Below, in pieces: positions 1 to 64,000 of a stretch of DNA of 64,000 bases (its first letter is position 1; each line of letters starts with the position of its first letter). The notes below the pieces were generated by a model. The model ran no database searches. It was given only the letters and a program-made list of their open reading frames with translations, and was not told the DNA's origin. The DNA comes from Candidatus Hydrogenisulfobacillus filiaventi (GTDB taxonomy: Bacteria > Bacillota > Sulfobacillia > Sulfobacillales > R501): assembly GCA_902809825.1 (NCBI GenBank), contig LR778114.1, positions 558,001-622,000 of the forward strand, given 5' to 3'. A program made the position numbers and the translations under genes.

Positions 1-166
1 TGGACGGGATGCAGCCTTCGTACAGGCAGTGTCCGCCCAGATTGCCTTTCTCGTCCACCATCAGGACCTGCTGCCCGTGGCGGGCCAGGCGGAAGGCCGC
101 CGGATAACCGCCGCCGCCGGCTCCCAGCACCAGGGTGTCATAGACGCGCATCGCGTCCCCCATCAT
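1..166 (-). CDS. Pyridine nucleotide-disulfide oxidoreductase (dihydrolipoamide dehydrogenase-like), N-terminal part
   Basis: Only the first 55 residues lie in the window; the rest continues beyond base 1. They contain an FAD-binding dinucleotide fold ([19 protein letters not shown], then the acidic strand end VDE) and the redox-active disulfide motif [13 protein letters not shown] with its two cysteines. This is the signature of the class I family that includes dihydrolipoamide dehydrogenase, mercuric reductase and glutathione reductase. The motif alone does not decide which substrate is used. The start is ATG at 166, or 163, behind a GGGAGGTGG ribosome binding site. The next downstream DNA on this strand is outside the window, so operon context cannot be judged. 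Confidence 0.85.
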
Positions 167-294
167 GCCACCTCCCAGGATCGGTATAGGTTCACCCTAG
201 CCAGGCCTGCCGCCGCCGGCAAGGGACCGGCGGGCCGCTTTTGCTTGCCCCGGGGTCCGCAGTAGGCCGTTCCCGGGGGCTAGTGGCGGCGGGC

Positions 295-765
295 CTCCTT
301 CCACTTCCCCGGCGGAGCGGCGTCCATGGGCGGCCTACCGCCAACCGGCCTAGTCCCGGCCCCGGGCGGAACCAGGGCCAGCTGTCGGTGCCCGCTCGCA
401 GACACCGACGGGCACGATCTCGCTCGAGGTGCCCGGGCGGGAGGAAGCCCGGGGCGGTGCGGTATGCCCGGGTATCCTCGGCGGATCCGCGAGCGGATCG
501 GGACCGCCCGGTGGCACGGCGGGTGGTGTTCGCAGCGGAAAAGGGGATGCGGGTGGTGAAGCTCGCCACCGAGGCGGGCAGCGGGCTGAACGGCCACCGC
601 CAGGGCCTGATGGTGGCTCCTCCGTTCCCCGGAATATGGGATCACGGGAAGCTCACGAACCACCGGCTGCCTGCCTGCGACACCGTGGCGGGCAGGATGC
701 GGGCCGTCCCGGGGGCGATGGCCTCCTTAGCCTGGCGCTACTCCCGGCGGTAAGGCGGACAAGGT
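295..765 (+). pseudogene. Degenerate IS607 serine recombinase TnpA
   Basis: Around 300-400 one frame reads RRSGVHGRPTANR then GQLSVPAR, which resembles the MerR-like helix-turn-helix of IS607 TnpA. After a frame change the segment TGTISLEVPGREEARGG (about 405-455) matches the linker. The frame then changes again into VRYARVSSADPRADRDR (from about 460), the start of the serine recombinase domain with its catalytic-serine motif YARVSS. TEAGSGLNGHRQGL follows (about 568-612). The middle of the catalytic domain is missing, and a tail like the family C-terminus (DTVAGRMRAV) lies near 680-710. Frameshifts and the deletion make this a pseudogene. Confidence 0.6.
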
Positions 766-1029
766 CCAGGGCACCACGATCGCTTGGCCCCGGGCGCGGG
801 CGTCCAGGCACGCTTGGATGAGCGCCACGTGCGACGCCGGCGCCCGTTTCCGCCCGGGGCGGGATCCCCGATGACCCGGAAGGTCTGGATGGTCGTCCGG
901 GTAATCCCTCTTCCTTTGCGCCCAGGCCCGGGCACCTTCCGCCCGGCTCCGGGCCGAGCGGCAGCCGAAGAGCCGGGCCTACCAGCGCGTCATCCCGTGG
1001 ATTAGGTGCTGGCCCCAGTTGTTGTACCC

Positions 1030-1335
1030 CGCGCCAGGCCCGACACCGCGAGCGGCGCTTCGATGTCCGCTGCGCCAAACCGGGCCAGCCGGGGCTTCCC
1101 CGACCAGCGGGGGGAGCGGACGTTCCACTGCGCCGTCTGCGGGTGCGCCCTTGACCGGGAGCAGAACGCGGGCCGCAACCTCGCGGTGCTGGCTGCCGCC
1201 GCCGGGGGGATCGGAGACGGAAAAACGCCCGGGGACGGGCCGGCAGTCCCACCGAGCGGCAGGCGTCCCGGAGAAAACGGGAAGCCGGTAGGCCCCTGCC
1301 CGGTAGACCGGTGCCTCGCTGGGCAAGCGGATGTC
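1030..1335 (+). pseudogene. TnpB C-terminal zinc-ribbon fragment
   Basis: The plus-strand reading from about 1030 contains GERTFHCAVCGCALDREQNAG followed by RNLAVL. This is the C-terminal zinc ribbon and last RuvC motif of the TnpB/IS605 OrfB nuclease family, usually F-x-C-x-x-C-G then DRD-x-NAA-x-N. Here the aspartate pair reads DRE. A tail rich in Gly, Pro and Lys follows, like the usual disordered end of TnpB. The first pair of zinc cysteines is not visible, and nothing upstream gives the RuvC core or the wedge domain. It is therefore a truncated relic rather than a working RNA-guided nuclease. Confidence 0.65.
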
Positions 1336-1367
1336 GGGACCCGCTTCCCTCTTCCTAGCAACGGGTG

Positions 1368-1646
1368 TTACGTGTCCGGTACGGGGCAGCCTGTCTCCAG
1401 GCATGCCTTTACCTCTGCCACCGGTAGAGCCTCCCCGATCAGGCTCACCGTGACGCCGCCGGTAGACTCCTGGATCTCCCAGTCGTTGTCCAGCGGGACG
1501 AGGGGGGTGGAACACTGGCACCCGGAGCTCCCGGTGGCACAGGCGTTGATCATGGCGCGGGCTGCCCCAACGGTCATGGGCGAGGGGAAGGTGATACGGA
1601 TCTGGTTAGGGCCGGCTTCAATACGGGCCTTCGGCGGCTTGGCCAT
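1368..1646 (-). CDS. Small Cys-containing protein of unknown function
   Basis: A 92-residue protein that I do not assign to a family. It opens with MAKPPKARIEAGPNQIRI, has a central motif GSSGCQCSTPL and a C-terminal CLETGCP, giving five cysteines in the second half. This could bind a metal or form disulfides, but that is only suggested by composition. No signal peptide or membrane segment is visible. ATG at 1646 follows an AGGAGGG ribosome binding site at good spacing. It lies 62 bases downstream of the ArsR-type regulator on the same strand and may share its transcript. The decayed transposon begins immediately beyond its 3' end. Confidence 0.6.
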   Translation of the reverse strand: MAKPPKARIEAGPNQIRITFPSPMTVGAARAMINACATGSSGCQCSTPLVPLDNDWEIQESTGGVTVSLIGEALPVAEVKACLETGCPVPDT

Positions 1647-1708
1647 GGGAATCCCTCCTGGAGGATTGGGCTATAAATCGATGGACGTCGATGAATGCGG
1701 GCAAAAAA

Positions 1709-2080
1709 TTACCCCTCTGGCCAACAGGCAACCGGGGGGCCACTGGCAGAGGTGCGGCAGCTTCGGAGCTGGGCTACATAGGCCTTAAAGGCCTCTAGGG
1801 TCGGCTCGTGCAGCCGGTAGACGGAATAGGGGCCCCGGCTCTCGACGGTGACCAGTCCCGCCGCCACCAGCACCTGCAGGTGATGGGAGATGGTGGACTG
1901 GGCCAGCGGTAGCCGGCGCGTGAAATCGACGACGCAGCAGGCATTTTCCCCTGGCGCTACCGCCTCGCAACACGAGCCCTCGCCGGGGCCCTCCAGTAAC
2001 TGGCGGAACAGCGCCAGACGATGGGGGTGACCCAGGGCCCGGAAGATGGTAGCCCAGTCCACGGTGCCAGCCCCCTTCAT
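1709..2080 (-). CDS. ArsR/SmtB-family metal-responsive transcriptional repressor
   Basis: A 123-residue winged helix-turn-helix regulator. FRALGHPHRLALFRQLLEG and then STISHHLQVLVAAGLV form the DNA-binding core of the ArsR family, and SRGPYSVYRL is the wing. Cysteines are abundant: SCCEAV before the recognition region, ACCVVDF near it, and two more in the C-terminal tail. ArsR proteins sense As(III), Cd(II) or similar thiophilic ions through such cysteines, so a thiophilic ligand is likely; which ion is not decidable. Its ATG overlaps the TGA of the upstream DUF2079 gene (ATGA), implying translational coupling. The short Cys-rich protein follows. Confidence 0.8.
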   Translation of the reverse strand: MKGAGTVDWATIFRALGHPHRLALFRQLLEGPGEGSCCEAVAPGENACCVVDFTRRLPLAQSTISHHLQVLVAAGLVTVESRGPYSVYRLHEPTLEAFKAYVAQLRSCRTSASGPPVACWPEG

Positions 2081-3669
2081 CGATGTCCTTCGATATAGGG
2101 CCGCTTATCATCCTGGACGGCGGCGGTCAAGGTCGCCGGGCCGGGGCTGGAGGATGCCTCCGGCTGAGGCCCCGGGCGATGGTGCGGGCGGGCGCGGGTA
2201 GGCGGCGGAGGCTGGTGTCTGCCGTGGGGCGCGGGAGGGGGCAAGGACCGGCGCACGGCCAGCCACACCCCTTGCCGGTGGAGCAGCACCTGCCAGCGGG
2301 GATTCCGGGCCAGGCGGTGCATCAGGGCGGCGGTGCGGGCCGGCGGGCGCAGCTGGTTCCAGCGGTCGCGCAGGTCGACCAGGAGATAGGTGCCGGGGCC
2401 GGCTGCGGCCAGGCTGCGCCGGGAGAGCAGGTAGAGACGGGGCCGTGCGGCCAGCGGGGCCAGGGTGGTATTGGTGCCGATGAGCGGGGCGCGGGGAGGA
2501 ATGCGGGCGGCGGCCGCCTCCAGCGCCGGCAGGTTGGGCTGGGGATGGAAGAGGCCGGGGGCGTCGAGGCCGCCGTAGGCGACCAGGCTCAGGCCGAGGG
2601 CGGCCACGGCCAGCCCCCAGGCCGGGCGGGCCCCCCGGAAGAGGCGGCAGCCAAGGAGGGCGGAGGCGAACAGGAACGGCACCGCCGGCAGGCCGTACTG
2701 GTTGAAGGGACTCAACTGGGGCCCGAAGGCGGACAGGCCGTTAAAGACCGCCAGGGCCAGCGGCACCAGGCCGTAGCCGGTCCGCACCCCGCCGGCGATG
2801 GGCGGCCACAGGCCCAGCGGCAGCAGCCAGGCGGCCCACAGCACCACCATGCCCGGGCGGGCCAGCACCGCCAGGCGGGCCGGATGCCGGGCCAGGGTCC
2901 GGAGCGCGGCGCCCGGCGTCGGCCCCAGCCAGCCGTAAAGCGGGCCCCAGTTACTGAGCCCGTGCGGATAGAGGTGGGGGAAGACCCAGGCCAGGTCGAG
3001 GGCGGCGGTGCCCGCTCCGGCCAGAGCCGCGAGGAGGGCGAAAGCCCATTGCCGGCGCAGGGCCAGGGTACCCGCCAGCACCATCACCACCCCGGCCCCG
3101 GTGATCTTGGTGGCGGCAGCCAGGAGGATGCCGCCCAGGAAGGGGAGCGGGCGGCGGCGTTCGCTGCCCCACAGAGCCAGGAAGCCGGCGGGGATGAAGC
3201 AGACGTCGGGATGCCAGTCGAAGGTCCCCACCCCGAGGATGGTGGGCAGGGTGAGATAGACGAGCCCCCAGGCGGCCCGGGCGCGCGGCCCCATGCCCGC
3301 CCGGCCGGCCAGCCAGTCCACCCCGAACACCCCGCTGCCCAGCGCCAGGGCCTGCACCAGCAGTAGCCCCGGCTGGCCGGCGGCCGTGTAGACCGGCGCC
3401 ATGAGGTAGAGGAGGTAGGACCCGCTGTCGGCCAGGGCCGGCCAGCCCGTCAGGGTGACGGGGCGGGTGCTCTGGCCGTGGCTGATGAGCCACAAGGCTT
3501 GGGTGTACCAGCCCATGTCCATGGTGGTGGCCCGCCAGGTGGCCAGCCGCCACCAGTCGGCCATCCAGAGGACGGCCACGAACACCAGGAATTCCCCGAT
3601 CACCCACCGCCGGTTAGACGCCGCCGGGTGCAGGGGCCCGGGGCGGGGGGAGGGGGTCCCGCTGCGCAT
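2077..3669 (-). CDS. DUF2079-type polytopic membrane protein
   Basis: A 530-residue protein with a string of hydrophobic segments from about residue 25 to 390 (for example FLVFVAVLWMADWW and LLLVQALALGSGVFGVDWL). The early motif TMDMGWYTQALW and the interspersed FDWHPD resemble the DUF2079 family of membrane proteins, which are distantly related to GT-C glycosyltransferases; the true activity is unknown. The last 100 residues are a soluble domain, and the final 40 are Pro/His/Arg-rich and probably disordered. ATG at 3669 is preceded by AGGAAGG at about 8 bases. The 3' end overlaps arsR. A long opposite-strand open frame covers the upstream region but lacks coding character there. Confidence 0.7.
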   Translation of the reverse strand: MRSGTPSPRPGPLHPAASNRRWVIGEFLVFVAVLWMADWWRLATWRATTMDMGWYTQALWLISHGQSTRPVTLTGWPALADSGSYLLYLMAPVYTAAGQPGLLLVQALALGSGVFGVDWLAGRAGMGPRARAAWGLVYLTLPTILGVGTFDWHPDVCFIPAGFLALWGSERRRPLPFLGGILLAAATKITGAGVVMVLAGTLALRRQWAFALLAALAGAGTAALDLAWVFPHLYPHGLSNWGPLYGWLGPTPGAALRTLARHPARLAVLARPGMVVLWAAWLLPLGLWPPIAGGVRTGYGLVPLALAVFNGLSAFGPQLSPFNQYGLPAVPFLFASALLGCRLFRGARPAWGLAVAALGLSLVAYGGLDAPGLFHPQPNLPALEAAAARIPPRAPLIGTNTTLAPLAARPRLYLLSRRSLAAAGPGTYLLVDLRDRWNQLRPPARTAALMHRLARNPRWQVLLHRQGVWLAVRRSLPPPAPHGRHQPPPPTRARPHHRPGPQPEASSSPGPATLTAAVQDDKRPYIEGHR

Positions 3670-3837
3670 GGTATCCGCCTTCCTGGTCCGGCACGTCGGA
3701 CGGACCGGAACGTTCCTGTCGGGATTCGACCCGCACCGCGGTTTTTCCTGCCGCCGGCAGGGCTGTCCGGGCCAGGGCGGCATGGTAGCATGGAGGCAGC
3801 CTATCGGCAGGGGTTGTTGACCGCAGGGGGTGAGGGC

Positions 3838-5373
3838 GTGGAGGAACGGTATCCGGGAACGGGCGACGCCGACGCCCCCTATCGTTTTGTGATGAACCTG
3901 CTGGCGGAACGGGGGGCCCCCGCTCGCATCCGCCGGGCCCTGGCGGCAGACGTGGTGCTTTGCACCTGGATGAACGGCGAGCGAGAGGAGGTGGTGGAGC
4001 CGGCGGCGCAGGCGGTGTTGAGCCGGACGGCCGAGGGTCTGACCCGCCGGGCCCTGGCCACGGGGGCGGTTTTCCCCGCCCGGCCCATGCCCGAAGCCTA
4101 CGTGCGGGCCGTCTTCCAGGAACTGCTCGCCGGCACCGCCCTGTACCAGGCCCAGCAGCGGCGGGGGACCCGGGTGGTGGGCGCGGTGGAGGCCCGGGAA
4201 GCGGTACGGCGCCTCGGCCGTTATCTGGCGGCGGAACCGGAGGGATTGACCGCCGCCGCCCGCTATTACGCCATCATCACCACCCATGAGGACCTCAACG
4301 CCATCGCCTACTACGGACGCATGGCGGTGCCCGATTTCCTGCTCGGCACCCTCCACCGGCCCTGGTCGGACATGATGGCCACCGGGCAGCTGGACCTCTA
4401 TCAGGCGTTGGGGGCCGTGCGCCGCACCTTTACCGCGGCCGGGGAGATGCTGGAGCTGACGCCGCGGGGCGAGGCCCTGCTGGGCCGCCTGCGCGTCCTG
4501 CTGGAGGAGGCGGGCGAGTATGCCTGGCGGGCGGAGGCCCAGCGCTGGGTCATCTTTGCCGAGACGGACTTTGACCGTATCTTCAACCGCATCGTGCCCG
4601 ACGTGCCCGCCATCACCCGCGCCTACCTGGACAGCCTGCCCCTGCCGCCGGGGGCAGCGGTGCTGGAGGTGGGGGCGGGGACCGGCCGGGTCACCTTTGA
4701 CCTCGGCCTGGCGGCGCGGGTGCGGGCGGCCGGCGGGCGCCTGGTCGCCCTGGAGCCCCAGGCGGCCCTGCGCCGCACCTTGGAGGCCAAGCGCGCGGCC
4801 GGGGGCTGGGAGGAGGTGGAGGTGGCGGCCGGGCGGGCTGAGGCCCTGCCCTTCACCGACGGCCGTTTTGACCTGGTACTGGCCTTCGCGGTGCTCCATT
4901 TCACCGAGCTTGACCGTGCGGTGGCGGAGATGGTGCGGGTGGCACGGCCGGGCGGCCTGGTCACCGCCACCATGATGCAATGGGATCCCTTTGCCATCCC
5001 CATGGTGGCGGCTTGGTTCCGGCCCCTGCGGACCCTGGCGGAGACGGTAGGGGTGCCGTTGGGCAACCTGCACGGCCTGCCCAACGGCGCCATCGGGGCC
5101 GCCTTTGTCCGCGCGGGCCTGGAACGGGTGACGGCCGTGCCCCTCGCCCCCCGCCTGTCCGCGGCGGACCCGGATGCCTTCCTGCAGTTCATGCTGAAGG
5201 GGGCGGCCTTCTACCAGCACATCCTGTCCCGTTTGCCCTTTGCGGAACGCTGGCGTATCCTGCAACGGCTGACGGAGGAAGGCCGTATCCTGGCTGCCCA
5301 CACCAGCCGGGAGGAGCAGGAACGGACCTTTCCCGGCGAACGCGTCTACGGGTATAAGCCCGCGGGGCGGTAG
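3838..5373 (+). CDS. SAM-dependent methyltransferase with a long N-terminal domain
   Basis: A 511-residue protein. The C-terminal part holds a class I methyltransferase fold: motif I is VLEVGAGTGRVTFDLG near residue 275, the acidic residue after strand 2 is in VALEPQ, and motif IV reads FDLVLAFAVLHF. The first 260 residues are mainly helical, include YRFVMNLLAERGAPARIRRA and LTPRGEALLGRLRVL, and look like a winged-helix or dimerisation region seen in some O-methyltransferases. The substrate is unknown. The open frame extends much further upstream, but the GTG at 3838 has a purine-rich GGGGGTGAG site, whereas ATG at 3790 has none. It is divergent from the DUF2079 gene. Confidence 0.75.
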   Translation: MEERYPGTGDADAPYRFVMNLLAERGAPARIRRALAADVVLCTWMNGEREEVVEPAAQAVLSRTAEGLTRRALATGAVFPARPMPEAYVRAVFQELLAGTALYQAQQRRGTRVVGAVEAREAVRRLGRYLAAEPEGLTAAARYYAIITTHEDLNAIAYYGRMAVPDFLLGTLHRPWSDMMATGQLDLYQALGAVRRTFTAAGEMLELTPRGEALLGRLRVLLEEAGEYAWRAEAQRWVIFAETDFDRIFNRIVPDVPAITRAYLDSLPLPPGAAVLEVGAGTGRVTFDLGLAARVRAAGGRLVALEPQAALRRTLEAKRAAGGWEEVEVAAGRAEALPFTDGRFDLVLAFAVLHFTELDRAVAEMVRVARPGGLVTATMMQWDPFAIPMVAAWFRPLRTLAETVGVPLGNLHGLPNGAIGAAFVRAGLERVTAVPLAPRLSAADPDAFLQFMLKGAAFYQHILSRLPFAERWRILQRLTEEGRILAAHTSREEQERTFPGERVYGYKPAGR

Positions 5374-5398
5374 GCCCCGCCGGGAAGGAGCCGTAAGC

Positions 5399-6577
5399 AT
5401 GATCTGGATCTGGGCCTTCCTGGTCTACGCCGGCTCGGCGCTGCTGCCGGGGCTGCTGCTGGCCGCCCGCTGCCGCCGGCTGACAGCCCGCTACCTGTCA
5501 GGGGTCGGGGTGGGCATCCCGGAGGAGGAATGGGCGGCGCGGGCGTTCCGCCTGCGTCAGACCGCGGGGGGACTGGGCGTTCTCTACGGGCTGGTATTGT
5601 GGGGCCTGGTGCTGTCGGCGCCCGCCCCCCGCAGCGGGACCCCGCCGCCCCCCTGGCCGCTGGCCCTGGGGGCCTTCCTGTTCTGGTGGGCCCTCTTGTG
5701 GGGCGGCATCGAAGCCGGGTGCCATCAGCTGTTGCGGCTCCTGCGCCGCAGCCGCGCCCATTGGGGGGAAGGCGCGCTGCGCAATCTCTTCTGGGTGGCC
5801 CTGTTCTGGTCCCCCACCGTGCTCTGGATCGTGCTCCTGGAACTGGCCCCGCCCGGCCTGCGCCAGGCGATGGACCGCGATCCCTGGCTGACCGGCGCAT
5901 TAGCCGTCGGCTATCTAGTGGCGGTCATGGCCATCTTTCCACTGCTGCTGCCGCCCCTCATGCGCACCCGGCCCCTGGACGACCCCGTTCTCGAGGCCCG
6001 CATCCGCGCCCTGGGCCGGCGCCTGGGGGTGCCCTTCCGGCATGTATATGTCATCCCCACTGCCCGCCACCACGTGGCCAACGCCATGGTCAACGGCTGG
6101 CGGCACCCTTCGGTCTACCTGACCGAGGACCTGGTGACCTATTTCACCCCGGCGGAGATTGACACCGTGGTGGCGCACGAGTGCGGACATGTGCGCCTGC
6201 ATCACCTGTGGATCCGGGCCGGTCTCAACCTGTTATGGGTGGCGGTCTGGGTGAGCCTGGTGTTCCTGGTGCCGGCGGTGGGGGTGCTGGCGGTGCCCCT
6301 GGTGGACATCCTGCTGGCCGCGCTCCTGCTCTACCTCTACTTCGGCCTGTTTCTGACCGCCGTGACCCGCCACGAGGAGAGTGCCGCCGACCATTTTGTG
6401 GTGGCTTCCGGCCTGGACCCCATCACCTTCATCCGCGCCCTCGACAAGCTCGCCCGCTTCAATGCCGTCCCCCGGCGCTGGGGGCGCCTGAGCCGCCTCA
6501 CCCAGACCCATCCCGCCATCCGCGACCGCATCCGTCAGGTGGAAGCCTGGGCCGAGCAGGAACGGCGCTGGCCGTAA
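5399..6577 (+). CDS. M48-family membrane metalloprotease (Ste24/HtpX-like)
   Basis: A 392-residue integral membrane zinc protease. The catalytic motif HECGH sits at residues 260-264 within TVVAHECGHVRLHH, and the third zinc ligand is expected in HEESAADHFV about 65 residues later. Hydrophobic segments occur at the N-terminus, around residues 60-90, 120-190 and in a pair at 280-325, as in CAAX protease 1/Ste24 and HtpX. The conserved loop before the catalytic helix includes NAMVNGWRHPSVYLT. Such proteins take part in membrane protein quality control; the bacterial substrate here is not known. It starts 25 bases after the methyltransferase and is probably co-transcribed. Confidence 0.85.
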   Translation: MIWIWAFLVYAGSALLPGLLLAARCRRLTARYLSGVGVGIPEEEWAARAFRLRQTAGGLGVLYGLVLWGLVLSAPAPRSGTPPPPWPLALGAFLFWWALLWGGIEAGCHQLLRLLRRSRAHWGEGALRNLFWVALFWSPTVLWIVLLELAPPGLRQAMDRDPWLTGALAVGYLVAVMAIFPLLLPPLMRTRPLDDPVLEARIRALGRRLGVPFRHVYVIPTARHHVANAMVNGWRHPSVYLTEDLVTYFTPAEIDTVVAHECGHVRLHHLWIRAGLNLLWVAVWVSLVFLVPAVGVLAVPLVDILLAALLLYLYFGLFLTAVTRHEESAADHFVVASGLDPITFIRALDKLARFNAVPRRWGRLSRLTQTHPAIRDRIRQVEAWAEQERRWP

Positions 6578-6775
6578 AGCCGGACTGCACAATTCGGCCG
6601 GTCCAGTTGCCGGTGACGGCGCCGACTGCCGGCGGCGGCTTCCCCTTCCGGCGCGTTCGGTGGCCGAAGGGGACGGATTGTGACCGGGCGCACGTTGTGG
6701 GGCCGGCGGCAGCCCGTACCATGCCCCCACAGGCGGTTCCGGCGCCTGAATTCGCATCGGAAGGGGGCCCGTCAC
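6578..6775 (+). promoter_or_regulatory. Upstream region of norZ with an inverted repeat
   Basis: This 198-base gap contains an imperfect inverted repeat near 6640-6670, TCCCCTTC(C)GGC pairing with GCCGAAGGGGA, and a weak promoter-like pair TTGTGG at 6695-6700 and TACCAT at 6717-6722 with 16 bases between. The repeat lies upstream of the possible -35 and could be an operator for nitric-oxide control of norZ, or a hairpin after the protease gene. No FNR/CRP-type or NsrR-type site was recognised. Confidence 0.3.
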
Positions 6776-9049
6776 GTGGCTCTGCCGCACCAGGAAACCA
6801 TCGGGGAGAGCGGGATCAACCCCGCCGCCGTCACCCGTGTGCTGAAGCGGGCGTTGGGGGTGGTGTTGCTGGTGACCCTGGCCATCTTCATCTGGGGCAC
6901 CGTGCAGACCTATCAGGGGGCACCGCCCTTGCCCGCTCGCTTCGTGACCGCCGGCGGCCGCACGGTAATGACTGCAGCCGACATCACCGCCGGCAAGGCG
7001 GCCTTCCAGGAGGCCGACCTGATGGACTTCGGCAGCCTCTACGGCAATGGTTCCTATTTCGGCCCCGATTACACCGCCAAGCTGCTGGTGGCCCTCGGCA
7101 ACAGCGTAAAGGACAGCCTAGCCCTCCAGCGCTACGGGGTGCCCTTCCGGCAGCTGCCGGCTGCCCGCCAGGCCCTGGTCCGGCGGGCGATGCAGCATGC
7201 GCTGCAGACGGTGCACTTCGCGGGCGGCAATGTGGTGCTGGCGCCGGTGGTGGCGCAGGCCATGACCCGTCTGGCCGAGACTACCGCCCAGCAGTTGCTG
7301 CACAACAACTTCGCCGACGGCTGGTCGGCGGCCCGCTCCCTGAACCCGGTGAGCGCCCGCCAGCTGGGGGACTTTTTGGTCTATTCCGCCTGGACGACGG
7401 TGGCCCATCGACCTGGTACGACCTATTCCTACACCAACAACTGGCCTTATGAACCGCTGGTGGGCAATACCCCCACCCCGGCCACCTTCCTGTGGACCTG
7501 GGTGTCCATCGGTTTCCTGTTCCTGGCCATTGGGGCGGTGATGTACCTCTACCACAGCTACATTGCTCTACCCGACCGGGAACCCCGGACGGCGGCCCTG
7601 GCCGGATTTCCCGCCCTCACCCCCAGCCAGAAAAAGACCAGTAAGTACTTCGTGAGCGTGGCCCTCCTGTTCCTGCTCCAAATTGGGGCCGGCATGATCA
7701 TGGCCCACTACTACTCGGACCGGTCCAGCTTCTACGGCATCAATATCGACAGCTGGCTGCCATTCAACTTCCTCAAGGCGATGCACCTGCAACTGGCCAT
7801 CTTCTGGATTGCCATCTCCTGGATCGGGGCCGGCCTCTTCCTGGCCCCCTTCGTGGGCGGGGGCAAGGACCCCAAGGGACAGGGCCTGCTGGTGGACATC
7901 CTGTTTGTAGCCTTGTGGGTGGTGGGATTGGGAACCTTGTTCGGCCTTTACGCTGGCATCCGTGGCTGGCTGGGCGGCAACGCCTGGTTCTGGTTCGGTA
8001 ACCAGGGATTGGAGTACGACCAGCTGGGCCGCTTCTACCAGATCGCCCTCTTCATCGGCCTCTGGTTCTGGGTTTTCACCCTGGCCCGACCGCTGTGGCC
8101 GGCCCTTAAGGCCCGGAAAGGCTTGGGCAGCCTGGAGCATCTGCTGCTCTACAGTGCCATCTCCATCTCCTTCATGTATGTGTTCGGCATGTTCCCCGTC
8201 ACCTGGATCATGAATTCCTTCACCCTCACCGACTTCTGGCGCTGGTGGGTGGTGCACCTCTGGGTGGAGGGGACCTTCGAGTTCTTTGCGGTGGTGGTGA
8301 CGGCCTACCTGTTGATGGCCTGGGGTTTCATCTCCCGCCGCAACGCCGAGAACCTGACCTACTTCGAGATCATCCTCATCTTCCTGGGGGGTATCGTGGG
8401 CACCGGTCACCACATGTACTGGATCGGGGAGCCCTGGATCTGGCTCTCCCTGGGGAGCATGTTCTCCTTCTTGGAAGTGCTGCCCCTCATCCTGCTGGTG
8501 GTCGACACGGTGGAGCAGGCGCGCATCATGCGTCGGCAGGGGTCCTTCCCCCACCGGGTGGGCTACCTCTACCTACAGGGTTCCGCCTTCTGGAACTTTG
8601 TGGGGGCCGGGGTCTTCGGCGGCCTCATCAATGCCCCCCTCATGAACTACTACGAGCATGGCACCTTCCTGACCCTGGCCCATGCCCATGCCGCCATGTT
8701 CGGGGCCTTCGGGCTCCTGGGCCTGGCCCTGGTCTACTTCGCCCTCCGCTACCAGGTGGGGGAGGAAGGCTGGGGGGAACGGGCCGCGGTCTGGGCCTTC
8801 TGGCTCTTCAACGCCGGGATTGTGCTCTGGCTCCTGCTCAACTTCTGGCCCATCGGCTTCCAGCAGCTGATGGCGGTCTACCAGCACGGCTACGCTTACG
8901 CCCGCAGCCTGGCCTTCTACAATACCACCGTGCTCTGGCAGTGGCTGCGCCTGCCCGGGGACATCCTCTTCGGGGTGGGGGCGTTGGTGATGGGTCTGGA
9001 CTGGGTGGTCAAGGTCCGGCGGGCGGCGCGGCGCACGGCCCGTTCCTGA
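6776..9049 (+). CDS. norZ: Quinol-dependent nitric oxide reductase (qNOR)
   Basis: A 757-residue membrane enzyme of the haem-copper oxidase superfamily that reduces two NO to N2O using quinol. The N-terminal 240 residues form the periplasmic cytochrome-c-like extension specific to qNOR (YGNGSYFGPDYTAKLL) without a haem-binding CxxCH. About twelve hydrophobic segments follow. The active-site ligands are visible in HLWVEGTFEFFAV (non-haem iron His and Glu), GTGHHMYWIG (paired His) and AHAHAAMFGAFG (haem b/b3 His). The GTG at 6776 has GAAGGGGGC upstream; the frame is open 32 codons further but without a better site. It is transcribed alone, and a strong hairpin follows. Role: NO detoxification or denitrification. 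Confidence 0.92.
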   Translation: MALPHQETIGESGINPAAVTRVLKRALGVVLLVTLAIFIWGTVQTYQGAPPLPARFVTAGGRTVMTAADITAGKAAFQEADLMDFGSLYGNGSYFGPDYTAKLLVALGNSVKDSLALQRYGVPFRQLPAARQALVRRAMQHALQTVHFAGGNVVLAPVVAQAMTRLAETTAQQLLHNNFADGWSAARSLNPVSARQLGDFLVYSAWTTVAHRPGTTYSYTNNWPYEPLVGNTPTPATFLWTWVSIGFLFLAIGAVMYLYHSYIALPDREPRTAALAGFPALTPSQKKTSKYFVSVALLFLLQIGAGMIMAHYYSDRSSFYGINIDSWLPFNFLKAMHLQLAIFWIAISWIGAGLFLAPFVGGGKDPKGQGLLVDILFVALWVVGLGTLFGLYAGIRGWLGGNAWFWFGNQGLEYDQLGRFYQIALFIGLWFWVFTLARPLWPALKARKGLGSLEHLLLYSAISISFMYVFGMFPVTWIMNSFTLTDFWRWWVVHLWVEGTFEFFAVVVTAYLLMAWGFISRRNAENLTYFEIILIFLGGIVGTGHHMYWIGEPWIWLSLGSMFSFLEVLPLILLVVDTVEQARIMRRQGSFPHRVGYLYLQGSAFWNFVGAGVFGGLINAPLMNYYEHGTFLTLAHAHAAMFGAFGLLGLALVYFALRYQVGEEGWGERAAVWAFWLFNAGIVLWLLLNFWPIGFQQLMAVYQHGYAYARSLAFYNTTVLWQWLRLPGDILFGVGALVMGLDWVVKVRRAARRTARS

Positions 9050-9064
9050 GCCGGTGCGCCGGCA

Positions 9065-9097
9065 GGCGGGCCGCCCCCAGGGGGCGGCCCCGCTTTT
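9065..9097 (+). terminator. Rho-independent terminator after norZ
   Basis: A very GC-rich hairpin, GCGGG-CCGCCCCC paired with GGGGGCGGCCCCGC with one bulged base, is followed by TTTT. It lies 16 bases after the norZ stop and should end that transcript before dut. Confidence 0.7.
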
Positions 9098-9161
9098 GTG
9101 CGGCGGGGGCAGGAATCCGGGCCCCGGCTGCCGAAACACCCCCGGGGAAAGGAGGCGACGC

Positions 9162-9623
9162 ATGGGACGGCGGTTTGCGGTGGTCTCCGCCTATCAGGGC
9201 CGGGGGGTGACCCTGCCCCGGCGGCATACGCCCCAGGCGGCGGGGTACGACCTGGCGGCAGCGGAGACGGTGGTCATCGCCCCCGGGGAGGTGGCCCTGG
9301 TGCCGACCGGCCTTAAGGCCTACTTGGAGCCGGGGGAGGTGCTGAAGGTCTATATCCGGAGCTCCCTGGCCGTGCGCCGGCGGCTGACCATGGCCAACGG
9401 CGTGGGGATCATTGATGCCGACTATGTGGACAATCCCGACAACGAGGGCCACATCCTGCTGGCGCTCGAGAACCGGGGCACGGATCCCCAGGTGGTGGAG
9501 GCGGGGGAGCGGGTAGCGCAGGGCATCTTCGAGCGCTACCTGACCGTGGATGAGGATGCCCCTGCGGGCGACGGGCGCAGCGGCGGCTTCGGCAGTACCG
9601 GTTCCGGAGCCGCCGGCCGGTAG
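9162..9623 (+). CDS. dut: dUTP diphosphatase
   Basis: A 153-residue trimeric-type dUTPase, which hydrolyses dUTP to dUMP and pyrophosphate, keeping uracil out of DNA and supplying dTMP synthesis. The family motifs are in order: AAGYDLAA (motif 1), RSSLAVR (motif 2), NGVGIIDADYVDNP (motif 3, with the catalytic Asp and uracil-pocket Tyr), GERVAQGIF (motif 4) and the C-terminal glycine-rich GGFGSTG (motif 5). The length is normal. ATG at 9162 has an AAAGGAGGCG site. Its last 88 bases overlap the 3' end of the convergent methyltransferase gene, an unusually long antisense overlap that includes motif 5. Confidence 0.92.
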   Translation: MGRRFAVVSAYQGRGVTLPRRHTPQAAGYDLAAAETVVIAPGEVALVPTGLKAYLEPGEVLKVYIRSSLAVRRRLTMANGVGIIDADYVDNPDNEGHILLALENRGTDPQVVEAGERVAQGIFERYLTVDEDAPAGDGRSGGFGSTGSGAAGR

Positions 9624-10243
9624 AAGAGCACCAGCATGCTGTCGCCGGCCCGGCGCCGGAGGACGGGCCGGAACCCGGCCGGGGCCAGGGCGGCCTCCAG
9701 GCGCGGGAAGGCGTCCCGCCCGGGAAGGTCGCAGAGGATGCGGGCGGCGGGGGTGAGCAACGGCAGCAGGCGGTAGAAGAACGCCGCCCAGTCCCGGATC
9801 CCGGGCAGGATGCCCAGCACCACCAGCACCTGGTAGCCGGCCGGCAGGGGCAGGGGCCGCCGGAAGTCGGCCGCCACCCAGGTTACCCGCTGTCGATGCC
9901 CTGTCAGCCGCCGGCGGGCCCGTTCCAGCATGGCCGGGGACCAGTCGACCCCGGTGACGGTGCCCCGGAAACGGGGATGGGCCAGGAGGGCCGCCTCCAG
10001 GGCACCGGTGGCACAGCCCAGGTCGAGGACGGAGGCCTCGGGGGCGGCATGGGCCAACAGGTGGGCGGCCAGGGTCACGCGGGCGAAACCGGGGGCCTCC
10101 CACCAGCGGGCGAGCAGGGAATAGACCGCCCGCAGCAGGAACTTGCCCCCGTAGCGGGCCTCGGTCAGCCAGAGGTAGCCGGCCAGGCCGGCCGTTCCCA
10201 GCACGAAGGCTACGAGGGGAGGCAGCCAGCGGGTCCAGGTCAT
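9536..10243 (-). CDS. Class I SAM-dependent methyltransferase with an N-terminal membrane anchor
   Basis: A 235-residue protein starting with one hydrophobic helix (about residues 8-26, LPPLVAFVLGTAGLAGYLWL), followed by a Rossmann methyltransferase domain. Motif I is VLDLGCATGALEAALLA, the acidic residue that binds the ribose is in VTGVDWSP, and motif II is WVAADFRRP. The C-terminal 25 residues are Pro/Ser-rich and overlap the end of dut in antisense, suggesting a readthrough-derived tail. The substrate is unknown; small anchored methyltransferases of this type often act on quinones, lipids or small molecules. It diverges from the carboxypeptidase gene, with about 100 bases between the starts. 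Confidence 0.75.
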   Translation of the reverse strand: MTWTRWLPPLVAFVLGTAGLAGYLWLTEARYGGKFLLRAVYSLLARWWEAPGFARVTLAAHLLAHAAPEASVLDLGCATGALEAALLAHPRFRGTVTGVDWSPAMLERARRRLTGHRQRVTWVAADFRRPLPLPAGYQVLVVLGILPGIRDWAAFFYRLLPLLTPAARILCDLPGRDAFPRLEAALAPAGFRPVLRRRAGDSMLVLFYRPAAPEPVLPKPPLRPSPAGASSSTVR

Positions 10244-10344
10244 CGGGCTTCACCTCAATGCGGCCGGTCCGGCGCCACCTTTTCCTCCCACTGTACGTTC
10301 CCGGATCGCGGGAACCAAGCGCAATCCGGGAAGGAGGCGGGCTG

Positions 10345-11562
10345 ATGGCGGACCGGACACGGAGGCGCCGCCGGCGGGCCCGGCGCCGGCGGCTGCGGGC
10401 GCGCTGGGGGATGCTGGCGGGGATGGCGGCATGGGGGGCGCTGCTGGCCGCGGCCCCGCGGCCGGGTCGGCCGCAGCTGACGGTGCCGGCCCGCATGGCC
10501 GGCCTGGCGCCCGAGCAGGCCCCCCGGTTTCACACCGCGGCCCGGGGCGCCGAGCTGGCGGTGCTGGGCGGGCCGGTGCTGTTCCGGCTGCGCGCGCGTG
10601 CCCCCCGCCCGATCGCTTCGGTTACCAAGGTCATGACCGCCTACCTGACCCTCCGGCACCTGGGACACGGGCTGGGCCGCCGCGACCGGGTCGCCCTAGC
10701 GGCAGCGGACGTGGAGGATTACGACCAGGGCCTGCCCCACGACGACTCCGAGGTGGCGATGCATCCCGGGGAGCAGGTGACCGTGGCCGACCTCCTATGG
10801 GCGCTCATGCTGCCCTCGGCGGATGATGCCGCCTGGGCCCTGGCCCGGGTGGATGCCGGCAGCGCCCGCGCCTTCGTGGCGGAGATGAACGCCACCGCCC
10901 GCCGGTTGGGGCTCCGGGCCACCCGCTACGCGGACCCGGACGGGGTCCGCCCCGGCAGCCGTTCCGATCCCGCCGACCTGGTGCGGCTGGTGGAGGACGC
11001 CTGGCGGCTGCCCGCCTTCCGGGAGCTGGCGGGGGTCGCCCGTCACCGGGCGGGGCCTTTCGGTACCCTGACCAACCTTAACCGGCTGCTGGGACAGGAC
11101 GGGGTGGTGGGGGTCAAGACGGGCTGGACCCCGGCGGCCGGCAGCTGCCTGGCCTTCGTGGGCGAGCGGCATGGACTCACCCTGGTGGGAGTGGTGCTGG
11201 GGGAGCCGCACTTCAGGGGCATGTTCCGGGATGTGGCGGGCCTGCTCAACACCGGCTACCGCCTGCCCCGCCGCCTGGTGGTGCGGGCGGGTGAGCGGGT
11301 GGCCCGCCTGCCCCTGCCGGGCCCGGGCGGCGCTTCGGTCCCGCTGGTGGCCGCGCACAGCCTCCAGCTGGTGCTGACCGCGCCCTGGCTGTCCCTGCGG
11401 GTGGAATCCCTGGCGGTGCGGCTGCCGTTGCGGGCCGGCACCCCGGCGGCGGAGCTGGTGGTGTCCCAGCCCGGCTGGCCGGCCCGGCGGGTGCCGCTGC
11501 TGGCGGCGTGGGGCTACCGCCCGCCCTGGTGGCTCTGGCCGGCGCGCTGGTGGGGGGCCTGA
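10345..11562 (+). CDS. D-alanyl-D-alanine carboxypeptidase (DacA-type), SxD variant
   Basis: A 405-residue S11-family peptidase that trims the terminal D-Ala from peptidoglycan pentapeptides. The nucleophile motif SVTK is at residues 92-95 and the KTG motif is in VVGVKTGWTP. The middle motif, normally SxN, reads SAD (PSADDAAWA), so Asp replaces the usual Asn. An extremely Arg-rich stretch (MADRTRRRRRRARRRR) precedes the hydrophobic segment near residues 22-40, an anchor or signal with an unusually positive N-region. ATG at 10345 follows GGAAGGAGG. The C-terminal domain is the usual beta-rich PBP5 type. It overlaps the convergent second carboxypeptidase by 49 bases. Confidence 0.8.
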   Translation: MADRTRRRRRRARRRRLRARWGMLAGMAAWGALLAAAPRPGRPQLTVPARMAGLAPEQAPRFHTAARGAELAVLGGPVLFRLRARAPRPIASVTKVMTAYLTLRHLGHGLGRRDRVALAAADVEDYDQGLPHDDSEVAMHPGEQVTVADLLWALMLPSADDAAWALARVDAGSARAFVAEMNATARRLGLRATRYADPDGVRPGSRSDPADLVRLVEDAWRLPAFRELAGVARHRAGPFGTLTNLNRLLGQDGVVGVKTGWTPAAGSCLAFVGERHGLTLVGVVLGEPHFRGMFRDVAGLLNTGYRLPRRLVVRAGERVARLPLPGPGGASVPLVAAHSLQLVLTAPWLSLRVESLAVRLPLRAGTPAAELVVSQPGWPARRVPLLAAWGYRPPWWLWPARWWGA

Positions 11563-12521
11563 GCTGCGGCCTGAGCCGCCTCCTGGCGGGCGACGTACTG
11601 AAAGCCCCAGTTGAGTACCTTCTCGGCATCGGCGTTTTCAGGCGGGAAGCCGTAACGGGCGTGCATCAGCACCCCCAGCAGGGTGACCGGGCGGCCATCC
11701 ACCTCCCGGCGGGCGGCGAAGACCACGTTAAACCCGGCTGCGTCGGTCCAGCCGGTCTTGATACCGATGACGGAAGGGTCCAGGAACAGCAGCTGGTTCA
11801 GGTTCCAGACATTGCGGTTCTCGGGCAGGGAGATGTGACGGGTGGCCACCACCTGCCGGAAGACCGCATTGGTCATGTCGCGCATGGCCAGGATGGAAAG
11901 GTCCCAGGCGGTGCCCCGGGATTGCGGGGACAGGCCGTCGGGATCGGCGAAGTGCGCCTGCTCCAGCCCCAGCCGCTGCGCCTCCTGGTTCATCTGGGCC
12001 ACGAAGGCCGCCTCCGACCCCGCTTCCGCCTGGGCCAGGGCCACCGCCGAGTCGTTGGCCGAGGCCAGCATCAGGGCGTACAGCAGCTGATGCACGGTGA
12101 ACTTCCGGCCCACCTGCATCCGGATGTCGGAGCCGCCGGTGGCGGCCGCCAGGGGGCTGACGGTCACGGTGGCGTTGAGCGGCAGGTGGTGCAGCACCAG
12201 GTAGGCGGTCATGAGCTTGGTGGTGGATGCCAGCGGACCCGCCTGGTGCGGATGCAGCGCCCAGATAAGTTGATGGGTGTTGAGGTTCCACAGCACCCCC
12301 GAGGTCTCCCCGATGGGGAAGGGCAGGGTAGGGGAGGTCCAGGTCGCCTGCTGCGGCCCGTCCGCCATGAGGGCCGGGCCCGGCGGCGGTGCCGGCCGGG
12401 CCGGCCGGGGGGTGGCTCCCGAGGTCCGGGACCCGATCCAGGCCGAGGCCAGCAGGGCGGCGATAAAGATGCCCGCGCCCAGGGCAGGGCGCCGGGCCGG
12501 TTTCCGGCGTGCGGCTAACAC
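11514..12521 (-). CDS. D-alanyl-D-alanine carboxypeptidase (DacA/DacF-type)
   Basis: A 335-residue S11 peptidase with all canonical motifs: STTK with the catalytic Ser at 99, SAN at 154-156 (ASANDSA), and KTG within IGIKTGWTDAAGF. A signal or anchor helix lies at residues 14-30 after an Arg/Lys-rich start, then a Pro-rich linker. It is shorter than the neighbour because it lacks the C-terminal beta domain. The start is GTG at 12521, preceded by AGGAGG at 10 bases; an ATG in another frame lies between them. Two such enzymes tail to tail suggest a partial duplication or separate vegetative and sporulation roles, which cannot be decided here. Confidence 0.88.
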   Translation of the reverse strand: MLAARRKPARRPALGAGIFIAALLASAWIGSRTSGATPRPARPAPPPGPALMADGPQQATWTSPTLPFPIGETSGVLWNLNTHQLIWALHPHQAGPLASTTKLMTAYLVLHHLPLNATVTVSPLAAATGGSDIRMQVGRKFTVHQLLYALMLASANDSAVALAQAEAGSEAAFVAQMNQEAQRLGLEQAHFADPDGLSPQSRGTAWDLSILAMRDMTNAVFRQVVATRHISLPENRNVWNLNQLLFLDPSVIGIKTGWTDAAGFNVVFAARREVDGRPVTLLGVLMHARYGFPPENADAEKVLNWGFQYVARQEAAQAAAQAPHQRAGQSHQGGR

Positions 12522-12618
12522 CCGTCATCGGCCTCCTGCGATTGCATATCCCAACACTATTCGCGTTTGCAGATAGGATACCGGATTCCCCGACTGCCCC
12601 CAGGGGGGCGGAGCCGGC

Positions 12619-13047
12619 TCAGGCCGGCCCCGCCCGGCCGTCGGCCCCGGTACGGAACTGCGCCCACCATTCCGGGTGGGCCTCGGCGTACGCCACCAGG
12701 GCGGCGATGCGGGCCAGGCTTTCCGGGCCGACATGATGCTCGATTCCTTCGACATCGTGCCACACCAGACGGGCATCGGCCACACCCAAAAGGTGCAGGA
12801 AATGTTCCAGGATTTCATGCCGGCGCAGGAGACGCAGCCCCTGGCTCCGCCCCTGGGGGGTGAGGGTGAGGCCCCGGTAGCGCTCCACCGCCAGCAGGCC
12901 CAGCTCGTGCAGGCGGCGGGTCATCTTGCTGACCGAGGCCCGGCTCACCCCCAGCAGGGCGGCGATGTCGCTGACCCGGGCGTAGCCCTTTTCCGCCGTC
13001 AGGCGCCAGATGGCCTCCAGGTAGTCCTCCTGACTGGGTGTGGCCAT
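12619..13047 (-). CDS. mntR: Manganese-responsive DtxR-family repressor MntR
   Basis: A 142-residue regulator closely matching B. subtilis MntR, which represses manganese uptake genes when Mn(II) is bound. The winged helix-turn-helix is in GYARVSDIAALLGVSRASVS and the wing is in ERYRGLTLTPQG. All metal ligands are conserved: Asp8 and Glu11 in SQEDYLEAI, His77 in RRHEIL, and the DVEGIEHH cluster (Glu100, Glu103, His104). ATG at 13047 puts Asp at position 8 exactly as in B. subtilis and has a GGGAGGCGG site, so longer upstream extensions are rejected. No Mn transporter is in the window, although a CDF exporter lies 1.1 kb away. Confidence 0.92.
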   Translation of the reverse strand: MATPSQEDYLEAIWRLTAEKGYARVSDIAALLGVSRASVSKMTRRLHELGLLAVERYRGLTLTPQGRSQGLRLLRRHEILEHFLHLLGVADARLVWHDVEGIEHHVGPESLARIAALVAYAEAHPEWWAQFRTGADGRAGPA

Positions 13048-13152
13048 TGCCCCGCCTCCCGTCCGGCCCTGACCCGCTTTGTCCACCCCTTCACCTTCAG
13101 CGTATGTCAAGGTTCGGGAAACGATACAGAGCGAGGGGCAGGGATGGCGTTT

Positions 13153-13160
13153 GCTATACT
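13153..13160 (+). promoter_or_regulatory. Possible extended -10 promoter for the glycosyltransferase
   Basis: TGCTATACT forms an extended -10 element with no good -35. A start near 13167 would leave a 40-base leader before GTG 13207, which supports that start codon over ATG 13144. Confidence 0.35.
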
Positions 13161-13206
13161 GGGGCTGACGTCCGGGCGTCCGACGGCGGACGGGAGGCAG
13201 ACCGGG

Positions 13207-14196
13207 GTGCACGCGGAGATCAGGGTATCGGTGGTCATTCCCGCCTACAATGCCCGGCAGGCGCTGCTGCGGGCGCTGGCGGCCCTGGCCCGCCAGCGGC
13301 GGCTGCCGGACGAGGTGGTGGTGGTGGACGACGGCTCCACCGACGGCACCGCCGCGGCGGCGCAGGGGCTGGCGCTGCCCTTCCCGCTGCGGGTGGTGAG
13401 CCAGGCCCACCAGGGGCCGGGCGCGGCTCGCAACCGGGGGGTGGCGCTGGCCCGGTATCCGGTGGTGGCGTTTACCGATGCGGATGCGGTGGCCCGCCCC
13501 GACTGGCTGGCGGAGGGACTGGCCCCCTTCGCCGACCCGGCGGTGGTGGGGGTGGAGGGCAAGGTGGTGGACGACGCCGGTGCCCCGCCCACGGTCTTCA
13601 CCCACCAGATCCGGAACCTGTACGGCGGCCGGTTCCTGACCTGCAACATGTTCTACCGCCGGGAGGCCATCCTGGCGGTGGGCGGGTTCCGCTCCGCGTT
13701 CCGCGAGGACTCCGACCTCGCCTTCAGCGTGCTGGAGCGGGGGTGGCGTATTGTGTTTGCGCCTCGGGCGGTGGTAGACCATCCGCCCCGGCAGGCGGGA
13801 TGGCGGGAGCAGGTGGCCCAGGCGCGCAAGCGGCGGCATGACGCCCTGCTTTGGCGGCAGCATCCGCGGTGCGCCCAGGCCTATCTGGGATCCCTCTTCC
13901 CGGCCAGCGAGCTGCTGGTGACCGGCGGGGAGGCAGCTTTGCTGGCGGGGCTTTGGTGCGGTCCCTGGTCGGGGCCGGGGCCAGGCCTGTTGTGGGCCGG
14001 CGGCTGGCTGGCCCTGGCCCTGGGCCTGCCGCGGGTGGTGGCGGCCGGCCTGGAAGGGCGCCGCTTTGGGGGGTGGGACTATCTGTATGTGTGGCTGTCG
14101 GCGCTGGTCCTGACCCCGCTCAATCAGGTCTACCGCCTGTGGGGCTGGTTGAAGCCGCCGCCGCGGCTGGCCCGGTTGCCGCTGGAGGCCCGCTAG
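13207..14196 (+). CDS. Family 2 glycosyltransferase, membrane associated
   Basis: A 329-residue GT-A enzyme. The N-terminal nucleotide-sugar domain begins RVSVVIPAYNAR and contains VVVVDDGSTDGT and the DxD-like FTDADAVARPDW. The acceptor region has REDSDLAFSVLERGW, the [ED]D motif typical of inverting GT2 enzymes. Two hydrophobic segments near residues 235-275 and one at about 295 anchor the C-terminus. The donor and acceptor are not evident. I prefer GTG at 13207 (GGGAGGC upstream) because the fold starts immediately after it and a promoter-like element lies between it and ATG 13144. It is divergent from mntR and overlaps the convergent CDF gene by 4 bases. Confidence 0.8.
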   Translation: MHAEIRVSVVIPAYNARQALLRALAALARQRRLPDEVVVVDDGSTDGTAAAAQGLALPFPLRVVSQAHQGPGAARNRGVALARYPVVAFTDADAVARPDWLAEGLAPFADPAVVGVEGKVVDDAGAPPTVFTHQIRNLYGGRFLTCNMFYRREAILAVGGFRSAFREDSDLAFSVLERGWRIVFAPRAVVDHPPRQAGWREQVAQARKRRHDALLWRQHPRCAQAYLGSLFPASELLVTGGEAALLAGLWCGPWSGPGPGLLWAGGWLALALGLPRVVAAGLEGRRFGGWDYLYVWLSALVLTPLNQVYRLWGWLKPPPRLARLPLEAR

Positions 14197-15125
14197 CGGG
14201 TGGGGCCACCGCAGGGGGCGCAGTCGGGCCCGTTGCCGGCCTCCAGCTGCAGGGTGACGTGGGTGATGCCGAAGCGGTGGTCGAGGAGGTCCTGCAGGCG
14301 GCCCAGCACCGCCTGGCCGCCATCGGCGGCCAGGGCGGCGGCGGTCACCCGCACATGCGCGGAGAGGGCGGGAAATCCGGGCTTTAAGGCCCACAGGTGC
14401 AGGTGGTGCACCTCCTCCACCCCCTCCACCTCCCGCATGGCGGCGCGCACCGCAGCCGGGTCCAGGCCCGCCGGTACGCCCTCCATGAGGATGTTGAGGC
14501 TGTCACGGCCTACCGACCAGGCGGCGTGCAGCACCGCCAGCCCGATGCCGGCTGCGGCTAGGGCGTCCCAACCTCCCCAGCGGGTGAGCGCCACCAGCAG
14601 GGCGGCCAGCACGATGCCGGCCGAGCCCACGGTGTCCCAGAAGGCGTGCAGGAAGAGGGCGCGCACATTGAGGTCGCGTCCGGCGGTGGGGGACAGCACC
14701 CAGGTGATGAGGAGGCCGAAGCCGATGGCCCCCGCTGCCAGGGCGGCCACCGGCCCCGGATCCACCGCTTCGGGCCGCAGCACGTGCACGGCGCCTTCCC
14801 CCACCAGGGTGGCCCCGATGAGTCCCAGCAGCAGGGCGTTGAGGAAGCCGGCGATGATGCCGCTGCGGTGGTAGCCGTAGGACAGGCGCTGGGTTGGGGG
14901 GGCATCCTCCACCCGTGCGGCCCAGAAGCCGAGGGCCAGGGCTATGCCGTCGGAGAGCAGGTGACCGGCATTGGACCACAGGGCTAGGCTGTGCGCCCAC
15001 CAGCCGCCCAGCGCCTGCGCCAGGGCGGCGGCCAGGGTGAGCGTCAGGGCCCAGCCCAGCCGGCGGGCGGAAAGGGAGGGAGCCGGCGCGGAATGGGAGT
15101 GGGAATGGGTGGATGCCCCGGCCAC
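14193..15125 (-). CDS. Cation diffusion facilitator (Zn/Co/Cd efflux)
   Basis: A 310-residue CDF transporter, which exports divalent metal in exchange for protons. The N-terminus is His/Ser-rich (STHSHSHS). Six transmembrane helices follow, with metal-site residues His55 and Asp59 in NAGHLLSDG (TM2) and His160 and Asp164 in LHAFWDTVGS (TM5). This HD-HD pattern is characteristic of zinc-type members. A cytoplasmic domain follows (EVEGVEEVHHLHLWALKPG), ending in a CAPC pair. The start is GTG at 15125 with an AAAGGGGGG site. Transcription may start from the extended -10 TGCTATCAT on the minus strand near 15180. The distance to mntR makes manganese an alternative substrate. Confidence 0.88.
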   Translation of the reverse strand: MAGASTHSHSHSAPAPSLSARRLGWALTLTLAAALAQALGGWWAHSLALWSNAGHLLSDGIALALGFWAARVEDAPPTQRLSYGYHRSGIIAGFLNALLLGLIGATLVGEGAVHVLRPEAVDPGPVAALAAGAIGFGLLITWVLSPTAGRDLNVRALFLHAFWDTVGSAGIVLAALLVALTRWGGWDALAAAGIGLAVLHAAWSVGRDSLNILMEGVPAGLDPAAVRAAMREVEGVEEVHHLHLWALKPGFPALSAHVRVTAAALAADGGQAVLGRLQDLLDHRFGITHVTLQLEAGNGPDCAPCGGPTR

Positions 15126-15243
15126 GATCCTGTGCCCCCCTTTCCCTACGTGCGCGATTGCGGAGGACCGTCGTTTTCATGATAGCAGAGGCGCCGGGGC
15201 CGGACCCGGGCCGGATGGGCGGGCCGGTTGCCCGGAGCGGTAA

Positions 15244-16494
<1,251 letters not shown>

Positions 16495-16515
16495 GCGCCG
16501 GCGGCTAAAGGGGGC

Positions 16516-17193
16516 ATGGGCTTGGCCAAAGGTTGGCGCTGGGTGCTGGGCGCGGCGGCGGTGCTGGGGGCGGGGTTCGCCGCCCTGCGGGTGCAGGGCC
16601 GCCGCCGCCCGGCGCCCATGGCGGCGGGGTGGGAACGCTTTTTCCTGGACAACCCCGTGCGCCGGCGGTTCTTCGGGCCTGACCGGGTGCTGGCGGTGCT
16701 GGGGGACGTCCGGGACGGGCGCGTCGGGGAGATCGGCACCGGCGTGGGCGTCATCCTGGAGGCCCTGGCGCGGGCGGTCGGCCCCGGCGGCATGGTCTAT
16801 GGGGTGGATGTACAGCCCCAGGCGGTGGAGATGACCCGCCGCCGGCTGGCCCGGCGGGTGCCGGAGGTCCCGGTGGAGGTGGCGGTGGCGGACGCCACCC
16901 GCCTGCCTTGGCCGGATGCGGCCCTCGACCGGGTGGTGATGGTGGCGGTGCTGGGCGAGGTGCCCGCCGCCCGCCGCCCGGCGGTGCTGGCGGAGGTCCG
17001 CCGCGTGCTGCGGCCGGGCGGGCGGCTCATCGTCACCGAATTCTGGCCCGACCCCCATTACATCCCCGAGGCGGCGCTGACCCGTTTCCTGGCGGAGCAC
17101 GGGTTCCAGGTCCGTGCCCGCCATGGGGAGACCGCCCTCGTCTACAGCCTGGCGGCCGAGCCGGCAGGAGGGGAGCCGGATGGGCAAGCCTGA
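16516..17193 (+). CDS. SAM-dependent methyltransferase, membrane anchored
   Basis: A 225-residue protein with a short N-terminal hydrophobic segment (residues 7-23) followed by a class I methyltransferase domain. Motif I is VGEIGTGVGVILEALA, the ribose-binding acidic residue is in VYGVDVQPQAV, motif II is VAVADATRLPWPDAALD, and motif III is VLRPGGRLIVTEFW, all typical of the UbiE/Coq5-like subgroup. The substrate is unknown. It lies 21 bases after sqdB with its own AAAGGGGGC site and overlaps the next gene by 14 bases, so sqdB, this gene and the cupin form one operon. Confidence 0.75.
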   Translation: MGLAKGWRWVLGAAAVLGAGFAALRVQGRRRPAPMAAGWERFFLDNPVRRRFFGPDRVLAVLGDVRDGRVGEIGTGVGVILEALARAVGPGGMVYGVDVQPQAVEMTRRRLARRVPEVPVEVAVADATRLPWPDAALDRVVMVAVLGEVPAARRPAVLAEVRRVLRPGGRLIVTEFWPDPHYIPEAALTRFLAEHGFQVRARHGETALVYSLAAEPAGGEPDGQA

Positions 17194-17563
17194 AGCGGGC
17201 GGGATCACCCGTGTCGACAAGCCGTGGGGCTATGAGGTGTGGTGGGCGGTCACCGGCCGCTACGCCGGCAAGATCCTGCATGTGGAGGCCGGCCAGAGCC
17301 TCAGTCTCCAGTACCATCGCGTGAAAGAGGAAAGCATGTACTGCCTGGCCGGGGAAGGCATCCTGGAGCTGGACGGCCGCCGCCGGCCCTTCCGGGCCGG
17401 GCAGGCGGTGCACATCCCGCCCGGCACCCGTCACCGCCTGCAGGCGGTGACCGCCCTGGAGGTGGTGGAGGTCTCCTCCCCCGAACTGGAGGATGTGGTC
17501 CGGCTGGCCGATCGCTACGGGCGGGCGGACAGCCCCGCCTCGCTGTCCGAGCCCCAGTCCTAG
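17180..17563 (+). CDS. Single-domain cupin (mannose-6-phosphate isomerase-like)
   Basis: A 127-residue cupin. The sequence RVDKPWGYEVWWAVTG followed by KILHVEAGQSLSLQYH and then VHIPPGTRHRLQAV is the double-stranded beta-helix core of the type II phosphomannose isomerase C-terminal domain. Metal ligands are expected at His in QYHRVKEES, the Glu two residues on, and His in TRHR. Stand-alone forms of this domain isomerise or bind sugar phosphates, but catalysis here is not proven. ATG at 17180 has GGAGGGGAG immediately upstream. The association with sqdB suggests a role in sugar-nucleotide supply. Confidence 0.75.
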   Translation: MGKPEAGGITRVDKPWGYEVWWAVTGRYAGKILHVEAGQSLSLQYHRVKEESMYCLAGEGILELDGRRRPFRAGQAVHIPPGTRHRLQAVTALEVVEVSSPELEDVVRLADRYGRADSPASLSEPQS

Positions 17564-17580
17564 GCACGCGGCCCCCGGAT

Positions 17581-17614
17581 CGGCGCCATCCTGCGGGATG
17601 GCGCCGGCCGTTTT
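17581..17614 (+). terminator. Rho-independent terminator of the sqdB operon
   Basis: A perfect 11-bp stem (CGGCGCCATCC and its complement) with a TGCG loop is followed, after four bases, by TTTT. It starts 17 bases beyond the cupin stop codon. Confidence 0.8.
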
Positions 17615-17646
17615 GCGGGCTGTCGAAGGGAGGGGAAAAGCTGGGC

Positions 17647-17675
17647 TTGCGGCGTCCTCCTATACCTAGTATTCT
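17647..17675 (+). promoter_or_regulatory. Sigma-A-type promoter of the ABC exporter operon
   Basis: TTGCGG (17647-17652) and TATTCT (17670-17675) are separated by exactly 17 bases, between the preceding terminator and the ABC ATPase gene. Transcription would begin near 17682, about 26 bases before the ATG. Confidence 0.6.
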
Positions 17676-17707
17676 ATCCTGGACGGGGCGGGAACGGAGG
17701 GAGACCC

Positions 17708-18655
17708 ATGACGGACGGGGCCGGGGAGCCGGTACTGGAGCTGGAGGGCGTCGGCCGCCGCTTCGGTCGGCGGTGGGTGGTGGAGGAGGTGTCCTTTACG
17801 GTGGGGCGGGGCGAGGTGTGTGCCCTGCTGGGGCCCAACGGGGCGGGCAAGACCACCACCCTGCGGATGATCCTGGGCCTGCTGGCCCCGCATCGCGGGG
17901 AAATCCGGATCCACGGCATCCCGGTGCGCACCCGCCGGGCCCAGGCCCTGGCCGAGGTGGGGGCCATCGTGGAGGAAGCCCGCTTCTATCCCTATCTGAC
18001 CGGCATGGAGAACGTCCGCCAGGCCCTGCGCATGCGGGGGCTACCGGCGGACCCGGACACGGTACGGGCGCGCATGGCGCAGGCGGGGCTGGACGGGGCG
18101 GCAGCCGAACGCCGGGTGAGCGGGTACTCGCTGGGCATGCGCCAGCGCCTGGCCCTGGCCCTGGCCCTGGTGCAGGACCCCTCCATCCTCATCCTGGACG
18201 AGCCCATGAACGGGTTGGACCCCGCCGGCATGCGCGACTTCCGGGAGCACCTGCGGCGGCTGGCGGCGGGAGGCATGACCGTGCTGCTGTCGAGCCACCT
18301 GCTGGCGGAGGTGGAGCAGGTGGCGCACCGGCTGGTGTTCCTGGAAAGGGGCCGGGTAACGGCGGTGGAGGCGGCCGGGGGCGGGACGCAACAGCTGCGG
18401 TTGCGGGTGGAGCCGGCTGCGGCCGCGGCCGCGTGGCTGGAGGCCCGGGGCCGGCCGGTCACGGCCGACGGGGATGCCCTGCGCGTGGCCTGGGAAGCGG
18501 AAGCGGTGCCGGACCTTGTCCGGGAGCTCATCGGCCAGGGTTGGGCGGTCTATGAGGTCACCCCGGTGCGGGCCAGCCTGGAGAGCCGGTACCTGGCCCG
18601 GACCGGCGGCCGGCGGGAGGAGGACGGGGATGTGGTGGGCGCTCTTCGACAATGA
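17708..18655 (+). CDS. ABC transporter ATP-binding protein (ABC-2 exporter)
   Basis: A 315-residue ATPase. Walker A is GPNGAGKTTTLRMI (near residue 42), the signature is SGYSLGMRQRLALAL, Walker B is ILILDEPMNGLDPAG and the switch His is in LLSSHLLAEVEQ. It belongs to the CcmA/NatA-like class that works with ABC-2 permeases to export drugs, lipids or ions. A C-terminal domain of about 90 residues follows the nucleotide-binding domain. It overlaps the permease gene by 26 bases, so the two are translated together. The substrate is not predictable. Confidence 0.88.
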   Translation: MTDGAGEPVLELEGVGRRFGRRWVVEEVSFTVGRGEVCALLGPNGAGKTTTLRMILGLLAPHRGEIRIHGIPVRTRRAQALAEVGAIVEEARFYPYLTGMENVRQALRMRGLPADPDTVRARMAQAGLDGAAAERRVSGYSLGMRQRLALALALVQDPSILILDEPMNGLDPAGMRDFREHLRRLAAGGMTVLLSSHLLAEVEQVAHRLVFLERGRVTAVEAAGGGTQQLRLRVEPAAAAAAWLEARGRPVTADGDALRVAWEAEAVPDLVRELIGQGWAVYEVTPVRASLESRYLARTGGRREEDGDVVGALRQ

Positions 18656-19748
18656 GTGGCGCAAGCTGTGGGCGCGGCGGGGACGGCTCCTGGTGGCGGG
18701 CACCCTGGCGCTGGCGGCGCTGACCGTGTTCGCTACCTGGCGGGGGCAGGCGGCGCAGGAGGCCAACCTGCGCCAGCAGGCGGCCCTCAATGCCCGGGCC
18801 CTGGCCGCCCTTCGCGCCCGGGCGGCGGCCGCCCCCCCGGCGCAGCAGACCCTTATCCATGAGCAGGAGGCGGCCATGGCGGCCAACCTGGTCAACCTGG
18901 AAGGGGTGCCGGTCCGGCAGCAGCTGCAGGAGGACCGCCGCCTGGCCCGCCACGCGCCGCGCGGTCAGGCCGGGGCCCTGGAGGAGACGGTGGCCCTGGA
19001 CCGCTACCGCCTGGCCCACGGCATCATCCGGCTCCGCCCCTGGCACACCGGCGCCTGGCGTCTGGCCGGGCTGGTGCTGACGGGTCCCGCCATCCTGGGC
19101 TACGCCCTGCTGGCCTTGGGTGTGACCGCCGACCTGGTGGCGGGGGAGGTGCAGGACGGCACCCTCAGCTTTCTCTTCCTGCACGGGCAGCGGCGGGGGG
19201 CCATCTACCTGGCCAAGCTGGCGACCGGCATCACGGCGGGGTGGGGGAGCCTGGCCGGCGGCAGCCTCCTCACCTGGCTGGGGGCCGCACTGCTGGTGGG
19301 CACGGGCAGCCCCTGGGCCCCGCACGTGGTGGGGGCGCGGCTGGTGAAGGTCACCGGCTCCTTCCCCCCGGTACAGCCCGCGGGCCCGCCCTTCCCCATC
19401 CTGCCCCAGTGGGCCTTCGACCTCTGGGCGCTGGTGCTGGCGCTGGTGGCGGCGGGGGTGTGGGTGGCGGTGGTGCTGGCCCTTTCCCGGCTTACCCGCT
19501 CGGTCACCGTTACCCTCGTGCTGGGCACAGCGGGTTTGATCGGGGGGCTGTTCCTGAGCCTGGCGGGGTGGGCCGGTCTGTTGAGCCCGACGGTCCACCT
19601 GGCGCCGATGGCCGACTGGGACGGCAGCACCGCCGGCGTCTGCGGCATCCCCGCCGCGGGCCTGCCCCTGGGCCTGGGCGTGCTGGCCGGCTGGGGCCTG
19701 GCGGCGCTGGCTTACGGCTGGAGCCGCTTCGGGCGCCTGGAACCCTGA
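18630..19748 (+). CDS. ABC-2-type permease
   Basis: A 372-residue membrane protein that pairs with the preceding ATPase. It opens with a cytoplasmic helix (LFDNEWRKLWARRGR) and a first transmembrane segment near residues 20-35. A 110-residue extracytoplasmic Ala/Gln-rich, probably coiled-coil region follows, then five more hydrophobic segments (for example LAGLVLTGPAILGYALLALG). This arrangement, with a large loop after TM1, fits NatB/YhaP-like ABC-2 permeases. ATG at 18630 has a GGAGGAGG site inside the upstream gene. No terminator was seen; about 60 bases separate it from the convergent mrp gene. Confidence 0.8.
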   Translation: MWWALFDNEWRKLWARRGRLLVAGTLALAALTVFATWRGQAAQEANLRQQAALNARALAALRARAAAAPPAQQTLIHEQEAAMAANLVNLEGVPVRQQLQEDRRLARHAPRGQAGALEETVALDRYRLAHGIIRLRPWHTGAWRLAGLVLTGPAILGYALLALGVTADLVAGEVQDGTLSFLFLHGQRRGAIYLAKLATGITAGWGSLAGGSLLTWLGAALLVGTGSPWAPHVVGARLVKVTGSFPPVQPAGPPFPILPQWAFDLWALVLALVAAGVWVAVVLALSRLTRSVTVTLVLGTAGLIGGLFLSLAGWAGLLSPTVHLAPMADWDGSTAGVCGIPAAGLPLGLGVLAGWGLAALAYGWSRFGRLEP

Positions 19749-19807
19749 TTGGCCCGCAAAACGCCGAGCCGGAGCCCGGATGGGCCCCGGCAGGCGGCGG
19801 GGAGGGG

Positions 19808-21022
19808 TTACTGCTGGGCGGCGGCGCGCGCGGGCGTCAGCTCCACCAGCTTGCGGGCGATGGCGAGGAAGGCCTGGCCGGCTTCGGAATCGGCCGCCAC
19901 CACCACCGCCGGTTTGCCCTTATCCCCCGACTCCCGCACATGCGTCTCCAGCGGGATCTGGCCCAGCAGCGGTACCTTCAGCTCGTCGGCCAGGCGCTGG
20001 CCGCCTCCCTCCCCGAAGAGGGGGAACCGGGTACCGTCCGGGCAACGGGCGTAGGACATGTTCTCGATCACGCCCAAGAGGGTCTGCTGGGCGCGCCGGG
20101 CCACATCGGCCGCCCGCCGGGCCACGTGGGTGGCCACCTCCTGGGGGGTGGTGACCAGCACCAGCTGAGCCTTGCGCACCCGCTGGGCGATGTCGAGGGC
20201 CACGTCGCCGGTCCCGGGGGGCAGGTCGATGAAGAGGTAGTCGAGCTCGGGCCAGGCCACATCGCCGAAGAACTGCTCCATGAGCTTGCCCAGCATGGGC
20301 CCGCGCCAGATGACCGCCTGGTCCTCCCCGATGAACATGCCCATCGAGACCAGGGAGACGTCGTGCACGTGCCAGGGCAGGATCTTCTGCTGGGCGTTCA
20401 CGCGCGCGGTGCCGTGGGCCCCGAACATGCGGCCCTGGCTGAAGCCGTAGACATCCATGTCCATGACCCCCACCCGGTAGCCCAGGCGGCGGACGGCCAC
20501 TGCCAGGTTGGCGGTGACGGTGGACTTGCCCACCCCGCCCTTGCCGCTGGCCACCCCGATGATGGTGGTGGGGTTCTTGGCGTCGAGCATGGTGCCGGCC
20601 CAGGGGTCCTGGCCGGGGATGGGACCCAGCTGCAGGCCGGTGGCCACCGGGGCCTTGGGGGCCTTGGGCGGGGCCCCGCCGCCTTCCGCGGCCGGCGCCG
20701 CCTGCCGGGCCCCGGCCCGGGCCTGGGAGGCGGCATACGCGGAGGCCCAGGCGCGCCGCCGGTCCTCCTCCTCCATGACCGACAGCCGGACCCGGACGGT
20801 CTCCACCCCGGGCAGGGCCAGCAGCGCCCGCTCGGCGTCCTCGCGGATGCGGTCCTGCAGCGGGCAGCCGGCCACGGTAAGGGCGATCTCCACCTCCACC
20901 GTCCCCGCGGCCGGGAAACCGATTCCGCGCACCATGTTGAGCGCCACGATGCTGGCCTTGAGTTCGGGATCCTCCACCCGATCCAGGGCGGCCAGGACCG
21001 CTTCCTTGGTCACCGTCGGCAC
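19808..21022 (-). CDS. mrp: Mrp/NBP35-type iron-sulfur cluster carrier ATPase
   Basis: A 404-residue protein with an N-terminal MIP18/DUF59 domain (about residues 1-85, DPELKASIVALNMVRGI and AGCPLQDRI) and a C-terminal deviant Walker-A P-loop ATPase (ASGKGGVGKSTVTANLAVA). IDLPPGTGDVALDIAQ is the Walker B region. These proteins bind and transfer [4Fe-4S] clusters. The expected CxxC near the C-terminus is reduced to one cysteine (NMSYARCPDGTRF), which is odd for cluster binding. The start is GTG 21022 behind GGGGTGA; GTG 21031 is an alternative. The SufT-like gene lies 25 bases upstream on the same strand, so they form an operon. Confidence 0.88.
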   Translation of the reverse strand: MPTVTKEAVLAALDRVEDPELKASIVALNMVRGIGFPAAGTVEVEIALTVAGCPLQDRIREDAERALLALPGVETVRVRLSVMEEEDRRRAWASAYAASQARAGARQAAPAAEGGGAPPKAPKAPVATGLQLGPIPGQDPWAGTMLDAKNPTTIIGVASGKGGVGKSTVTANLAVAVRRLGYRVGVMDMDVYGFSQGRMFGAHGTARVNAQQKILPWHVHDVSLVSMGMFIGEDQAVIWRGPMLGKLMEQFFGDVAWPELDYLFIDLPPGTGDVALDIAQRVRKAQLVLVTTPQEVATHVARRAADVARRAQQTLLGVIENMSYARCPDGTRFPLFGEGGGQRLADELKVPLLGQIPLETHVRESGDKGKPAVVVAADSEAGQAFLAIARKLVELTPARAAAQQ

Positions 21023-21047
21023 GCACGTCACCCCATTCGCTAGCGGT

Positions 21048-21347
21048 TTACAGGCCCAGCAGGCGGCGGCCCTCGTCGGAGATGAGGTCAGGCGTCCACG
21101 GCGGGTCCCAGACCACCTCGACGTGCGCCTCCTTGACCCCGTCCAGGGTTTCGATGGCCATCTCTGCCGCCCGGCTGATGGTCTCATGCAGGGGGCAGCC
21201 GGGGGCGGTGAGGGTGAGGCGGACGAAGACCTTGCCGTCCTCCTCGATGTCGATGCCGTAAACCAGACCCAAATCTACGACGTTAAGGCCGATCTCGGGG
21301 TCCGAGACCTCCTTGAGGACCGTGAGCACGTCTTCCTCGGTGACCAC
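21048..21347 (-). CDS. SufT/MIP18-family iron-sulfur assembly factor (DUF59)
   Basis: A 99-residue stand-alone DUF59 protein. DPEIGLNVVDLGLVYGI and then TLTAPGCPLHETI with the conserved Cys, and VVWDPPWTPDLISDEGR at the end, are the hallmarks of the SufT/PaaD-like metal-sulfur assembly family. It assists maturation of Fe-S proteins. Its paired gene encodes a protein with a related DUF59 domain fused to an Mrp ATPase, so the two probably work on the same cluster-transfer step. Its start is followed upstream by the 440-base gap before the pilus operon. Confidence 0.88.
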   Translation of the reverse strand: MVTEEDVLTVLKEVSDPEIGLNVVDLGLVYGIDIEEDGKVFVRLTLTAPGCPLHETISRAAEMAIETLDGVKEAHVEVVWDPPWTPDLISDEGRRLLGL

Positions 21348-21789
21348 GCGCCGCCCCTCCTTCGCCGGCTTCCGGCAGGCCTGTTGCCTTCAGCATAGCT
21401 CCAAGGTCCTAGCCCGGATTCGGCTTTTAGCCTGCCCCTAAAATGCCCGTTGGGACCGAAAACCGGCGCTCTTGACCGGGCGCCGGTCAAGTCCGGGATA
21501 AACCGTCCTGCCGCCGTTCCCGCCGGGGATTCTCCGGATGCCTTGCCACCGGCGGGGCAGGGGAGGAGCGGTGCCCGAACCCAATTCCGACTATCGCACT
21601 CTGTTATTGTAATGGACCCGTCTGGTGCGGGCAATCGGGGACCCCTTGGACAATGTTGTCGATCGGTGAAGGAATTTAACCTAAAGCGGCGAAACGTTAT
21701 CGCCGTAAGGCGAACCCCGTCTACCCCGTCCGGACAGCGGACGGGCAACCGAACGGCCCCGCCAGGCAGGGTCGGGAAGGAGAATCCCT
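21348..21789 (+). promoter_or_regulatory. Gap between sufT and the pilin gene: structured leader and palindromes
   Basis: No gene is visible in these 442 bases. A perfect hairpin or palindrome lies at 21471-21491 (CTTGACCGG, loop GCG, complement). A possible promoter is TTCCGA plus TGTAAT near 21594-21622 with 17-base spacing, though the -35 is poor. Downstream are CGGCG/CGCCG at 21687-21705, the overlapping CGCC-GTAA-GGCG at 21701-21712, and an 8-bp stem at 21725-21745 (CCCGTCCG, loop GACAG). The last two regions would lie in the pilin leader RNA. No known riboswitch family was recognised. Confidence 0.35.
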
Positions 21790-21969
21790 ATGCTGATGCG
21801 TCTTTGGGTCTGGCTGCAGAGCCTGAAGCAGGAGCGGGAAGGCCAGGCCATGGTCGAGTACGCCCTCATCATCGCGCTGGTGGCTATTGTGGTAATTTTT
21901 GCCCTGACGACCCTCGGAAAAAACGTGAACAACACCTTAACTAATATAGCCAATTCGGTGAACGGCTAG
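21790..21969 (+). CDS. flp: Flp/Fap-type pilin subunit
   Basis: A 59-residue prepilin. A short positively charged leader ending REG is followed by QAMVEYALIIALVAIVV, the type IVb Flp pilin hydrophobic segment. The prepilin peptidase would cut after the Gly, leaving Glu at +5 as in all Flp pilins, and Tyr next to it. The mature C-terminus is Asn/Thr-rich. ATG at 21790 has GGAAGGAG at 7 bases. Its DNA is less GC-rich than its neighbours, common for highly expressed pilins. It is the first gene of the Tad pilus operon; no prepilin peptidase (TadV/CpaA) is in the window. Confidence 0.92.
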   Translation: MLMRLWVWLQSLKQEREGQAMVEYALIIALVAIVVIFALTTLGKNVNNTLTNIANSVNG

Positions 21970-22031
21970 GGTCCCCCTTCGGGGACTTCCAACAACCGCT
22001 TATGACATTTGGCACGGTGGGGGACGGTAGG

Positions 22032-22769
22032 ATGGCCAAACCGCTCGAGCAGCTGCGGGAGAGCGTGCGGGTCAACCGTTGGACGATTGCGGCCCTCCTG
22101 GTGGGGGCCCTGGCCATCTACGCCACCCTTCAGTACGTCCGCAGCCTGGCGGAGGCCCGGGCGGCCGCCGCCCGGCGGGCGGTGCCTACCGCACCCGTGC
22201 TGGTGCTGCGCCAGGCGGTGGCCGCCTACCAGCCCCTGACCGTATCCGACGTAGGGGTCCGGCGCTATCCCCTGGCTCTGGTGCCGCCGGGGGCCCTCCA
22301 TTCCCCAGCGGCCCTGGCCGGGGGGTATGCGGCCGAAAACCTGGCGGCGGGGACACCCCTGGTGGGCTCCGAGGTGTTCTATCCTAAAAGCGCCAATGTG
22401 CTGGCGGCCCGGATTGCGCCCGGGGATGTGGCGGTGGACCTGCCGTTGGGGGCGCAGGATGTGGTCGACGGGCTGGTGGCGGCGGGGGACCGCATCAGCA
22501 TCTTCTCCTCCGTGACCACTGCTGCCGGCCAGCCGGAGGAGGTCATGATCTTCAACCACCTGCCGGTGCTGGGGGTGAACGGCTCCCTGAGCCCCACCGC
22601 GCCCACGCCCGGCAATGGGGAGACCCTCATCCTGGCCCTGCCCCCGGCCCAGGTGGCGAAGTTGCTGTTTGCCGAGCAGCACGGCAGCCTGGAGGTGGCC
22701 CTGGACGGTCCCGGACCTGCCGCGCAGCCGCCGGCGCCCTACACCCTCTCCCAGTGGCAGAGTCCCTGA
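22032..22769 (+). CDS. cpaB: Flp pilus assembly protein CpaB/RcpC
   Basis: A 245-residue protein with one N-terminal transmembrane helix (about residues 20-37) and an extracytoplasmic SAF domain (VLVLRQAVAAYQPLTVSDVGVR and ENLAAGTPLVGSE). A second domain carries the CpaB motif GDRISIFSSV. CpaB is thought to contact the outer envelope or peptidoglycan in Tad systems. ATG 22032 has a GGGGGA site, whereas ATG 22002, ten codons upstream, lacks one. It lies 62 bases after flp. Confidence 0.82.
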   Translation: MAKPLEQLRESVRVNRWTIAALLVGALAIYATLQYVRSLAEARAAAARRAVPTAPVLVLRQAVAAYQPLTVSDVGVRRYPLALVPPGALHSPAALAGGYAAENLAAGTPLVGSEVFYPKSANVLAARIAPGDVAVDLPLGAQDVVDGLVAAGDRISIFSSVTTAAGQPEEVMIFNHLPVLGVNGSLSPTAPTPGNGETLILALPPAQVAKLLFAEQHGSLEVALDGPGPAAQPPAPYTLSQWQSP

Positions 22770-22818
22770 CGGGCCCGGAGGGTGGGGTCCGGACAGGAAA
22801 CGGAGGGGGACAGGGAGC

Positions 22819-24030
22819 ATGTACACCGCCTACGTGGTGGCCACCGACAGCCTGCGGGATGCCCTGGCGGGGGCCATCCGCTCCTTCCCGGGGGCAGTCT
22901 TGAACGGGGCGTCGCGTAACCTGCGCCAGGGGTTGGAGGAGTGTGCCCAGGACCCGCCGGGGGTGCTGGTGCTGGATGACCAGGTGCTGGAGGAGAACAT
23001 CGGCCTGGTCGAGCACCTGGCCCAGCTGCCGTACCCGCTGGTGCTGGTGGCGGGCCGGCCGGACGCGGAGACCACGCGACGGGCGCTCCTCATCCGGGCC
23101 CGGGATGTGGTGTTTGCCGACAGCTGGCGAAGCGAACTGGAGGGGGTGCTGACCCGGGTGGCCCGGCCCCTGGAGGGGGAGAGCGGCCCGGGCAAGGTGG
23201 TGGCGGTCTTCTCCTCCAAGGGCGGCGTCGGCAAGACCACCATCGCGGTCAATCTGGGCATCGCCATTGCCCAGCAGACCCGGCGCCCGACCGCCATCAT
23301 CGACCTCGACCTGCAGTTCGGGGATGTGGCCCCGCTGGTGGGCGACGCCCCCCGCGCCACCATCCACACCCTGGTTACCGACGGTCCCATCGACCGGGCC
23401 CACCTGGAGCGGGTGATGAGCCCGGTGGCGGGGACCCCGGCTGCCATCCTGCCCGCACCCCTGGAACCGCAGGAGGCGGAGGACGTGCGGGCCGACCAGG
23501 TGGTGCGCATCCTGCAGCTGCTGCGCCAGCACTATTCCTATGTCATCATCGACACCGCCCCCGGCTACACCGAGGTGAACGTGGCCGCGCTGGACTTTGC
23601 TGACCTCATCCTCCTGGTCTGCATGCCGGATGTGGTTACGCTGCGCACGGTCAGCCAGGCCCTGCGCCTGTTCCTGGAAGGGTTCCGTTATCCCAAGGAG
23701 AAGGTGCGAGTGGTGCTGAACCGGGCCGGGTCCCACACCGGGGTGGAGGCGCCGGAGATCGCGGCCGCGCTCGGGACGCCGGTGGATTACCTGCTGCCCA
23801 GCGACGGCGCCTGGCCGGTCAAGGCCTCCAACCAGGGGCGGCCGCTGGTGCTGCTGGAGCCGCATTCGCTCTTCGCTGAGGCCATCGGCGACCTGGCCCG
23901 TGACCTGACCGGGCGGGGGGACAATCCTGCCCCGGCGGTGCCGGTGCCGGAGCCGCGCAAGCCCTGGTGGCAGCTGGGCCGGCGGGCGGCCAAGGCACCG
24001 GACGGGAGTGCGCCCGGGATGGGACGCTAA
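22819..24030 (+). CDS. cpaE: Pilus assembly ATPase CpaE/TadZ
   Basis: A 403-residue protein. The first 120 residues form an atypical receiver-like domain (VLVLDDQVLEENIGL) whose phospho-acceptor cannot be confirmed. They are followed by a MinD/ParA-type ATPase: deviant Walker A SSKGGVGKTTIAVNLGIA, IIDLDLQFGDVAPLVG and VIIDTAPGYTEVN. In Tad systems TadZ/CpaE places the secretion machine at the cell pole or other sites. A Pro-rich C-terminal tail follows. ATG at 22819 has GGAGGGGGACAGGGAG. It lies between cpaB and cpaF in the usual order. Confidence 0.88.
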   Translation: MYTAYVVATDSLRDALAGAIRSFPGAVLNGASRNLRQGLEECAQDPPGVLVLDDQVLEENIGLVEHLAQLPYPLVLVAGRPDAETTRRALLIRARDVVFADSWRSELEGVLTRVARPLEGESGPGKVVAVFSSKGGVGKTTIAVNLGIAIAQQTRRPTAIIDLDLQFGDVAPLVGDAPRATIHTLVTDGPIDRAHLERVMSPVAGTPAAILPAPLEPQEAEDVRADQVVRILQLLRQHYSYVIIDTAPGYTEVNVAALDFADLILLVCMPDVVTLRTVSQALRLFLEGFRYPKEKVRVVLNRAGSHTGVEAPEIAAALGTPVDYLLPSDGAWPVKASNQGRPLVLLEPHSLFAEAIGDLARDLTGRGDNPAPAVPVPEPRKPWWQLGRRAAKAPDGSAPGMGR

Positions 24031-24061
24031 GGGCCGGTGAACCGGCAGGAGGAAGGGGCAG

Positions 24062-25399
24062 ATGTCGCTCAAATCGCGCTTGAACCGCAACCAGCAGGCC
24101 CAGGCCTTCCGCACCGTGACCCAGAGCAGCCGCAGCGGGGAGCGGGAGGAGGTCGACTACCTGGCCCAGCGCTTCCTGGCCTTGAAGGAGCGGGTGCAGA
24201 ACGCCCTGTCCGACCAGGCCGAACAGCTGGAGAATCTGCCGCGGGCCGAGCTCGCCGCCCGCATCGGGGCGGTGCTCGACCAGACCGACGTGCTGCCGGC
24301 GGAGCGGGAACCGCTCACCCGTATCCTGATTGATGAGATCACCGGCTACGGGCCCGTCCAGCCCCTGCTGGACGACCCGGCGGTGAGCGAGATCATGATC
24401 AACGGCCCCAAGCAGGTGTACATCGAGCGCAACGGCCGTTTGGAGCTGACGCAGGTGCGCTTCCGGGACGCGGCCCATCTGAAGGCCACCCTGGAAAAGA
24501 TGCTGGCCTATTCCGGGCGGCGGGTGGACGAGGCCAGTCCCATGGTGGACGCCCGGCTGCCGGACGGTTCGCGCCTCAATGCGGTCATCCAGCCGGTGTC
24601 GGTGCTGGGGGATACCATTACCATCCGCAAGTTTTCCGCCCGGCCTTTTACCATGAACGACCTCATCCGGCTGGGCACCCTGTCCGACGGGATGGCGCAG
24701 TTCCTGGAAATGGCGGTGCGGGGCAAGCTCAACATCCTGGTCTCCGGCGGCACCGGCTCTGGGAAAACCACCATGTTGAACGCCCTCTCAGGCTACATCC
24801 CCGAGGATGAGCGCATCATCACCATCGAGGATGCCGCGGAATTGCAGCTGCAGCAGGCGCACCGGGTGTCCCTGGAGGCCCGCCCTCCCAACATTGAGGG
24901 CAAGGGAGAGATCACCATCCGCACTCTGGTGCGCAACGCCCTGCGGATGCGCCCCGACCGCATCCTGGTGGGGGAGGTGCGGGGCGGGGAGGCCCTCGAC
25001 ATGCTGCAGGCCATGAATACCGGTCATGAAGGCTCCCTGACCACCATCCACGCCAACTCCCCCCGGGATGCCCTCTCCCGGCTGGAGACCATGGTGCTGA
25101 TGGCAGGGGCCGAACTGCCGCTGGCCGCCATCCGGCAGCAGATCGCATCCGCCATCGACCTCATCGTCCAGGAGGCCCGCCTGCAGGACGGGTCCCGCAA
25201 GGTGGTGCAGATCACTGAGGTGGTGGGGATGGAGGGCGGCATCATCACCACCCAGGACCTGTTCGCCCTCGAGCAGACGGGGGTGGATAGCGCCGGCCAT
25301 ATTCAGGGCAGCTTCCGGGCCCTGGGTCTGCGGCCGGTCCATTACGAGCGCCTGCGCCGCCAGGGCATCGAGGTGCCCCTGGCGCTGTTCGGGGTCTAG
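24062..25399 (+). CDS. cpaF: Tad secretion ATPase CpaF/TadA
   Basis: A 445-residue type II/IV secretion ATPase that powers Flp pilus assembly. The N-terminal domain has [20 protein letters not shown], the family signature. Walker A is [15 protein letters not shown], the Asp box is [13 protein letters not shown], Walker B is [14 protein letters not shown] and the His box is [15 protein letters not shown]. The length and order of motifs are normal. TadB starts 2 bases after the stop codon. Confidence 0.95.
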
Positions 25400-25401
25400 C
25401 C

Positions 25402-26316
25402 ATGGGCGCCGCGGCCCCGGGGGTGCTGACCGCCCTGTGGGTGCTGGCCCTGGGCCTGGGTTGGGCGGGCTGGCGCAGCTGGCAGGACCGCAAGGCGGTG
25501 CGCCGGCGGCTGGCCCGGTTAGTGCGGGGCAGCCGGGTGGAGCTGCCCTGGTGGCGGCAGGCGGTCGAGCGCTACCGCCGGCGCTGGCGTCGCAGCCAGC
25601 GTGCGGCCTCGCTGCATCTGCGGGCCGAGGAGTACTGGGGGGCCATCGCTCTCGCGGTGCTGGTGCCTGGGCTGTTGGGCCTGCTCTGGCGGGGTCCGGC
25701 CGGGGGCCTCATCCTGGCCCTGGCCGGCGGGGGCGGCACCGTGGCCTGGTTCCGGGCCCGGCAGGCGCGCTGGTTCGCGCAGGGGGAGGCGGAGCTGCCG
25801 GAATTCTTCCGGGGGGTGTCGAGCGCCATGCGGGCGGGTTCCTCCCTGCCCCAGGCCCTGGCCCTGGTGGCGGAGGAGACCCCGGAGCCGCTCAAGGGCG
25901 AGGTGGAGCGGGTCCTGCGGCGGCAGTCCCTGGGGTACGGCTTCGACGAGGTCCTGACGGAACTGGCGGAACGCCTGCCCTCCCGGGACCTGAACCTGGC
26001 GGTGACCGCCATCATGGTGCAGCGGGAGGTGGGGGGATCCCTGGCGACGGTGCTGGACAGCATCGTGGAGGCCATCGTCGACCGCCAGCGGCTGCGCAAT
26101 GAGATCCGGACCCTTACCGCCCAGGGCCGGCTGTCGGGTTGGATCCTGACCCTGCTGCCCCCGGCGTTGGGCCTGGCCATCTGGTTCCTGGACCCGGCCT
26201 ATCTGCTGCCCTTCCTGTCCGCCCGCGCCGGTCTCCTCACCCTGGTCTATGTGGTGGTGTCGCTGGCCCTGGGCTTTTATGTGATCCGCCTCATCATCCG
26301 GCGGACGGGGGGATAG
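25402..26316 (+). CDS. tadB: Tad pilus inner-membrane protein TadB
   Basis: A 304-residue protein of the type II secretion F domain family. One N-terminal helix, a pair near residues 80-115 and two more at the C-terminus bracket a cytoplasmic helical domain with FFRGVSSAMRAGSSLPQAL and LTELAERLPSRDLNLAVTAI. TadB and TadC form the platform on which the pilus is assembled. It is packed tightly between cpaF and tadC (gaps of 2 and 3 bases). Confidence 0.9.
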   Translation: MGAAAPGVLTALWVLALGLGWAGWRSWQDRKAVRRRLARLVRGSRVELPWWRQAVERYRRRWRRSQRAASLHLRAEEYWGAIALAVLVPGLLGLLWRGPAGGLILALAGGGGTVAWFRARQARWFAQGEAELPEFFRGVSSAMRAGSSLPQALALVAEETPEPLKGEVERVLRRQSLGYGFDEVLTELAERLPSRDLNLAVTAIMVQREVGGSLATVLDSIVEAIVDRQRLRNEIRTLTAQGRLSGWILTLLPPALGLAIWFLDPAYLLPFLSARAGLLTLVYVVVSLALGFYVIRLIIRRTGG

Positions 26317-26319
26317 CGC

Positions 26320-27042
26320 ATGGCGGCAATCTGGGCAAGCCCCCTCACCCTGACCCTGCTGCTGCTGGCGCTGGCGGTCACCGTGCGCCAGGCCGGGCAG
26401 GAGCGGCGCCACCAGGCCATCCTGGAGCGGCTGTCCGCGCGGCTGCGCGAATTCCGGGTGCGGCCGGTGCACGCCCCTGCAGACGAGCTGGAGCAGCCGT
26501 TGGTGGAACGGGTCCTGCTCCCGCTCTGGCGGGGCTGGGAGGACGCGGTGGCGCGGCGGGTGCTCCCGGCACGGGCGGAGGCGGAGCTGGCCCGCTCCTT
26601 GCGCATGGCCGGCGTACACCTCTCCCCGCGGGCCTTCACCGCCCTGCGCCTGCTGGTGTCGCTAGCGGTGCCGCTGCTGGCGGGGGCGTTCCTGCTGGCG
26701 GCGCCCGGGGTGCCCGGCTGGCAGGCCTGGCTGCTGCTGGCGGCCCTGGGCCTCATCACTTACCTCTTCTTCGGGGTGCACATCCGCACCCGCGCCCAGG
26801 CCCGGCGCCGGGAGCTGGAGCGGGAACTGCCCGAGATCTTCGACCTGTTGAGCGTGAGCGTGGAGGCCGGCCTCAGTTTTGAGGGCGCCCTGCGCCGGGT
26901 GGTGGTGCGTCTCAAGGGGGTGGCGGGGAGGAGTTCGGGCGGGTGGTCAGCGACCTCGCGATGGGATCCAGCCGCAACGAGGCCCTCCGGGCCCTGGCCG
27001 CCCGCACCGGGTCGCGTCTGTTGCTGCGGTTCGCCAATCTGA
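26320..27042 (+). CDS. tadC: TadC, 5' part (reading frame broken near 26925)
   Basis: The first 205 or so residues match TadC: an N-terminal hydrophobic helix, a pair of helices near residues 110-150 and the F-domain start ELPEIFDLLSVSVEAGLSFEGALR. After VVVRLKG the frame turns into an unrelated Arg/Pro/Cys-rich sequence. The proper continuation, EEFGRVVSDLAMGSS, is in another frame from about 26929. Adding one G, in the GGGGG at 26916-26920 or the GGGG at 26925-26928, would restore one gene of about 313 residues. Either the assembly lacks a base, or the gene is inactivated or expressed by frameshifting. Confidence 0.75.
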   Translation: MAAIWASPLTLTLLLLALAVTVRQAGQERRHQAILERLSARLREFRVRPVHAPADELEQPLVERVLLPLWRGWEDAVARRVLPARAEAELARSLRMAGVHLSPRAFTALRLLVSLAVPLLAGAFLLAAPGVPGWQAWLLLAALGLITYLFFGVHIRTRAQARRRELERELPEIFDLLSVSVEAGLSFEGALRRVVVRLKGVAGRSSGGWSATSRWDPAATRPSGPWPPAPGRVCCCGSPI

Positions 27043-27263
27043 TGGCGCAGTCCAGCCGCACCGGGGCGGGGGTCGGCCCGGCTCTGCGCGCCCTGGCCCG
27101 CGACGTCAAGGAGGAGCGCCTGGCCCGGGTGCGGGAGGCGGCGGCCCAGCTGCCGGTGAAGCTCCTGTTCCCCATGATTGTCTTTATCCTGCCGACCCTG
27201 TTCGCGATTGTGCTGGGGCCGGGGATCTACAGCATCCTGCGCAGCCTGGGGGGCAAGGGCTGA
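26943..27263 (+). CDS. tadC: TadC, 3' part
   Basis: This 106-residue frame carries the C-terminal half of TadC: RNEALRALAARTGSRLLLRF, the F-domain stretch AQSSRTGAGVGPALRALARD, and a final hydrophobic helix pair (LLFPMIVFILPTLFAIVLGPG) as expected for the family. It does not stand alone as a normal gene, because the first ATG-type codon lies inside the domain without a ribosome binding site. See the 5' part for the probable single-base break. The TGA overlaps the ATG of the next gene. Confidence 0.75.
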   Translation: MVSDLAMGSSRNEALRALAARTGSRLLLRFANLMAQSSRTGAGVGPALRALARDVKEERLARVREAAAQLPVKLLFPMIVFILPTLFAIVLGPGIYSILRSLGGKG

Positions 27264-27637
27264 TGCGGCAGGTGCGGCTGGAGCGGGCGGGGGAGTCCCG
27301 CCCCGCGGTGGTCTATGAGGCATTCGGCGAACGGTTGCGCGGCCTCATGGGCCGGCGCCGCTTCCCGTCCGGCCTGGCGGCGGTGCTCTTTCCCCATACG
27401 GCTGCCATCCACACCTGCTGGATGCGCTTTGCCATCGACGTCGCTTACCTGGACCGGGAGGGCCGTGTCCTGCGGGTTACCCCCGCGATGGGGCCCTGGC
27501 GCCTGGGGCCCTGGGTGCAGGGGGCGTGGTGGACGGTGGAGGCTCCGGCGGGGACCTTGGCGGATTGGCGGCCGGGGGATCGGGTCCGGATCCGGCCGGA
27601 TGCGGTTACGGCAGGCGGGTCCGGCCCAGGTAGATGA
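27263..27637 (+). CDS. DUF192 family protein
   Basis: A 124-residue protein with the DUF192 signature: FGERLRGLMGRRRFPSGLAAVLFP, then HTCWMRFAIDVAYLDREGRV and the closing APAGTLADWRPGDRVRI. DUF192 proteins are small beta-barrel proteins of unknown function, often exported and sometimes found near Tad pilus genes. There is no signal peptide here. The ATG overlaps the tadC stop (TGATG), so it belongs to the pilus operon. Its last 32 bases overlap the convergent DUF202 gene. Confidence 0.8.
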   Translation: MRQVRLERAGESRPAVVYEAFGERLRGLMGRRRFPSGLAAVLFPHTAAIHTCWMRFAIDVAYLDREGRVLRVTPAMGPWRLGPWVQGAWWTVEAPAGTLADWRPGDRVRIRPDAVTAGGSGPGR

Positions 27638-27986
27638 GCAGCGCCGCCCCGGCCGCGAAGAGGAGGGCGGCGGCCAGGTAGGCCATGGGGGAGTGGGCGG
27701 CCGGGCGGTCATCCCCGCTCAGGATGCCGGTGCGGACCTGGTGGTAGTGCCAGGTGGCCAGCAGCAGCAGGCCCATGCCGGCACCTACCAGTACCAGGCC
27801 CAGGGTGCCGGAGCCGGGGGTGGGCCGGCGGGTGTAGAGCCCCCGGATGTAGAGGAAGAGGTTGAACTTGGCCACCACGAAGCCGAAGCCCATCAGGCCG
27901 ATGGCGGTCCGGATCCAGGCCAGGAAGGTCCGTTCGTTGGCCAGGAGGTCCCGCACGCCGCCGCTTTTGCCGCTGCCTTCCGCCAC
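27606..27986 (-). CDS. DUF202 (YidH-like) membrane protein
   Basis: A 126-residue protein with the family signature RDLLANERTFLAWIRTAIGLMG, then three transmembrane helices (around residues 30-50, 65-85 and 100-118). Function is unknown; relatives include E. coli YidH and parts of SPX-domain proteins. GTG at 27986 has a GGGAGGCGG site; no closer ATG gives the full signature. It lies 71 bases downstream of ctaG on the same strand and may be co-transcribed. Confidence 0.8.
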   Translation of the reverse strand: MAEGSGKSGGVRDLLANERTFLAWIRTAIGLMGFGFVVAKFNLFLYIRGLYTRRPTPGSGTLGLVLVGAGMGLLLLATWHYHQVRTGILSGDDRPAAHSPMAYLAAALLFAAGAALLIYLGRTRLP

Positions 27987-28057
27987 CGCTGCCGCCTCCC
28001 GCCGCGCGACCGTTCTGGGGCTATTGTGGCCGGCGGGGGCGGGGCCGGCAAGGGCGG

Positions 28058-28861
28058 CTACTCGTACCAGGCCGCCATCCCGCCTTGATAGCGGAGGAAG
28101 GTGGCGAAGAAGGCGGTCCCGTAGACCAGGACCATGAGGGCCAGCAGCAGGGTGGCGCCCAGCTGCTGGTCGGCCAGGGGGGTGAGGCCGAAGGCGGTCG
28201 TGTGCCCGAAGTAGGGCCGGTACAGCGGCGGGTCGACGAACAGGAAGCCGACCATGGAGGTCACGGCGTCGGCGGCGAAGAACAGGTAGAGCAGGCGCTT
28301 GCCGGGGGTCAGGGGCGGCAGCTCCGGCAGCGGGTTGAGGACCGGTAGCCAGAAGATGAGGGCGGTCACCACCAGCGCCAGGTTGCTGATCCCCTGGAGA
28401 GGGCCGCTGGCCAGCACGCGGTCGTAGACGGCCGGCATCAGCAGGAGGGCGGAAAGGCCGTTGAAGGAGAAGAAGGCCACGTCGGCCCGGGCCAGGAAGC
28501 GCAGGAGGCGCCGGCCGGCGGGCCGCCGGTAGAGCGGGCGCAGCAGCCAGCCGGGGGTGCCCAGCCACAACAGAGGCGGCATCACCGCCGTTAGCAGCAT
28601 GTGCTGCACGATGTGGGCCGTGAACAGGTCGTGGTCGGCCACGTAGGCCAGGGGGCTGCCGCAGGCCAGGTAAAAGGCGCCCAGCCCCAGGGTGAAGGCC
28701 AGCATGCGCACCAGCGGCACCGGGCGCGCTTCCGGGAACGCCTCATTCCAGGGTCCGACCACCAGCAGCAGGTAGAGCCCTTCCAGGAACACCGCCGCCA
28801 GGAAGACGGCCGGCCGCCACAGCTCTGCCAGGGGCACGGTCGTCAACGCCGCCGCATCCAT
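28058..28861 (-). CDS. ctaG: Cytochrome c oxidase assembly factor CtaG (Caa3 type)
   Basis: A 267-residue membrane protein of the CtaG_Caa3 family, needed for CuA-containing caa3 oxidase assembly in Bacillus. About seven transmembrane helices are visible. HIVQHMLLTAVMPPLLWLG carries the conserved His pair of the family, and SPLAYVADHDLFTAH precedes it. It is not related to the Cox11-type CtaG. No oxidase genes are in the window, so its partner oxidase is elsewhere. On the minus strand an extended -10 TGGTATGTT near 28940-28950 could be its promoter. Confidence 0.82.
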   Translation of the reverse strand: MDAAALTTVPLAELWRPAVFLAAVFLEGLYLLLVVGPWNEAFPEARPVPLVRMLAFTLGLGAFYLACGSPLAYVADHDLFTAHIVQHMLLTAVMPPLLWLGTPGWLLRPLYRRPAGRRLLRFLARADVAFFSFNGLSALLLMPAVYDRVLASGPLQGISNLALVVTALIFWLPVLNPLPELPPLTPGKRLLYLFFAADAVTSMVGFLFVDPPLYRPYFGHTTAFGLTPLADQQLGATLLLALMVLVYGTAFFATFLRYQGGMAAWYE

Positions 28862-29027
28862 GCCGTTCGCTCCTTGCGGAACCCCTGCCGGCGCGCCTGC
28901 GCCGCGGCCGCCGGCGGAGGGGCGCCAAAGTGATTAGTCCAAACATACCACACTTTCCATACTTGGGTACGCGAAATCCGTCGAGCAAGGACGCCGCGCA
29001 CCCGCCTGTGCCCCGGGGCCCGCTTGG

Positions 29028-29056
29028 TTGAAGTTGCCTGGGGCGGCATGTACAAT
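29028..29056 (+). promoter_or_regulatory. Sigma-A promoter for the acetyltransferase-mannosyltransferase operon
   Basis: TTGAAG (29028-29033) and TACAAT (29051-29056) are spaced by 17 bases, close to consensus. Transcription would begin near 29063, giving a 26-base leader with AGGGAGGG before the TTG start codon. Confidence 0.75.
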
Positions 29057-29088
29057 GGGGCCATGGCGCACAAGGGAGGGCCACCCGA

Positions 29089-29985
29089 TTGCTGCGGTTT
29101 GTGCACGCGGAGAAGGCGGATGAGAGCCGGGCCAGGCAGTTTCTGAGCCAGTTCACCAACGACTACCTGCCCCAGGAGCTGAGCGGCTACCTGGAACGGC
29201 CGCGCGGCGGCCTGTACCTGGCCCTGGACGACGACCGGGTGGTCGGCACCATTGTGCTGGAGTTCCCGCGGACGCATGAGGCCTACGTGGGCGGGCTGCG
29301 GGTCAGCCCCGACCGGCAGAAGCAGGGGATCGGGCGGCAGTTCGTGGAGTTTGCCATGGAGGAAGCCCGCCGCCTGGGCGCCACCATCATGCGGGCGGTG
29401 GTGGCGGAAGGCAACCAGGTCTCCGAGCACCTCATGCGCGACGACCTGGCCTTTCATGCCGTAGAGCGCTGGCGGGTGGGCACCATCCGGCCGCTGCCGG
29501 TGCCGGCGCGGCTGCCGGACGAGGCGGGGCCCGCCTGGGCAGTGGACCACGACCGCCTGCTGGCCTTCTGGAACAAGTATCAGGACGACCTGTGGGCCGA
29601 CCTGAACCCCTGGGTGCCGCATTCCCTCTCGGCGGAGGATATCAGCCGCCGTTTCGAGACCGGCGGGATTGCCTTGCTGCCCCAGACGGGCGCGGAGGTG
29701 CGCGGGCTGGCGCTGTACCGCCTGCACAACCGCGAACGGCTGGACATCGGCTACCTGCGGGCGGAGACCACCGAGGAGCTGGCCCAGCTGGTGCAGTACC
29801 TGTGGGTGGAGGCCCACGCCTGGGGTATCACCGTAGCCCGGTTCGGCCTCAGCCGGCAGGCGGCCGACCGGCTGCTGGCGCTGGGCGGGCTGGAGGAGAC
29901 GGACGATTGGCAGGGCATGGTCTTTGAACGCTCGCTGGTGGCAACGGTGCCCATGGGATCCGGTAGCGGCGGTTCGGCGGTTTAA
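29089..29985 (+). CDS. GNAT-family N-acetyltransferase, two-domain
   Basis: A 298-residue protein. The N-terminal half is a GNAT domain: VVGTIVLEFPRTHEAYVGGL, then the acetyl-CoA loop VSPDRQKQGIGRQFVEFA (Q/RxxGxG/A) and MRAVVAEGNQVSEHLM. The C-terminal half (about residues 145-298) may be a second degenerate GNAT fold (YRLHNRERLDIGYLRAETTEEL), making it a tandem GNAT protein. The acceptor is unknown. The start is TTG at 29089, dictated by the AGGGAGGG site and the promoter position. It overlaps the next gene by 62 bases. Confidence 0.75.
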   Translation: MLRFVHAEKADESRARQFLSQFTNDYLPQELSGYLERPRGGLYLALDDDRVVGTIVLEFPRTHEAYVGGLRVSPDRQKQGIGRQFVEFAMEEARRLGATIMRAVVAEGNQVSEHLMRDDLAFHAVERWRVGTIRPLPVPARLPDEAGPAWAVDHDRLLAFWNKYQDDLWADLNPWVPHSLSAEDISRRFETGGIALLPQTGAEVRGLALYRLHNRERLDIGYLRAETTEELAQLVQYLWVEAHAWGITVARFGLSRQAADRLLALGGLEETDDWQGMVFERSLVATVPMGSGSGGSAV

Positions 29986-31126
29986 GGCTGCCTGGTGGCC
30001 GGAACCTCCCGTGGCCCGGGAGATCTGGCAGGTGGTGTGGTGGAGCCGGGTGGGACTGTTTCTGGCCGCGTGGGTGGACCTGGCCCTGCTGCCTTGGGGC
30101 CACGTGGCCCCCGCCTTCAATCCCGTCGCCAATCCCCTGGTCCTGCCCTGGATCCGCTGGGATGCCCTCTGGTACACCTCCATCGCCGCCCGCGGCTATT
30201 TCAGCCCGGCCGCCTGGGCCTTCTTCCCCCTCTATCCCGGCCTCATCGCCGGCCTGCACGCCCTGCTGCCCGTCTCGCTCTATACCGCTGCCCTCCTCAT
30301 CTCCAATGCGGCCCTGGTGCTGGCGGCCGGGCTGCTCTACCGGCTGGCCCGCACCGCCGCCGGGCCGGAGGCCGCCCGCCGGGCGGTCTGGATGCTGCTC
30401 CTCTTCCCGACCGCCTTTTACCTGTCCGCCGCCTATACCGAGTCGCTCTTCTTGGCTCTCACCCTGGCCGCCTTTCTGGCCGCGGAGCGGGGACGCCTGG
30501 GCTGGGCCGCCTGGTGGACGGCCCTGGCCAGCGTGACCCGCAGTGAGGGCATCCTGGCCGCGGTGGCAGTGCTGGGGGCTTATTGGCGGCGCCACCGCTG
30601 GCATTGGCACCGGGAGGCGTGGGGGTTGCTGTGGCTGCCGGCGGGCCTGGCCGCATTTTTGGGGGCGCAATGGGTAACCGCCGGCACCCCGTGGGCGTTT
30701 ATCCAGGCGCAGGCCAATTGGGGCCGGCAGCTGGCGGCGCCGTGGGCGGGGCCTGTCCTGGCCTTGCGGCAGGTGGTGGTCACCGGCAGTCCGTTGCAAC
30801 CGGCGGCGGTGCTGTCTATGATAGACCTTGGCTCGGCGCTGGCGGCGGCAGGCTTGTGGATCTATGGGGTCCGGCGCCGGCTACCGGGGGAATGGCTGGT
30901 CTATTGGGCAGCCCTGGTGCTGGTGGATCTCTCGGCCCCGGTAGCGGGCGGCGAGAGCCCGCTGCTCAGTATGTCGCGGCTGGTGCTGGTCGCGTTCCCC
31001 ATGTTTGTGGTTTTGGGCATGCTAGCGGCGGAACGGGACCGGGTGCAGCGCCTGCTCGTCTGGACGCTGCCGTTCCTGCAGGCGACGTTTCTGGCGATCT
31101 TCGCGACCTGGCATTGGATCGCGTAG
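29924..31126 (+). CDS. PIG-V-like polyprenol-dependent mannosyltransferase (GT-C membrane protein)
   Basis: A 400-residue protein with about nine transmembrane helices. The first loop contains RWDALWYTSIAARGY, and AAWAFFPLYPGL and then FYLSAAYTESLFLALT follow. These are the hallmarks of the PIG-V/GT-C family, which uses dolichol- or polyprenol-phosphate mannose on the outer side of the membrane. The start is uncertain: TTG 29924 lies inside the acetyltransferase gene, whereas GTG 30011 would lack a ribosome binding site. The DPM1-like gene that makes the lipid-linked donor follows, supporting the assignment. Confidence 0.72.
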   Translation: MNARWWQRCPWDPVAAVRRFKAAWWPEPPVAREIWQVVWWSRVGLFLAAWVDLALLPWGHVAPAFNPVANPLVLPWIRWDALWYTSIAARGYFSPAAWAFFPLYPGLIAGLHALLPVSLYTAALLISNAALVLAAGLLYRLARTAAGPEAARRAVWMLLLFPTAFYLSAAYTESLFLALTLAAFLAAERGRLGWAAWWTALASVTRSEGILAAVAVLGAYWRRHRWHWHREAWGLLWLPAGLAAFLGAQWVTAGTPWAFIQAQANWGRQLAAPWAGPVLALRQVVVTGSPLQPAAVLSMIDLGSALAAAGLWIYGVRRRLPGEWLVYWAALVLVDLSAPVAGGESPLLSMSRLVLVAFPMFVVLGMLAAERDRVQRLLVWTLPFLQATFLAIFATWHWIA

Positions 31127-31145
31127 GCACAGGCGGCCTGTCACA

Positions 31146-31171
31146 CGGTTTGTTCGTGCACGAGCGAACCG
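31146..31171 (+). repeat. Inverted repeat before the DPM1-like gene
   Basis: CGGTTTGTTCGTG is followed directly by CACGAGCGAACCG, a 13-base-arm palindrome with two mismatches that become G-U pairs in RNA. It could be a weak terminator (CTTT follows) or an operator, since it lies 26 bases before the ATG. Confidence 0.5.
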
Positions 31172-31196
31172 CTTTCCCACTTATAAGGAGGCACGC

Positions 31197-31949
31197 ATGC
31201 GCGCCCTGGTCATCTTGCCGACGTATAACGAACTGGCCAACCTGGTGCCGATGGTGGAGGCTATCCTGGATCAGGGGCCGGACTTCAACATCCTGGTGGT
31301 GGATGACGGTTCCCCGGACGGCACCGGGCTGCTGGCGGATCACCTGAAGACGGTCTATCCGGGCCGGATGGAGGTGATTCACCGCCAGGGCAAGCTGGGC
31401 CTGGCCACCGCCTATTTGACCGGTTTCCGTTACGCCATCACCCAGGGTTACGACCTGGTGTTCGAAATGGATGCCGACTTTTCCCATAATCCTGCCTACC
31501 TGCCCCGCTTCCTGGAGACGATGGCCCGGACCGGGGCAGATGTGGTGCTGGGTTCCCGCTACATACCCGGGGGCGGGGTCGAGAACTGGCCCTGGTACCG
31601 CAAGTTCATCTCCCGTGGCGGCTCCACCTTCGCCCGCACAGTCCTGGGTCTGCCGTTCCAGGACCTGACCGGGGGGTTCAAGTGCTTCCGGGTCAAGGTG
31701 CTGGAGACCCTGGACCTGGACCGCATCACCGCCAACGGGTACGGCTTCCAGATTGAGCTCACCTTCCGGGCCTGGCTGCAGGGCTTCAAGGTGGTGGAGA
31801 TGCCCATTGTCTTCGGCAACCGCCGCCACGGGGTGAGCAAGATGTCGGCCGGCATCTTCTTTGAGGCCCTGGGCCTGGTGTTGCGGTTACGGGCCGAGCA
31901 GCTCCTGAGCGGGGTGCCCCTGCCCCAGGGGGAGCGCGCGGAGCCGTGA
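31197..31949 (+). CDS. Polyprenol monophosphomannose synthase (DPM1-like)
   Basis: A 250-residue GT2 enzyme that transfers mannose from GDP-mannose to polyprenyl phosphate. It starts directly with the catalytic fold (ALVILPTYNELANLVPMV), has LVVDDGSPDGTG and the DxD motif in FEMDADFSHNPAYLPR, and contains the DPM1-specific GSRYIPGGGVENWPWYR and FQDLTGGFKCFR. The family-typical C-terminal GNRRHGVSKMS is present. No C-terminal membrane helices are seen, so a separate membrane partner is likely, and the GtrA protein encoded next fits that role. ATG at 31197 follows AAGGAGGC. Confidence 0.9.
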   Translation: MRALVILPTYNELANLVPMVEAILDQGPDFNILVVDDGSPDGTGLLADHLKTVYPGRMEVIHRQGKLGLATAYLTGFRYAITQGYDLVFEMDADFSHNPAYLPRFLETMARTGADVVLGSRYIPGGGVENWPWYRKFISRGGSTFARTVLGLPFQDLTGGFKCFRVKVLETLDLDRITANGYGFQIELTFRAWLQGFKVVEMPIVFGNRRHGVSKMSAGIFFEALGLVLRLRAEQLLSGVPLPQGERAEP

Positions 31950-32452
31950 GCGAGGCGCCCGTCATGACCGCCCGGGGTGCGGCTTGGGGCCGCCTGGCCG
32001 GCCGGCTGGTGCGTTACGGGCTGGTGGGCCTGAGCGGGGTGGGGGTGAACTTCCTGGTCCTGCGCCTGGACTGGGTCCTCCTGCATGCCTGGCCGTGGCT
32101 GGCCTTCGGGACCGCCATCGAGGCGGCCATCGTCACCAACTACCTGGGCAACGCCCGTTTCACCTTTTTGGCGCCGCCGGCGTGGGGGTCGTTCCTGCGC
32201 TACAACCTGGTGGCGGCCGGCGGGGGGGCGGTGCAGGATGCCATCTCCTCCCTGCTGGTTCACGCCCACTGGAACTATCTGGCCGCCAACCTGGCCGGCA
32301 TCCCGGTGGGCACCCTCATCGGCTTTGTGTTGTCCCAGGTCTGGGTGTTTCGGTCTGCAGCCGGGAAGCGGGGAATGCGCGGTGGCACGTCCGGGCCCTC
32401 CGCCGGGGCCGTCCTCGCCGGGCTGGGATTCCGCCGCCGTCCGCATCCTTGA
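31946..32452 (+). CDS. GtrA-family membrane protein
   Basis: A 168-residue protein with four transmembrane helices. VRYGLVGLSGVGVNFLVL and then NYLGNARFTF, LRYNLVAAGGGAV and GTLIGFVLSQVWVFR are the GtrA signatures. GtrA proteins anchor or flip polyprenol-linked sugars together with a GT2 enzyme. In some bacteria GtrA is fused to the DPM1-like enzyme; here the genes overlap by 4 bases (GTGA). The C-terminal 30 residues are Gly/Arg-rich and overlap the following ThrE gene. Confidence 0.85.
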   Translation: MSEAPVMTARGAAWGRLAGRLVRYGLVGLSGVGVNFLVLRLDWVLLHAWPWLAFGTAIEAAIVTNYLGNARFTFLAPPAWGSFLRYNLVAAGGGAVQDAISSLLVHAHWNYLAANLAGIPVGTLIGFVLSQVWVFRSAAGKRGMRGGTSGPSAGAVLAGLGFRRRPHP

Positions 32453-33194
32453 GCTGGTGGCGGACGCGGGGGCCGAGCTCCTGAAGAGCGGGGCGGAGAC
32501 CGCGCGGGTGGAGGATACCATGATGCGCCTGGCCCGTGCCTACGGCCAGTCGGTGGAGGTGGTGGTGTTTCCCACCGCCCTTTTTGTGCAGGCGGCCGAT
32601 GGGCGCACGCTGTTGCGCCGGGTGCAGGAGCGCAACGTCAACCTGGCGGTGATCGCCGCCGTAAACCAGCTTTCGCGCCGGGTGGCGTCCGAGCCGCTGC
32701 CGCCGGCGGAGCTGGCCCGGGGCCTGGCGGAAGCGGCCCGGGCTGAGACCTACCGCCCGGGCCGGGTCATCCTGGCCGGCGGGGCCGCGGCCGCGTTCAT
32801 GGCCCCCCTGGTGGGCGGGCGCGGGCCGGACCTCGTGCCCGCCTTCCTGGCCGGCGTCCTGGCCCTGGCGGTGCGCAACGGCCTGCAGGCGCGCGGCCTG
32901 CGCAGCAGCCTCGCGGTGCTGGCCGCCGCCCTGCTGGCGTCCCTGCCGGCGCTGGCGGTCGCGGCCTGGGCCCCGCCGGGCGTCGCCTTCCACCCCGGCT
33001 CCATCCTGACCGCCGGCATGATGGTGCTGGTGCCGGGCGTGCTCATGACCACCGCCGTCCGGGACGGCATCGCGGGCGACCTCCTGGCCTCGGCGGGCAA
33101 AATCCTGGAGTCGCTGCTGATCGCCGGGGCGGTGGCGGCAGGGGCGGCCCTGGCCCTGGCCCTCTACCTGAAGGCTGGGGGGCGGTGGCCGTGA
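32382..33194 (+). CDS. Threonine/serine exporter ThrE, N-terminal domain protein (DUF1212)
   Basis: A 270-residue protein. The first 110 residues are the soluble ThrE domain (LKSGAETARVEDTMMRLARA, then VVVFPTALFVQA and RRVQERNVNL), followed by five transmembrane helices. LVPGVLMTTAVRDGIAGDL near the end is characteristic. In Corynebacterium this domain is fused with the small second domain, while in many Firmicutes they are separate genes as here. It probably exports threonine, serine or related compounds. GTG 32382 has a GGGAAGCGGGG site and lies inside the GtrA gene. Confidence 0.85.
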   Translation: MARPGPPPGPSSPGWDSAAVRILELVADAGAELLKSGAETARVEDTMMRLARAYGQSVEVVVFPTALFVQAADGRTLLRRVQERNVNLAVIAAVNQLSRRVASEPLPPAELARGLAEAARAETYRPGRVILAGGAAAAFMAPLVGGRGPDLVPAFLAGVLALAVRNGLQARGLRSSLAVLAAALLASLPALAVAAWAPPGVAFHPGSILTAGMMVLVPGVLMTTAVRDGIAGDLLASAGKILESLLIAGAVAAGAALALALYLKAGGRWP

Positions 33195-33640
33195 GCGGCT
33201 TCTGGCAGGGGCCCCTCCCCGGCTTCGCCTCCGCCCTGCTGACGGTGGCGGCTTTTGCCGTGGTGTACCAGCTGCCCCCTTCCCGCATCGGGGTGGCTGC
33301 CCTCATCGGCGGCGTGGCCTGGGGTGCAGCAGGCATCCTCGGCTACGGGCCGGCCGACGGGCTGGGGGGTGACTTCGCCGGTGCCTTTCTGGTGGGGGTG
33401 CTGGCGGAGGCTGCGGCGGTGCTCACCCGCACCCCCGCCCTGTCCTACGCGGTGCCGGCCATCATCCCCTTCGTGCCCGGCTACCTGGCCTACCGGAGCA
33501 TGGTGGCCTTCCTGACCGGCCGTTTCCTCAACGGGCTGCGTCTGGGCCTGGAGGCGTTCCTGGCTGCGGGGGCACTGGCGGCCGGGCTGGCGGTGGCCGC
33601 CACCCTGGCCCGGGCCCTGCGGCGCCGGCGGGCGGTGTGA
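33185..33640 (+). CDS. Threonine/serine exporter, second subunit (ThrE C-domain, DUF3815)
   Basis: A 151-residue membrane protein with four to five helices. VYQLPPSRIGVAALIGGVAW and then IIPFVPGYLAYRSMVAF are typical of the ThrB-type half of ThrE. It is translated from GTG 33185 or 33191 within the end of the previous gene, so the two halves are produced together. It ends 2 bases before the convergent fur-like gene, with no terminator between. Confidence 0.85.
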   Translation: MAVSGFWQGPLPGFASALLTVAAFAVVYQLPPSRIGVAALIGGVAWGAAGILGYGPADGLGGDFAGAFLVGVLAEAAAVLTRTPALSYAVPAIIPFVPGYLAYRSMVAFLTGRFLNGLRLGLEAFLAAGALAAGLAVAATLARALRRRRAV

Positions 33641-33642
33641 GG

Positions 33643-34122
33643 TCAGCGGGCGGTCTTCTTCTCGCGGTGGGCTTTGGCGCACTCCGTGCATAGTCCGTGC
33701 ACCTCCACCATGTGGGAGGTGACCGTGAACCCGTAGTTTTTGGCCACCGCCTGGATGGCCTGATCCAGCTCCGGGTTGTAGAAGTTGATCACGCGGCCGC
33801 ACCGCGAGCACACCAGGTGATGGTGGTGTTCGGCGAAGGGCGGCACCAGCTCGTAGGCCACCACCCCATGAGGCAGCAGTACGCTGTGGGTGACGGAAAT
33901 GGCCGTAAACCGTTCCAGGATGCGGTAGACGGTCGCCTGGTTGATGCCCAGCGGCTCCATCCGTTTACTGATCTCGGTGATGGAGAGGGGCGCGCTGGCG
34001 GCCTCCAGGGTCCGGAACAGCTGCAGGCGGTCAGGGGTCACCCGGAGCCCGTGTTCCCGCAGGGTGCTGGCCAGGAGCTGTTCGGCCCCGGACCGGGATG
34101 GTTTTTCCTCCGCGTCCGCCAT
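33643..34122 (-). CDS. Fur-family transcriptional regulator
   Basis: A 159-residue protein with the N-terminal winged helix (RVTPDRLQLFRTLE, then NQATVYRILERF) and the C-terminal dimerisation domain. The structural zinc site is Cys105/Cys108 (CSRCG) and Cys145/Cys148 (CTEC), and FAEHHHHLVC supplies regulatory-site histidines. Whether it senses iron (Fur), zinc (Zur) or peroxide (PerR) is not resolved. A longer version starting at 34152 lacks a ribosome binding site and would overlap the extended -10 element TGCTACACT near 34163-34171, so ATG 34122, which follows GGGAGGGC, is preferred. Confidence 0.85.
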   Translation of the reverse strand: MADAEEKPSRSGAEQLLASTLREHGLRVTPDRLQLFRTLEAASAPLSITEISKRMEPLGINQATVYRILERFTAISVTHSVLLPHGVVAYELVPPFAEHHHHLVCSRCGRVINFYNPELDQAIQAVAKNYGFTVTSHMVEVHGLCTECAKAHREKKTAR

Positions 34123-34234
34123 GCTGCGCCCGTGCCCTCCCATCGGTTCCATGCTTCATTAGTGTAGCACCTGGCCCGCCCCGGCTGCACCCCGCCCCGG
34201 CGGCGACGGGCGCCTGCCTCCCGTCGGGAGACTG

Positions 34235-34525
34235 TCAGGCGGGGGGCAGCAGTCCCTCCCGCCGCAGGGCTTCCAGGACCGCCTGCGGATGGGCCGTAAT
34301 GATAAAGACCTCCTGGGCGGCCCCGCCGGAACGGCCGATGAGCTTGATGCCGCTGGAGGTGAGGTACTGGAAGCTGAAGCCGGTGGATCCGCCGGCCTTG
34401 GGCTTGATGGTGCCGGGGATGACACCGTCCACCTCGGGCAGCTGCCCGATGAAGGCCAAGCCGGCCTCCAGCTCGCGCAGCACATGGTGCTGCCGTTTGA
34501 CCTTGCCTTGCCGGTATTTGGCCAC
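34235..34525 (-). CDS. Small conserved protein, DUF2103-like
   Basis: A 96-residue protein, mainly basic at the N-terminus (AKYRQGKVKRQHHVLRELE), with IPGTIKPKAGGSTGFSFQYL and KLIGRSGGAAQEVFIIT. These resemble the DUF2103 family found in clostridia and cyanobacteria, whose function is unknown although metal binding has been suggested. No cysteines are present. It sits between minC and fur on the same strand, 44 bases after minC. Confidence 0.65.
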   Translation of the reverse strand: MAKYRQGKVKRQHHVLRELEAGLAFIGQLPEVDGVIPGTIKPKAGGSTGFSFQYLTSSGIKLIGRSGGAAQEVFIITAHPQAVLEALRREGLLPPA

Positions 34526-34569
34526 CGCCCACCCGTGCCCTTCCCGTCGCCGGCGGCGGAACCCCGCCG

Positions 34570-35262
34570 TCAGCGGGCCCAGGGCAGGCCTCGGGACGCC
34601 TCGGCCTCGGGGGCCGGGCCGGCCGGGGCGGTCGGGGTGGAGGTGCCGGTCCGCCAGGGCTCTACCACCAGCTGCCGGGTACGGGGGTCGTAGCAGGCGT
34701 ACTCGGGTTCGTCCCGCAGGGGGGTGCCGGCGTCCTGGCCGGCGGCGATGGCGTCCCCGATGCGGACCTGGACCGCCTGAAAGCGCAGGGCAAAGATGCG
34801 GGCGTCGCTGCGGTGGGGCCGCCCCGCCCAGGCCTGCCCGCGCAGGGTGCCGAACACCAGGATGTCGCCCCCGGCCAGCACGCGGGCGCCGGCGTTGACG
34901 TCCCCCAGTACCACGATGTCCCCCTCATGGCTCAGCTCCTGGCCGGAGCGCAGGGTCTGCCGCCAGATGAGCGGGCCGGCGGCCTCCCGTCGCGGCAGGA
35001 GGATGGGCCGTTCGCTGCGCTCCCCCACCGCCCGCAGCCGCAACTGGGGGAAACGAGCGAAGACCGCCGCCAGGGCGGTGAGCAGGGCAGGACCCGGACC
35101 GGGAGCCGGAACCTCCACCCGCAAATCCCCCACCCCGCCTAGAAAGGCCAGGCGGGCGGAGAGGAAGTCCCCCAGCCGGGTTTCCAGCGCCGAGGGGCCA
35201 GCTTCGACATCGGCCGGTGCCAGGATGAGACGGAGTCCCTGCCGGTTCCCTTTCAGTTCCAT
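34570..35262 (-). CDS. minC: Septum site-determining protein MinC
   Basis: A 230-residue protein. The C-terminal right-handed beta-helix of MinC is clear: LRSGQELSHEGDIVVLGDVN, then AGARVLAGGDILVFGTLRGQAW and the A-G-x-x segments that follow. The N-terminal FtsZ-inhibiting domain (residues 1-95) is divergent. MinC blocks Z-ring formation near poles together with MinD. No minD or mreBCD genes are in the window, so this copy is separated from its usual cluster. The C-terminal tail is Pro/Ala-rich. Confidence 0.85.
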   Translation of the reverse strand: MELKGNRQGLRLILAPADVEAGPSALETRLGDFLSARLAFLGGVGDLRVEVPAPGPGPALLTALAAVFARFPQLRLRAVGERSERPILLPRREAAGPLIWRQTLRSGQELSHEGDIVVLGDVNAGARVLAGGDILVFGTLRGQAWAGRPHRSDARIFALRFQAVQVRIGDAIAAGQDAGTPLRDEPEYACYDPRTRQLVVEPWRTGTSTPTAPAGPAPEAEASRGLPWAR

Positions 35263-35278
35263 GCGGGCGAGCCCCCCT

Positions 35279-35495
35279 TTAACGGTCGCGGTCGGGCGTT
35301 GTCATATTATAGCTGTTATTCCCCTTTGCGGCCGGAATTCCTGCTCCCCTGCCGAAGCCCAGCATGAGGCGGCGCCCCCCGTGGCGGATCTCGACACCGG
35401 TCACCACCTGGCCGGCCTTGAGGCGGTGCAGGGCTTCGGTCAGGGAGAGCGGCCCGTGGTCCCAGTAGCAGCTGATGGGGGCTGCGGGTGGGGGG
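35279..35495 (-). other. Out-of-frame 3' extension of the replication-relaxation-like gene
   Basis: One frame here reads APISCYWDHGPLSLTEALHR, then LKAGQVVTGVEIRHGGRR and LMLGFGRG before a stop at 35279. It looks like real protein, but no start codon with a ribosome binding site serves it. The preceding gene reaches this DNA in another frame after a run of seven Gs (35490-35496 on the plus strand). One extra base in that run would join the two and add about 70 residues. Confidence 0.5.
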
Positions 35496-36018
35496 GCGGG
35501 TCCGGCCGGGCGTGCGCGGCCAGCCAGGCCGGTAAGGTGCGGGCCAGGTCCGCCAGGGGGAAGGCCCCGGCCGGCCAGGGGTCCGGGGCCGGACCCGCCG
35601 CCAGCCAGGCGGCCAGCCGGGCCACGCGCCGGGGATCCTCCGCGACCGCCACCAGGGGACCGGGGGCCCACAGGTGATAGCGTTCCAGTTTGGCCAGCCA
35701 TTGCCGGCGGCTTTCGCTGCCGGTGTCGGCCTCCAGCCAGACTTCGGCGGCGCAGGGCAGCAGGCGGGCGCGGGCGTCGGGGGCGGGGCCGCCCGGCGCG
35801 GGGGGGATCCGGCTCCAGCTCCAAAGGACCGGTTCCAGGGACAGGAAGATCCGGGCCACCAGGCAGGCATGGCGCCGGTGGCGGGGGGGATCGCCCGCCC
35901 AGAGGTCGCCGTCCACAGCCCGCGCTCCGGGCAGGTCCGGGGCCGCCGCCGCCAGGCCCGGCAGACAGCCGGCCTGGCGCAACCGCCAGGCCAGCAGGGC
36001 GGGCGGCGGGCCGCTCAT
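35440..36018 (-). CDS. Replication-relaxation-like protein (possibly truncated by a frameshift)
   Basis: A 192-residue protein. The core AEVWLEADTGSESRRQWLAK followed by LERYHLWA resembles the D-x-G-T/S-E motif and K-L-x-x-Y segment of the replication-relaxation family, distant nuclease-like proteins encoded next to TraG/VirD4-like ATPases in Gram-positive plasmids and integrative elements. The last 25 residues turn into a Pro/His/Ser-rich stretch, and the continuation is better in a second frame (see the 35279-35495 entry). Its ATG overlaps the stop of the TraG-like ATPase gene by 4 bases, so the two are expressed as a pair. The assignment is tentative. Confidence 0.5.
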   Translation of the reverse strand: MSGPPPALLAWRLRQAGCLPGLAAAAPDLPGARAVDGDLWAGDPPRHRRHACLVARIFLSLEPVLWSWSRIPPAPGGPAPDARARLLPCAAEVWLEADTGSESRRQWLAKLERYHLWAPGPLVAVAEDPRRVARLAAWLAAGPAPDPWPAGAFPLADLARTLPAWLAAHARPDPPPHPQPPSAATGTTGRSP

Positions 36019-37478
36019 AGCGGCAGGTGCCGGAGGCGGACCGGCACCGGCGGCCGGAGGCGGCCCCCGCGGGTGAGGCTGGCCCAGGCCTGCCCCCGGG
36101 GCAGGTAGCGCAGGCGGTCAGGCAGAGGAAAGGGGGCGGCCAGTGCCCGCAGGCGGGCGATGTCCTCCGGGGCCAGGCCGCCCAGGGCCAGACGCTGGCG
36201 GGCGTTGGCCAGCACGCTGCTGCGCAGGGGTTCCGCCAGCTGGGCCAGGTCCTGATGGGCCAGGACCAGCCCCACCCCAAAGCCGCGGGCCAGGGCCAGG
36301 AATTCGCCCAGTTCGGGGGAGACATACTGCTGGAATTCGTCCAGGTAGAGGAAATAGGGGGCGGCCCCCGGCGGGCGCCGGTAGGCGGCGGCGGCCAGGG
36401 ACTGCCAGAGGAGGGCGGCCAGGGCGCGGGCAGCGGGGCCGAGGCCGGCCAGGGTGAGCGGGGCCAGGACCACCGTGCCCTCCGCCAGCACCTGATCCCA
36501 GCTGAAGTCCCCCGGCCCGGACAGCACGGCTGCCACTCGGGGATCGGCCAGCCACAGGCCGAGGCGGTTCAGGAGACCCTGGCGCTGTTCGGCCGCCTTG
36601 CGGGGGCCGAGGCTGCCCAGCTGCTCGCGGAAATAGCCCAGCACGGCCGGGTCGCGCACCCGTCCCAGTACCTGCAGGCGGGTGGGGTCGTGGCGCAGGA
36701 AGGCCTGCAGATGGGTGAGGTCGGCTGCTTCCCCGTGCACCGCCTTGACCGCCCGGACGCTGTAGAGCAGTTCCACCCGGGCGGCGGTCTCGTAATACGG
36801 GTGGCCGAGGGGGGTGAGGGCGGACAGGGCCCAGGCCAGCGCTTCTCCGGCCGCCTCGGCGGGGCCCGCCAGGGGGTTGAAGCGGGGACAGTCGGGCTCA
36901 CGGGGATCGAAGTAGATGAGGGTACGGCCACTTCGGGTGACCCGCGACCGCAGGGCGGCCGCCAGGTCGCCTTTGGGCTCGATGAGCGCGAACCCGCAGC
37001 CGCGGGCGGTATCCTGGGCCATGAGCGGCAGCAGCACCGCCGAGGATTTGCCGGAGCCGGTGGGGCCGAGCACGTGCAGGTGCAGTAGGCGGTCCGTGTC
37101 GGCCAGCGCCAGCGGCCGCCCCCAGGGACCGCGCCCCAGGACGACGCCGCCGGCGGGGCCGGCCCGGGTCCGCCAGGCGGCCAGGGCGAGCGCAGTGGCC
37201 GCGGCCGGTAGCAGCAGGGGCAGCCGGTCGGCGGCGGCGCTCAGCAGGCAGCCCGCCCAGGCGCGGCGGGGTCCGGCGGCGGCGGGCGGGCTCAGGGCCA
37301 GGATGCCGCTGAGGAGGCAGAGTCCGCCGGCCCAGGGTACGGACAAGAGGGGCGGCCAGCCGCCCAGGAGGCGGCCGGCGGCATCGGCCGCCAAGGCCAG
37401 GGCGGGAGGCAGGGTCAGCGCCAGCGCCAGCAGCCGGCGCGGGCCCGGCCGCAGCCACCATCCCCATCCCCCGGGCAC
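36015..37478 (-). CDS. VirD4/TraG-like coupling ATPase (orphan)
   Basis: A 487-residue protein with four N-terminal hydrophobic segments (residues 15-115), followed by a FtsK/HerA-type ATPase domain. Walker A is VLGPTGSGKSSAVLLPL, the early motif ALIEPKGDLAAALRSR and Walker B YFLYLDEFQQYVSP are those of type IV coupling proteins, and a C-terminal FGVGLVLAHQDLAQL is the usual sensor region. Such proteins bring DNA or protein to a secretion channel. No relaxase, VirB4 or other conjugation gene is nearby; only the replication-relaxation-like gene follows, so it may be a chromosomal remnant or a domesticated module. GTG 37478 has a GGAAGGGGG site. Confidence 0.75.
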   Translation of the reverse strand: MPGGWGWWLRPGPRRLLALALTLPPALALAADAAGRLLGGWPPLLSVPWAGGLCLLSGILALSPPAAAGPRRAWAGCLLSAAADRLPLLLPAAATALALAAWRTRAGPAGGVVLGRGPWGRPLALADTDRLLHLHVLGPTGSGKSSAVLLPLMAQDTARGCGFALIEPKGDLAAALRSRVTRSGRTLIYFDPREPDCPRFNPLAGPAEAAGEALAWALSALTPLGHPYYETAARVELLYSVRAVKAVHGEAADLTHLQAFLRHDPTRLQVLGRVRDPAVLGYFREQLGSLGPRKAAEQRQGLLNRLGLWLADPRVAAVLSGPGDFSWDQVLAEGTVVLAPLTLAGLGPAARALAALLWQSLAAAAYRRPPGAAPYFLYLDEFQQYVSPELGEFLALARGFGVGLVLAHQDLAQLAEPLRSSVLANARQRLALGGLAPEDIARLRALAAPFPLPDRLRYLPRGQAWASLTRGGRLRPPVPVRLRHLPL

Positions 37479-37561
37479 CAGGAATCCCCCTTCCGGACAG
37501 CAACGTTCCGGAGGGGGGATTCGCGACCGGGCAGCGGATTCCTTTTCCGGCCGGGCCCGGA

Positions 37562-38986
37562 TTAGCCCTCCTGCCAGTTCCGGGCGGGCAGGAAGGGGAA
37601 GGGGGCCAGCGCCTCGTCCAAGGCGGCGGTGATGGCGGCCAGGTGCTCGGGGGTGTCGGCTTCCGCCCGCGCCACCAGGGCCGGCTGGGTGTTGGAGGCC
37701 CGCAGCAGGCCCCAGCCGTAGGGGAAGACCACCCGCACCCCGTCCACGGTGATGACCTGCACGTCGGGCCGGGCCCGGAAGTGGTCGCGGACCTGTTCCA
37801 CAACCTGGAACTTGCGCTCGTCCGGGCAGTCGATGCGGACCTCGGGGGTGGCCGGGCGCTCCGGCACATCCGCCAGCAGGGCCGAGAGGGGGCGGTCGCT
37901 GCGGGACAGGATGCGCAGCAGGCGGCCGGCAGCGTAGAAGGCATCGTCGTAGCCGTAGTACTCGTCGGCGAAGAACATGTGCCCCGACATCTCGCCGGTG
38001 AACACCGCCCCCGTCTCCCGCATGCGGGCCTTGATCAGGGAATGGCCCGTGCTGAAGAACTCCGGCTGCCCGCCCAGGCGGGCCACCTCGTCATAGAGGG
38101 TCTGGGAGCATTTGACCTCAATGATGGCGGGGGTGCCCGGATGCTGCGGCAGGATCTCCCGCCAGTACAGCACCATCAGACGGTCGCCCCAGATGATGCG
38201 TCCGGTGTCGTCGACCACCCCGATGCGGTCCCCGTCGCCGTCGAAGGCGATGCCGACGTCCGCCCCCTCCCGGCGCACGGCGGCAATCAGGTCGGTTAGG
38301 TTGGCCGCCACCACCGGGTCGGGATGATGGTTGGGGAAGCGGGCGTCGGCTTCGCAATAGAGGAAACTGGCCGGGACCCCGAAGGACTCGGTGAAGACGC
38401 GGCGGGCGAACAGGCTGGCAGTGCCGTTGCCACAGTCCACCACCACCTTCGGGCGGTGGGGGCCGAGCCGGATCTTCTCCCGCAGCATGGCCAGGTAGGC
38501 GGGGACCACGTCGACTGCCTCCACCGTGCCGCTGCCGGCGGTAAAGCGGCCGCTCTCCAGAATCCGGCGTATCCCCTGAATCTCCTCCCCGTACAGGGTA
38601 GCGGGCCCGCGGGCCAGTTTGAAGCCGTTGAACTCGGCCGGGTTGTGGCTGGCGGTAATCATGGCCCCGCCCTCGATGCCGAGGTGGACCCGGGCGAAGT
38701 AGAAGATGGGGGTCGTCACCTCGCCGATGTCGGTCACATCCACCCCGCCGGCGGTGAGCCCCGCCACCAGGGCGTCGCGGTAGGCGGGGGAGGAGGTGCG
38801 GCTGTCGCGGCCAACGATGGCCCGCGACAGGCCATGGGCTTTGAGGTCGGTGGCAAAAGCCCGGCCCAGGCGCACGATATCGTCCTGATCGAAGTCCTGG
38901 CCGGCGATACCCCGGATGTCGTATTCGCGGAAAACGGCCGGATTCAGGGTGACCCCCTCCTTAAATTCGCCTTTAAAAATGCCCAC
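37562..38986 (-). CDS. Phosphomannomutase/phosphoglucomutase
   Basis: A 474-residue alpha-D-phosphohexomutase that interconverts hexose 1- and 6-phosphates. FREYDIRGIAG opens domain 1, the phosphoserine loop is TASHNPAEFNG, the metal loop is FDGDGDRIGVVDD, the sugar-specificity loop GEMSGHMFF contains the Glu and Ser typical of PMM/PGM enzymes, and the phosphate-binding loop is LRASNTQPALVAR. It would provide mannose 1-phosphate for GDP-mannose and the DPM1-like enzyme. GTG 38986 has GAAGGGG; CTG 38947, with AAGGAGGGGG, gives a start like that of relatives and is a real alternative. Confidence 0.9.
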   Translation of the reverse strand: MGIFKGEFKEGVTLNPAVFREYDIRGIAGQDFDQDDIVRLGRAFATDLKAHGLSRAIVGRDSRTSSPAYRDALVAGLTAGGVDVTDIGEVTTPIFYFARVHLGIEGGAMITASHNPAEFNGFKLARGPATLYGEEIQGIRRILESGRFTAGSGTVEAVDVVPAYLAMLREKIRLGPHRPKVVVDCGNGTASLFARRVFTESFGVPASFLYCEADARFPNHHPDPVVAANLTDLIAAVRREGADVGIAFDGDGDRIGVVDDTGRIIWGDRLMVLYWREILPQHPGTPAIIEVKCSQTLYDEVARLGGQPEFFSTGHSLIKARMRETGAVFTGEMSGHMFFADEYYGYDDAFYAAGRLLRILSRSDRPLSALLADVPERPATPEVRIDCPDERKFQVVEQVRDHFRARPDVQVITVDGVRVVFPYGWGLLRASNTQPALVARAEADTPEHLAAITAALDEALAPFPFLPARNWQEG

Positions 38987-39163
38987 ACCGACCCCTTCCA
39001 CCGGCTCCCGGTTTGGCAGGAGCTGGAGGAGCGGTCTTTCGCCATCATACCGCCGGCCCGGCCGGCGCGCCAGCGCCCGGCCGGCGCCGAATTGACCGGC
39101 CCCTGCCGGCCTCCTATCATCAGACGCAGATGGGCAGGCCCAGAGGGGCCGCCGGCGGGGGGG

Positions 39164-39643
39164 ATGGCGGTGGAGGTGCGGCCGTATCGGGCGCAGGATT
39201 ACCGCGCGGTGCTGGACGCGCAATGTGACCTCTACCAGATCAACTTCCCCCGCTTTGTCTGCACCTCCGCCTTTCTCGGCGAACAGGCGCAGCGTATCCG
39301 CACCGCCGTCCGGCGGCCCTATGAGAACGGCATCTTCGTGCTGGATGACGACGGCCTCTTCGCCGGCTTCATCTGGGTGGTCATCCGCATGGACCTCCAG
39401 GGCACCTTCGGGTCGGTGGACCAGGTATACTTGCGGCCGGCCTACCGCCGGCGTGGATTGGGCCGCCTCCTGCTGGAGGCGGCCCATCGCTTCGTCGCCG
39501 AACGCGGCGTGCGCTTTGCCCGCCTGTATGTCACCCGGGACAACCAGGATGCCGTGCACCTCTATGAGCGCGAGGGCTACCGCATCATCCGCTACGAGAT
39601 GGAGCGGCCGGTGGGCCCGGAGGACCTGCGCCGGCTGTGGTGA
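39164..39643 (+). CDS. GNAT-family N-acetyltransferase
   Basis: A 159-residue single GNAT domain. VRPYRAQDYRAVLDAQCDL starts the fold, VDQVYLRPAYRRRGLGRLLL contains the acetyl-CoA pyrophosphate loop (RRRGLG), and LYVTRDNQDAVHLYEREGY is motif B. The substrate is unknown. ATG 39164 is the first start in frame after the divergent phosphohexomutase; the open frame itself extends far upstream but is antisense to that gene. It ends 4 bases before the convergent htrA gene. Confidence 0.82.
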   Translation: MAVEVRPYRAQDYRAVLDAQCDLYQINFPRFVCTSAFLGEQAQRIRTAVRRPYENGIFVLDDDGLFAGFIWVVIRMDLQGTFGSVDQVYLRPAYRRRGLGRLLLEAAHRFVAERGVRFARLYVTRDNQDAVHLYEREGYRIIRYEMERPVGPEDLRRLW

Positions 39644-39647
39644 CCCC

Positions 39648-40850
39648 CTAGCCCCCGAAGGGGGAAGCCGGAGGTGTGGGCAGGGGGCCGTTGGGCTCCT
39701 GGCCGACGGTGACCGTGCGCGTGAGGACCTGCCCCTGCCGGTTGATGGTCAGGGTGAGGGTCTGGTTGACCTTGCTGCGGTGCACGATGTCCTCCAGCGC
39801 CTGGGCGCTGTCCACCGGCCGCCCGTTAACGGCCGTAATCACCTCCCCCGCCTGGAGACCGGCCTGGGCGGCGGGGCTGGAGGGGTCGACATAGGCGATG
39901 ACCACCCCTCGGCTGGTGGAGAGGCCGTACTGCCGGGCCAGGCTGCTGTCGTCGGTGGCAATCCAGACCCCGATCCAGGGCCGGATGACCTTGTGATAGG
40001 TCATGAGCTGGGGCAGGATCTGGTCCACGGTGGAGGTGGGGATGGCAAAGCCGATCCCCTGGGCCGACTCCGCCACCGCGGTGTTGATGCCCACCACCTG
40101 CCCGGCCAGGTTGAGCAGGGGCCCGCCGCTGTTGCCGGGGTTGATGGCGGCCGAGGTCTGCAGCAGGTTGCGGTACTGCCGGTGGCCGATGGTCAGCGGC
40201 CGGCCCTTGGCGGAGATGACCCCCACCGTGACCGTGTGGCTGAGGTTATAGGGGTTGCCGATGGCGATCACCCAGGACCCTACCGGGGTGTTGTTGGAGT
40301 TGCCCAGCACCAGGTAGGGCACCGGCTTGGGGGGATTGATTTTGAGCACCGCCAGGTCGGTGGCGTAATCCGCCCCGACCACCGTGGCCGGGAAGGGATT
40401 CTTGTAGCCCGGCACCACCACATCGATGCGGGTGGCCCCGTTGATCACGTGGTCGTTGGTCAGCAGGTATCCCTGGCTGTTGAAGAAGAACCCGGATCCG
40501 ATATCGGTCTGATACTGAGGGGGAATGTTGACCGGTCCCTGGTTGCCGAACAGGGAGCCGAAAAACTGGTTGAAAAAGGGATTGGTGCCGGTGTTCTGCG
40601 GCACCTGGGCCACGATCTTGACCACGGCCGGGCTGACCCGCTTTACCACGTTGCTGATGGTATCCGGCCCCAGGGGCAGGGTGGCAGGGGTGTTCTCGGC
40701 CACAGTGGCGTAGTGCACCACCCCGGCGCTGGCGATATGGGGCCCCGTAGGCTCCAGGTGCTCATAGGTTAGCAGGCCGCCGGTCACCGCGCCGGCTCCG
40801 ACCGCAAAGCCGACTATGGCGGCCGCCACGGTCTTGCCGATGCTGGCCAT
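39648..40850 (-). CDS. htrA: HtrA/DegP-family serine protease
   Basis: A 400-residue membrane-anchored trypsin-like protease with one PDZ domain, involved in extracytoplasmic protein quality control. A single hydrophobic helix lies at residues 7-26. The catalytic triad is in LLTNDHVI (His), DYATDLAVLK (Asp) and NPGNSGGPLLN (Ser). The PDZ domain (from about residue 290) includes SPAAQAGLQAGEVITAVNGRP. Two ATGs are possible; the second, at 40850, has GGAGGG at 6 bases, while the first, at 40856, abuts it. A strong inverted repeat lies in its leader. Confidence 0.93.
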   Translation of the reverse strand: MASIGKTVAAAIVGFAVGAGAVTGGLLTYEHLEPTGPHIASAGVVHYATVAENTPATLPLGPDTISNVVKRVSPAVVKIVAQVPQNTGTNPFFNQFFGSLFGNQGPVNIPPQYQTDIGSGFFFNSQGYLLTNDHVINGATRIDVVVPGYKNPFPATVVGADYATDLAVLKINPPKPVPYLVLGNSNNTPVGSWVIAIGNPYNLSHTVTVGVISAKGRPLTIGHRQYRNLLQTSAAINPGNSGGPLLNLAGQVVGINTAVAESAQGIGFAIPTSTVDQILPQLMTYHKVIRPWIGVWIATDDSSLARQYGLSTSRGVVIAYVDPSSPAAQAGLQAGEVITAVNGRPVDSAQALEDIVHRSKVNQTLTLTINRQGQVLTRTVTVGQEPNGPLPTPPASPFGG

Positions 40851-40864
40851 GTCCATCCCTCCGG

Positions 40865-40889
40865 TAGGCGGAAAGGGTCTTTCCGCCTA
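40865..40889 (-). repeat. Perfect inverted repeat in the htrA leader
   Basis: TAGGCGGAAAG and its exact complement (11 bp) flank a 3-base loop, ending a few bases upstream of the htrA ribosome binding site. It may be an operator, for example for a CssR-like envelope stress regulator, or a stabilising mRNA hairpin. No U-tract follows on either strand, so it is not a normal terminator. Confidence 0.7.
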
Positions 40890-40981
40890 GCATGTCGGTC
40901 CGCGCCGACTTTTACCCTTGAGTGTAGGGCCCAGATGTTGCAATTTCATTAAGGTGGCGCGGCGCGAAAGGGGGTGGGGGC

Positions 40982-41518
40982 TTGACCCCGGTTCTGCATC
41001 CGTTCCGGCAATGGCTGCGCATTGCGTGCGCCGTCTGCGGACGGGAGGGGGTCTATCCGGTGCCGACCGGGGGCGGCAGTTTGCGCTGCACCTGCGGGGC
41101 GGAAGTGGCCCGGCTGGCCGCGCAGGGGCCGCACCGTCTACGATGGCGCTGGGCGTGCGCCGCGTGCGGCAGCTGGCACGCCGGCAGTGCCGCCCGCCGG
41201 GAGCTGGCGCGCTCCGCCGCCTGCGGCGGGGCCCGCGAATGGGTCTGTCCGAATGCCGGGACCACGCTGGCCGCCCTGGGCGCCCATGATGCCGTGCTGG
41301 GGGTGCCCCTCGCCCGGCTGGGAGCCGACGGGGCCTGCGGAGCCGGGACGGCGGCGGCCTGGAGCCCGGGTTCCTACCGCGCCCCGGCGCCTGTCCGGGC
41401 CGGATCGGCCGGCAGGCACCGCCACCGCCCCCACCTGCAACCGCCGGTTCTCCCAGCATCCTCGTCCGGACCGGGTGGTGGACCGCTTCCCCCCTCGCAT
41501 CCGAAAAGTGCTGGCTAA
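40982..41518 (+). CDS. Zinc-ribbon protein of unknown function
   Basis: A 178-residue protein whose first half holds several Cys pairs: ACAVCG, RCTCG, ACAACG and a later ACGG followed by VCP, as in rubredoxin-like or zinc-ribbon folds. The region WLRIACAVCGREGVYPVP followed by LRCTCGAEVARL looks like a genuine nucleic-acid or metal-binding module. The second half is Pro/Arg/Ser-rich and may be disordered. The start would be TTG 40982, with AAAGGGGGTGGGGG upstream. No homologue is recognised. It is transcribed toward glpX, with about 310 bases between. Confidence 0.5.
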   Translation: MTPVLHPFRQWLRIACAVCGREGVYPVPTGGGSLRCTCGAEVARLAAQGPHRLRWRWACAACGSWHAGSAARRELARSAACGGAREWVCPNAGTTLAALGAHDAVLGVPLARLGADGACGAGTAAAWSPGSYRAPAPVRAGSAGRHRHRPHLQPPVLPASSSGPGGGPLPPSHPKSAG

Positions 41519-41831
41519 AAACGGAGGCGAAGGCTAATATAAAGAGCGATCCCCGGCGTTATCCCGGTGTCTGGCATGATTCTTCTCGCCAGTGACGCAT
41601 GCACGGGAACACCACCACTACCGCTACGGGTTCGAGTCGGAGCCGTCGGGGGCACCGCACCACCCCGAAACTCGTCTGGAGGCCACCAAGGCCGGGACGC
41701 CGGTTGCCCTTCAACTTCCTGTCCGGTACAGGTGGACTGTCCGCATCACCCGGCATACCCGAGCGTTCTCCCCTGGCGGTACCAGCGCAGCAAATTGCGC
41801 CCTGAGCGCGTATATGGAGGCACAGGAACCG
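41519..41831 (+). other. Non-coding gap before glpX
   Basis: No convincing gene. TATAAA at about 41541 is a possible -10 without a clear -35, and a 5-bp inverted repeat (CCTGT, loop CCGGT, ACAGG) lies at about 41720. The glpX frame is open through this interval, but its start is better placed at 41832. A stretch reading GGGTTCGAGTC near 41625 resembles a tRNA T-loop by chance. Confidence 0.4.
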
Positions 41832-42818
41832 ATGATGGAACGGGAATTGGCCCTTGAATTCGTCCGGGTCACGGAGGCGGCTGCCATCGCAGCCGCGGCG
41901 CTCATCGGCCGCGGGGACAAGAACGGGGCCGACCAGGCTGCGGTCGATGCCATGCGCAAGGCCCTCGATTCGGTGCACGTCCGCGGGACGGTGGTCATCG
42001 GTGAGGGCGAGATGGACGAAGCCCCGATGCTGTACATCGGGGAACAGGTGGGGGCCGGGGACGGCGAGGAGGTCGACATTGCGGTCGACCCCGTGGAGGG
42101 CACCAACCTGGTGGCCAAGGGCCAGCCGCGGGCCATTGCGGTGATGACCGTGGCGCCGCGGGGCAAGTTGTTGCATGCCCCCGACATGTACATGGACAAG
42201 ATTGTTACCGGGCCCGCCGGCCGCGGGCGCATCCACCTGGACGCGCCCATCGAGGAGAACCTGAAGGCCCTGGCCGATGGTGCGGGCAAGCGCGTGGAGG
42301 ACCTGACCGTGGTGCTCCTGGATCGGGAGCGGCATCAGGACCTCATCCGGCGCATCCGCCAGGCGGGGGCGCGGGTGCGCCTCATCACCGACGGGGATGT
42401 CTCCCCGGCCGTGGACGCCTGCCTGCCGCAGTCCGGTGTGGACATGGTGGTGGGCATGGGCGGCGCCCCGGAAGGCGTTATCGCCGCCGGCGCGGTCAAG
42501 GCCCTGGGCGGGGAGATGCAGGGCCGGCTGGTTCCGGAAGACGATGAGCAACGGCAGCGGGCCGAACGCATGGGCATCACCGACATCAACCACCTCTTTA
42601 CCCTCGACGAACTGGTGGAGGGCGATGACGTCCTCTATGTCTCCACCGCCATCACTGATGGCGAGGTCCTGCACGGGGTGCGGTTCCGTAACGGGGCCGT
42701 GGTGACCCATTCCCTGGCCATCCGTTCCTTGACCGGGACCGTGCGCTACATCGAGGCCGAGCACCTGCTGGGGCGCAAGCACCCCGGGGGCGGGACTAGA
42801 CCGGGTCCTCGCCCGTAG
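41832..42818 (+). CDS. glpX: Class II fructose-1,6-bisphosphatase
   Basis: A 328-residue enzyme of gluconeogenesis that hydrolyses fructose 1,6-bisphosphate to fructose 6-phosphate. The lithium-sensitive phosphatase motifs are clear: GRGDKNGADQAAVDAMR, then VVIGEGEMDEAPML and VDPVEGTNLVAKG (metal-binding Asp/Glu), and GGAPEGVIAAGAVKALGG. The start at ATG 41832 matches E. coli and B. subtilis proteins (RELALEFVRVTEAA) and has GGAGG 10 bases upstream. In B. subtilis glpX also lies directly before rho. It is followed by the rho-type open frame after 18 bases. Confidence 0.93.
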   Translation: MMERELALEFVRVTEAAAIAAAALIGRGDKNGADQAAVDAMRKALDSVHVRGTVVIGEGEMDEAPMLYIGEQVGAGDGEEVDIAVDPVEGTNLVAKGQPRAIAVMTVAPRGKLLHAPDMYMDKIVTGPAGRGRIHLDAPIEENLKALADGAGKRVEDLTVVLLDRERHQDLIRRIRQAGARVRLITDGDVSPAVDACLPQSGVDMVVGMGGAPEGVIAAGAVKALGGEMQGRLVPEDDEQRQRAERMGITDINHLFTLDELVEGDDVLYVSTAITDGEVLHGVRFRNGAVVTHSLAIRSLTGTVRYIEAEHLLGRKHPGGGTRPGPRP

Positions 42819-42836
42819 AGGAGGTTTCAGAACGGT

Positions 42837-43646
42837 ATGGCAGAACACGAGCCGTCCCTGACCGGGACGACCGCGCCGCCGGAGGGCGTGCCGGCCGTCA
42901 GTGCCCCGGAGGGGGTCCTGCCCGCCCCGGAGCCGGCTTCCAAACCGGTCCGCCGCCGGCGGACCCGCGCTGCGGCCGCCGGGGCGGCGGAGGAGCCGGC
43001 GGAAACGGCCCCGGCCCGCCGCCGCCGGAGCACCAAGGCCCCGGCGGCGGAGGCCCCGGCTGAGGCCCCGGCCGCCCCGGCCGTGGAGCAGCCGGGGGCG
43101 GAGGGGGCCGGCCCCGCCGGCGAAGCGGCCCCCGTCCCCCGCCGGCGGGGCCGCAAGCCGGCGGCGGAAGGCGGGTCCGCCAAGGGCCGCCGCAGCAGCG
43201 GCCGGTCCCCGGCGGCCGAAGCCCTGGCCGTCGCACCGGCGGAAGCTCCCGCCCCGGCGCCCGCGCCGGAAGCGCCGGCGACCCCGGCCCCCGCCGCGGA
43301 GGCGCCCATCGGCGACACGGTCCCCGCCCCGGTGGCCCCGGGGCGGCCCCCTGCCCCTACCGTACGGCCGGAAGCGCGGCCCTTCAGCCCGGAGGTGGCC
43401 CCCGCCCCCTCCGGGTGGAGCACCCGGCCCCCGCGGTTCCGGACGGGCGTCCGGGCCCGCGTCCGGTGCCGGTTCCAGCCCGGCACGGGCCCCCGCCGGC
43501 GCGTCGGGAGGGAGCCCCGCCGCGCCCGGGTCCGCGGCCCGAACGGGGAGAGCGGTCGGACCGTGCGGAGCGCGCCGAACGGGGGGAGCGGCCGCCGCGA
43601 CCGCCCCGGGAGCCGCAGCTCACCATGTCCCAGCTGGAGGCCATGA
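42837..43646 (+). CDS. Ala/Pro/Arg-rich open frame, probable displaced N-terminal extension of Rho
   Basis: ATG 42837 with an AGGAGG site 12 bases upstream opens a 269-residue frame rich in Ala, Pro, Glu and RRRR clusters (for example KPVRRRRTRAAAAGAAEEPA). Such extensions precede Rho in many high-GC bacteria. From about 43400 the composition becomes Arg-rich and random, while the neighbouring frame continues the Glu/Arg/Pro extension into Rho. One extra base in a C run at 43399-43403 or 43405-43409 would fuse both into one protein of about 680 residues. It is therefore more likely the 5' end of rho than a separate gene. Confidence 0.55.
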   Translation: MAEHEPSLTGTTAPPEGVPAVSAPEGVLPAPEPASKPVRRRRTRAAAAGAAEEPAETAPARRRRSTKAPAAEAPAEAPAAPAVEQPGAEGAGPAGEAAPVPRRRGRKPAAEGGSAKGRRSSGRSPAAEALAVAPAEAPAPAPAPEAPATPAPAAEAPIGDTVPAPVAPGRPPAPTVRPEARPFSPEVAPAPSGWSTRPPRFRTGVRARVRCRFQPGTGPRRRVGREPRRARVRGPNGESGRTVRSAPNGGSGRRDRPGSRSSPCPSWRP

Positions 43647-44872
43647 CCCTCCTCGACCTTTACAAGCTGGCCCGGACCCTGAACATTGAGAACTACCGGG
43701 CGCTGAAGAAGGCAGACCTGATCTGGGAGATCCTGCGGGCCCGCACCCATAAGGACGGGCTCATCTTCGCCCATGGCCTCCTGGATATCGTGGGGGACTA
43801 CGGTTTCCTGCGGCCGGTGGACTTCCAGCGCAGCCGTGAGGACGTCTACGTCTCGGCCTCCCAGATCCGGCGTTTCGACCTGCGGGCAGGGGATCAGGTG
43901 TCGGGTCAGGCGCGCCCGCCCAAGGAAGGGGAGCGTTACTTCGCCCTGCTGCGGGTGGATGCCGTCAACGGGGTGGACCCGGAGCGGTCGGCGGAACGGC
44001 CGGACTTTGAAGCCCTCACCCCCATCTTCCCGAACACCCGCTTCCGGCTGGAGACCACCCGCGAGGAGCTGGCGACGCGGCTGGTGGACATCATCGCCCC
44101 CATCGGACGCGGACAGCGCGGGCTCATCGTGGCCCCGCCCAAGGCCGGGAAGACGGTGCTGCTCAAGAAACTGGTCAACGCCATTGCCCAGAACGCGCCC
44201 GAGACCCACCTCATGGTGCTGCTGATTGACGAGCGGCCGGAGGAGGTCACCGATATGCAGCGCTCGGTGCGGGCGGAGGTGGCCAGCTCCACCTTCGACG
44301 AGCCGCCCGAGGACCACATCCGGGTGGCGGAGATGGTGCTGGAGCGGGCCAAGCGGCTGGTGGAGATGGGCCGGGACGTGGTCATCTTCCTGGACTCCAT
44401 CACCCGGCTGGCGCGGGCCTACAACCTGACCCTGCCCGCCTCCGGACGCACCCTCTCCGGCGGCATGGACCCGGCGGCGCTGCACAAACCGAAGCGCTTC
44501 TTCGGGGCTGCGCGCAAGGTGGAGGAAGGCGGGAGCCTCACCATCATCGCCACCGCCCTGGTGGACACCGGGTCGCGGATGGACGACGTGATCTATGAGG
44601 AGTTCAAAGGGACCGGCAACATGGAGCTGCACCTGGACCGCAAGCTGGCGGAACGGCGGACCTTCCCGGCGGTGGACATCAAGCGCTCGGGGACCCGCCG
44701 CGAGGAGCTGCTGCTGACGCCGGAGGAGCTGGAGGCGGTGTGGCTCATCCGCAAGGCGGTGCACAACCTGGGCACCCAGGAGGCCACCGAACTGCTCCTG
44801 CAGAACCTGAAGCGCACCCGCTCCAACGCCGAGTTCTTCAAGCTGTTCATGGCCAGCCAGCAGAGCAATTGA
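43415..44872 (+). CDS. rho: Transcription termination factor Rho
   Basis: A 485-residue reading of the hexameric RNA-dependent ATPase that ends transcription of untranslated RNA. After a Pro/Arg/Glu-rich extension ([19 protein letters not shown]) the conserved core starts near [20 protein letters not shown]. The RNA-binding cold-shock-like domain follows ([14 protein letters not shown]). Walker A is [15 protein letters not shown], Walker B is [16 protein letters not shown], and the Q/R-loop region includes [18 protein letters not shown]. The true start is uncertain because GTG 43415 has no ribosome binding site and ATG 43625 only a weak one. A single-base frame break separates it from the upstream extension that does have a proper start. 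Confidence 0.92.
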
Positions 44873-44905
44873 GACGGCGCACGCGCATGCGGGAGGGGGA
44901 GGGCA

Positions 44906-45649
44906 ATGACCGGGCGGCGCGGACCGGGGCCAGAGGCGGCGGGGGCCGCCCCGCTGCTGGTCCTGGTGGCCGACGACGACCCGCACATCCGGGAGCTCTG
45001 CCGCCTCTACCTGGAGGCGGCCGGCTACCGGGTGGCTGAGGCCGCCTCGGGGGCGGCCGCCCTGGCCCGGATTGCGGAAGGCGGCGTGGACCTGCTGGTC
45101 CTGGATATCATGCTGCCGGACGGCGACGGCTGGGAGGTGCTGCGGCGGCTGCGGGAGGGGGACGGCTGGCTGCCGGTGCTGATGCTGACTGCGGTGGGCG
45201 GGGAACAGGCGCGGGTGGAGGGGCTGGAGTCCGGGGCGGATGACTACCTGACCAAGCCCTTCTCCCCGCGCGAGCTGGTGGCGCGGGTGCGGGCCATCCT
45301 GCGGCGGGTGCCGCCGCAGCCGCCGGAGAACGCGGACACGGTTGTGCTGCCCGGCCTGGTCATCGACCCCGGCAAACGGGAGGCCTGGTGCGGGCGCCGC
45401 CGGCTCAACCTCACCCCGCGCGAGTTCGACCTCCTCTACTTCCTGGCCCGTCACCCCCGCCAGGTGTTCAGCCGCGAGCAGCTGCTGGAGAACATCTGGG
45501 GCTACGATTTTGAAGGGGACGACCGCACGGTGGATGTGCACGTCACCCGTCTGCGCAAGAAGCTGGAAGCGGCCGATGCCCCCTACCGGTACCTGGAGAC
45601 GGTTTGGGGGCAGGGCTACCGCCTGGCGCCGGAGCCGCGGCCGGCATGA
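44906..45649 (+). CDS. OmpR/PhoB-family response regulator
   Basis: A 247-residue regulator. The receiver domain has the acidic pocket VADDDPHIRE, phospho-acceptor Asp67 in LLVLDIMLPDGDG, and Lys117 in LTKPFSPREL. The C-terminal winged helix is of the OmpR type (LTPREFDLLYFLARHP, then DRTVDVHVTRLRKKL). Its stop overlaps the histidine kinase ATG (ATGA), so the two are translated as a pair. A 15-residue Gly/Ala-rich N-terminal extension precedes the domain. Target genes are unknown; regulator genes are not usual between rho and rpmE. Confidence 0.92.
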   Translation: MTGRRGPGPEAAGAAPLLVLVADDDPHIRELCRLYLEAAGYRVAEAASGAAALARIAEGGVDLLVLDIMLPDGDGWEVLRRLREGDGWLPVLMLTAVGGEQARVEGLESGADDYLTKPFSPRELVARVRAILRRVPPQPPENADTVVLPGLVIDPGKREAWCGRRRLNLTPREFDLLYFLARHPRQVFSREQLLENIWGYDFEGDDRTVDVHVTRLRKKLEAADAPYRYLETVWGQGYRLAPEPRPA

Positions 45650-47133
45650 CCCCGCGCCGCTGGCGCGGCACCCTGACCGCGCGCCTGGTCCTGAGCCATG
45701 TGCTGGTGGCCACCATCGGCCTGCTGGTGGCCGCGGCCTTCGCGGGAGTGGTCTTCGAGCACTTCCTGATCAGCAGCCGCTCGGCGGCCCTGGCCGACCG
45801 CGGGCGCCAGATTGCGCGGGTGGTGTCGGGTTATTTCGATGGCCGCCTCTTCCCGTCGGAGACCGCCTACCTGTTGCGGGTGCTGGAAGGTACCCTGGAG
45901 GCCCAGGTGTATGTGGTGGACACCACCGGTCAGGTCATCCTGGAAAGCCGTTCCACCGCCGTGCCGCATGCGGCCTTCCCGCTGCCGGTGCTGCAGCGGG
46001 TGCTGCTGCGGGGACGGACCTGGCGGGGTCAGCTGCGCCACGGCGGTGTCACGGTAGTGGCGGCGGGGGTGCCGGTTTTCAGCCGGGGGCAGATCGCGGG
46101 CGGGGTGTTCCTAGAGGCCTCCCTGTCACCGGCGCGGGCCACCGCGCGCAGCCTGGTGCGCCTGCTGCTGCTGGGGGAAGCGCTGGCGGTGGTGGTCGGA
46201 GTGCTCCTGGCTTATACCGTCAGCCGCCGGATGGTGGCGCCCATCGAGCGGCTGAAGGAGGGCGCGCTGCGGCTGGGGGAGGATCCGGGCGGGGCGGGGG
46301 TGCGGGTCACCCCCGAGGGGCCAGAGGAAATCCGGGAGCTGGGGCAGGAGTTCAACCGCATGGCCGACCGCCTGGACCGCCAGATGCAGCAGCTGAAGGA
46401 GGAGGCCCTCATCCGCGAGGAGCTCCTGGCCAACGTGGCGCATGACCTCAAAACCCCGCTCACCTCCATCCGCGGCTTCCTGGAGGCGGTCCGCGACCAC
46501 GTCGCCGAAGGCCCGGCGGCGGAACGGGCGGTACAGGTGGCCTGGGAGGAGACCTTGCGCCTGCAGCGGCTGGTGCAGCGCCTGCTGACCGCCGCCCGTA
46601 TCCGCAGCGGCGGCGGGGAGCCGCGCGGTCTGGACGTGACCTGGGTGGTGGCCCAGGTGCTGGAGCGGATGGGTCCCCTGGCCCGGGAACGGGGGGTGCG
46701 GCTGGTCCAGGAGGGCCGCCGCCAGCCTACCCCCCTGTGCGGGGATGCCGATGCGTTGATGGAGGCGGTCATGAACCTGGTCGACAATGCCCTGGCGGTG
46801 TCGCCGGCCGGGCAGGCGGTGCGGGTGGCGGTGGAGCAGGCGGCGGACTCGATACGGGTGGCGGTGGCCGACCGGGGGCCGGGCGTGGATCCTGAACTGC
46901 TGCCCCGCCTGTTTGAACGGTTCGTGACCGGCGATCGCTCCCGGCAGGGAGGGGGCAACGGTCTGGGGCTGGCCATCGTGGCCGAGGTGGCCCGCCGCTT
47001 CGGCGGGCGGGTGGAGGTGCTCAACCGGGATCCGGAGCAGGGCACCGTCTTCAGCCTGGTGCTGCCCCTGCCTCCGGAGCCGGTTGCAGTGGGGGAGCCC
47101 TGCCGGCCGCCACAGCCGGCAGCGGGGGGTTAG
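45646..47133 (+). CDS. Membrane sensor histidine kinase
   Basis: A 495-residue kinase partnered with the preceding regulator. Transmembrane helices at residues 10-35 and about 175-195 enclose an extracytoplasmic sensor region of about 130 residues (YVVDTTGQVILESR). HAMP follows. The dimerisation helix has the phosphorylated His in NVAHDLKTPLTSIRGF, the N box is in MNLVDNALAVSP, G1 is in DRGPGVDPE, and G2 is in GGGNGLGLAIVAEVARRF. The C-terminus is Pro-rich. The signal is unknown. The domain layout resembles PhoR/ResE. Confidence 0.92.
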   Translation: MTPRRWRGTLTARLVLSHVLVATIGLLVAAAFAGVVFEHFLISSRSAALADRGRQIARVVSGYFDGRLFPSETAYLLRVLEGTLEAQVYVVDTTGQVILESRSTAVPHAAFPLPVLQRVLLRGRTWRGQLRHGGVTVVAAGVPVFSRGQIAGGVFLEASLSPARATARSLVRLLLLGEALAVVVGVLLAYTVSRRMVAPIERLKEGALRLGEDPGGAGVRVTPEGPEEIRELGQEFNRMADRLDRQMQQLKEEALIREELLANVAHDLKTPLTSIRGFLEAVRDHVAEGPAAERAVQVAWEETLRLQRLVQRLLTAARIRSGGGEPRGLDVTWVVAQVLERMGPLARERGVRLVQEGRRQPTPLCGDADALMEAVMNLVDNALAVSPAGQAVRVAVEQAADSIRVAVADRGPGVDPELLPRLFERFVTGDRSRQGGGNGLGLAIVAEVARRFGGRVEVLNRDPEQGTVFSLVLPLPPEPVAVGEPCRPPQPAAGG

Positions 47134-47141
47134 GGGGCCGG

Positions 47142-47171
47142 TTGCGTCCCTCCCCGCCGGGGTCGTATAAT
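47142..47171 (+). promoter_or_regulatory. Sigma-A promoter upstream of rpmE
   Basis: TTGCGT (47142-47147) and the perfect TATAAT (47166-47171) with an 18-base spacer lie just after the kinase gene. Transcription should start near 47178, about 37 bases before the rpmE ATG. Confidence 0.75.
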
Positions 47172-47214
47172 GGCACGCGGTGTTCCAGCGGGCGGCGAAG
47201 GCGAGGTGAGAGGC

Positions 47215-47415
47215 ATGAAGGAAGGCATCCATCCCCCGTACTACCAGGCGACCATCACCTGCTCCTGCGGGGCGGAATACCACGTGGGCTCGACCAAGCA
47301 GCACATGCACGTGGAGGTCTGCAGCCGCTGCCATCCCTTTTACACCGGAGAGCAGCGGATGGTGGACACCGGCGGGCGGGTCGAACGCTTCAAGAAGCGT
47401 TATCATCTGGATTAG
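47215..47415 (+). CDS. rpmE: 50S ribosomal protein L31 (zinc-binding form)
   Basis: A 66-residue bL31. [19 protein letters not shown] and [20 protein letters not shown] are typical. Cys16, Cys18, Cys36 and Cys39 form the zinc site of the C+ type, which is replaced by a Cys-free paralogue when zinc is scarce. ATG 47215 has GAGGTGAG immediately upstream; the frame is open earlier but lacks conservation. It is transcribed from its own promoter and ended by a strong terminator, making it a monocistronic unit between the kinase and prfA. Confidence 0.96.
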
Positions 47416-47434
47416 GAACGGCGCACGGGTCAGG

Positions 47435-47461
47435 GAGCAGAGCCGCCGGCTCTGCTCTTTT
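47435..47461 (+). terminator. Rho-independent terminator after rpmE
   Basis: A 9-bp perfect stem (AGCAGAGCC and complement, loop GCC) extended by one G-C pair is followed by TTTT. It lies 20 bases after the rpmE stop and 56 bases before prfA. Confidence 0.88.
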
Positions 47462-47517
47462 GCCATGGGCGCCGCCCGGGCCTTCGGGCAGCAGCCGGAG
47501 GGGGAGGGGACACCGGC

Positions 47518-48624
47518 GTGGACGACTTGATGCGGCAGCGGGTGGAGGGCATCGTGGCGCACTACCGCGAGCTGGAGGCGCGCCTGGCCGACCCGGCGGT
47601 GCTGGCCGACGCCGCCCGCATGCGGGCCATCACCCGGGAGATGGCGGGCTGGGAGGACCTGGTCCGGCTGTACGGGCAGTGGCAGACGGTGGCGGGGGAG
47701 ATCGAGACCGCCCGGGACCTGGCCCGGGATCCCCAGGCCGACCCGGAGACCCGGGCCTGGGCGGAGGCGGAATGGGAGCGGGCCAAGGGGGAGGCGGCGG
47801 CCCTGGAGCGGCGCCTGCAGGCGCTGCTGCTGCCGCGGGACCCCAATGACGCCCGGAACGTCATCGTCGAGATCCGGGCCGGGGCCGGCGGCGAGGAGGC
47901 GGCCCTGTTCGCGGCCGATCTCTACCGGATGTACACCCGCTACGCCGAACGCAAGGGCTGGAAATCCGAGATCCTGTCGCAGAATCCCACCGACATCGGG
48001 GGGTTCAAGGAGGTGGTCTTCGCCATCGAGGGGCGGGGCGCCTTCAGCCGGCTCAAGTTCGAGCGCGGGGTGCACCGGGTGCAGCGGGTCCCGGTGACGG
48101 AAGCCGGCGGCCGCATCCACACCTCCACCGTGACGGTGGCAGTGCTGCCGGAGGCGGAGGAGGTGGATGTGGAAATCGACCCCGACGACCTGCGCATCGA
48201 GACCATGCGTTCGGGCGGGGCCGGCGGCCAGCACGTCAACAAAACCGAGTCGGCGGTGCGGATTACCCATCTGCCGACCGGGATCGTGGTGTTGTGTCAG
48301 GACGAGCGTTCCCAGCACAAGAACCGCGATCGGGCCATGAAGGTGCTGCGGGCGCGCCTGCTCGACCTGGCGGAAAGCAACCGCGCCCAGGAGCTGGCGG
48401 AGGCGCGCCGGGCCCAGGTGGGGACGGGGGACCGCTCGGAACGCATCCGTACCTACAACTTCCCCCAGGGCCGCATCACCGACCACCGCATCGGCCTCAC
48501 CTCCCATCGGCTGGAGGAGGTGCTGGACGGGGACCTCGACCCCATCATCGACGCCCTGGTGGCGGCGGACGAGGAGGCGCGCCTGAAGCAGGCGGCGGAC
48601 CTGCGGGGAGCGGCCACCTCCTGA
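47518..48624 (+). CDS. prfA: Peptide chain release factor 1
   Basis: A 368-residue class I release factor that recognises UAA and UAG. The catalytic GGQ motif is in [15 protein letters not shown], and the stop-codon tripeptide of RF1 type is PVT in [17 protein letters not shown]. The N-terminal coiled domain is of normal length, and the glutamine of GGQ is the substrate of PrmC, encoded immediately downstream. The start is GTG 47518, with GGGGGAGGGG upstream. Confidence 0.96.
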
Positions 48625-48641
48625 CGCGGAAAGGGGGAGCC

Positions 48642-49487
48642 ATGTGGGCGTGGCAGCCCGCCCTGGCGGAGGCGGTGCGGCGGCTCAAGGCTGCCGGTAT
48701 TGAGGATGCCGCCCGCGAGGGGATGCTGCTGCTGCGGGCGGCCTATGCCGGCGAGGGCGAAGCTCCGGTGCCCTTTGAGCGCCTCTATGCGGCCCCGTTC
48801 CCGCCGGCGGTGGCGGAGCGCTTCCACCGGCTGGCCGTCCGCCGGGCCAGGCGGGAGCCGATGGCCTACCTGCTGGGGCGGCGGGAGTTTTACGGCCTCG
48901 ATCTGGCAGTGGGGCCGGGGGTGCTGGTTCCGCGCCCGGAGACGGAAAGCCTGGTGGAGGCGGCCCTGGCGGTGCTGCCGGCGCGCCGGCTCACGATCGT
49001 GGATGTCGGTACCGGCAGCGGGGCGGTGGCGCTGGCTCTGGCCGCCCGCGGGCCCGCGGCCTGGGCGGTCACCGCCGCCGATGTCAGCCCCCGGGCCCTG
49101 GCAGTGGCGCGCGCCAACGCCCGCCGCCTGGGCATCAGCCTAGCCGGCTGGTATCAGGGGGACCTGCTGCCGCCCGGCTGGTGGAACGCGGTGGTGGCCA
49201 ACCTGCCTTATGTGGCGGAGCGGGAGCGGGATCAGCTGCCGCCCGAACTGGCCTGGGAGCCGCCGGAGGCCCTGTTCGGGGGCGAGGACGGGCTGACGGT
49301 CATCCGGCGGCTGGTGGCGGCCCTGCCCGGTACCCTCACCGTGCCGGGCTGGGTGCTGCTGGAGGTGGCGCCCGACCAGGTGGCGGCCGTGAACCGGTTG
49401 CTGGCGGAGGCCGGCCTGGTGCCCGGCCCCCCGCGGCGCGACCTGGCCGGGCGGGAACGGGTGGTGTGGGCCGAACGGCGGACCTAG
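48642..49487 (+). CDS. prmC: Release factor glutamine methyltransferase PrmC
   Basis: A 281-residue enzyme that methylates the GGQ glutamine of release factors. It has the helical N-terminal domain (PMAYLLGRREFYGLDLAVGP, then VLVPRPETE) and a methyltransferase core with motif I IVDVGTGSGAVALALAA. The substrate motif, usually NPPY, reads NLPY here (VVANLPYVAERE), an acceptable variant also known in other bacteria. GGEDGLTVIRRL is conserved. ATG 48642 has AAAGGGGGAG. It follows prfA by 17 bases, the normal order in Firmicutes. Confidence 0.93.
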   Translation: MWAWQPALAEAVRRLKAAGIEDAAREGMLLLRAAYAGEGEAPVPFERLYAAPFPPAVAERFHRLAVRRARREPMAYLLGRREFYGLDLAVGPGVLVPRPETESLVEAALAVLPARRLTIVDVGTGSGAVALALAARGPAAWAVTAADVSPRALAVARANARRLGISLAGWYQGDLLPPGWWNAVVANLPYVAERERDQLPPELAWEPPEALFGGEDGLTVIRRLVAALPGTLTVPGWVLLEVAPDQVAAVNRLLAEAGLVPGPPRRDLAGRERVVWAERRT

Positions 49488-49508
49488 CGGGGAAGGGAGC
49501 CGAGCGGT

Positions 49509-49802
49509 ATGGCACACGAAATCAAGGTGGCGGAACTGAAGGCGGCGCTGGCCGAACGGCTGCCTCTGCAGGTGGTGGACGTCCGCCTGGAGCAGGAGGG
49601 CGGTGCCATCCCGGGGGCGGTGCACGTCCCGTTGACGGAGGTGGACACCTACGCCTGGCCCTGGCCGCGGGACACCATCGTGGTGGTGTACTGCCAGTGG
49701 GGCCGGGAAGCCAGCCGCTATGCTGCGGAGGTGCTGGAGGAGGCCGGCTACACCGACGTCCGCCTGCTGACGGGCGGGTTCCAGGCCTGGGAGCTGGGGT
49801 AG
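49509..49802 (+). CDS. Rhodanese-like domain protein
   Basis: A 97-residue single rhodanese domain. VDVRLEQEGGAIPGAVHVPL is the first conserved block, the active-site loop is VVYCQWGREASRYAAEV with catalytic Cys62, and GGFQAW closes the fold. These proteins carry persulfide sulfur. It lies between prmC and the tsaC gene, which is not standard in B. subtilis, and may supply sulfur for tRNA modification, although that link is only by position. Confidence 0.88.
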   Translation: MAHEIKVAELKAALAERLPLQVVDVRLEQEGGAIPGAVHVPLTEVDTYAWPWPRDTIVVVYCQWGREASRYAAEVLEEAGYTDVRLLTGGFQAWELG

Positions 49803-49805
49803 GAG

Positions 49806-50822
49806 GTGGGGGTCACGCACACGCGGGTGGTACCGGCGGCCACGGGGCTGGCGGAAGCGGCGGCCCTGCTGGCGGCGGGGGAGGTGGTCGCCTTTCCCAC
49901 CGAAACCGTCTATGGCCTAGGGGCGGATGCCACCAACGCCGCCGCCGCGGCCCGGATCTTTGCCGCTAAGGGCCGACCCGCGGATAACCCCCTCATCGTC
50001 CACATCGCCGAGCCGGCGGACCTGGGGACGGTCGCGGCGCCGCCGGTTCCGGACCTGGCCCGGACCCTGGCCGAACGGTTCTGGCCCGGACCCCTCACCC
50101 TGGTGCTGCCGGCCGCCGGGCGCATCCCGCCGGTGGTGCGGGGAGGCCTGGCGACGGTGGCGGTGCGCTGCCCGGCCCACCCGGTGGCGCGGGACCTCAT
50201 CCGGGCCCTCGGGCGCCCGGTGGCCGCCCCCAGCGCCAACCGCTCCGGGCGGCCCAGCCCCACCACCGCGGCGGCGGTCCTGGAGGACCTGGACGGCCGC
50301 ATCCCCCTCATTCTGGATGGCGGTCCCACCGGCATTGGGGTGGAGTCGACCGTCATCGACCTCACCACCCGGCCCGTAACCCTCCTGCGGCCGGGCGGCC
50401 TGCCGGTGGAGGCGCTGGAGCCCTGGACCGGTCCCCTGGCCCGTCCGCGGGCCGGGGAACCCGCCCGGTCGCCGGGGCTGAAGTACCGCCATTATGCCCC
50501 CCGGGCTCCCCTGTTCTGGCTGGCGCGGCCGGATGCGGCGTGGCCGGAGGCGGTCCGCCGGCAGCTGGAGGCGCGGGGGATCGACCCGGGGCGGACGGTG
50601 GTGCTGAGCGCCCTCCCCGGGGGGGCGGCCGCCTTCCTGGTGGTGGAGCCCCTCGGTCCGGATCCCGCCGGGGCGGCCCGCCGCCTGTTTGAAGGGCTGC
50701 GGGCGGCCGACCGGGCGGGAGCCGCAGCGGTGGTGGCGGTGCTGCCGGAAACGGGGCTGGCGGCGGGAGTGGGCCCGGCGGTGGCGGACCGGCTGCGGCG
50801 GGCGGCGGAGGCGGTGTGGTAG
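49806..50822 (+). CDS. ywlC: L-threonylcarbamoyladenylate synthase (YwlC/Sua5)
   Basis: A 338-residue Sua5-type enzyme, which makes threonylcarbamoyl-AMP for t6A37 tRNA modification. The YrdC domain has VVAFPTETVYGLGADATN, AAKGRPADNPLIVHIA, FWPGPLTLVLP and VAAPSANRSGRPSPT. The smaller C-terminal Sua5 domain follows (SPGLKYRHYAPRAPLFWL). GTG 49806 overlaps the AGGAGG motif, so a slightly later start is possible. It is the YwlC homologue by synteny, followed by ywlE as in B. subtilis. Confidence 0.93.
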   Translation: MGVTHTRVVPAATGLAEAAALLAAGEVVAFPTETVYGLGADATNAAAAARIFAAKGRPADNPLIVHIAEPADLGTVAAPPVPDLARTLAERFWPGPLTLVLPAAGRIPPVVRGGLATVAVRCPAHPVARDLIRALGRPVAAPSANRSGRPSPTTAAAVLEDLDGRIPLILDGGPTGIGVESTVIDLTTRPVTLLRPGGLPVEALEPWTGPLARPRAGEPARSPGLKYRHYAPRAPLFWLARPDAAWPEAVRRQLEARGIDPGRTVVLSALPGGAAAFLVVEPLGPDPAGAARRLFEGLRAADRAGAAAVVAVLPETGLAAGVGPAVADRLRRAAEAVW

Positions 50823-50841
50823 ACGGGCGGGGGGAACGGTC

Positions 50842-51327
50842 ATGACGACCGCCATCGGACGCATCCTGTTTGTATGCAGCGGCAACACCTGCCGCAGCCC
50901 CATGGCCCAGGCCCTGTGGGCGGTCAAGGGCACGGGGGTGGCGGCGGAGTCGGCCGGGGTGCATGCCTGGCCGGGTCAGCCGGCCACCCGCGAGGCGGTG
51001 CAGGCGGTGCGCGCCTATGGGGCTTCCCTGGAGGCCCACCGCAGCCGCGGGCTTGACCAGGTGACCGCCGACCCCGACCTGGTCCTGACCATGACCGCCG
51101 GGCAGGCGCGGGCGGTAGCGGCGGCGCGGCCCGAGTGGGCGGGCCGGGTGCATCCCCTTACCGCCTACGTGGGCGAGACGGGGGACATTCCCGATCCCAT
51201 CGGGCAGGGGGACGCGGCCTACCGGGACCTGGCCCGGGAGTTGTGGCGGCTGCTGGACCGCCTGGCGGCGCGCCTGGCCGCGGACAACCATGGCTCCCGT
51301 CCCCCGCCGGGGCCGTTTTCAGGGTAA
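50842..51327 (+). CDS. ywlE: Low-molecular-weight protein arginine/tyrosine phosphatase (YwlE-like)
   Basis: A 161-residue phosphatase. The P-loop CSGNTCR (Cys12 to Arg18, with an internal Cys17) is followed by SPMAQ, and the catalytic Asp is in DIPDPIGQG. A Thr after Asn in the P-loop favours protein-arginine phosphatase over tyrosine phosphatase, as in B. subtilis YwlE. The synteny supports that assignment. ATG 50842 has CGGGGGGAACG upstream. Confidence 0.88.
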   Translation: MTTAIGRILFVCSGNTCRSPMAQALWAVKGTGVAAESAGVHAWPGQPATREAVQAVRAYGASLEAHRSRGLDQVTADPDLVLTMTAGQARAVAAARPEWAGRVHPLTAYVGETGDIPDPIGQGDAAYRDLARELWRLLDRLAARLAADNHGSRPPPGPFSG

Positions 51328-51393
51328 GATGGGGGCTAGGGCGGGGCCCTGCCCGCCGCCGGCGGCGGCAGGCGTACAAGAAGGGAAAGGTGG

Positions 51394-51855
51394 ATGGACA
51401 TGCGTATTGCGGTGGGCGCGGACCACGCCGGTTTTCCGCTCAAGGAAGCCCTGGTCAACTTTCTGATGGAGAACGGCTGGGACGTGGAGGACTTCGGTAC
51501 CTTCAGCACCGAATCGGTCGACTATCCCGACTTCGCGTTGAAGGTGGCGGAGGCGGTGGCGCGGGGCGACGTCGACCGCGGGCTGCTGGTCTGCGGCACC
51601 GGCCTGGGGATGTCCATCGTGGCCAACAAGGTGCCCGGGGTGCGGGCGGCGCTGGCGCTGGACGTAACCTCGGCCCGGCTGGCCCGGCAGCACAATGATG
51701 CCAACGTGCTCACCATGGGTGCCCGTCTGATTGCCCCCCCGCTGGCGGAGGAGGTCCTGCTGACCTTCCTGCAGACCGGCTTTGAGGGCGGCCGTCACGC
51801 CCGGCGCCTGGAGAAGATTCAGGAGGTCGAAAAGAAGGAACGCGAACTGGGCTAA
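51394..51855 (+). CDS. rpiB: Ribose 5-phosphate isomerase B
   Basis: A 153-residue RpiB/LacB-family enzyme interconverting ribose 5-phosphate and ribulose 5-phosphate. RIAVGADHAGFPLKEAL begins the fold, and the catalytic region GLLVCGTGLGMSIVANK contains the conserved Cys and the anion hole. The acid His is in ARQHNDANVLTMGAR. The tail is Glu/Lys-rich. It sits between ywlE and upp; glyA, which usually lies near here in Bacillus, is absent. Confidence 0.94.
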   Translation: MDMRIAVGADHAGFPLKEALVNFLMENGWDVEDFGTFSTESVDYPDFALKVAEAVARGDVDRGLLVCGTGLGMSIVANKVPGVRAALALDVTSARLARQHNDANVLTMGARLIAPPLAEEVLLTFLQTGFEGGRHARRLEKIQEVEKKERELG

Positions 51856-51897
51856 CGGGGCCGGCCCCGGCCCATCCCCCCGGAGAGGACGGACGCC

Positions 51898-52518
51898 ATG
51901 CTGACCGTCATTCATCATCCCCTGACCCGGGTGCATCTCACCCGCCTGCGGGACCGTGCCACCGATGCCGAGGCCTTTGCCCGGCACCTGCGCCTGCTGG
52001 CCCGGCTGTTGGCCTTTCCGGCTCTGCAGGGGCTGACGGTGAACCCGGTGGAGGTGGAAACCCCGCTGGGCCGGGCGGAGGGGGCGGAACTGGCGGTCGC
52101 GCCGGTGCTGGTGCCCATCCTCCGGGCGGGTCTGGGCCTGGTGGACGGTTTCCGGGATGTGTGCCCGGAGGCCCGGGTCTGGCATCTCGGGTTGTACCGC
52201 GACCACGCCACCTTGAGTCCGGTGCCCTACTATACGGCGCCCGGCCGGCTGGATGCGGGCACGCCGGCCATCCTCCTGGACCCCATGCTGGCCACCGGCG
52301 GTTCCCTCACCTACGCCATCGGCTACCTGAAGCAGGCCGGGGTCCGTCAGCTCGCGGCCGTCAGCGTGATCGCCGCCCCGGAAGGGGTGGCGGCGGTAGA
52401 GCGGGCCCATCCCGACGTGCCGCTCTATACCTGTGCGGTGGACCGGGGCCTGGACGAGCGGGGGTATATCCTTCCCGGCCTGGGGGACGCCGGGGACCGC
52501 CAGTTCGGGACCTGGTGA
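51898..52518 (+). CDS. upp: Uracil phosphoribosyltransferase
   Basis: A 206-residue enzyme of pyrimidine salvage making UMP from uracil and PRPP. TVIHHPLTRVHLTRLRD, VPILRAGLGLVDGF, and the PRPP loop LLDPMLATGGSLTYAIGYLK are conserved, as is the uracil-binding end YILPGLGDAGDRQFGT. ATG 51898 has GGAGAGGACGG. Its synteny immediately before the ATP synthase operon is that of B. subtilis. Confidence 0.95.
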   Translation: MLTVIHHPLTRVHLTRLRDRATDAEAFARHLRLLARLLAFPALQGLTVNPVEVETPLGRAEGAELAVAPVLVPILRAGLGLVDGFRDVCPEARVWHLGLYRDHATLSPVPYYTAPGRLDAGTPAILLDPMLATGGSLTYAIGYLKQAGVRQLAAVSVIAAPEGVAAVERAHPDVPLYTCAVDRGLDERGYILPGLGDAGDRQFGTW

Positions 52519-52537
52519 GCATGGCCGCATGCGACTA

Positions 52538-52566
52538 TTGAGAGCTTGTTCACAAGCCACTATAAT
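52538..52566 (+). promoter_or_regulatory. Sigma-A promoter of the ATP synthase operon, with an internal palindrome
   Basis: TTGAGA (52538-52543) and the perfect TATAAT (52561-52566) have a 17-base spacer. Inside the spacer is the 14-base perfect palindrome GCTTGTTCACAAGC (52544-52557), a possible operator where a bound protein would block RNA polymerase. Transcription would begin near 52573. Confidence 0.8.
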
Positions 52567-52588
52567 AGCCTGGGTGTGTCCAAGGCTG

Positions 52589-52677
52589 TCCCATCGGCAG
52601 AGGGTCCCGACCGAACCTACAGGACCGACCGCGAAACGCCCACCGAACCCAACGACGGGTGAGTCGATGGGGTTTTT
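52589..52677 (+). promoter_or_regulatory. Structured leader RNA of the atp operon (possible attenuator)
   Basis: TCCCATCG (52589-52596) can pair with CGATGGGG (52665-52672), directly followed by TTTTT. Within the enclosed 68 bases, GGTCC/GGACC (52603-52626) and ACCC/GGGT (52647-52660) form two more hairpins. This is the layout of a multi-branched RNA closing on a U-tract, as in riboswitches or attenuators. No known class was matched, and the stem is only 8 bp, so activity is uncertain. Confidence 0.4.
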
Positions 52678-52700
52678 GTGTGAAAGGTGGGTCGACGGGT

Positions 52701-52934
52701 TTGACCACCCCCCCGCACGAGGACGGCTCCGGCGGCCGCAGACGCAGCACGGGCCGCCGCATCGCGGTGGCCGGTAGTGAGATGGTGACCGCTGCGGCCG
52801 GGGGGTTCTTCGCGGGGCGCTGGCTGGATGCCTGGGCCCGGACCGGCCCGTGGTTCATGATCCTGGGCCTGGTGGGGGGGTTGGGCATCGGGCTCTACGC
52901 CGCTTATCGAGCCGCGACGGGAGATGACGGATGA
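52701..52934 (+). CDS. AtpZ/AtpI-like small subunit of ATP synthase (gene 1 family)
   Basis: A 77-residue protein with two transmembrane helices (residues 20-35 and about 45-70). The family pattern is AAAGGFFAGRWLDAWARTGP followed by WFMILGLVGGLGIGLYAAYR. This is a putative Mg/Ca carrier or assembly factor at the start of atp operons. TTG 52701 has AAAGGTGGG at 8 bases. The frame opens earlier (GTG 52659 or 52680), but there the sequence would coincide with the leader hairpin. It overlaps the next gene by 4 bases (ATGA). Confidence 0.75.
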   Translation: MTTPPHEDGSGGRRRSTGRRIAVAGSEMVTAAAGGFFAGRWLDAWARTGPWFMILGLVGGLGIGLYAAYRAATGDDG

Positions 52935-53368
52935 CCGGTTTGGCGATGGCCACGCGCCGGAGCCGCCGCATGCTGGCGCCGGCGGCGGTCGTGTTCGTCC
53001 TCGTCTGGCTGGCCCTTCCCGCCTGGCACCCGGCGACCTGGTCCCTGGCATTGGGCAGCCTGTTGGGGATCCTGAATGTGCAGCTGATTGCCTCCGGTCT
53101 CGGCCGGGTGCTGGGGCTGCGCGCCGCCTGGCAGGGGGCGTTCATGGTTTCCAGCCTCGTACGCCTCGGGCTTCTCGGCCTCCTTCTTTATTACGCCGCC
53201 CAACGGGGGCCGCAACTGTCGCCGGTGTGGCTCCTGGCCGGGATTTTTTGGCCTCAGGGCGTAGCCCTGCAGGCACTCTTCGGCCGGGGGCGGGAAGCGG
53301 CGGCCTCGGCAGGCTCCGGGGCCAATCCCGAAGCCGCCGGACCGGCGGCCGGGCGGGGCGGGGACTGA
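52931..53368 (+). CDS. atpI: ATP synthase subunit I
   Basis: A 145-residue membrane protein with four transmembrane helices and the AtpI pattern SLALGSLLGILNVQLIASGL. It probably assists assembly of the c-ring, as in other bacteria. The position directly before atpB is standard. The C-terminal 30 residues are Ala/Gly-rich. Confidence 0.78.
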   Translation: MTGLAMATRRSRRMLAPAAVVFVLVWLALPAWHPATWSLALGSLLGILNVQLIASGLGRVLGLRAAWQGAFMVSSLVRLGLLGLLLYYAAQRGPQLSPVWLLAGIFWPQGVALQALFGRGREAAASAGSGANPEAAGPAAGRGGD

Positions 53369-53419
53369 GGGCCGTCCGCCCTCAAGGGCGGGCGGGCGCG
53401 GAAAGGGGGGAATTGCCGC

Positions 53420-54112
53420 GTGACCTGGCATATCGGCCCGTATACCGTCGACGGGTCGCTCCTCATTTACACCTGGTTGAGCATGATCCTGACCTTCGTC
53501 ATCGTCCGGCTGCTGGGCCGGAAGGCGACGGCGGGCGTGCCCTCCATCGCACAAAGCCTCCTGGAGTCGGTCTTTACCTTTATCGCCGACCTGGGGCGCA
53601 TCTCCTTCAATCCGGATGAGGATCCCTTCTTCTACGAGCTCCTGGTGAGCATCTTCCTCTTCCTGGTGGTGGCCAATTTCCAGGGCATGATCCCGGGCCT
53701 GCACTCGCCGACCTCCAACCTCAACCTGACCTTGGCCATGGCGCTGGGGGTCTTCGTCCTCATCCAGTGGTACGGCGTCCGCACCCATGGGGCCCTGGGT
53801 TACCTGCGTCACTTCCTGGAACCCTACTGGTGGCTGTTCCTGATCAACCTCATCGAGGAGTTGTCCAAGCCGCTCACCATGGCCTTCCGTCTGTTCGGGA
53901 ACATCCTGGTGGGCGAGCTGTTCATGGCCATGATTGCGGGGGCGGGCTTCCTGGCCTACCTGCTGGGAGGCTTTCTGGGCGCCTTTGCCTGGTGGGGCTT
54001 CACCGCCTTCGTGAACGTGGTGCAGGCGTTCATCTTCATGGTGCTGACCATGGCCTACGTCGGCAAGGCGACCGGCAGCGAATCGGAGGAGCCGGGGGTT
54101 ATCGAGGCCTGA
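53420..54112 (+). CDS. atpB: ATP synthase subunit a
   Basis: A 230-residue stator subunit of the Fo proton channel. The essential Arg is in [18 protein letters not shown], and [13 protein letters not shown] is conserved in the last helix. About five transmembrane helices are visible. The GTG at 53420 has AAAGGGGGGAATTG upstream. Confidence 0.95.
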
Positions 54113-54152
54113 GCCTCGGACCGCCGGGATTACACGGAGGTGTGGAGAAGCA

Positions 54153-54392
54153 ATGGCAAGCTTGATCGACATCGCGAGCGCACGGGTGATTGGCGACGCA
54201 ATCGGGTTCGGCATGGCGGCGGCCGGGGCGTCCATCGGCGACGGTCTGGTGGCCGGGCGGCTGGTGGAAGGGGTGTCGCGGCAGCCGGAGGCGCAAGGGC
54301 GCCTGATGCCGCTGGCCTTCCTCGGTATCGGTCTGGTGGAGGCGCTGCCCATCATCCTGCTGGTGCTGCTCCTGGTACACGTCTTCCACTAA
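54153..54392 (+). CDS. atpE: ATP synthase subunit c
   Basis: A 79-residue double-helix hairpin of the rotor ring. Glu63 in [11 protein letters not shown] is the ion-binding residue; the following Ala, where Na+ types have Ser/Thr, supports protons as coupling ion. The polar loop has RQPE. The first helix reads [14 protein letters not shown]: the usual GxGxGxG packing motif is altered toward Ala, and Asp30 is unusual there. This could change the ring size. Confidence 0.94.
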
Positions 54393-54437
54393 GGGTGGTG
54401 AGGCCCGGATTCATGGGGCGGTAGGGAGGTCGAGTAG

Positions 54438-54935
54438 GTGCATATCCATATCACCCTGAGCCCCGCAACCATGCTTCTGGAGTTCATCTCGGTCCTGCTG
54501 CTGTTCTTCGCCCTTCGCAAGTGGGCGTATCCCCCGGTGCTGCAGGCCATGAAGGAACGCCAGAACCACATCCGCAGCGAAATTGAGCAGGCGGAGCGGT
54601 TGCGGGCGGAAGCGCAGGCTATGAAGGCCGAGCTGGAGGCGGAGATCCGGAACACGCGGGCCCGGGCCGAGGAGGCCCTGGCGCGGGCCCGGCGTCAGGC
54701 GTCGGAAGAGGGGCAGGCGCTCCTGGAGCAGGCGCGGCAGGAGTCCAAACGCATCATCGCCGAGGCCCAGGCCGCCGTCCGGGCGGAGGAGGAGGCCGCG
54801 ATGCGGCGCATGCGCCAGCACATCGTGGACCTGGCCATGGAGGTGGCGGAGCGCCTGATGCGCGAGCGCCTGGACCAGGACACCGACCGGCGGCTGGTGG
54901 CGGAGCTGATTGATCGGGTTGAGGTTCCGCAATGA
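54438..54935 (+). CDS. atpF: ATP synthase subunit b
   Basis: A 165-residue stator stalk with one N-terminal helix (TMLLEFISVLLLFFALRKW) and a long charged coiled coil rich in Glu, Ala, Arg. The start is GTG 54438 with GGGAGGTCGAG. It overlaps atpH by 4 bases. Confidence 0.93.
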   Translation: MHIHITLSPATMLLEFISVLLLFFALRKWAYPPVLQAMKERQNHIRSEIEQAERLRAEAQAMKAELEAEIRNTRARAEEALARARRQASEEGQALLEQARQESKRIIAEAQAAVRAEEEAAMRRMRQHIVDLAMEVAERLMRERLDQDTDRRLVAELIDRVEVPQ

Positions 54936-55486
54936 AACAGGAAGTACTGGCCAAGCGATATGCCCGCGCCTTGTATCAAACCGGTGCTGACGCGGCCGCG
55001 CTGGAGGCGGCGCTGGAGCGCCTGACCGCTGCGCTGGAACTGCCGGAAGGCCGGAAGCTGCTCCTGAGCCCCCTCATCCCGGCGGCGGAGAAGGAAGCTA
55101 CCGCCCGGCGCCTGCTGGCGGAGGCGGTGCCGCAGGCGGCGGCGGAAACGGCGTTGGGCCTCTGGCGGGTGCTGGTGGCCCATGGCCGGGAGGCGCTGCT
55201 GCCCGAGGTCCGGGAAATGTTTCATCAGATTCGGCTCGAGGCGGCCGGGGAGACGCCGTGTGAGGTGGTTACCGCCCGTCCCCTGCCCCAGGACGAGGGC
55301 CGGAAGCTGGTGGCGGCCCTGGGCCGGCAGCTGGGCCGGCGGCTGGCCCCCCGCTTCCGGGTGGACCCGGCGGTGCTGGGCGGGGTCCGGGTCACGGTGG
55401 GGGATCGGCTCCTGGATTGGACCATAGCGGGCGGCCTGGCCCGCCTCCGCCGGTCCCTGACGGCGGACGACGCGCAAGCGAGGTGA
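54932..55486 (+). CDS. atpH: ATP synthase subunit delta
   Basis: A 184-residue OSCP-like subunit joining the b stalk to the F1 head. [19 protein letters not shown] is its typical N-terminus, and [22 protein letters not shown] the C-terminal hallmark. It is 10 bases before atpA. Confidence 0.92.
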
Positions 55487-55496
55487 GGAGCGAGCG

Positions 55497-57005
55497 ATGA
55501 GGATCGAACCGGAAGAGATCACCGCCATCCTGCGCGAGCAGATCGCCCAGTACGGGCAGGAGCTGTCCCTCACCGAAGTGGGGACCGTCCTGCAGGTGGG
55601 CGACGGGATTGCGCGGGTCTACGGGTTGGACAACGCCATGGCGGGCGAGATGCTGGAGTTCCCCGGGGGCACCATGGGTATGGTGCTCAACCTGGAGGAG
55701 GACAACGTCGGGGCCGTCATCCTGGGGACCGACCGCGGGATCAAGGAAGGCGACCAGGTGCGGCGCACCGGGCGGGTGGTGGAGGTGCCGGTGGGCGAGG
55801 CGCTGATCGGCCGGGTGGTCAACCCTCTCGGTCAGCCCCTGGACGGCAAGGGGCCCATCCGCACCGACCGCCGGCGGCCGGTGGAGGCGCCGGCGCCGGC
55901 CATCATCGACCGCCAGCCGGTGGACACCCCCTTGCAGACCGGGATCAAGGCCATTGACGCCATGATCCCCATCGGCCGGGGCCAGCGGGAGCTCATCATC
56001 GGCGACCGCCAGACCGGCAAGACCGCCATCGCGGTCGACACCATCCTCAACCAGCGGGACCAGAACGTGATCTGCATCTATGTCGGCATCGGGCAGAAGG
56101 ACTCCACCATCGCCGGCGTGGTCCGCAGCCTGGCCGACCGCGGGGCCATGGACTACACCATCGTGGTCAATGCCTCCGCGGGCGACCCCGCGCCCCTGCA
56201 ATACCTGGCCCCCTTTGCCGGCTGCGCCATGGGCGAGGAGTTCCGCGACGCCGGCAAGGACGTGCTGATCGTCTACGACGACCTCTCCAAGCACGCCGTG
56301 GCCTACCGGGCCATGTCCCTGCTGCTGCGGCGGCCGCCCGGGCGCGAGGCTTATCCCGGGGATGTGTTCTACCTCCACTCCCGGCTGCTGGAGCGCGCGG
56401 CGCGCCTGTCGGACGCCCGCGGCGGGGGCAGCCTGACTGCGCTGCCCATCATCGAGACCCTCGCCGGCGACATCTCGGCTTACGTGCCCACCAACGTCAT
56501 TTCCATCACCGACGGCCAGATCTTCCTGGAGTCCGACCTGTTCTTCTCCGGGATCCGGCCGGCGGTCAACGTGGGGCTGTCCGTCTCCCGCGTCGGCTCG
56601 GCCGCGCAGATCAAGGCCATGAAGCAGGTGGCCGGCGGCATGCGGCTGGACCTGGCCCAGTACCGGGAGCTGGCGGCCTTCGCCCAGTTCAGCTCCGACC
56701 TCGATGCCGCCACCAAGGCCCGCCTGGAGCGGGGCCGGCGCACGGTGGAAGTGCTGAAGCAGCCGCAGTACGAGCCGCTGCCGGTGGAGGAGCAGGTGGC
56801 CATCATCTTCGCGGTCAGCAAGGGCCACCTGGATGACGTGCCGGTCCCGGAGATCGTGCGCTTCGAGCATGGCTTCCTGCGGTGGCTGCGGGAGGAGAAG
56901 GGTGCCATCCTGGATGCCATCCGCAAGGACCGGGCCCTGTCCGACCAGACCCAGAAGGACCTGGCGGAGGCCATCGCCGAGTACAAGAAGAGCCAGGTGA
57001 TCTGA
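55497..57005 (+). CDS. atpA: ATP synthase subunit alpha
   Basis: A 502-residue non-catalytic nucleotide-binding subunit. The P-loop is [15 protein letters not shown], the signature [17 protein letters not shown] includes the Arg finger, and [12 protein letters not shown] is conserved. Length and position are normal. It is followed after one base by atpG. Confidence 0.97.
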
Positions 57006-57006
57006 G

Positions 57007-57873
57007 ATGGCGCAGGGAGGATGGCAGGCCCTCAAGCGGCGCATCAAGAGTGTGCAGAACACCCGCCAGATCACCCGCGCCATGAAGATGGTGGCGGGTG
57101 CCAAGCTGCGCAAGGCCGAGACCCAGGCCAAGCAGGCGCGCGAGTATTTTGACGCCATGCTGGCCATCACCCGCCGGGCGGTGGAGCTGGGGCCTTCCGA
57201 CCACCCCCTGCTGGCGGAGCGCGAGGTGCGGCGGGCGGGCTTCCTGGTGGTGACGGCCGACCGCGGGCTGGCGGGGCCCTACAACACCAACGTGCTGCGC
57301 GAGGCCATGCGCGCCATGGCCCAGACCGGGCTGGACCGGGAGCACCTGAAGGTGTTCGCGGTGGGGCGCAAGGGCCGGGACTTCCTGGCCTACCGCGGCT
57401 TCCGGGTGGTCGAGGAGGCGGTGGACCTGGGGGATGACCCCACCTTCCACCAGGCGCGCCTGGTAGTGGAGCCGGTCTTCCGCTATTTCCTGGATGAGGA
57501 GATTGACGCGGTCTACCTGGTGTACACCCGGTACATCAACGCCATGAGCTACCGGCCTACCACCCTGCGCCTGCTGCCGGTGCCGCGGGAGGAGCTGGAG
57601 CAGGGCCGCCAGCTGGTGGGCTACGAGTTCGAGCCCAGCTCCACCGACGTGTACGACGTGCTCATCCCCCGCTACATCCAGACCATGATGTACGGGGCCC
57701 TGCTGGAGGCCAAGGCCAGCGAGCACGGCTCGCGCATGGTGGCCATGGACTCGGCCTCCAAGAACGCGGACGAGCTCATCCGGCGGCTCATCCTCATCCG
57801 CAACCGTATGCGGCAGGCGGCCATCACCAAGGAGATTGCGGAGCTGGTGGGGGCGGCGGACGCCCTCCGGTAA
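57007..57873 (+). CDS. atpG: ATP synthase subunit gamma
   Basis: A 288-residue rotor shaft. RRIKSVQNTRQITRAMKMVA at the N-terminus, LVVTADRGLAGPYN and the C-terminal RRLILIRNRMRQAAITKEI are conserved. Confidence 0.96.
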   Translation: MAQGGWQALKRRIKSVQNTRQITRAMKMVAGAKLRKAETQAKQAREYFDAMLAITRRAVELGPSDHPLLAEREVRRAGFLVVTADRGLAGPYNTNVLREAMRAMAQTGLDREHLKVFAVGRKGRDFLAYRGFRVVEEAVDLGDDPTFHQARLVVEPVFRYFLDEEIDAVYLVYTRYINAMSYRPTTLRLLPVPREELEQGRQLVGYEFEPSSTDVYDVLIPRYIQTMMYGALLEAKASEHGSRMVAMDSASKNADELIRRLILIRNRMRQAAITKEIAELVGAADALR

Positions 57874-59301
<1,428 letters not shown>

Positions 59302-59313
59302 GGAGGCGGTACG

Positions 59314-59727
59314 ATGGCGGGCCATTTCCGGCTGCGGGTGCTGACCCCGGACCGGACCCTGTTCGACGGGCCGGTGGAAATCGTCATCGCCCGCTCCACG
59401 GAGGGCGAGATCGGGATCCTGGCCCACCATGCCCGGGTGATTACCCCGCTGGTGCCGCATGCCCTCTACTGGACCACCGACAAAGGGGAAAAGCAGATGG
59501 TGGTGGCGGCGGGCGGCTTTCTGGAGGTCGGGCCCGAAGAGACGGTGGTGCTGGCCAACGCCGCCGAATTTCCGCAGGAGATCGACCGGGCCCGGGCGGA
59601 GGCGGCCCGCAAGCGCGCCTTGGAGCGGCTGGAATCGCACGCGCCGGAGGTGGATGTGGCCCGTGCCCAGGCCGCGCTGGCCCGGGCGGAGGCCCGGCTG
59701 CAGGCGGTGAGCAGCCTCCTCCGCTGA
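59314..59727 (+). CDS. atpC: ATP synthase subunit epsilon
   Basis: A 137-residue subunit with the N-terminal beta sandwich (LRVLTPDRTLFDGPVEIV, then GEIGILAHHA) and a C-terminal helical hairpin (RAQAALARAEARLQAV), which inhibits ATP hydrolysis in relatives. ATG 59314 follows GGAGGC. It ends the atp operon; the following structured gap may modulate transcription into ywmB. Confidence 0.95.
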   Translation: MAGHFRLRVLTPDRTLFDGPVEIVIARSTEGEIGILAHHARVITPLVPHALYWTTDKGEKQMVVAAGGFLEVGPEETVVLANAAEFPQEIDRARAEAARKRALERLESHAPEVDVARAQAALARAEARLQAVSSLLR

Positions 59728-59742
59728 ACCCGGTTCCGTATA

Positions 59743-59812
59743 ACGGCCACCCTTCCGTGGAATAATCTGGATGACTCCCCCAGGGAGCACATCCGAGCGG
59801 AAGGGTGGCCGT
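59743..59812 (+). promoter_or_regulatory. 15-bp stem sequestering the ywmB ribosome binding site
   Basis: ACGGCCACCCTTCCG (59743-59757) is the exact complement of CGGAAGGGTGGCCGT (59798-59812). The second arm holds the ribosome binding site and ends on the base before the ATG at 59813. The 40-base loop holds a smaller hairpin CTCCC-CCA-GGGAG. If the leader is transcribed from upstream, translation would be blocked until the stem is opened. Confidence 0.75.
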
Positions 59813-60553
59813 ATGCGTATGCCACGGCGCAGATGGGGACGGGCCGGCCTGTGGGCGCTGGCGGTGGGCGGCATGACCTGGCTGGGGGTGAGCACCACGG
59901 CCACGGTGCTGGCGCCCCTGAAGACGGCGTTTGCGGCCACCGGTGCCCGTCCGGCGGGCTTCAGCCTGGACGCCTGGGAGGCCCTGCCGGGCGGGCGCGG
60001 CGGGCCGCCCGGGCTGGGAGCGGTGGTACAGACCACCCTCGCCCGCCTGTACCACGGCCATCCCCCCGCCGGGGTGGTCCCGGTGCGGCGGGGCGGGGCG
60101 GGTTGGGCCTCGGTCACGGCGACAGTGGCGGCGGCCGGCCTGACCACGCGCGTGATTGCGGAGCGCCTGAGCGACGGGCGGACCTATCTAGTGGTGGACC
60201 GCAGCCTGGCCGGCGGGTGGACGGGGCTGCCGGAAAGCCTGGCGGTGGTTTCCCGGGTGCTGGCCCCCTGGGGCGGGCACGTGTTCCTCAATCTGACCCT
60301 GGAGGGCCGCCGGCGAGCCGGGCGGTCCGGTCCGGAAGCGGTGGCCCGCCGGGCCCTGGCGGCGGTGGGGGCCCGTCCGGTGAGCGACCTGGTGCGTCCG
60401 GACCTGGTCTCCCTGGCCGGCTACACCCCCCTTATCGGCGCCAGTGACCGCCTGCACGGGCGCCGGGTGGACCTGCAGGCGGCGATCGTGCCCGACCCCG
60501 GGGGCGAGTGGCAGGTGTATGTTGGCACCCCGCTTATCACCATCACCTATTGA
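59813..60553 (+). CDS. ywmB: YwmB-family TATA-box-binding-like protein
   Basis: A 246-residue secreted or membrane-anchored protein with an N-terminal hydrophobic segment (residues 13-32) and the beta-rich YwmB/DUF1779 fold (VTATVAAAGLTTRVIAERL, then YTPLIGASDRLHGRRVDLQA). Function is unknown; in B. subtilis ywmB is located between the atp operon and murAA-spoIID-spoIIQ. Here murAA and spoIID are missing, and spoIIQ follows directly. ATG 59813 is fixed by the site AAGGGTGG, which is buried in the stem upstream. Confidence 0.7.
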   Translation: MRMPRRRWGRAGLWALAVGGMTWLGVSTTATVLAPLKTAFAATGARPAGFSLDAWEALPGGRGGPPGLGAVVQTTLARLYHGHPPAGVVPVRRGGAGWASVTATVAAAGLTTRVIAERLSDGRTYLVVDRSLAGGWTGLPESLAVVSRVLAPWGGHVFLNLTLEGRRRAGRSGPEAVARRALAAVGARPVSDLVRPDLVSLAGYTPLIGASDRLHGRRVDLQAAIVPDPGGEWQVYVGTPLITITY

Positions 60554-60568
60554 CGGCGGGCGGGTTTA

Positions 60569-60598
60569 GCCTTCCAGGCATGGGGAACACTGGAAGGC
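60569..60598 (+). promoter_or_regulatory. 9-bp stem sequestering the spoIIQ ribosome binding site
   Basis: GCCTTCCAG (60569-60577) pairs perfectly with CTGGAAGGC (60590-60598), enclosing a 12-base loop. The second arm contains GGAAGG, the ribosome binding site of the gene starting at 60605 (or GTG 60602). Confidence 0.7.
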
Positions 60599-60604
60599 GG
60601 GGTG

Positions 60605-61261
60605 ATGAGACAGATGGGTAGTGGGCGTTTTACGAGCGGCACGATGGCGGTGGCGTGGGGGAGCCCCTGGCAGGCGCAAATCTGGATGGCAGCCCGCCGG
60701 ACCCTGATCGCCGCCGGAGCCGGGCTGGCCCTGGCGGGGCTGGGCGGCGGCCTCTGGTGGGGCTTCCACCATGGGAGCCCGGCCGCGGTCCCCACCGGTG
60801 CGCCCCTGCGGCAGCACCGGGCCCAGGGCCCGGCGCGGGCGTTGCCCCATCCCACCGGCGCCGGCATCCTGATGCCGGTCACGGGGACGGTGGCGGCGGG
60901 CTTCGGCTGGCAGTACTCCACCGCCCTCAACCAGTGGTATTACAACCCGGGGATTACCATCGCCGCCCCCGCGGGCCGGCCTGTGCGGGCCGCCTGGGCG
61001 GGACGGGTGGCGGGGGTGACCGACACCGGACCGCTGGGCACGCAGGTGGTGGTGGATGACGGGGACGGGGTCCGCACCGTGTACGGGCACCTGGGCCGGG
61101 TGGACGTCCACGCCGGCGAGGCGGTGCGGCAGGGGCAGGTCCTGGGCACCGTAGGCGGGGCCAGCCTCTACAGCCGTCAGCAGCGGCCCCATCTCGACTT
61201 TGGCATCTACTATGGTTCGACGGCCTCCAACCCCTTGGCGTATTTGCACCCCTCGTCCTGA
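60605..61261 (+). CDS. spoIIQ: SpoIIQ-like protein with a degenerate M23 (LytM) domain
   Basis: A 218-residue protein. One transmembrane helix (about residues 34-52) is followed by a Pro/Arg linker and an M23 domain (residues 90-205). The metal-site motif, normally HxGxD, reads NPGIT at 114-118, so the first His and the Asp are lost, while His162 (VYGHLG) and His196 (PHLDFGI) remain. Loss of part of the zinc site is a property of SpoIIQ, the forespore protein that pairs with SpoIIIAH. Neighbourhood with spoIIID supports that assignment over an active peptidase. ATG 60605 has GGAAGGCGGGG. Confidence 0.78.
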   Translation: MRQMGSGRFTSGTMAVAWGSPWQAQIWMAARRTLIAAGAGLALAGLGGGLWWGFHHGSPAAVPTGAPLRQHRAQGPARALPHPTGAGILMPVTGTVAAGFGWQYSTALNQWYYNPGITIAAPAGRPVRAAWAGRVAGVTDTGPLGTQVVVDDGDGVRTVYGHLGRVDVHAGEAVRQGQVLGTVGGASLYSRQQRPHLDFGIYYGSTASNPLAYLHPSS

Positions 61262-61307
61262 ATCGGGGCATCTCAGGCCAAGGGGACGGCTTGGCTACCG
61301 TTTGCTC

Positions 61308-61346
61308 ATGCTAGGGCGCTCGCACGCTCTAGCATTTTTACTTTTG
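61308..61346 (+). terminator. Rho-independent terminator after spoIIQ
   Basis: ATGCTAGGGCG (61308-61318) pairs with CGCTCTAGCAT (61325-61335), one G-U apart from perfect, with a 6-base loop, followed by TTTTACTTTT. It is the strongest terminator in the area and lies 46 bases beyond the spoIIQ stop. Confidence 0.85.
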
Positions 61347-61360
61347 CGGTCCCATATACT
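61334..61360 (+). promoter_or_regulatory. Possible sigma-E promoter of spoIIID
   Basis: CATATACT (61353-61360) resembles the sigma-E -10 (CATACAnT), and ATTTTT, 14 bases upstream within the terminator T-tract, resembles the -35 (ATATT). In B. subtilis spoIIID is transcribed by sigma-E in the mother cell. The match is by eye only. Confidence 0.45.
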
Positions 61361-61394
61361 CTAGCAAATTGCGGGGGGGGAAAGGGGCCGCAAC

Positions 61395-61691
61395 GTGAAG
61401 GACCATATCTGGCGGAGGGTTGTCGATATTGGCAACTATATCCTGCGTTACGGGGCCACCGTCCGGGATACCGCCAAGGTATTCGGTGTGTCCAAAAGCA
61501 CCGTCCACAAGGACGTCACCGAACGGCTGCCGAAGGTCAACGCCCAATTGGCCCTGGAGGTCAAGAAGGTGCTGGAGGTCAACAAGGCCGAACGCCACCT
61601 GCGTGGGGGCGAGGCCACCCGGCAGAAATTCCGCAATCACGGGCCCGACCGGGCCGAAGGCCGGGCGGGGACCCTGCCCCCCCTGCTGTAG
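61395..61691 (+). CDS. spoIIID: Stage III sporulation transcriptional regulator SpoIIID
   Basis: A 98-residue DNA-binding protein. MKDHIWRRVVDIGNYILRYG, then ATVRDTAKVFGVSKSTVHKD with the helix-turn-helix, and the basic LRGGEATRQKF are near-identical to those of B. subtilis SpoIIID, which controls mother-cell genes of the sigma-E and sigma-K regulons. The tail (residues 83-98) is variable. The GTG 61395 has GGAAAGGGG. This is a strong marker for endospore formation. Confidence 0.95.
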   Translation: MKDHIWRRVVDIGNYILRYGATVRDTAKVFGVSKSTVHKDVTERLPKVNAQLALEVKKVLEVNKAERHLRGGEATRQKFRNHGPDRAEGRAGTLPPLL

Positions 61692-61695
61692 CCGG

Positions 61696-61722
61696 GCGGG
61701 GCCGCTGCCAGCGCGGCCCCGC
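61696..61722 (+). repeat. Perfect 10-bp hairpin between spoIIID and metK
   Basis: GCGGGGCCGC and its complement flank a 7-base loop directly after the spoIIID stop. It lacks a T-tract (TTGACA of the metK promoter follows immediately). It may still act as a terminator together with Rho or stabilise the mRNA end. Confidence 0.6.
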
Positions 61723-61752
61723 TTGACAGTGCCGCAACCCCTCCGGTATACT
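61723..61752 (+). promoter_or_regulatory. Sigma-A promoter of metK
   Basis: The perfect TTGACA (61723-61728) and TATACT (61747-61752) with an 18-base spacer place the start near 61759, just before the riboswitch. Confidence 0.85.
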
Positions 61753-61778
61753 CACTGCGACAATTGCATAGGCTCAAG

Positions 61779-61882
61779 CTCTTATCAAGAGCGGCGGAGG
61801 GACAGGCCCGATGAAGCCCGGCAACCGGCGGTTACGCCAAGGTGCCAAGCCCGACCCCGGCGTCAACGGGGATGGATGAGAG
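61779..61882 (+). promoter_or_regulatory. SAM-I (S-box) riboswitch
   Basis: The S-box conserved elements are in order: the P1 strand CTCTTATC, AAGAG, GGCGGAGGGAC, CCCGATGAAGCCCGGCAACC, the pseudoknot loop, AAGGTGCCAA and, closing P1, GATGAGAG. When SAM binds, the terminator downstream forms and metK is switched off. The level of conservation leaves little doubt. Confidence 0.95.
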
Positions 61883-61896
61883 ATTCGATGGCGCAG

Positions 61897-61923
61897 CCTC
61901 TTCTCTCGGAGAAGGGGTTTTTT
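61897..61923 (+). terminator. Riboswitch-controlled terminator before metK
   Basis: CCTCTTCTC pairs with GAGAAGGGG (9 bp, loop TCG) and is followed by TTTTTT. Part of the left arm can alternatively be taken up by an antiterminator with the GAGAG end of the S-box, the classical SAM-I expression platform. Confidence 0.88.
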
Positions 61924-61988
61924 GTTGACCGGGGCCGGTTGGCAGCGGGGCCCCGGCGCCAATCTGAGCACAGGAGGAAGGTACGCGG

Positions 61989-63191
61989 GTGGCTGGCCAA
62001 GACCTGTTTACGTCCGAATCGGTGACCGAGGGGCACCCGGACAAGATCGCCGACCAGATTTCGGACGCCATTCTGGATGCCATCCTGGCCCAGGATCCGG
62101 ATGCCCGGGTGGCGGCGGAAACGGTGGTGACCACCGGCATGGCACTGGTGGTGGGGGAGATCAGCACCGACTGTTACGTGGACATCCCCTCCATCGTCCG
62201 CAACACCATCCGGGAAATCGGCTACACCCGGGCCAAGATGGGCTTCGATGCCGATACCGTGTCGGTGCTGACCGCCATTGACGAGCAGTCCCCCGACATC
62301 GCCCAGGGGGTGAACCGGGCCCTGGAGGCGCGCACCGGGGCGGCCGACGACCCCTATGAGACGGTAGGGGCCGGGGACCAGGGCCTGGTCTTCGGCTTTG
62401 CCTGCGACCAGACGCCGGAATTCATGCCGCTGCCCATCGCCCTGGCCCACCGCCTGGCGCGGCGGCTGGCCCAGGTCCGCCACGACGGCACCCTGCCCTT
62501 CCTATGGCCGGACGGCAAGACCCAGGTCACGGTGGCGTACGAGGACGGCCGCCCGCATCACGTGGAGACGGTCCTGGTCTCCGCCCAGCATCAGCCCGAT
62601 ACCGACCCCGGTCTCCTGGAGCAGGCCATCACCGAGGAGGTGATCCTGAAGGTCCTGGGGGAGGAATGGGCACATCCCGGGCTGCGCATCCTGGTCAACC
62701 CCACCGGCCGCTTCGTGGTCGGGGGACCCCACGGTGACTCCGGGCTGACCGGCCGCAAGATCATCGTCGACACGTACGGAGGCTACGCCCGGCATGGCGG
62801 GGGGGCCTTCTCCGGCAAGGACCCGACCAAGGTGGACCGCTCCGCCTCCTATGCCGCCCGCTGGGCGGCCAAGAACCTGGTGGCGGCCGGCTTGGCCCGG
62901 CAGGTGGAGATCCAGATTGCCTACGCTATCGGGGTGGCACGGCCGCTGGCGGTCATGGTCCATTCCTTCGGCACCGGGGTGCTGGACGACCGCACCCTGG
63001 CCAAGGTGGTCGAGCGGGTGTTCGATTTCCGGCCGCTGGCCATCATCGATACCCTGGAACTCCGGCGCCCCCTCTACCGGCAGGTGGCGGCTTACGGGCA
63101 CTTTGGCCGCACCGATCTCGACCTGCCCTGGGAGCGGCTGAACCGGGTGGAGGCCTTGCAGGAGGCGGCCCGGGTGGCCAGCACCTTCTAG
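61989..63191 (+). CDS. metK: S-adenosylmethionine synthetase
   Basis: A 400-residue enzyme producing SAM from methionine and [23 protein letters not shown] is the N-terminal signature, [20 protein letters not shown] the second, and [20 protein letters not shown] the third (P-loop-like). GTG 61989 has AGGAGGAAGG. The SAM-I riboswitch upstream provides feedback control. SAM would supply the four methyltransferases in this window. Confidence 0.97.
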
Positions 63192-63278
63192 CCGGCGCCG
63201 GCCCGCCGCCGCGTCAGGCCGGCCGGCAACAACGCTCTTCGGCCCCCATATGATAGTCGGGGACAGGGGGCGGGACCG

Positions 63279-63818
63279 ATGCATAACCTGGACCTGGCAG
63301 CCATCTTTGATTGGGCATGGGCGCGACCCGGCAGCGGGGCGCGCCTTTTGCTCCTGCTGCTGGCCTCCTACGGGGCGGCCTCGGCCGTCCTCAGCCTGTG
63401 GAGCCGCCTGCGGGCCCCCGCAGCTGCCCGTGACCCCGGCCTCAGCCTGGTGCTGGAAGTGGCGGCCTCCGCCGCCGGGGTGCAGTACGTGCTCGGTGAG
63501 GTGCTGCTCCTGCTGGAGGCGGCCTGGTGGTGGGAGGAGCCGGTGGAGATCCTGCTCCGCTGCCCCCGCCTGCGGGAGGAGGAACGGGCCGCATTGGCCG
63601 GCTGGACCGCCCGCATTCAGCGCGGGGGCTCGGTGGTGGTGGTGGACCCTGCCCTCTCCGCTGCCGAGACCCTGCGCCGCTGCCGCCATGCCCTCATCCT
63701 GTGGCTGGAGCTGGAGGACGCCGGACCCTCCCTGGCCCGCGGACTGGGGGCGCTGCGCCGCTTCCTGCTGGGGCCGCAAACCGCGTCCGCCCCCCGGGCC
63801 GCGGTGCGCGGCCGCTGA
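63279..63818 (+). CDS. Membrane protein of unknown function
   Basis: A 179-residue protein with one clear hydrophobic segment (ARLLLLLLASYGAASAVLSL, residues 21-40) and a second, amphipathic stretch around residues 60-85 (AGVQYVLGEVLLLLEAAWWW). The C-terminal half is a soluble domain with CPRLREEERAALAGWTARI and VVVVDPALSAAETLRRCRHA. I do not recognise a family. ATG 63279 follows AGGGGGCGGG. It could be co-transcribed with metK or have a weak promoter (TATGAT at 63249-63254). Confidence 0.6.
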   Translation: MHNLDLAAIFDWAWARPGSGARLLLLLLASYGAASAVLSLWSRLRAPAAARDPGLSLVLEVAASAAGVQYVLGEVLLLLEAAWWWEEPVEILLRCPRLREEERAALAGWTARIQRGGSVVVVDPALSAAETLRRCRHALILWLELEDAGPSLARGLGALRRFLLGPQTASAPRAAVRGR

Positions 63819-64000
63819 CCCCCCGATCCGGGAAGCCGACCGGGGCCGATTGCAGGAAATCCGGTCACCAAAGCGAAACATAATCCTGACGGGATTTTTC
63901 TGACTCGGCCTCCGCGGCGGACCCTGCGTGGTTCCGGCAGCCTGCCCTGCATCCACGTCCGCCGCCTCCCACGCTCATCCCGATCCGGCCGTCCCGCGGG
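63819..64000. other. Final 182 bases, no gene seen
   Basis: No coding frame with good character. A weak hairpin AATCC-TGACG-GGATT followed by TTTC near 63881-63900 could be the terminator of the preceding gene. Beyond it the sequence gives no clear signal before the window ends. Confidence 0.35.

Follow-up and report, generated by a model that had tools for sequence, protein, structure and literature searches.

A forespore-type promoter spacer complementary to the ribosome binding site of ywmB (spoIIT), and its apparent recurrence across Bacillota

The locus raises the question of how a signal can be kept to one of two cells if its gene is also reached by transcription from elsewhere. The DUF1779 family includes Bacillus subtilis YwmB, now called SpoIIT. 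This forespore protein depends on sigma-F and assists SpoIIR in triggering the processing of pro-sigma-E (PMC4703394). While its sigma-F-dependent, forespore-specific expression was shown, spoIIT is transcribed both as part of a sigma-A operon and from a proven sigma-F promoter just upstream (PMC4703394). Since this operon is transcribed in growing cells, it has to be asked how the signal stays forespore-specific.

We analyzed a member of this gene family, ywmB (synonymous with spoIIT), within a 64-kb stretch of DNA (the window). It lies in the order atpA-atpG-atpD-atpC-ywmB-spoIIQ-like M23 peptidase-spoIIID; apart from atpC, the atp genes were named by reading the translations. The source genome comprises 2.57 Mb in one contig and is the sole member of its family; the nearest relatives compared belong to the same order.

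The ywmB stem and the promoter around its left arm

Upstream of ywmB, the arms ACGGCCACCCTTCCG and CGGAAGGGTGGCCGT are exact complements that form 15 bp around a loop of 40 nt (Table 1). The original prediction, made from the letters alone, had described this perfect stem, the ribosome binding site (RBS) in its second arm ending just before the start codon and a separate small hairpin in the loop, and all three were borne out, the last by the minimum free energy (MFE) structure. The 3' end of the right arm abuts the ATG, and the arm contains GGAAGGGTGGC, the best Shine-Dalgarno (SD) sequence for this start codon (-7.6 kcal/mol with the anti-SD). Also the view that so long an arm would hardly arise by chance held: apart from the ywmB stem, no perfect inverted repeat of at least 15 nt (loop up to 100 nt) occurs in the window, and first-order Markov sequences gave a chance rate of 0.075 such repeats per 64 kb. 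The MFE of the RNA 59700-59830, a calculation proposed together with the original prediction, is -66.2 kcal/mol (z -4.7), a stability unmatched by any shuffle. RBS sequestration was also compared with upstream shuffles for the 37 genes of the window that are led by an SD; ywmB came out on top with a z of 8.0, the runner-up reaching 2.9.

Table 1. Coordinates of the features at the ywmB (spoIIT) locus, numbered from the first letter of the window.
Feature	Position	Strand	Remarks
atpC, possible source of read-through RNA	59314..59727	+	Pfam ATP-synt_DE_N, ATP-synt_DE
-35 element GTATA, sigma-F-type promoter	59738..59742	+	same element and spacing in most orthologues of the order
Left arm = 15-nt promoter spacer	59743..59757	+	complement of 59798-59812; exactly between -35 and -10
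-10 element TGGAATAAT	59758..59766	+	matches TGGAACAAT of relatives; also the de novo motif TGGCAATAAT found phylum-wide
Small hairpin inside the loop	59769..59794	+	MFE structure
Expected transcription start, ~59773	59772..59776	+	inferred, ~7 nt past the -10 element
Right arm with RBS, SD core GGAAGGG 59799-59805	59798..59812	+	
ywmB = spoIIT (DUF1779)	59813..60553	+	Pfam PF08680, E 3.4e-9; orthologues of the order 36-45% identical

One block, GTATGAA...GTGGAACAATCTGGTA, is strongly conserved in the upstream regions of the ywmB orthologues of the order. With a fixed-spacing scan, a -35/-10 pair of the sigma-F type was found in 31 of 34 orthologues, mostly as GTATG-N15-TGGAACAAT, and the version of the window reads GTATA-N15-TGGAATAAT. 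It thus agrees with promoters of the sigma-F regulon, which have a GTATA-like -35 and a GGNNANAAT-like -10 element about 15 nt apart. Spacer and left arm coincide position for position: the -35 element directly precedes the left arm, and the -10 element falls within the loop. Conserved elements in this arrangement would direct the start of transcription, at the position expected from the -10 element, to the loop between the arms and yield an RNA without the 5' arm. A sporulation-stage promoter that gives an unstructured leader, one of the roles proposed originally, is therefore well supported by the conserved sigma-F-type promoter around the left arm. A start downstream of 59757, named originally as a finding that would speak against the prediction, probably holds for the sigma-F mRNA only, and the device would work precisely in this way. 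Taken together, we consider it likely that one stretch of DNA serves both as a forespore promoter for sigma-F and as part of a hairpin masking the RBS.

A search for the sigma-F promoter pattern in the source genome returned 11 matches, few of which are plausible besides those at ywmB, spoIIQ and spoIIIG, versus 6 with the reversed pattern. The loop also holds an ATG at 59771, in frame with ywmB, that would lengthen YwmB by 14 residues in a read-through RNA; its SD is weak (-3.3 kcal/mol), and it should be missing from the sigma-F mRNA.

Pairing within the order and across the phylum

To follow the pairing through the order, the energy needed to open the SD was determined for 27 orthologues and compared with shuffles of the spacer, shuffles of the upstream region and an exchange of upstream segments between species. 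For the 21 orthologues that entered the combined tests, with the window and near-duplicates left out, the combined p was 1.2e-8 for spacer shuffles and 1.2e-12 for upstream shuffles, values that are approximate since the lineages are not independent. When segments were permuted among species, p was 5e-5 for both opening and duplex energy, which is the floor of 20000 permutations. The pairing segments themselves differ outright between lineages, such as GATCGCCTC/GAGGCGATC in L015, CTCCTTC/GAAGGAG in L018 and TCCGTGGA/TCCACGGA in L010, and the stem sequence of the window is not common to its order-level relatives. Because the arms lie at differing places, one covariation alignment of all orthologues is impossible; shuffle and swap tests were used instead, together with two small family alignments. 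As judged from these sequences, the pairing between spacer and RBS is kept while the sequence changes, and the comparison with relatives suggested along with the original prediction turned out in its favor.

The survey was then extended to Bacillota as a whole. A Pfam search of 249 genomes, sampled evenly across the phylum, detected the spoIIT gene in 121. Significant sequestration of the RBS by upstream sequence was seen in 43 of the 92 spoIIT genes with usable starts, compared with 9 of 84 controls drawn from other genes at the same loci (Fisher 1.5e-7, likewise approximate). SD strength contributed to the choice of starts in both groups, its cut-off being stricter for the controls. Significant masking is missing in about half of the spoIIT orthologues. 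A close co-directional upstream gene had no significant effect and does not explain which orthologues have masking.

De novo motif discovery in 82 non-redundant upstream regions delivered TGGCAATAAT with a log-likelihood of 239, compared to about 22 for shuffles. It exceeds the 5% threshold in 57 of these 82 regions but in only 2 of 84 controls. In 44 of the 57 carriers, a GTATA-like -35 element (at least 4 of 5 positions matching) lies at the right distance. Across the phylum the motif sits between the arms, and in the 57 carriers the RBS pairs mainly with sequence 5' of the inferred start (0.57) and less with sequence 3' of it (0.16). Of the two family alignments, one has five pairs that are changed on both sides with pairing retained, and the other has one such pair. 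From these comparisons, the same promoter-RBS design, written in different letters, apparently recurs at spoIIT across Bacillota.

Read-through RNA, forespore RNA and competing explanations

In an RNA reading through from upstream, the RBS is predicted to lie in a stable helix. Opening the SD core costs 20.5 kcal/mol in this RNA versus 3.7-6.7 kcal/mol in RNAs starting at 59772-59780, from which the long stem is computationally predicted to be lost. Some structure remains in the short RNA, as opening the SD together with the AUG takes 11-14 kcal/mol. With a cost of about 20 versus 4-7 kcal/mol, translation of the two transcripts should differ greatly, and the model predicts that the long RNA is translated poorly and the short one well. 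Read-through itself is plausible, since the stop codon of atpC lies 10 nt 5' of the -35 element and no terminator-like site was found between them or elsewhere in 59000-61000. In six orthologues (L006, L016, L017, L018, L023, L024), however, atpC and the spoIIT promoter are separated by an intrinsic terminator, a feature missing from the genome of the window. These terminators count against a lock on read-through RNA, as do the orthologues without significant masking, the lack of a significant effect of a close co-directional upstream gene and the residual structure of the short RNA.

We consider the following course of events likely. Read-through RNA from the atp operon would carry the promoter spacer as left arm, which would pair with the spoIIT RBS and block translation. 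In the forespore, the sigma-F RNA polymerase would start within the loop, and the resulting mRNA, devoid of the left arm, would have an open RBS, so that SpoIIT would be made in the forespore only. The original suggestion of a coupling to read-through from atpC, taken as an activation of ywmB, is unsupported, as the pairing should silence read-through RNA. We give roughly even chances to the most far-reaching form of this idea: a phylum-wide translation lock in which selection acts on the promoter DNA of spoIIT, and partly of spoIIR, to match the complement of the gene's RBS. Translation would then be limited to RNA initiated by sigma-F, and the sigma-E-activating signal would be barred from the wrong cell. 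If this is true, the promoter spacer bears both the promoter spacing and an anti-RBS code, and a lock embedded in the promoter would answer the question of forespore specificity at the level of translation.

Other explanations have to be weighed against such a lock. The hairpin might serve the atp operon, as a stabilizer of the 3' end, an RNase III site or a weak terminator, and overlap the RBS only by coincidence. Its position 16 nt after the atpC stop and the lack of another terminator-like site in the scanned stretch fit this role, but the G+C-rich stem followed by a T-run that marks an intrinsic terminator is not present: ATGCGTATG comes after the right arm. In relatives, moreover, the pairing partner is always the RBS region, the arms flank the sigma-F -10 element, and L018, L023 and L024 keep the pairing despite a true terminator upstream. 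We thus regard a function for the atp operon as improbable, albeit the best of the alternatives. Marginally less credible is that the stem only tunes the gene's own mRNA, either with a transcription start 5' of the left arm or with a trans-acting factor that opens the stem. A precedent exists in the second, small RBS hairpin of B. subtilis sigG, which is located in its own mRNA and reduces translation 2-4 fold (PMC5942855). However, the conserved promoter puts the start past the left arm and accounts for the conservation of the loop sequence; an Rfam scan of 59500-60100 matched no family, the best chance match being far under the gathering score, and no evidence points to the RNA-binding factor that had been considered originally. 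Least probable, by a small margin, is a chance product or mutational relic of template switching without a role. Copying can yield perfect arms, and the absence of the stem sequence from order-level relatives would fit such an origin, but the low expectation for such repeats in 64 kb falls much further over an RBS, relatives achieve the pairing through unrelated sequences, and phylum-wide it exceeds that of control genes.

Known systems and other sporulation genes

The principle of a translation lock acting on read-through RNA is known. In phage T4, the long early RNA of gene e (likewise soc, 49 and I-TevI) folds the RBS into a helix, while promoters inside the 5' strand of this helix yield RNA devoid of the helix, which is translated, as was experimentally proven (PMC3014915). 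In contrast to spoIIT, gene e is a single phage gene with a phage late promoter instead of a sigma-F promoter, and what is proven there is predicted here. A further, proposed precedent is B. subtilis sigG (spoIIIG): according to PMC5942855 (citing Masuda 1988, Sun 1991), a hairpin of 20 bp or more was proposed to block translation of spoIIGA-sigE read-through RNA, whereas transcripts from the sigma-F/sigma-G promoter cannot adopt it. It shares with spoIIT that a forespore gene would be masked by a hairpin in read-through RNA only, yet it is a different gene. B. subtilis spoIIT, compared by its published description, belongs to the same family and has a sigma-F promoter directly upstream as well as vegetative operon transcription, whereas its upstream gene is ywzB and not atpC and masking is unreported (PMC4703394). 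Our literature search, which had most subscription papers outside its coverage, retrieved no report of RBS masking at spoIIT or spoIIR. While masking of read-through RNA is thus an established principle, we did not find its apparently phylum-wide use at spoIIT, and partly at spoIIR, reported. With its recurrence across Bacillota, what had been an old idea on a single gene, sigG, would become a general rule that can be tested and that carries a sequence signature.

Besides spoIIT, further sporulation genes were compared. The RBS of spoIIR, whose product is active in the same signalling step, was masked in 7 of 23 cases (p <=0.05) and that of gpr in 0 of 16 phylum-wide, both samples being small and containing related genomes. 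In L238, L240 and L243 it is the promoter of spoIIR that pairs with the RBS (GTATAATTCCCA with TGGGGGATTATAC in L240). Five members of the order from family f2 (G001, G003, G007, G009, G011) gave no match to ywmB/spoIIT or spoIIR, while spoIIIG was above the cut-off in all of them except G003; either the signalling genes were lost or divergent ones were missed.

Within the order, spoIIIG (34 orthologues) and spoIIQ (17) served as negative controls and displayed no excess over spacer shuffles. As both lie behind sigma-F-type promoters, the test is not merely responding to the type of promoter, and together with gpr they indicate that masking is not a trait of every forespore gene. The arrangement proposed for sigG was thus non-significant at spoIIIG in this order except in the window's own genome (L094), where spoIIIG combines a sigma-F-type promoter with a masked RBS (12.3 versus 5.7 kcal/mol, p 0.02). 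In one genus (L068, L069, L073, L076, L079) the spoIIIG promoter spacer holds an anti-SD run such as GTATATCCTCCTCCTCCTTTGGTGATACT; a shuffle that keeps composition cannot judge such spacers, and masking of spoIIIG may be underestimated there.

Upstream of spoIIQ in the window, at 60564-60600, a perfect hairpin of 9 bp (GCCTTCCAG/CTGGAAGGC, about 60569-60599) straddles the sigma-F-type promoter GTTTA-N14-GGGAACACT, and relatives carry GTTTGAA...GGGCACACT at the corresponding place. It was withdrawn as a second case: its right arm would extend over the place where transcription is predicted to begin, and the homologous MANRRTT start of relatives suggests that spoIIQ begins near 60685 and not at 60602-60605. 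The runner-up for RBS sequestration in the window is spoIIID (p 0.026). There, at 61330-61395, GCGGTCCC immediately precedes a sigma-E-like CATATACT and is able to pair with GGGGCCGC at the RBS, and spoIIID may represent the same design with a mother-cell promoter.
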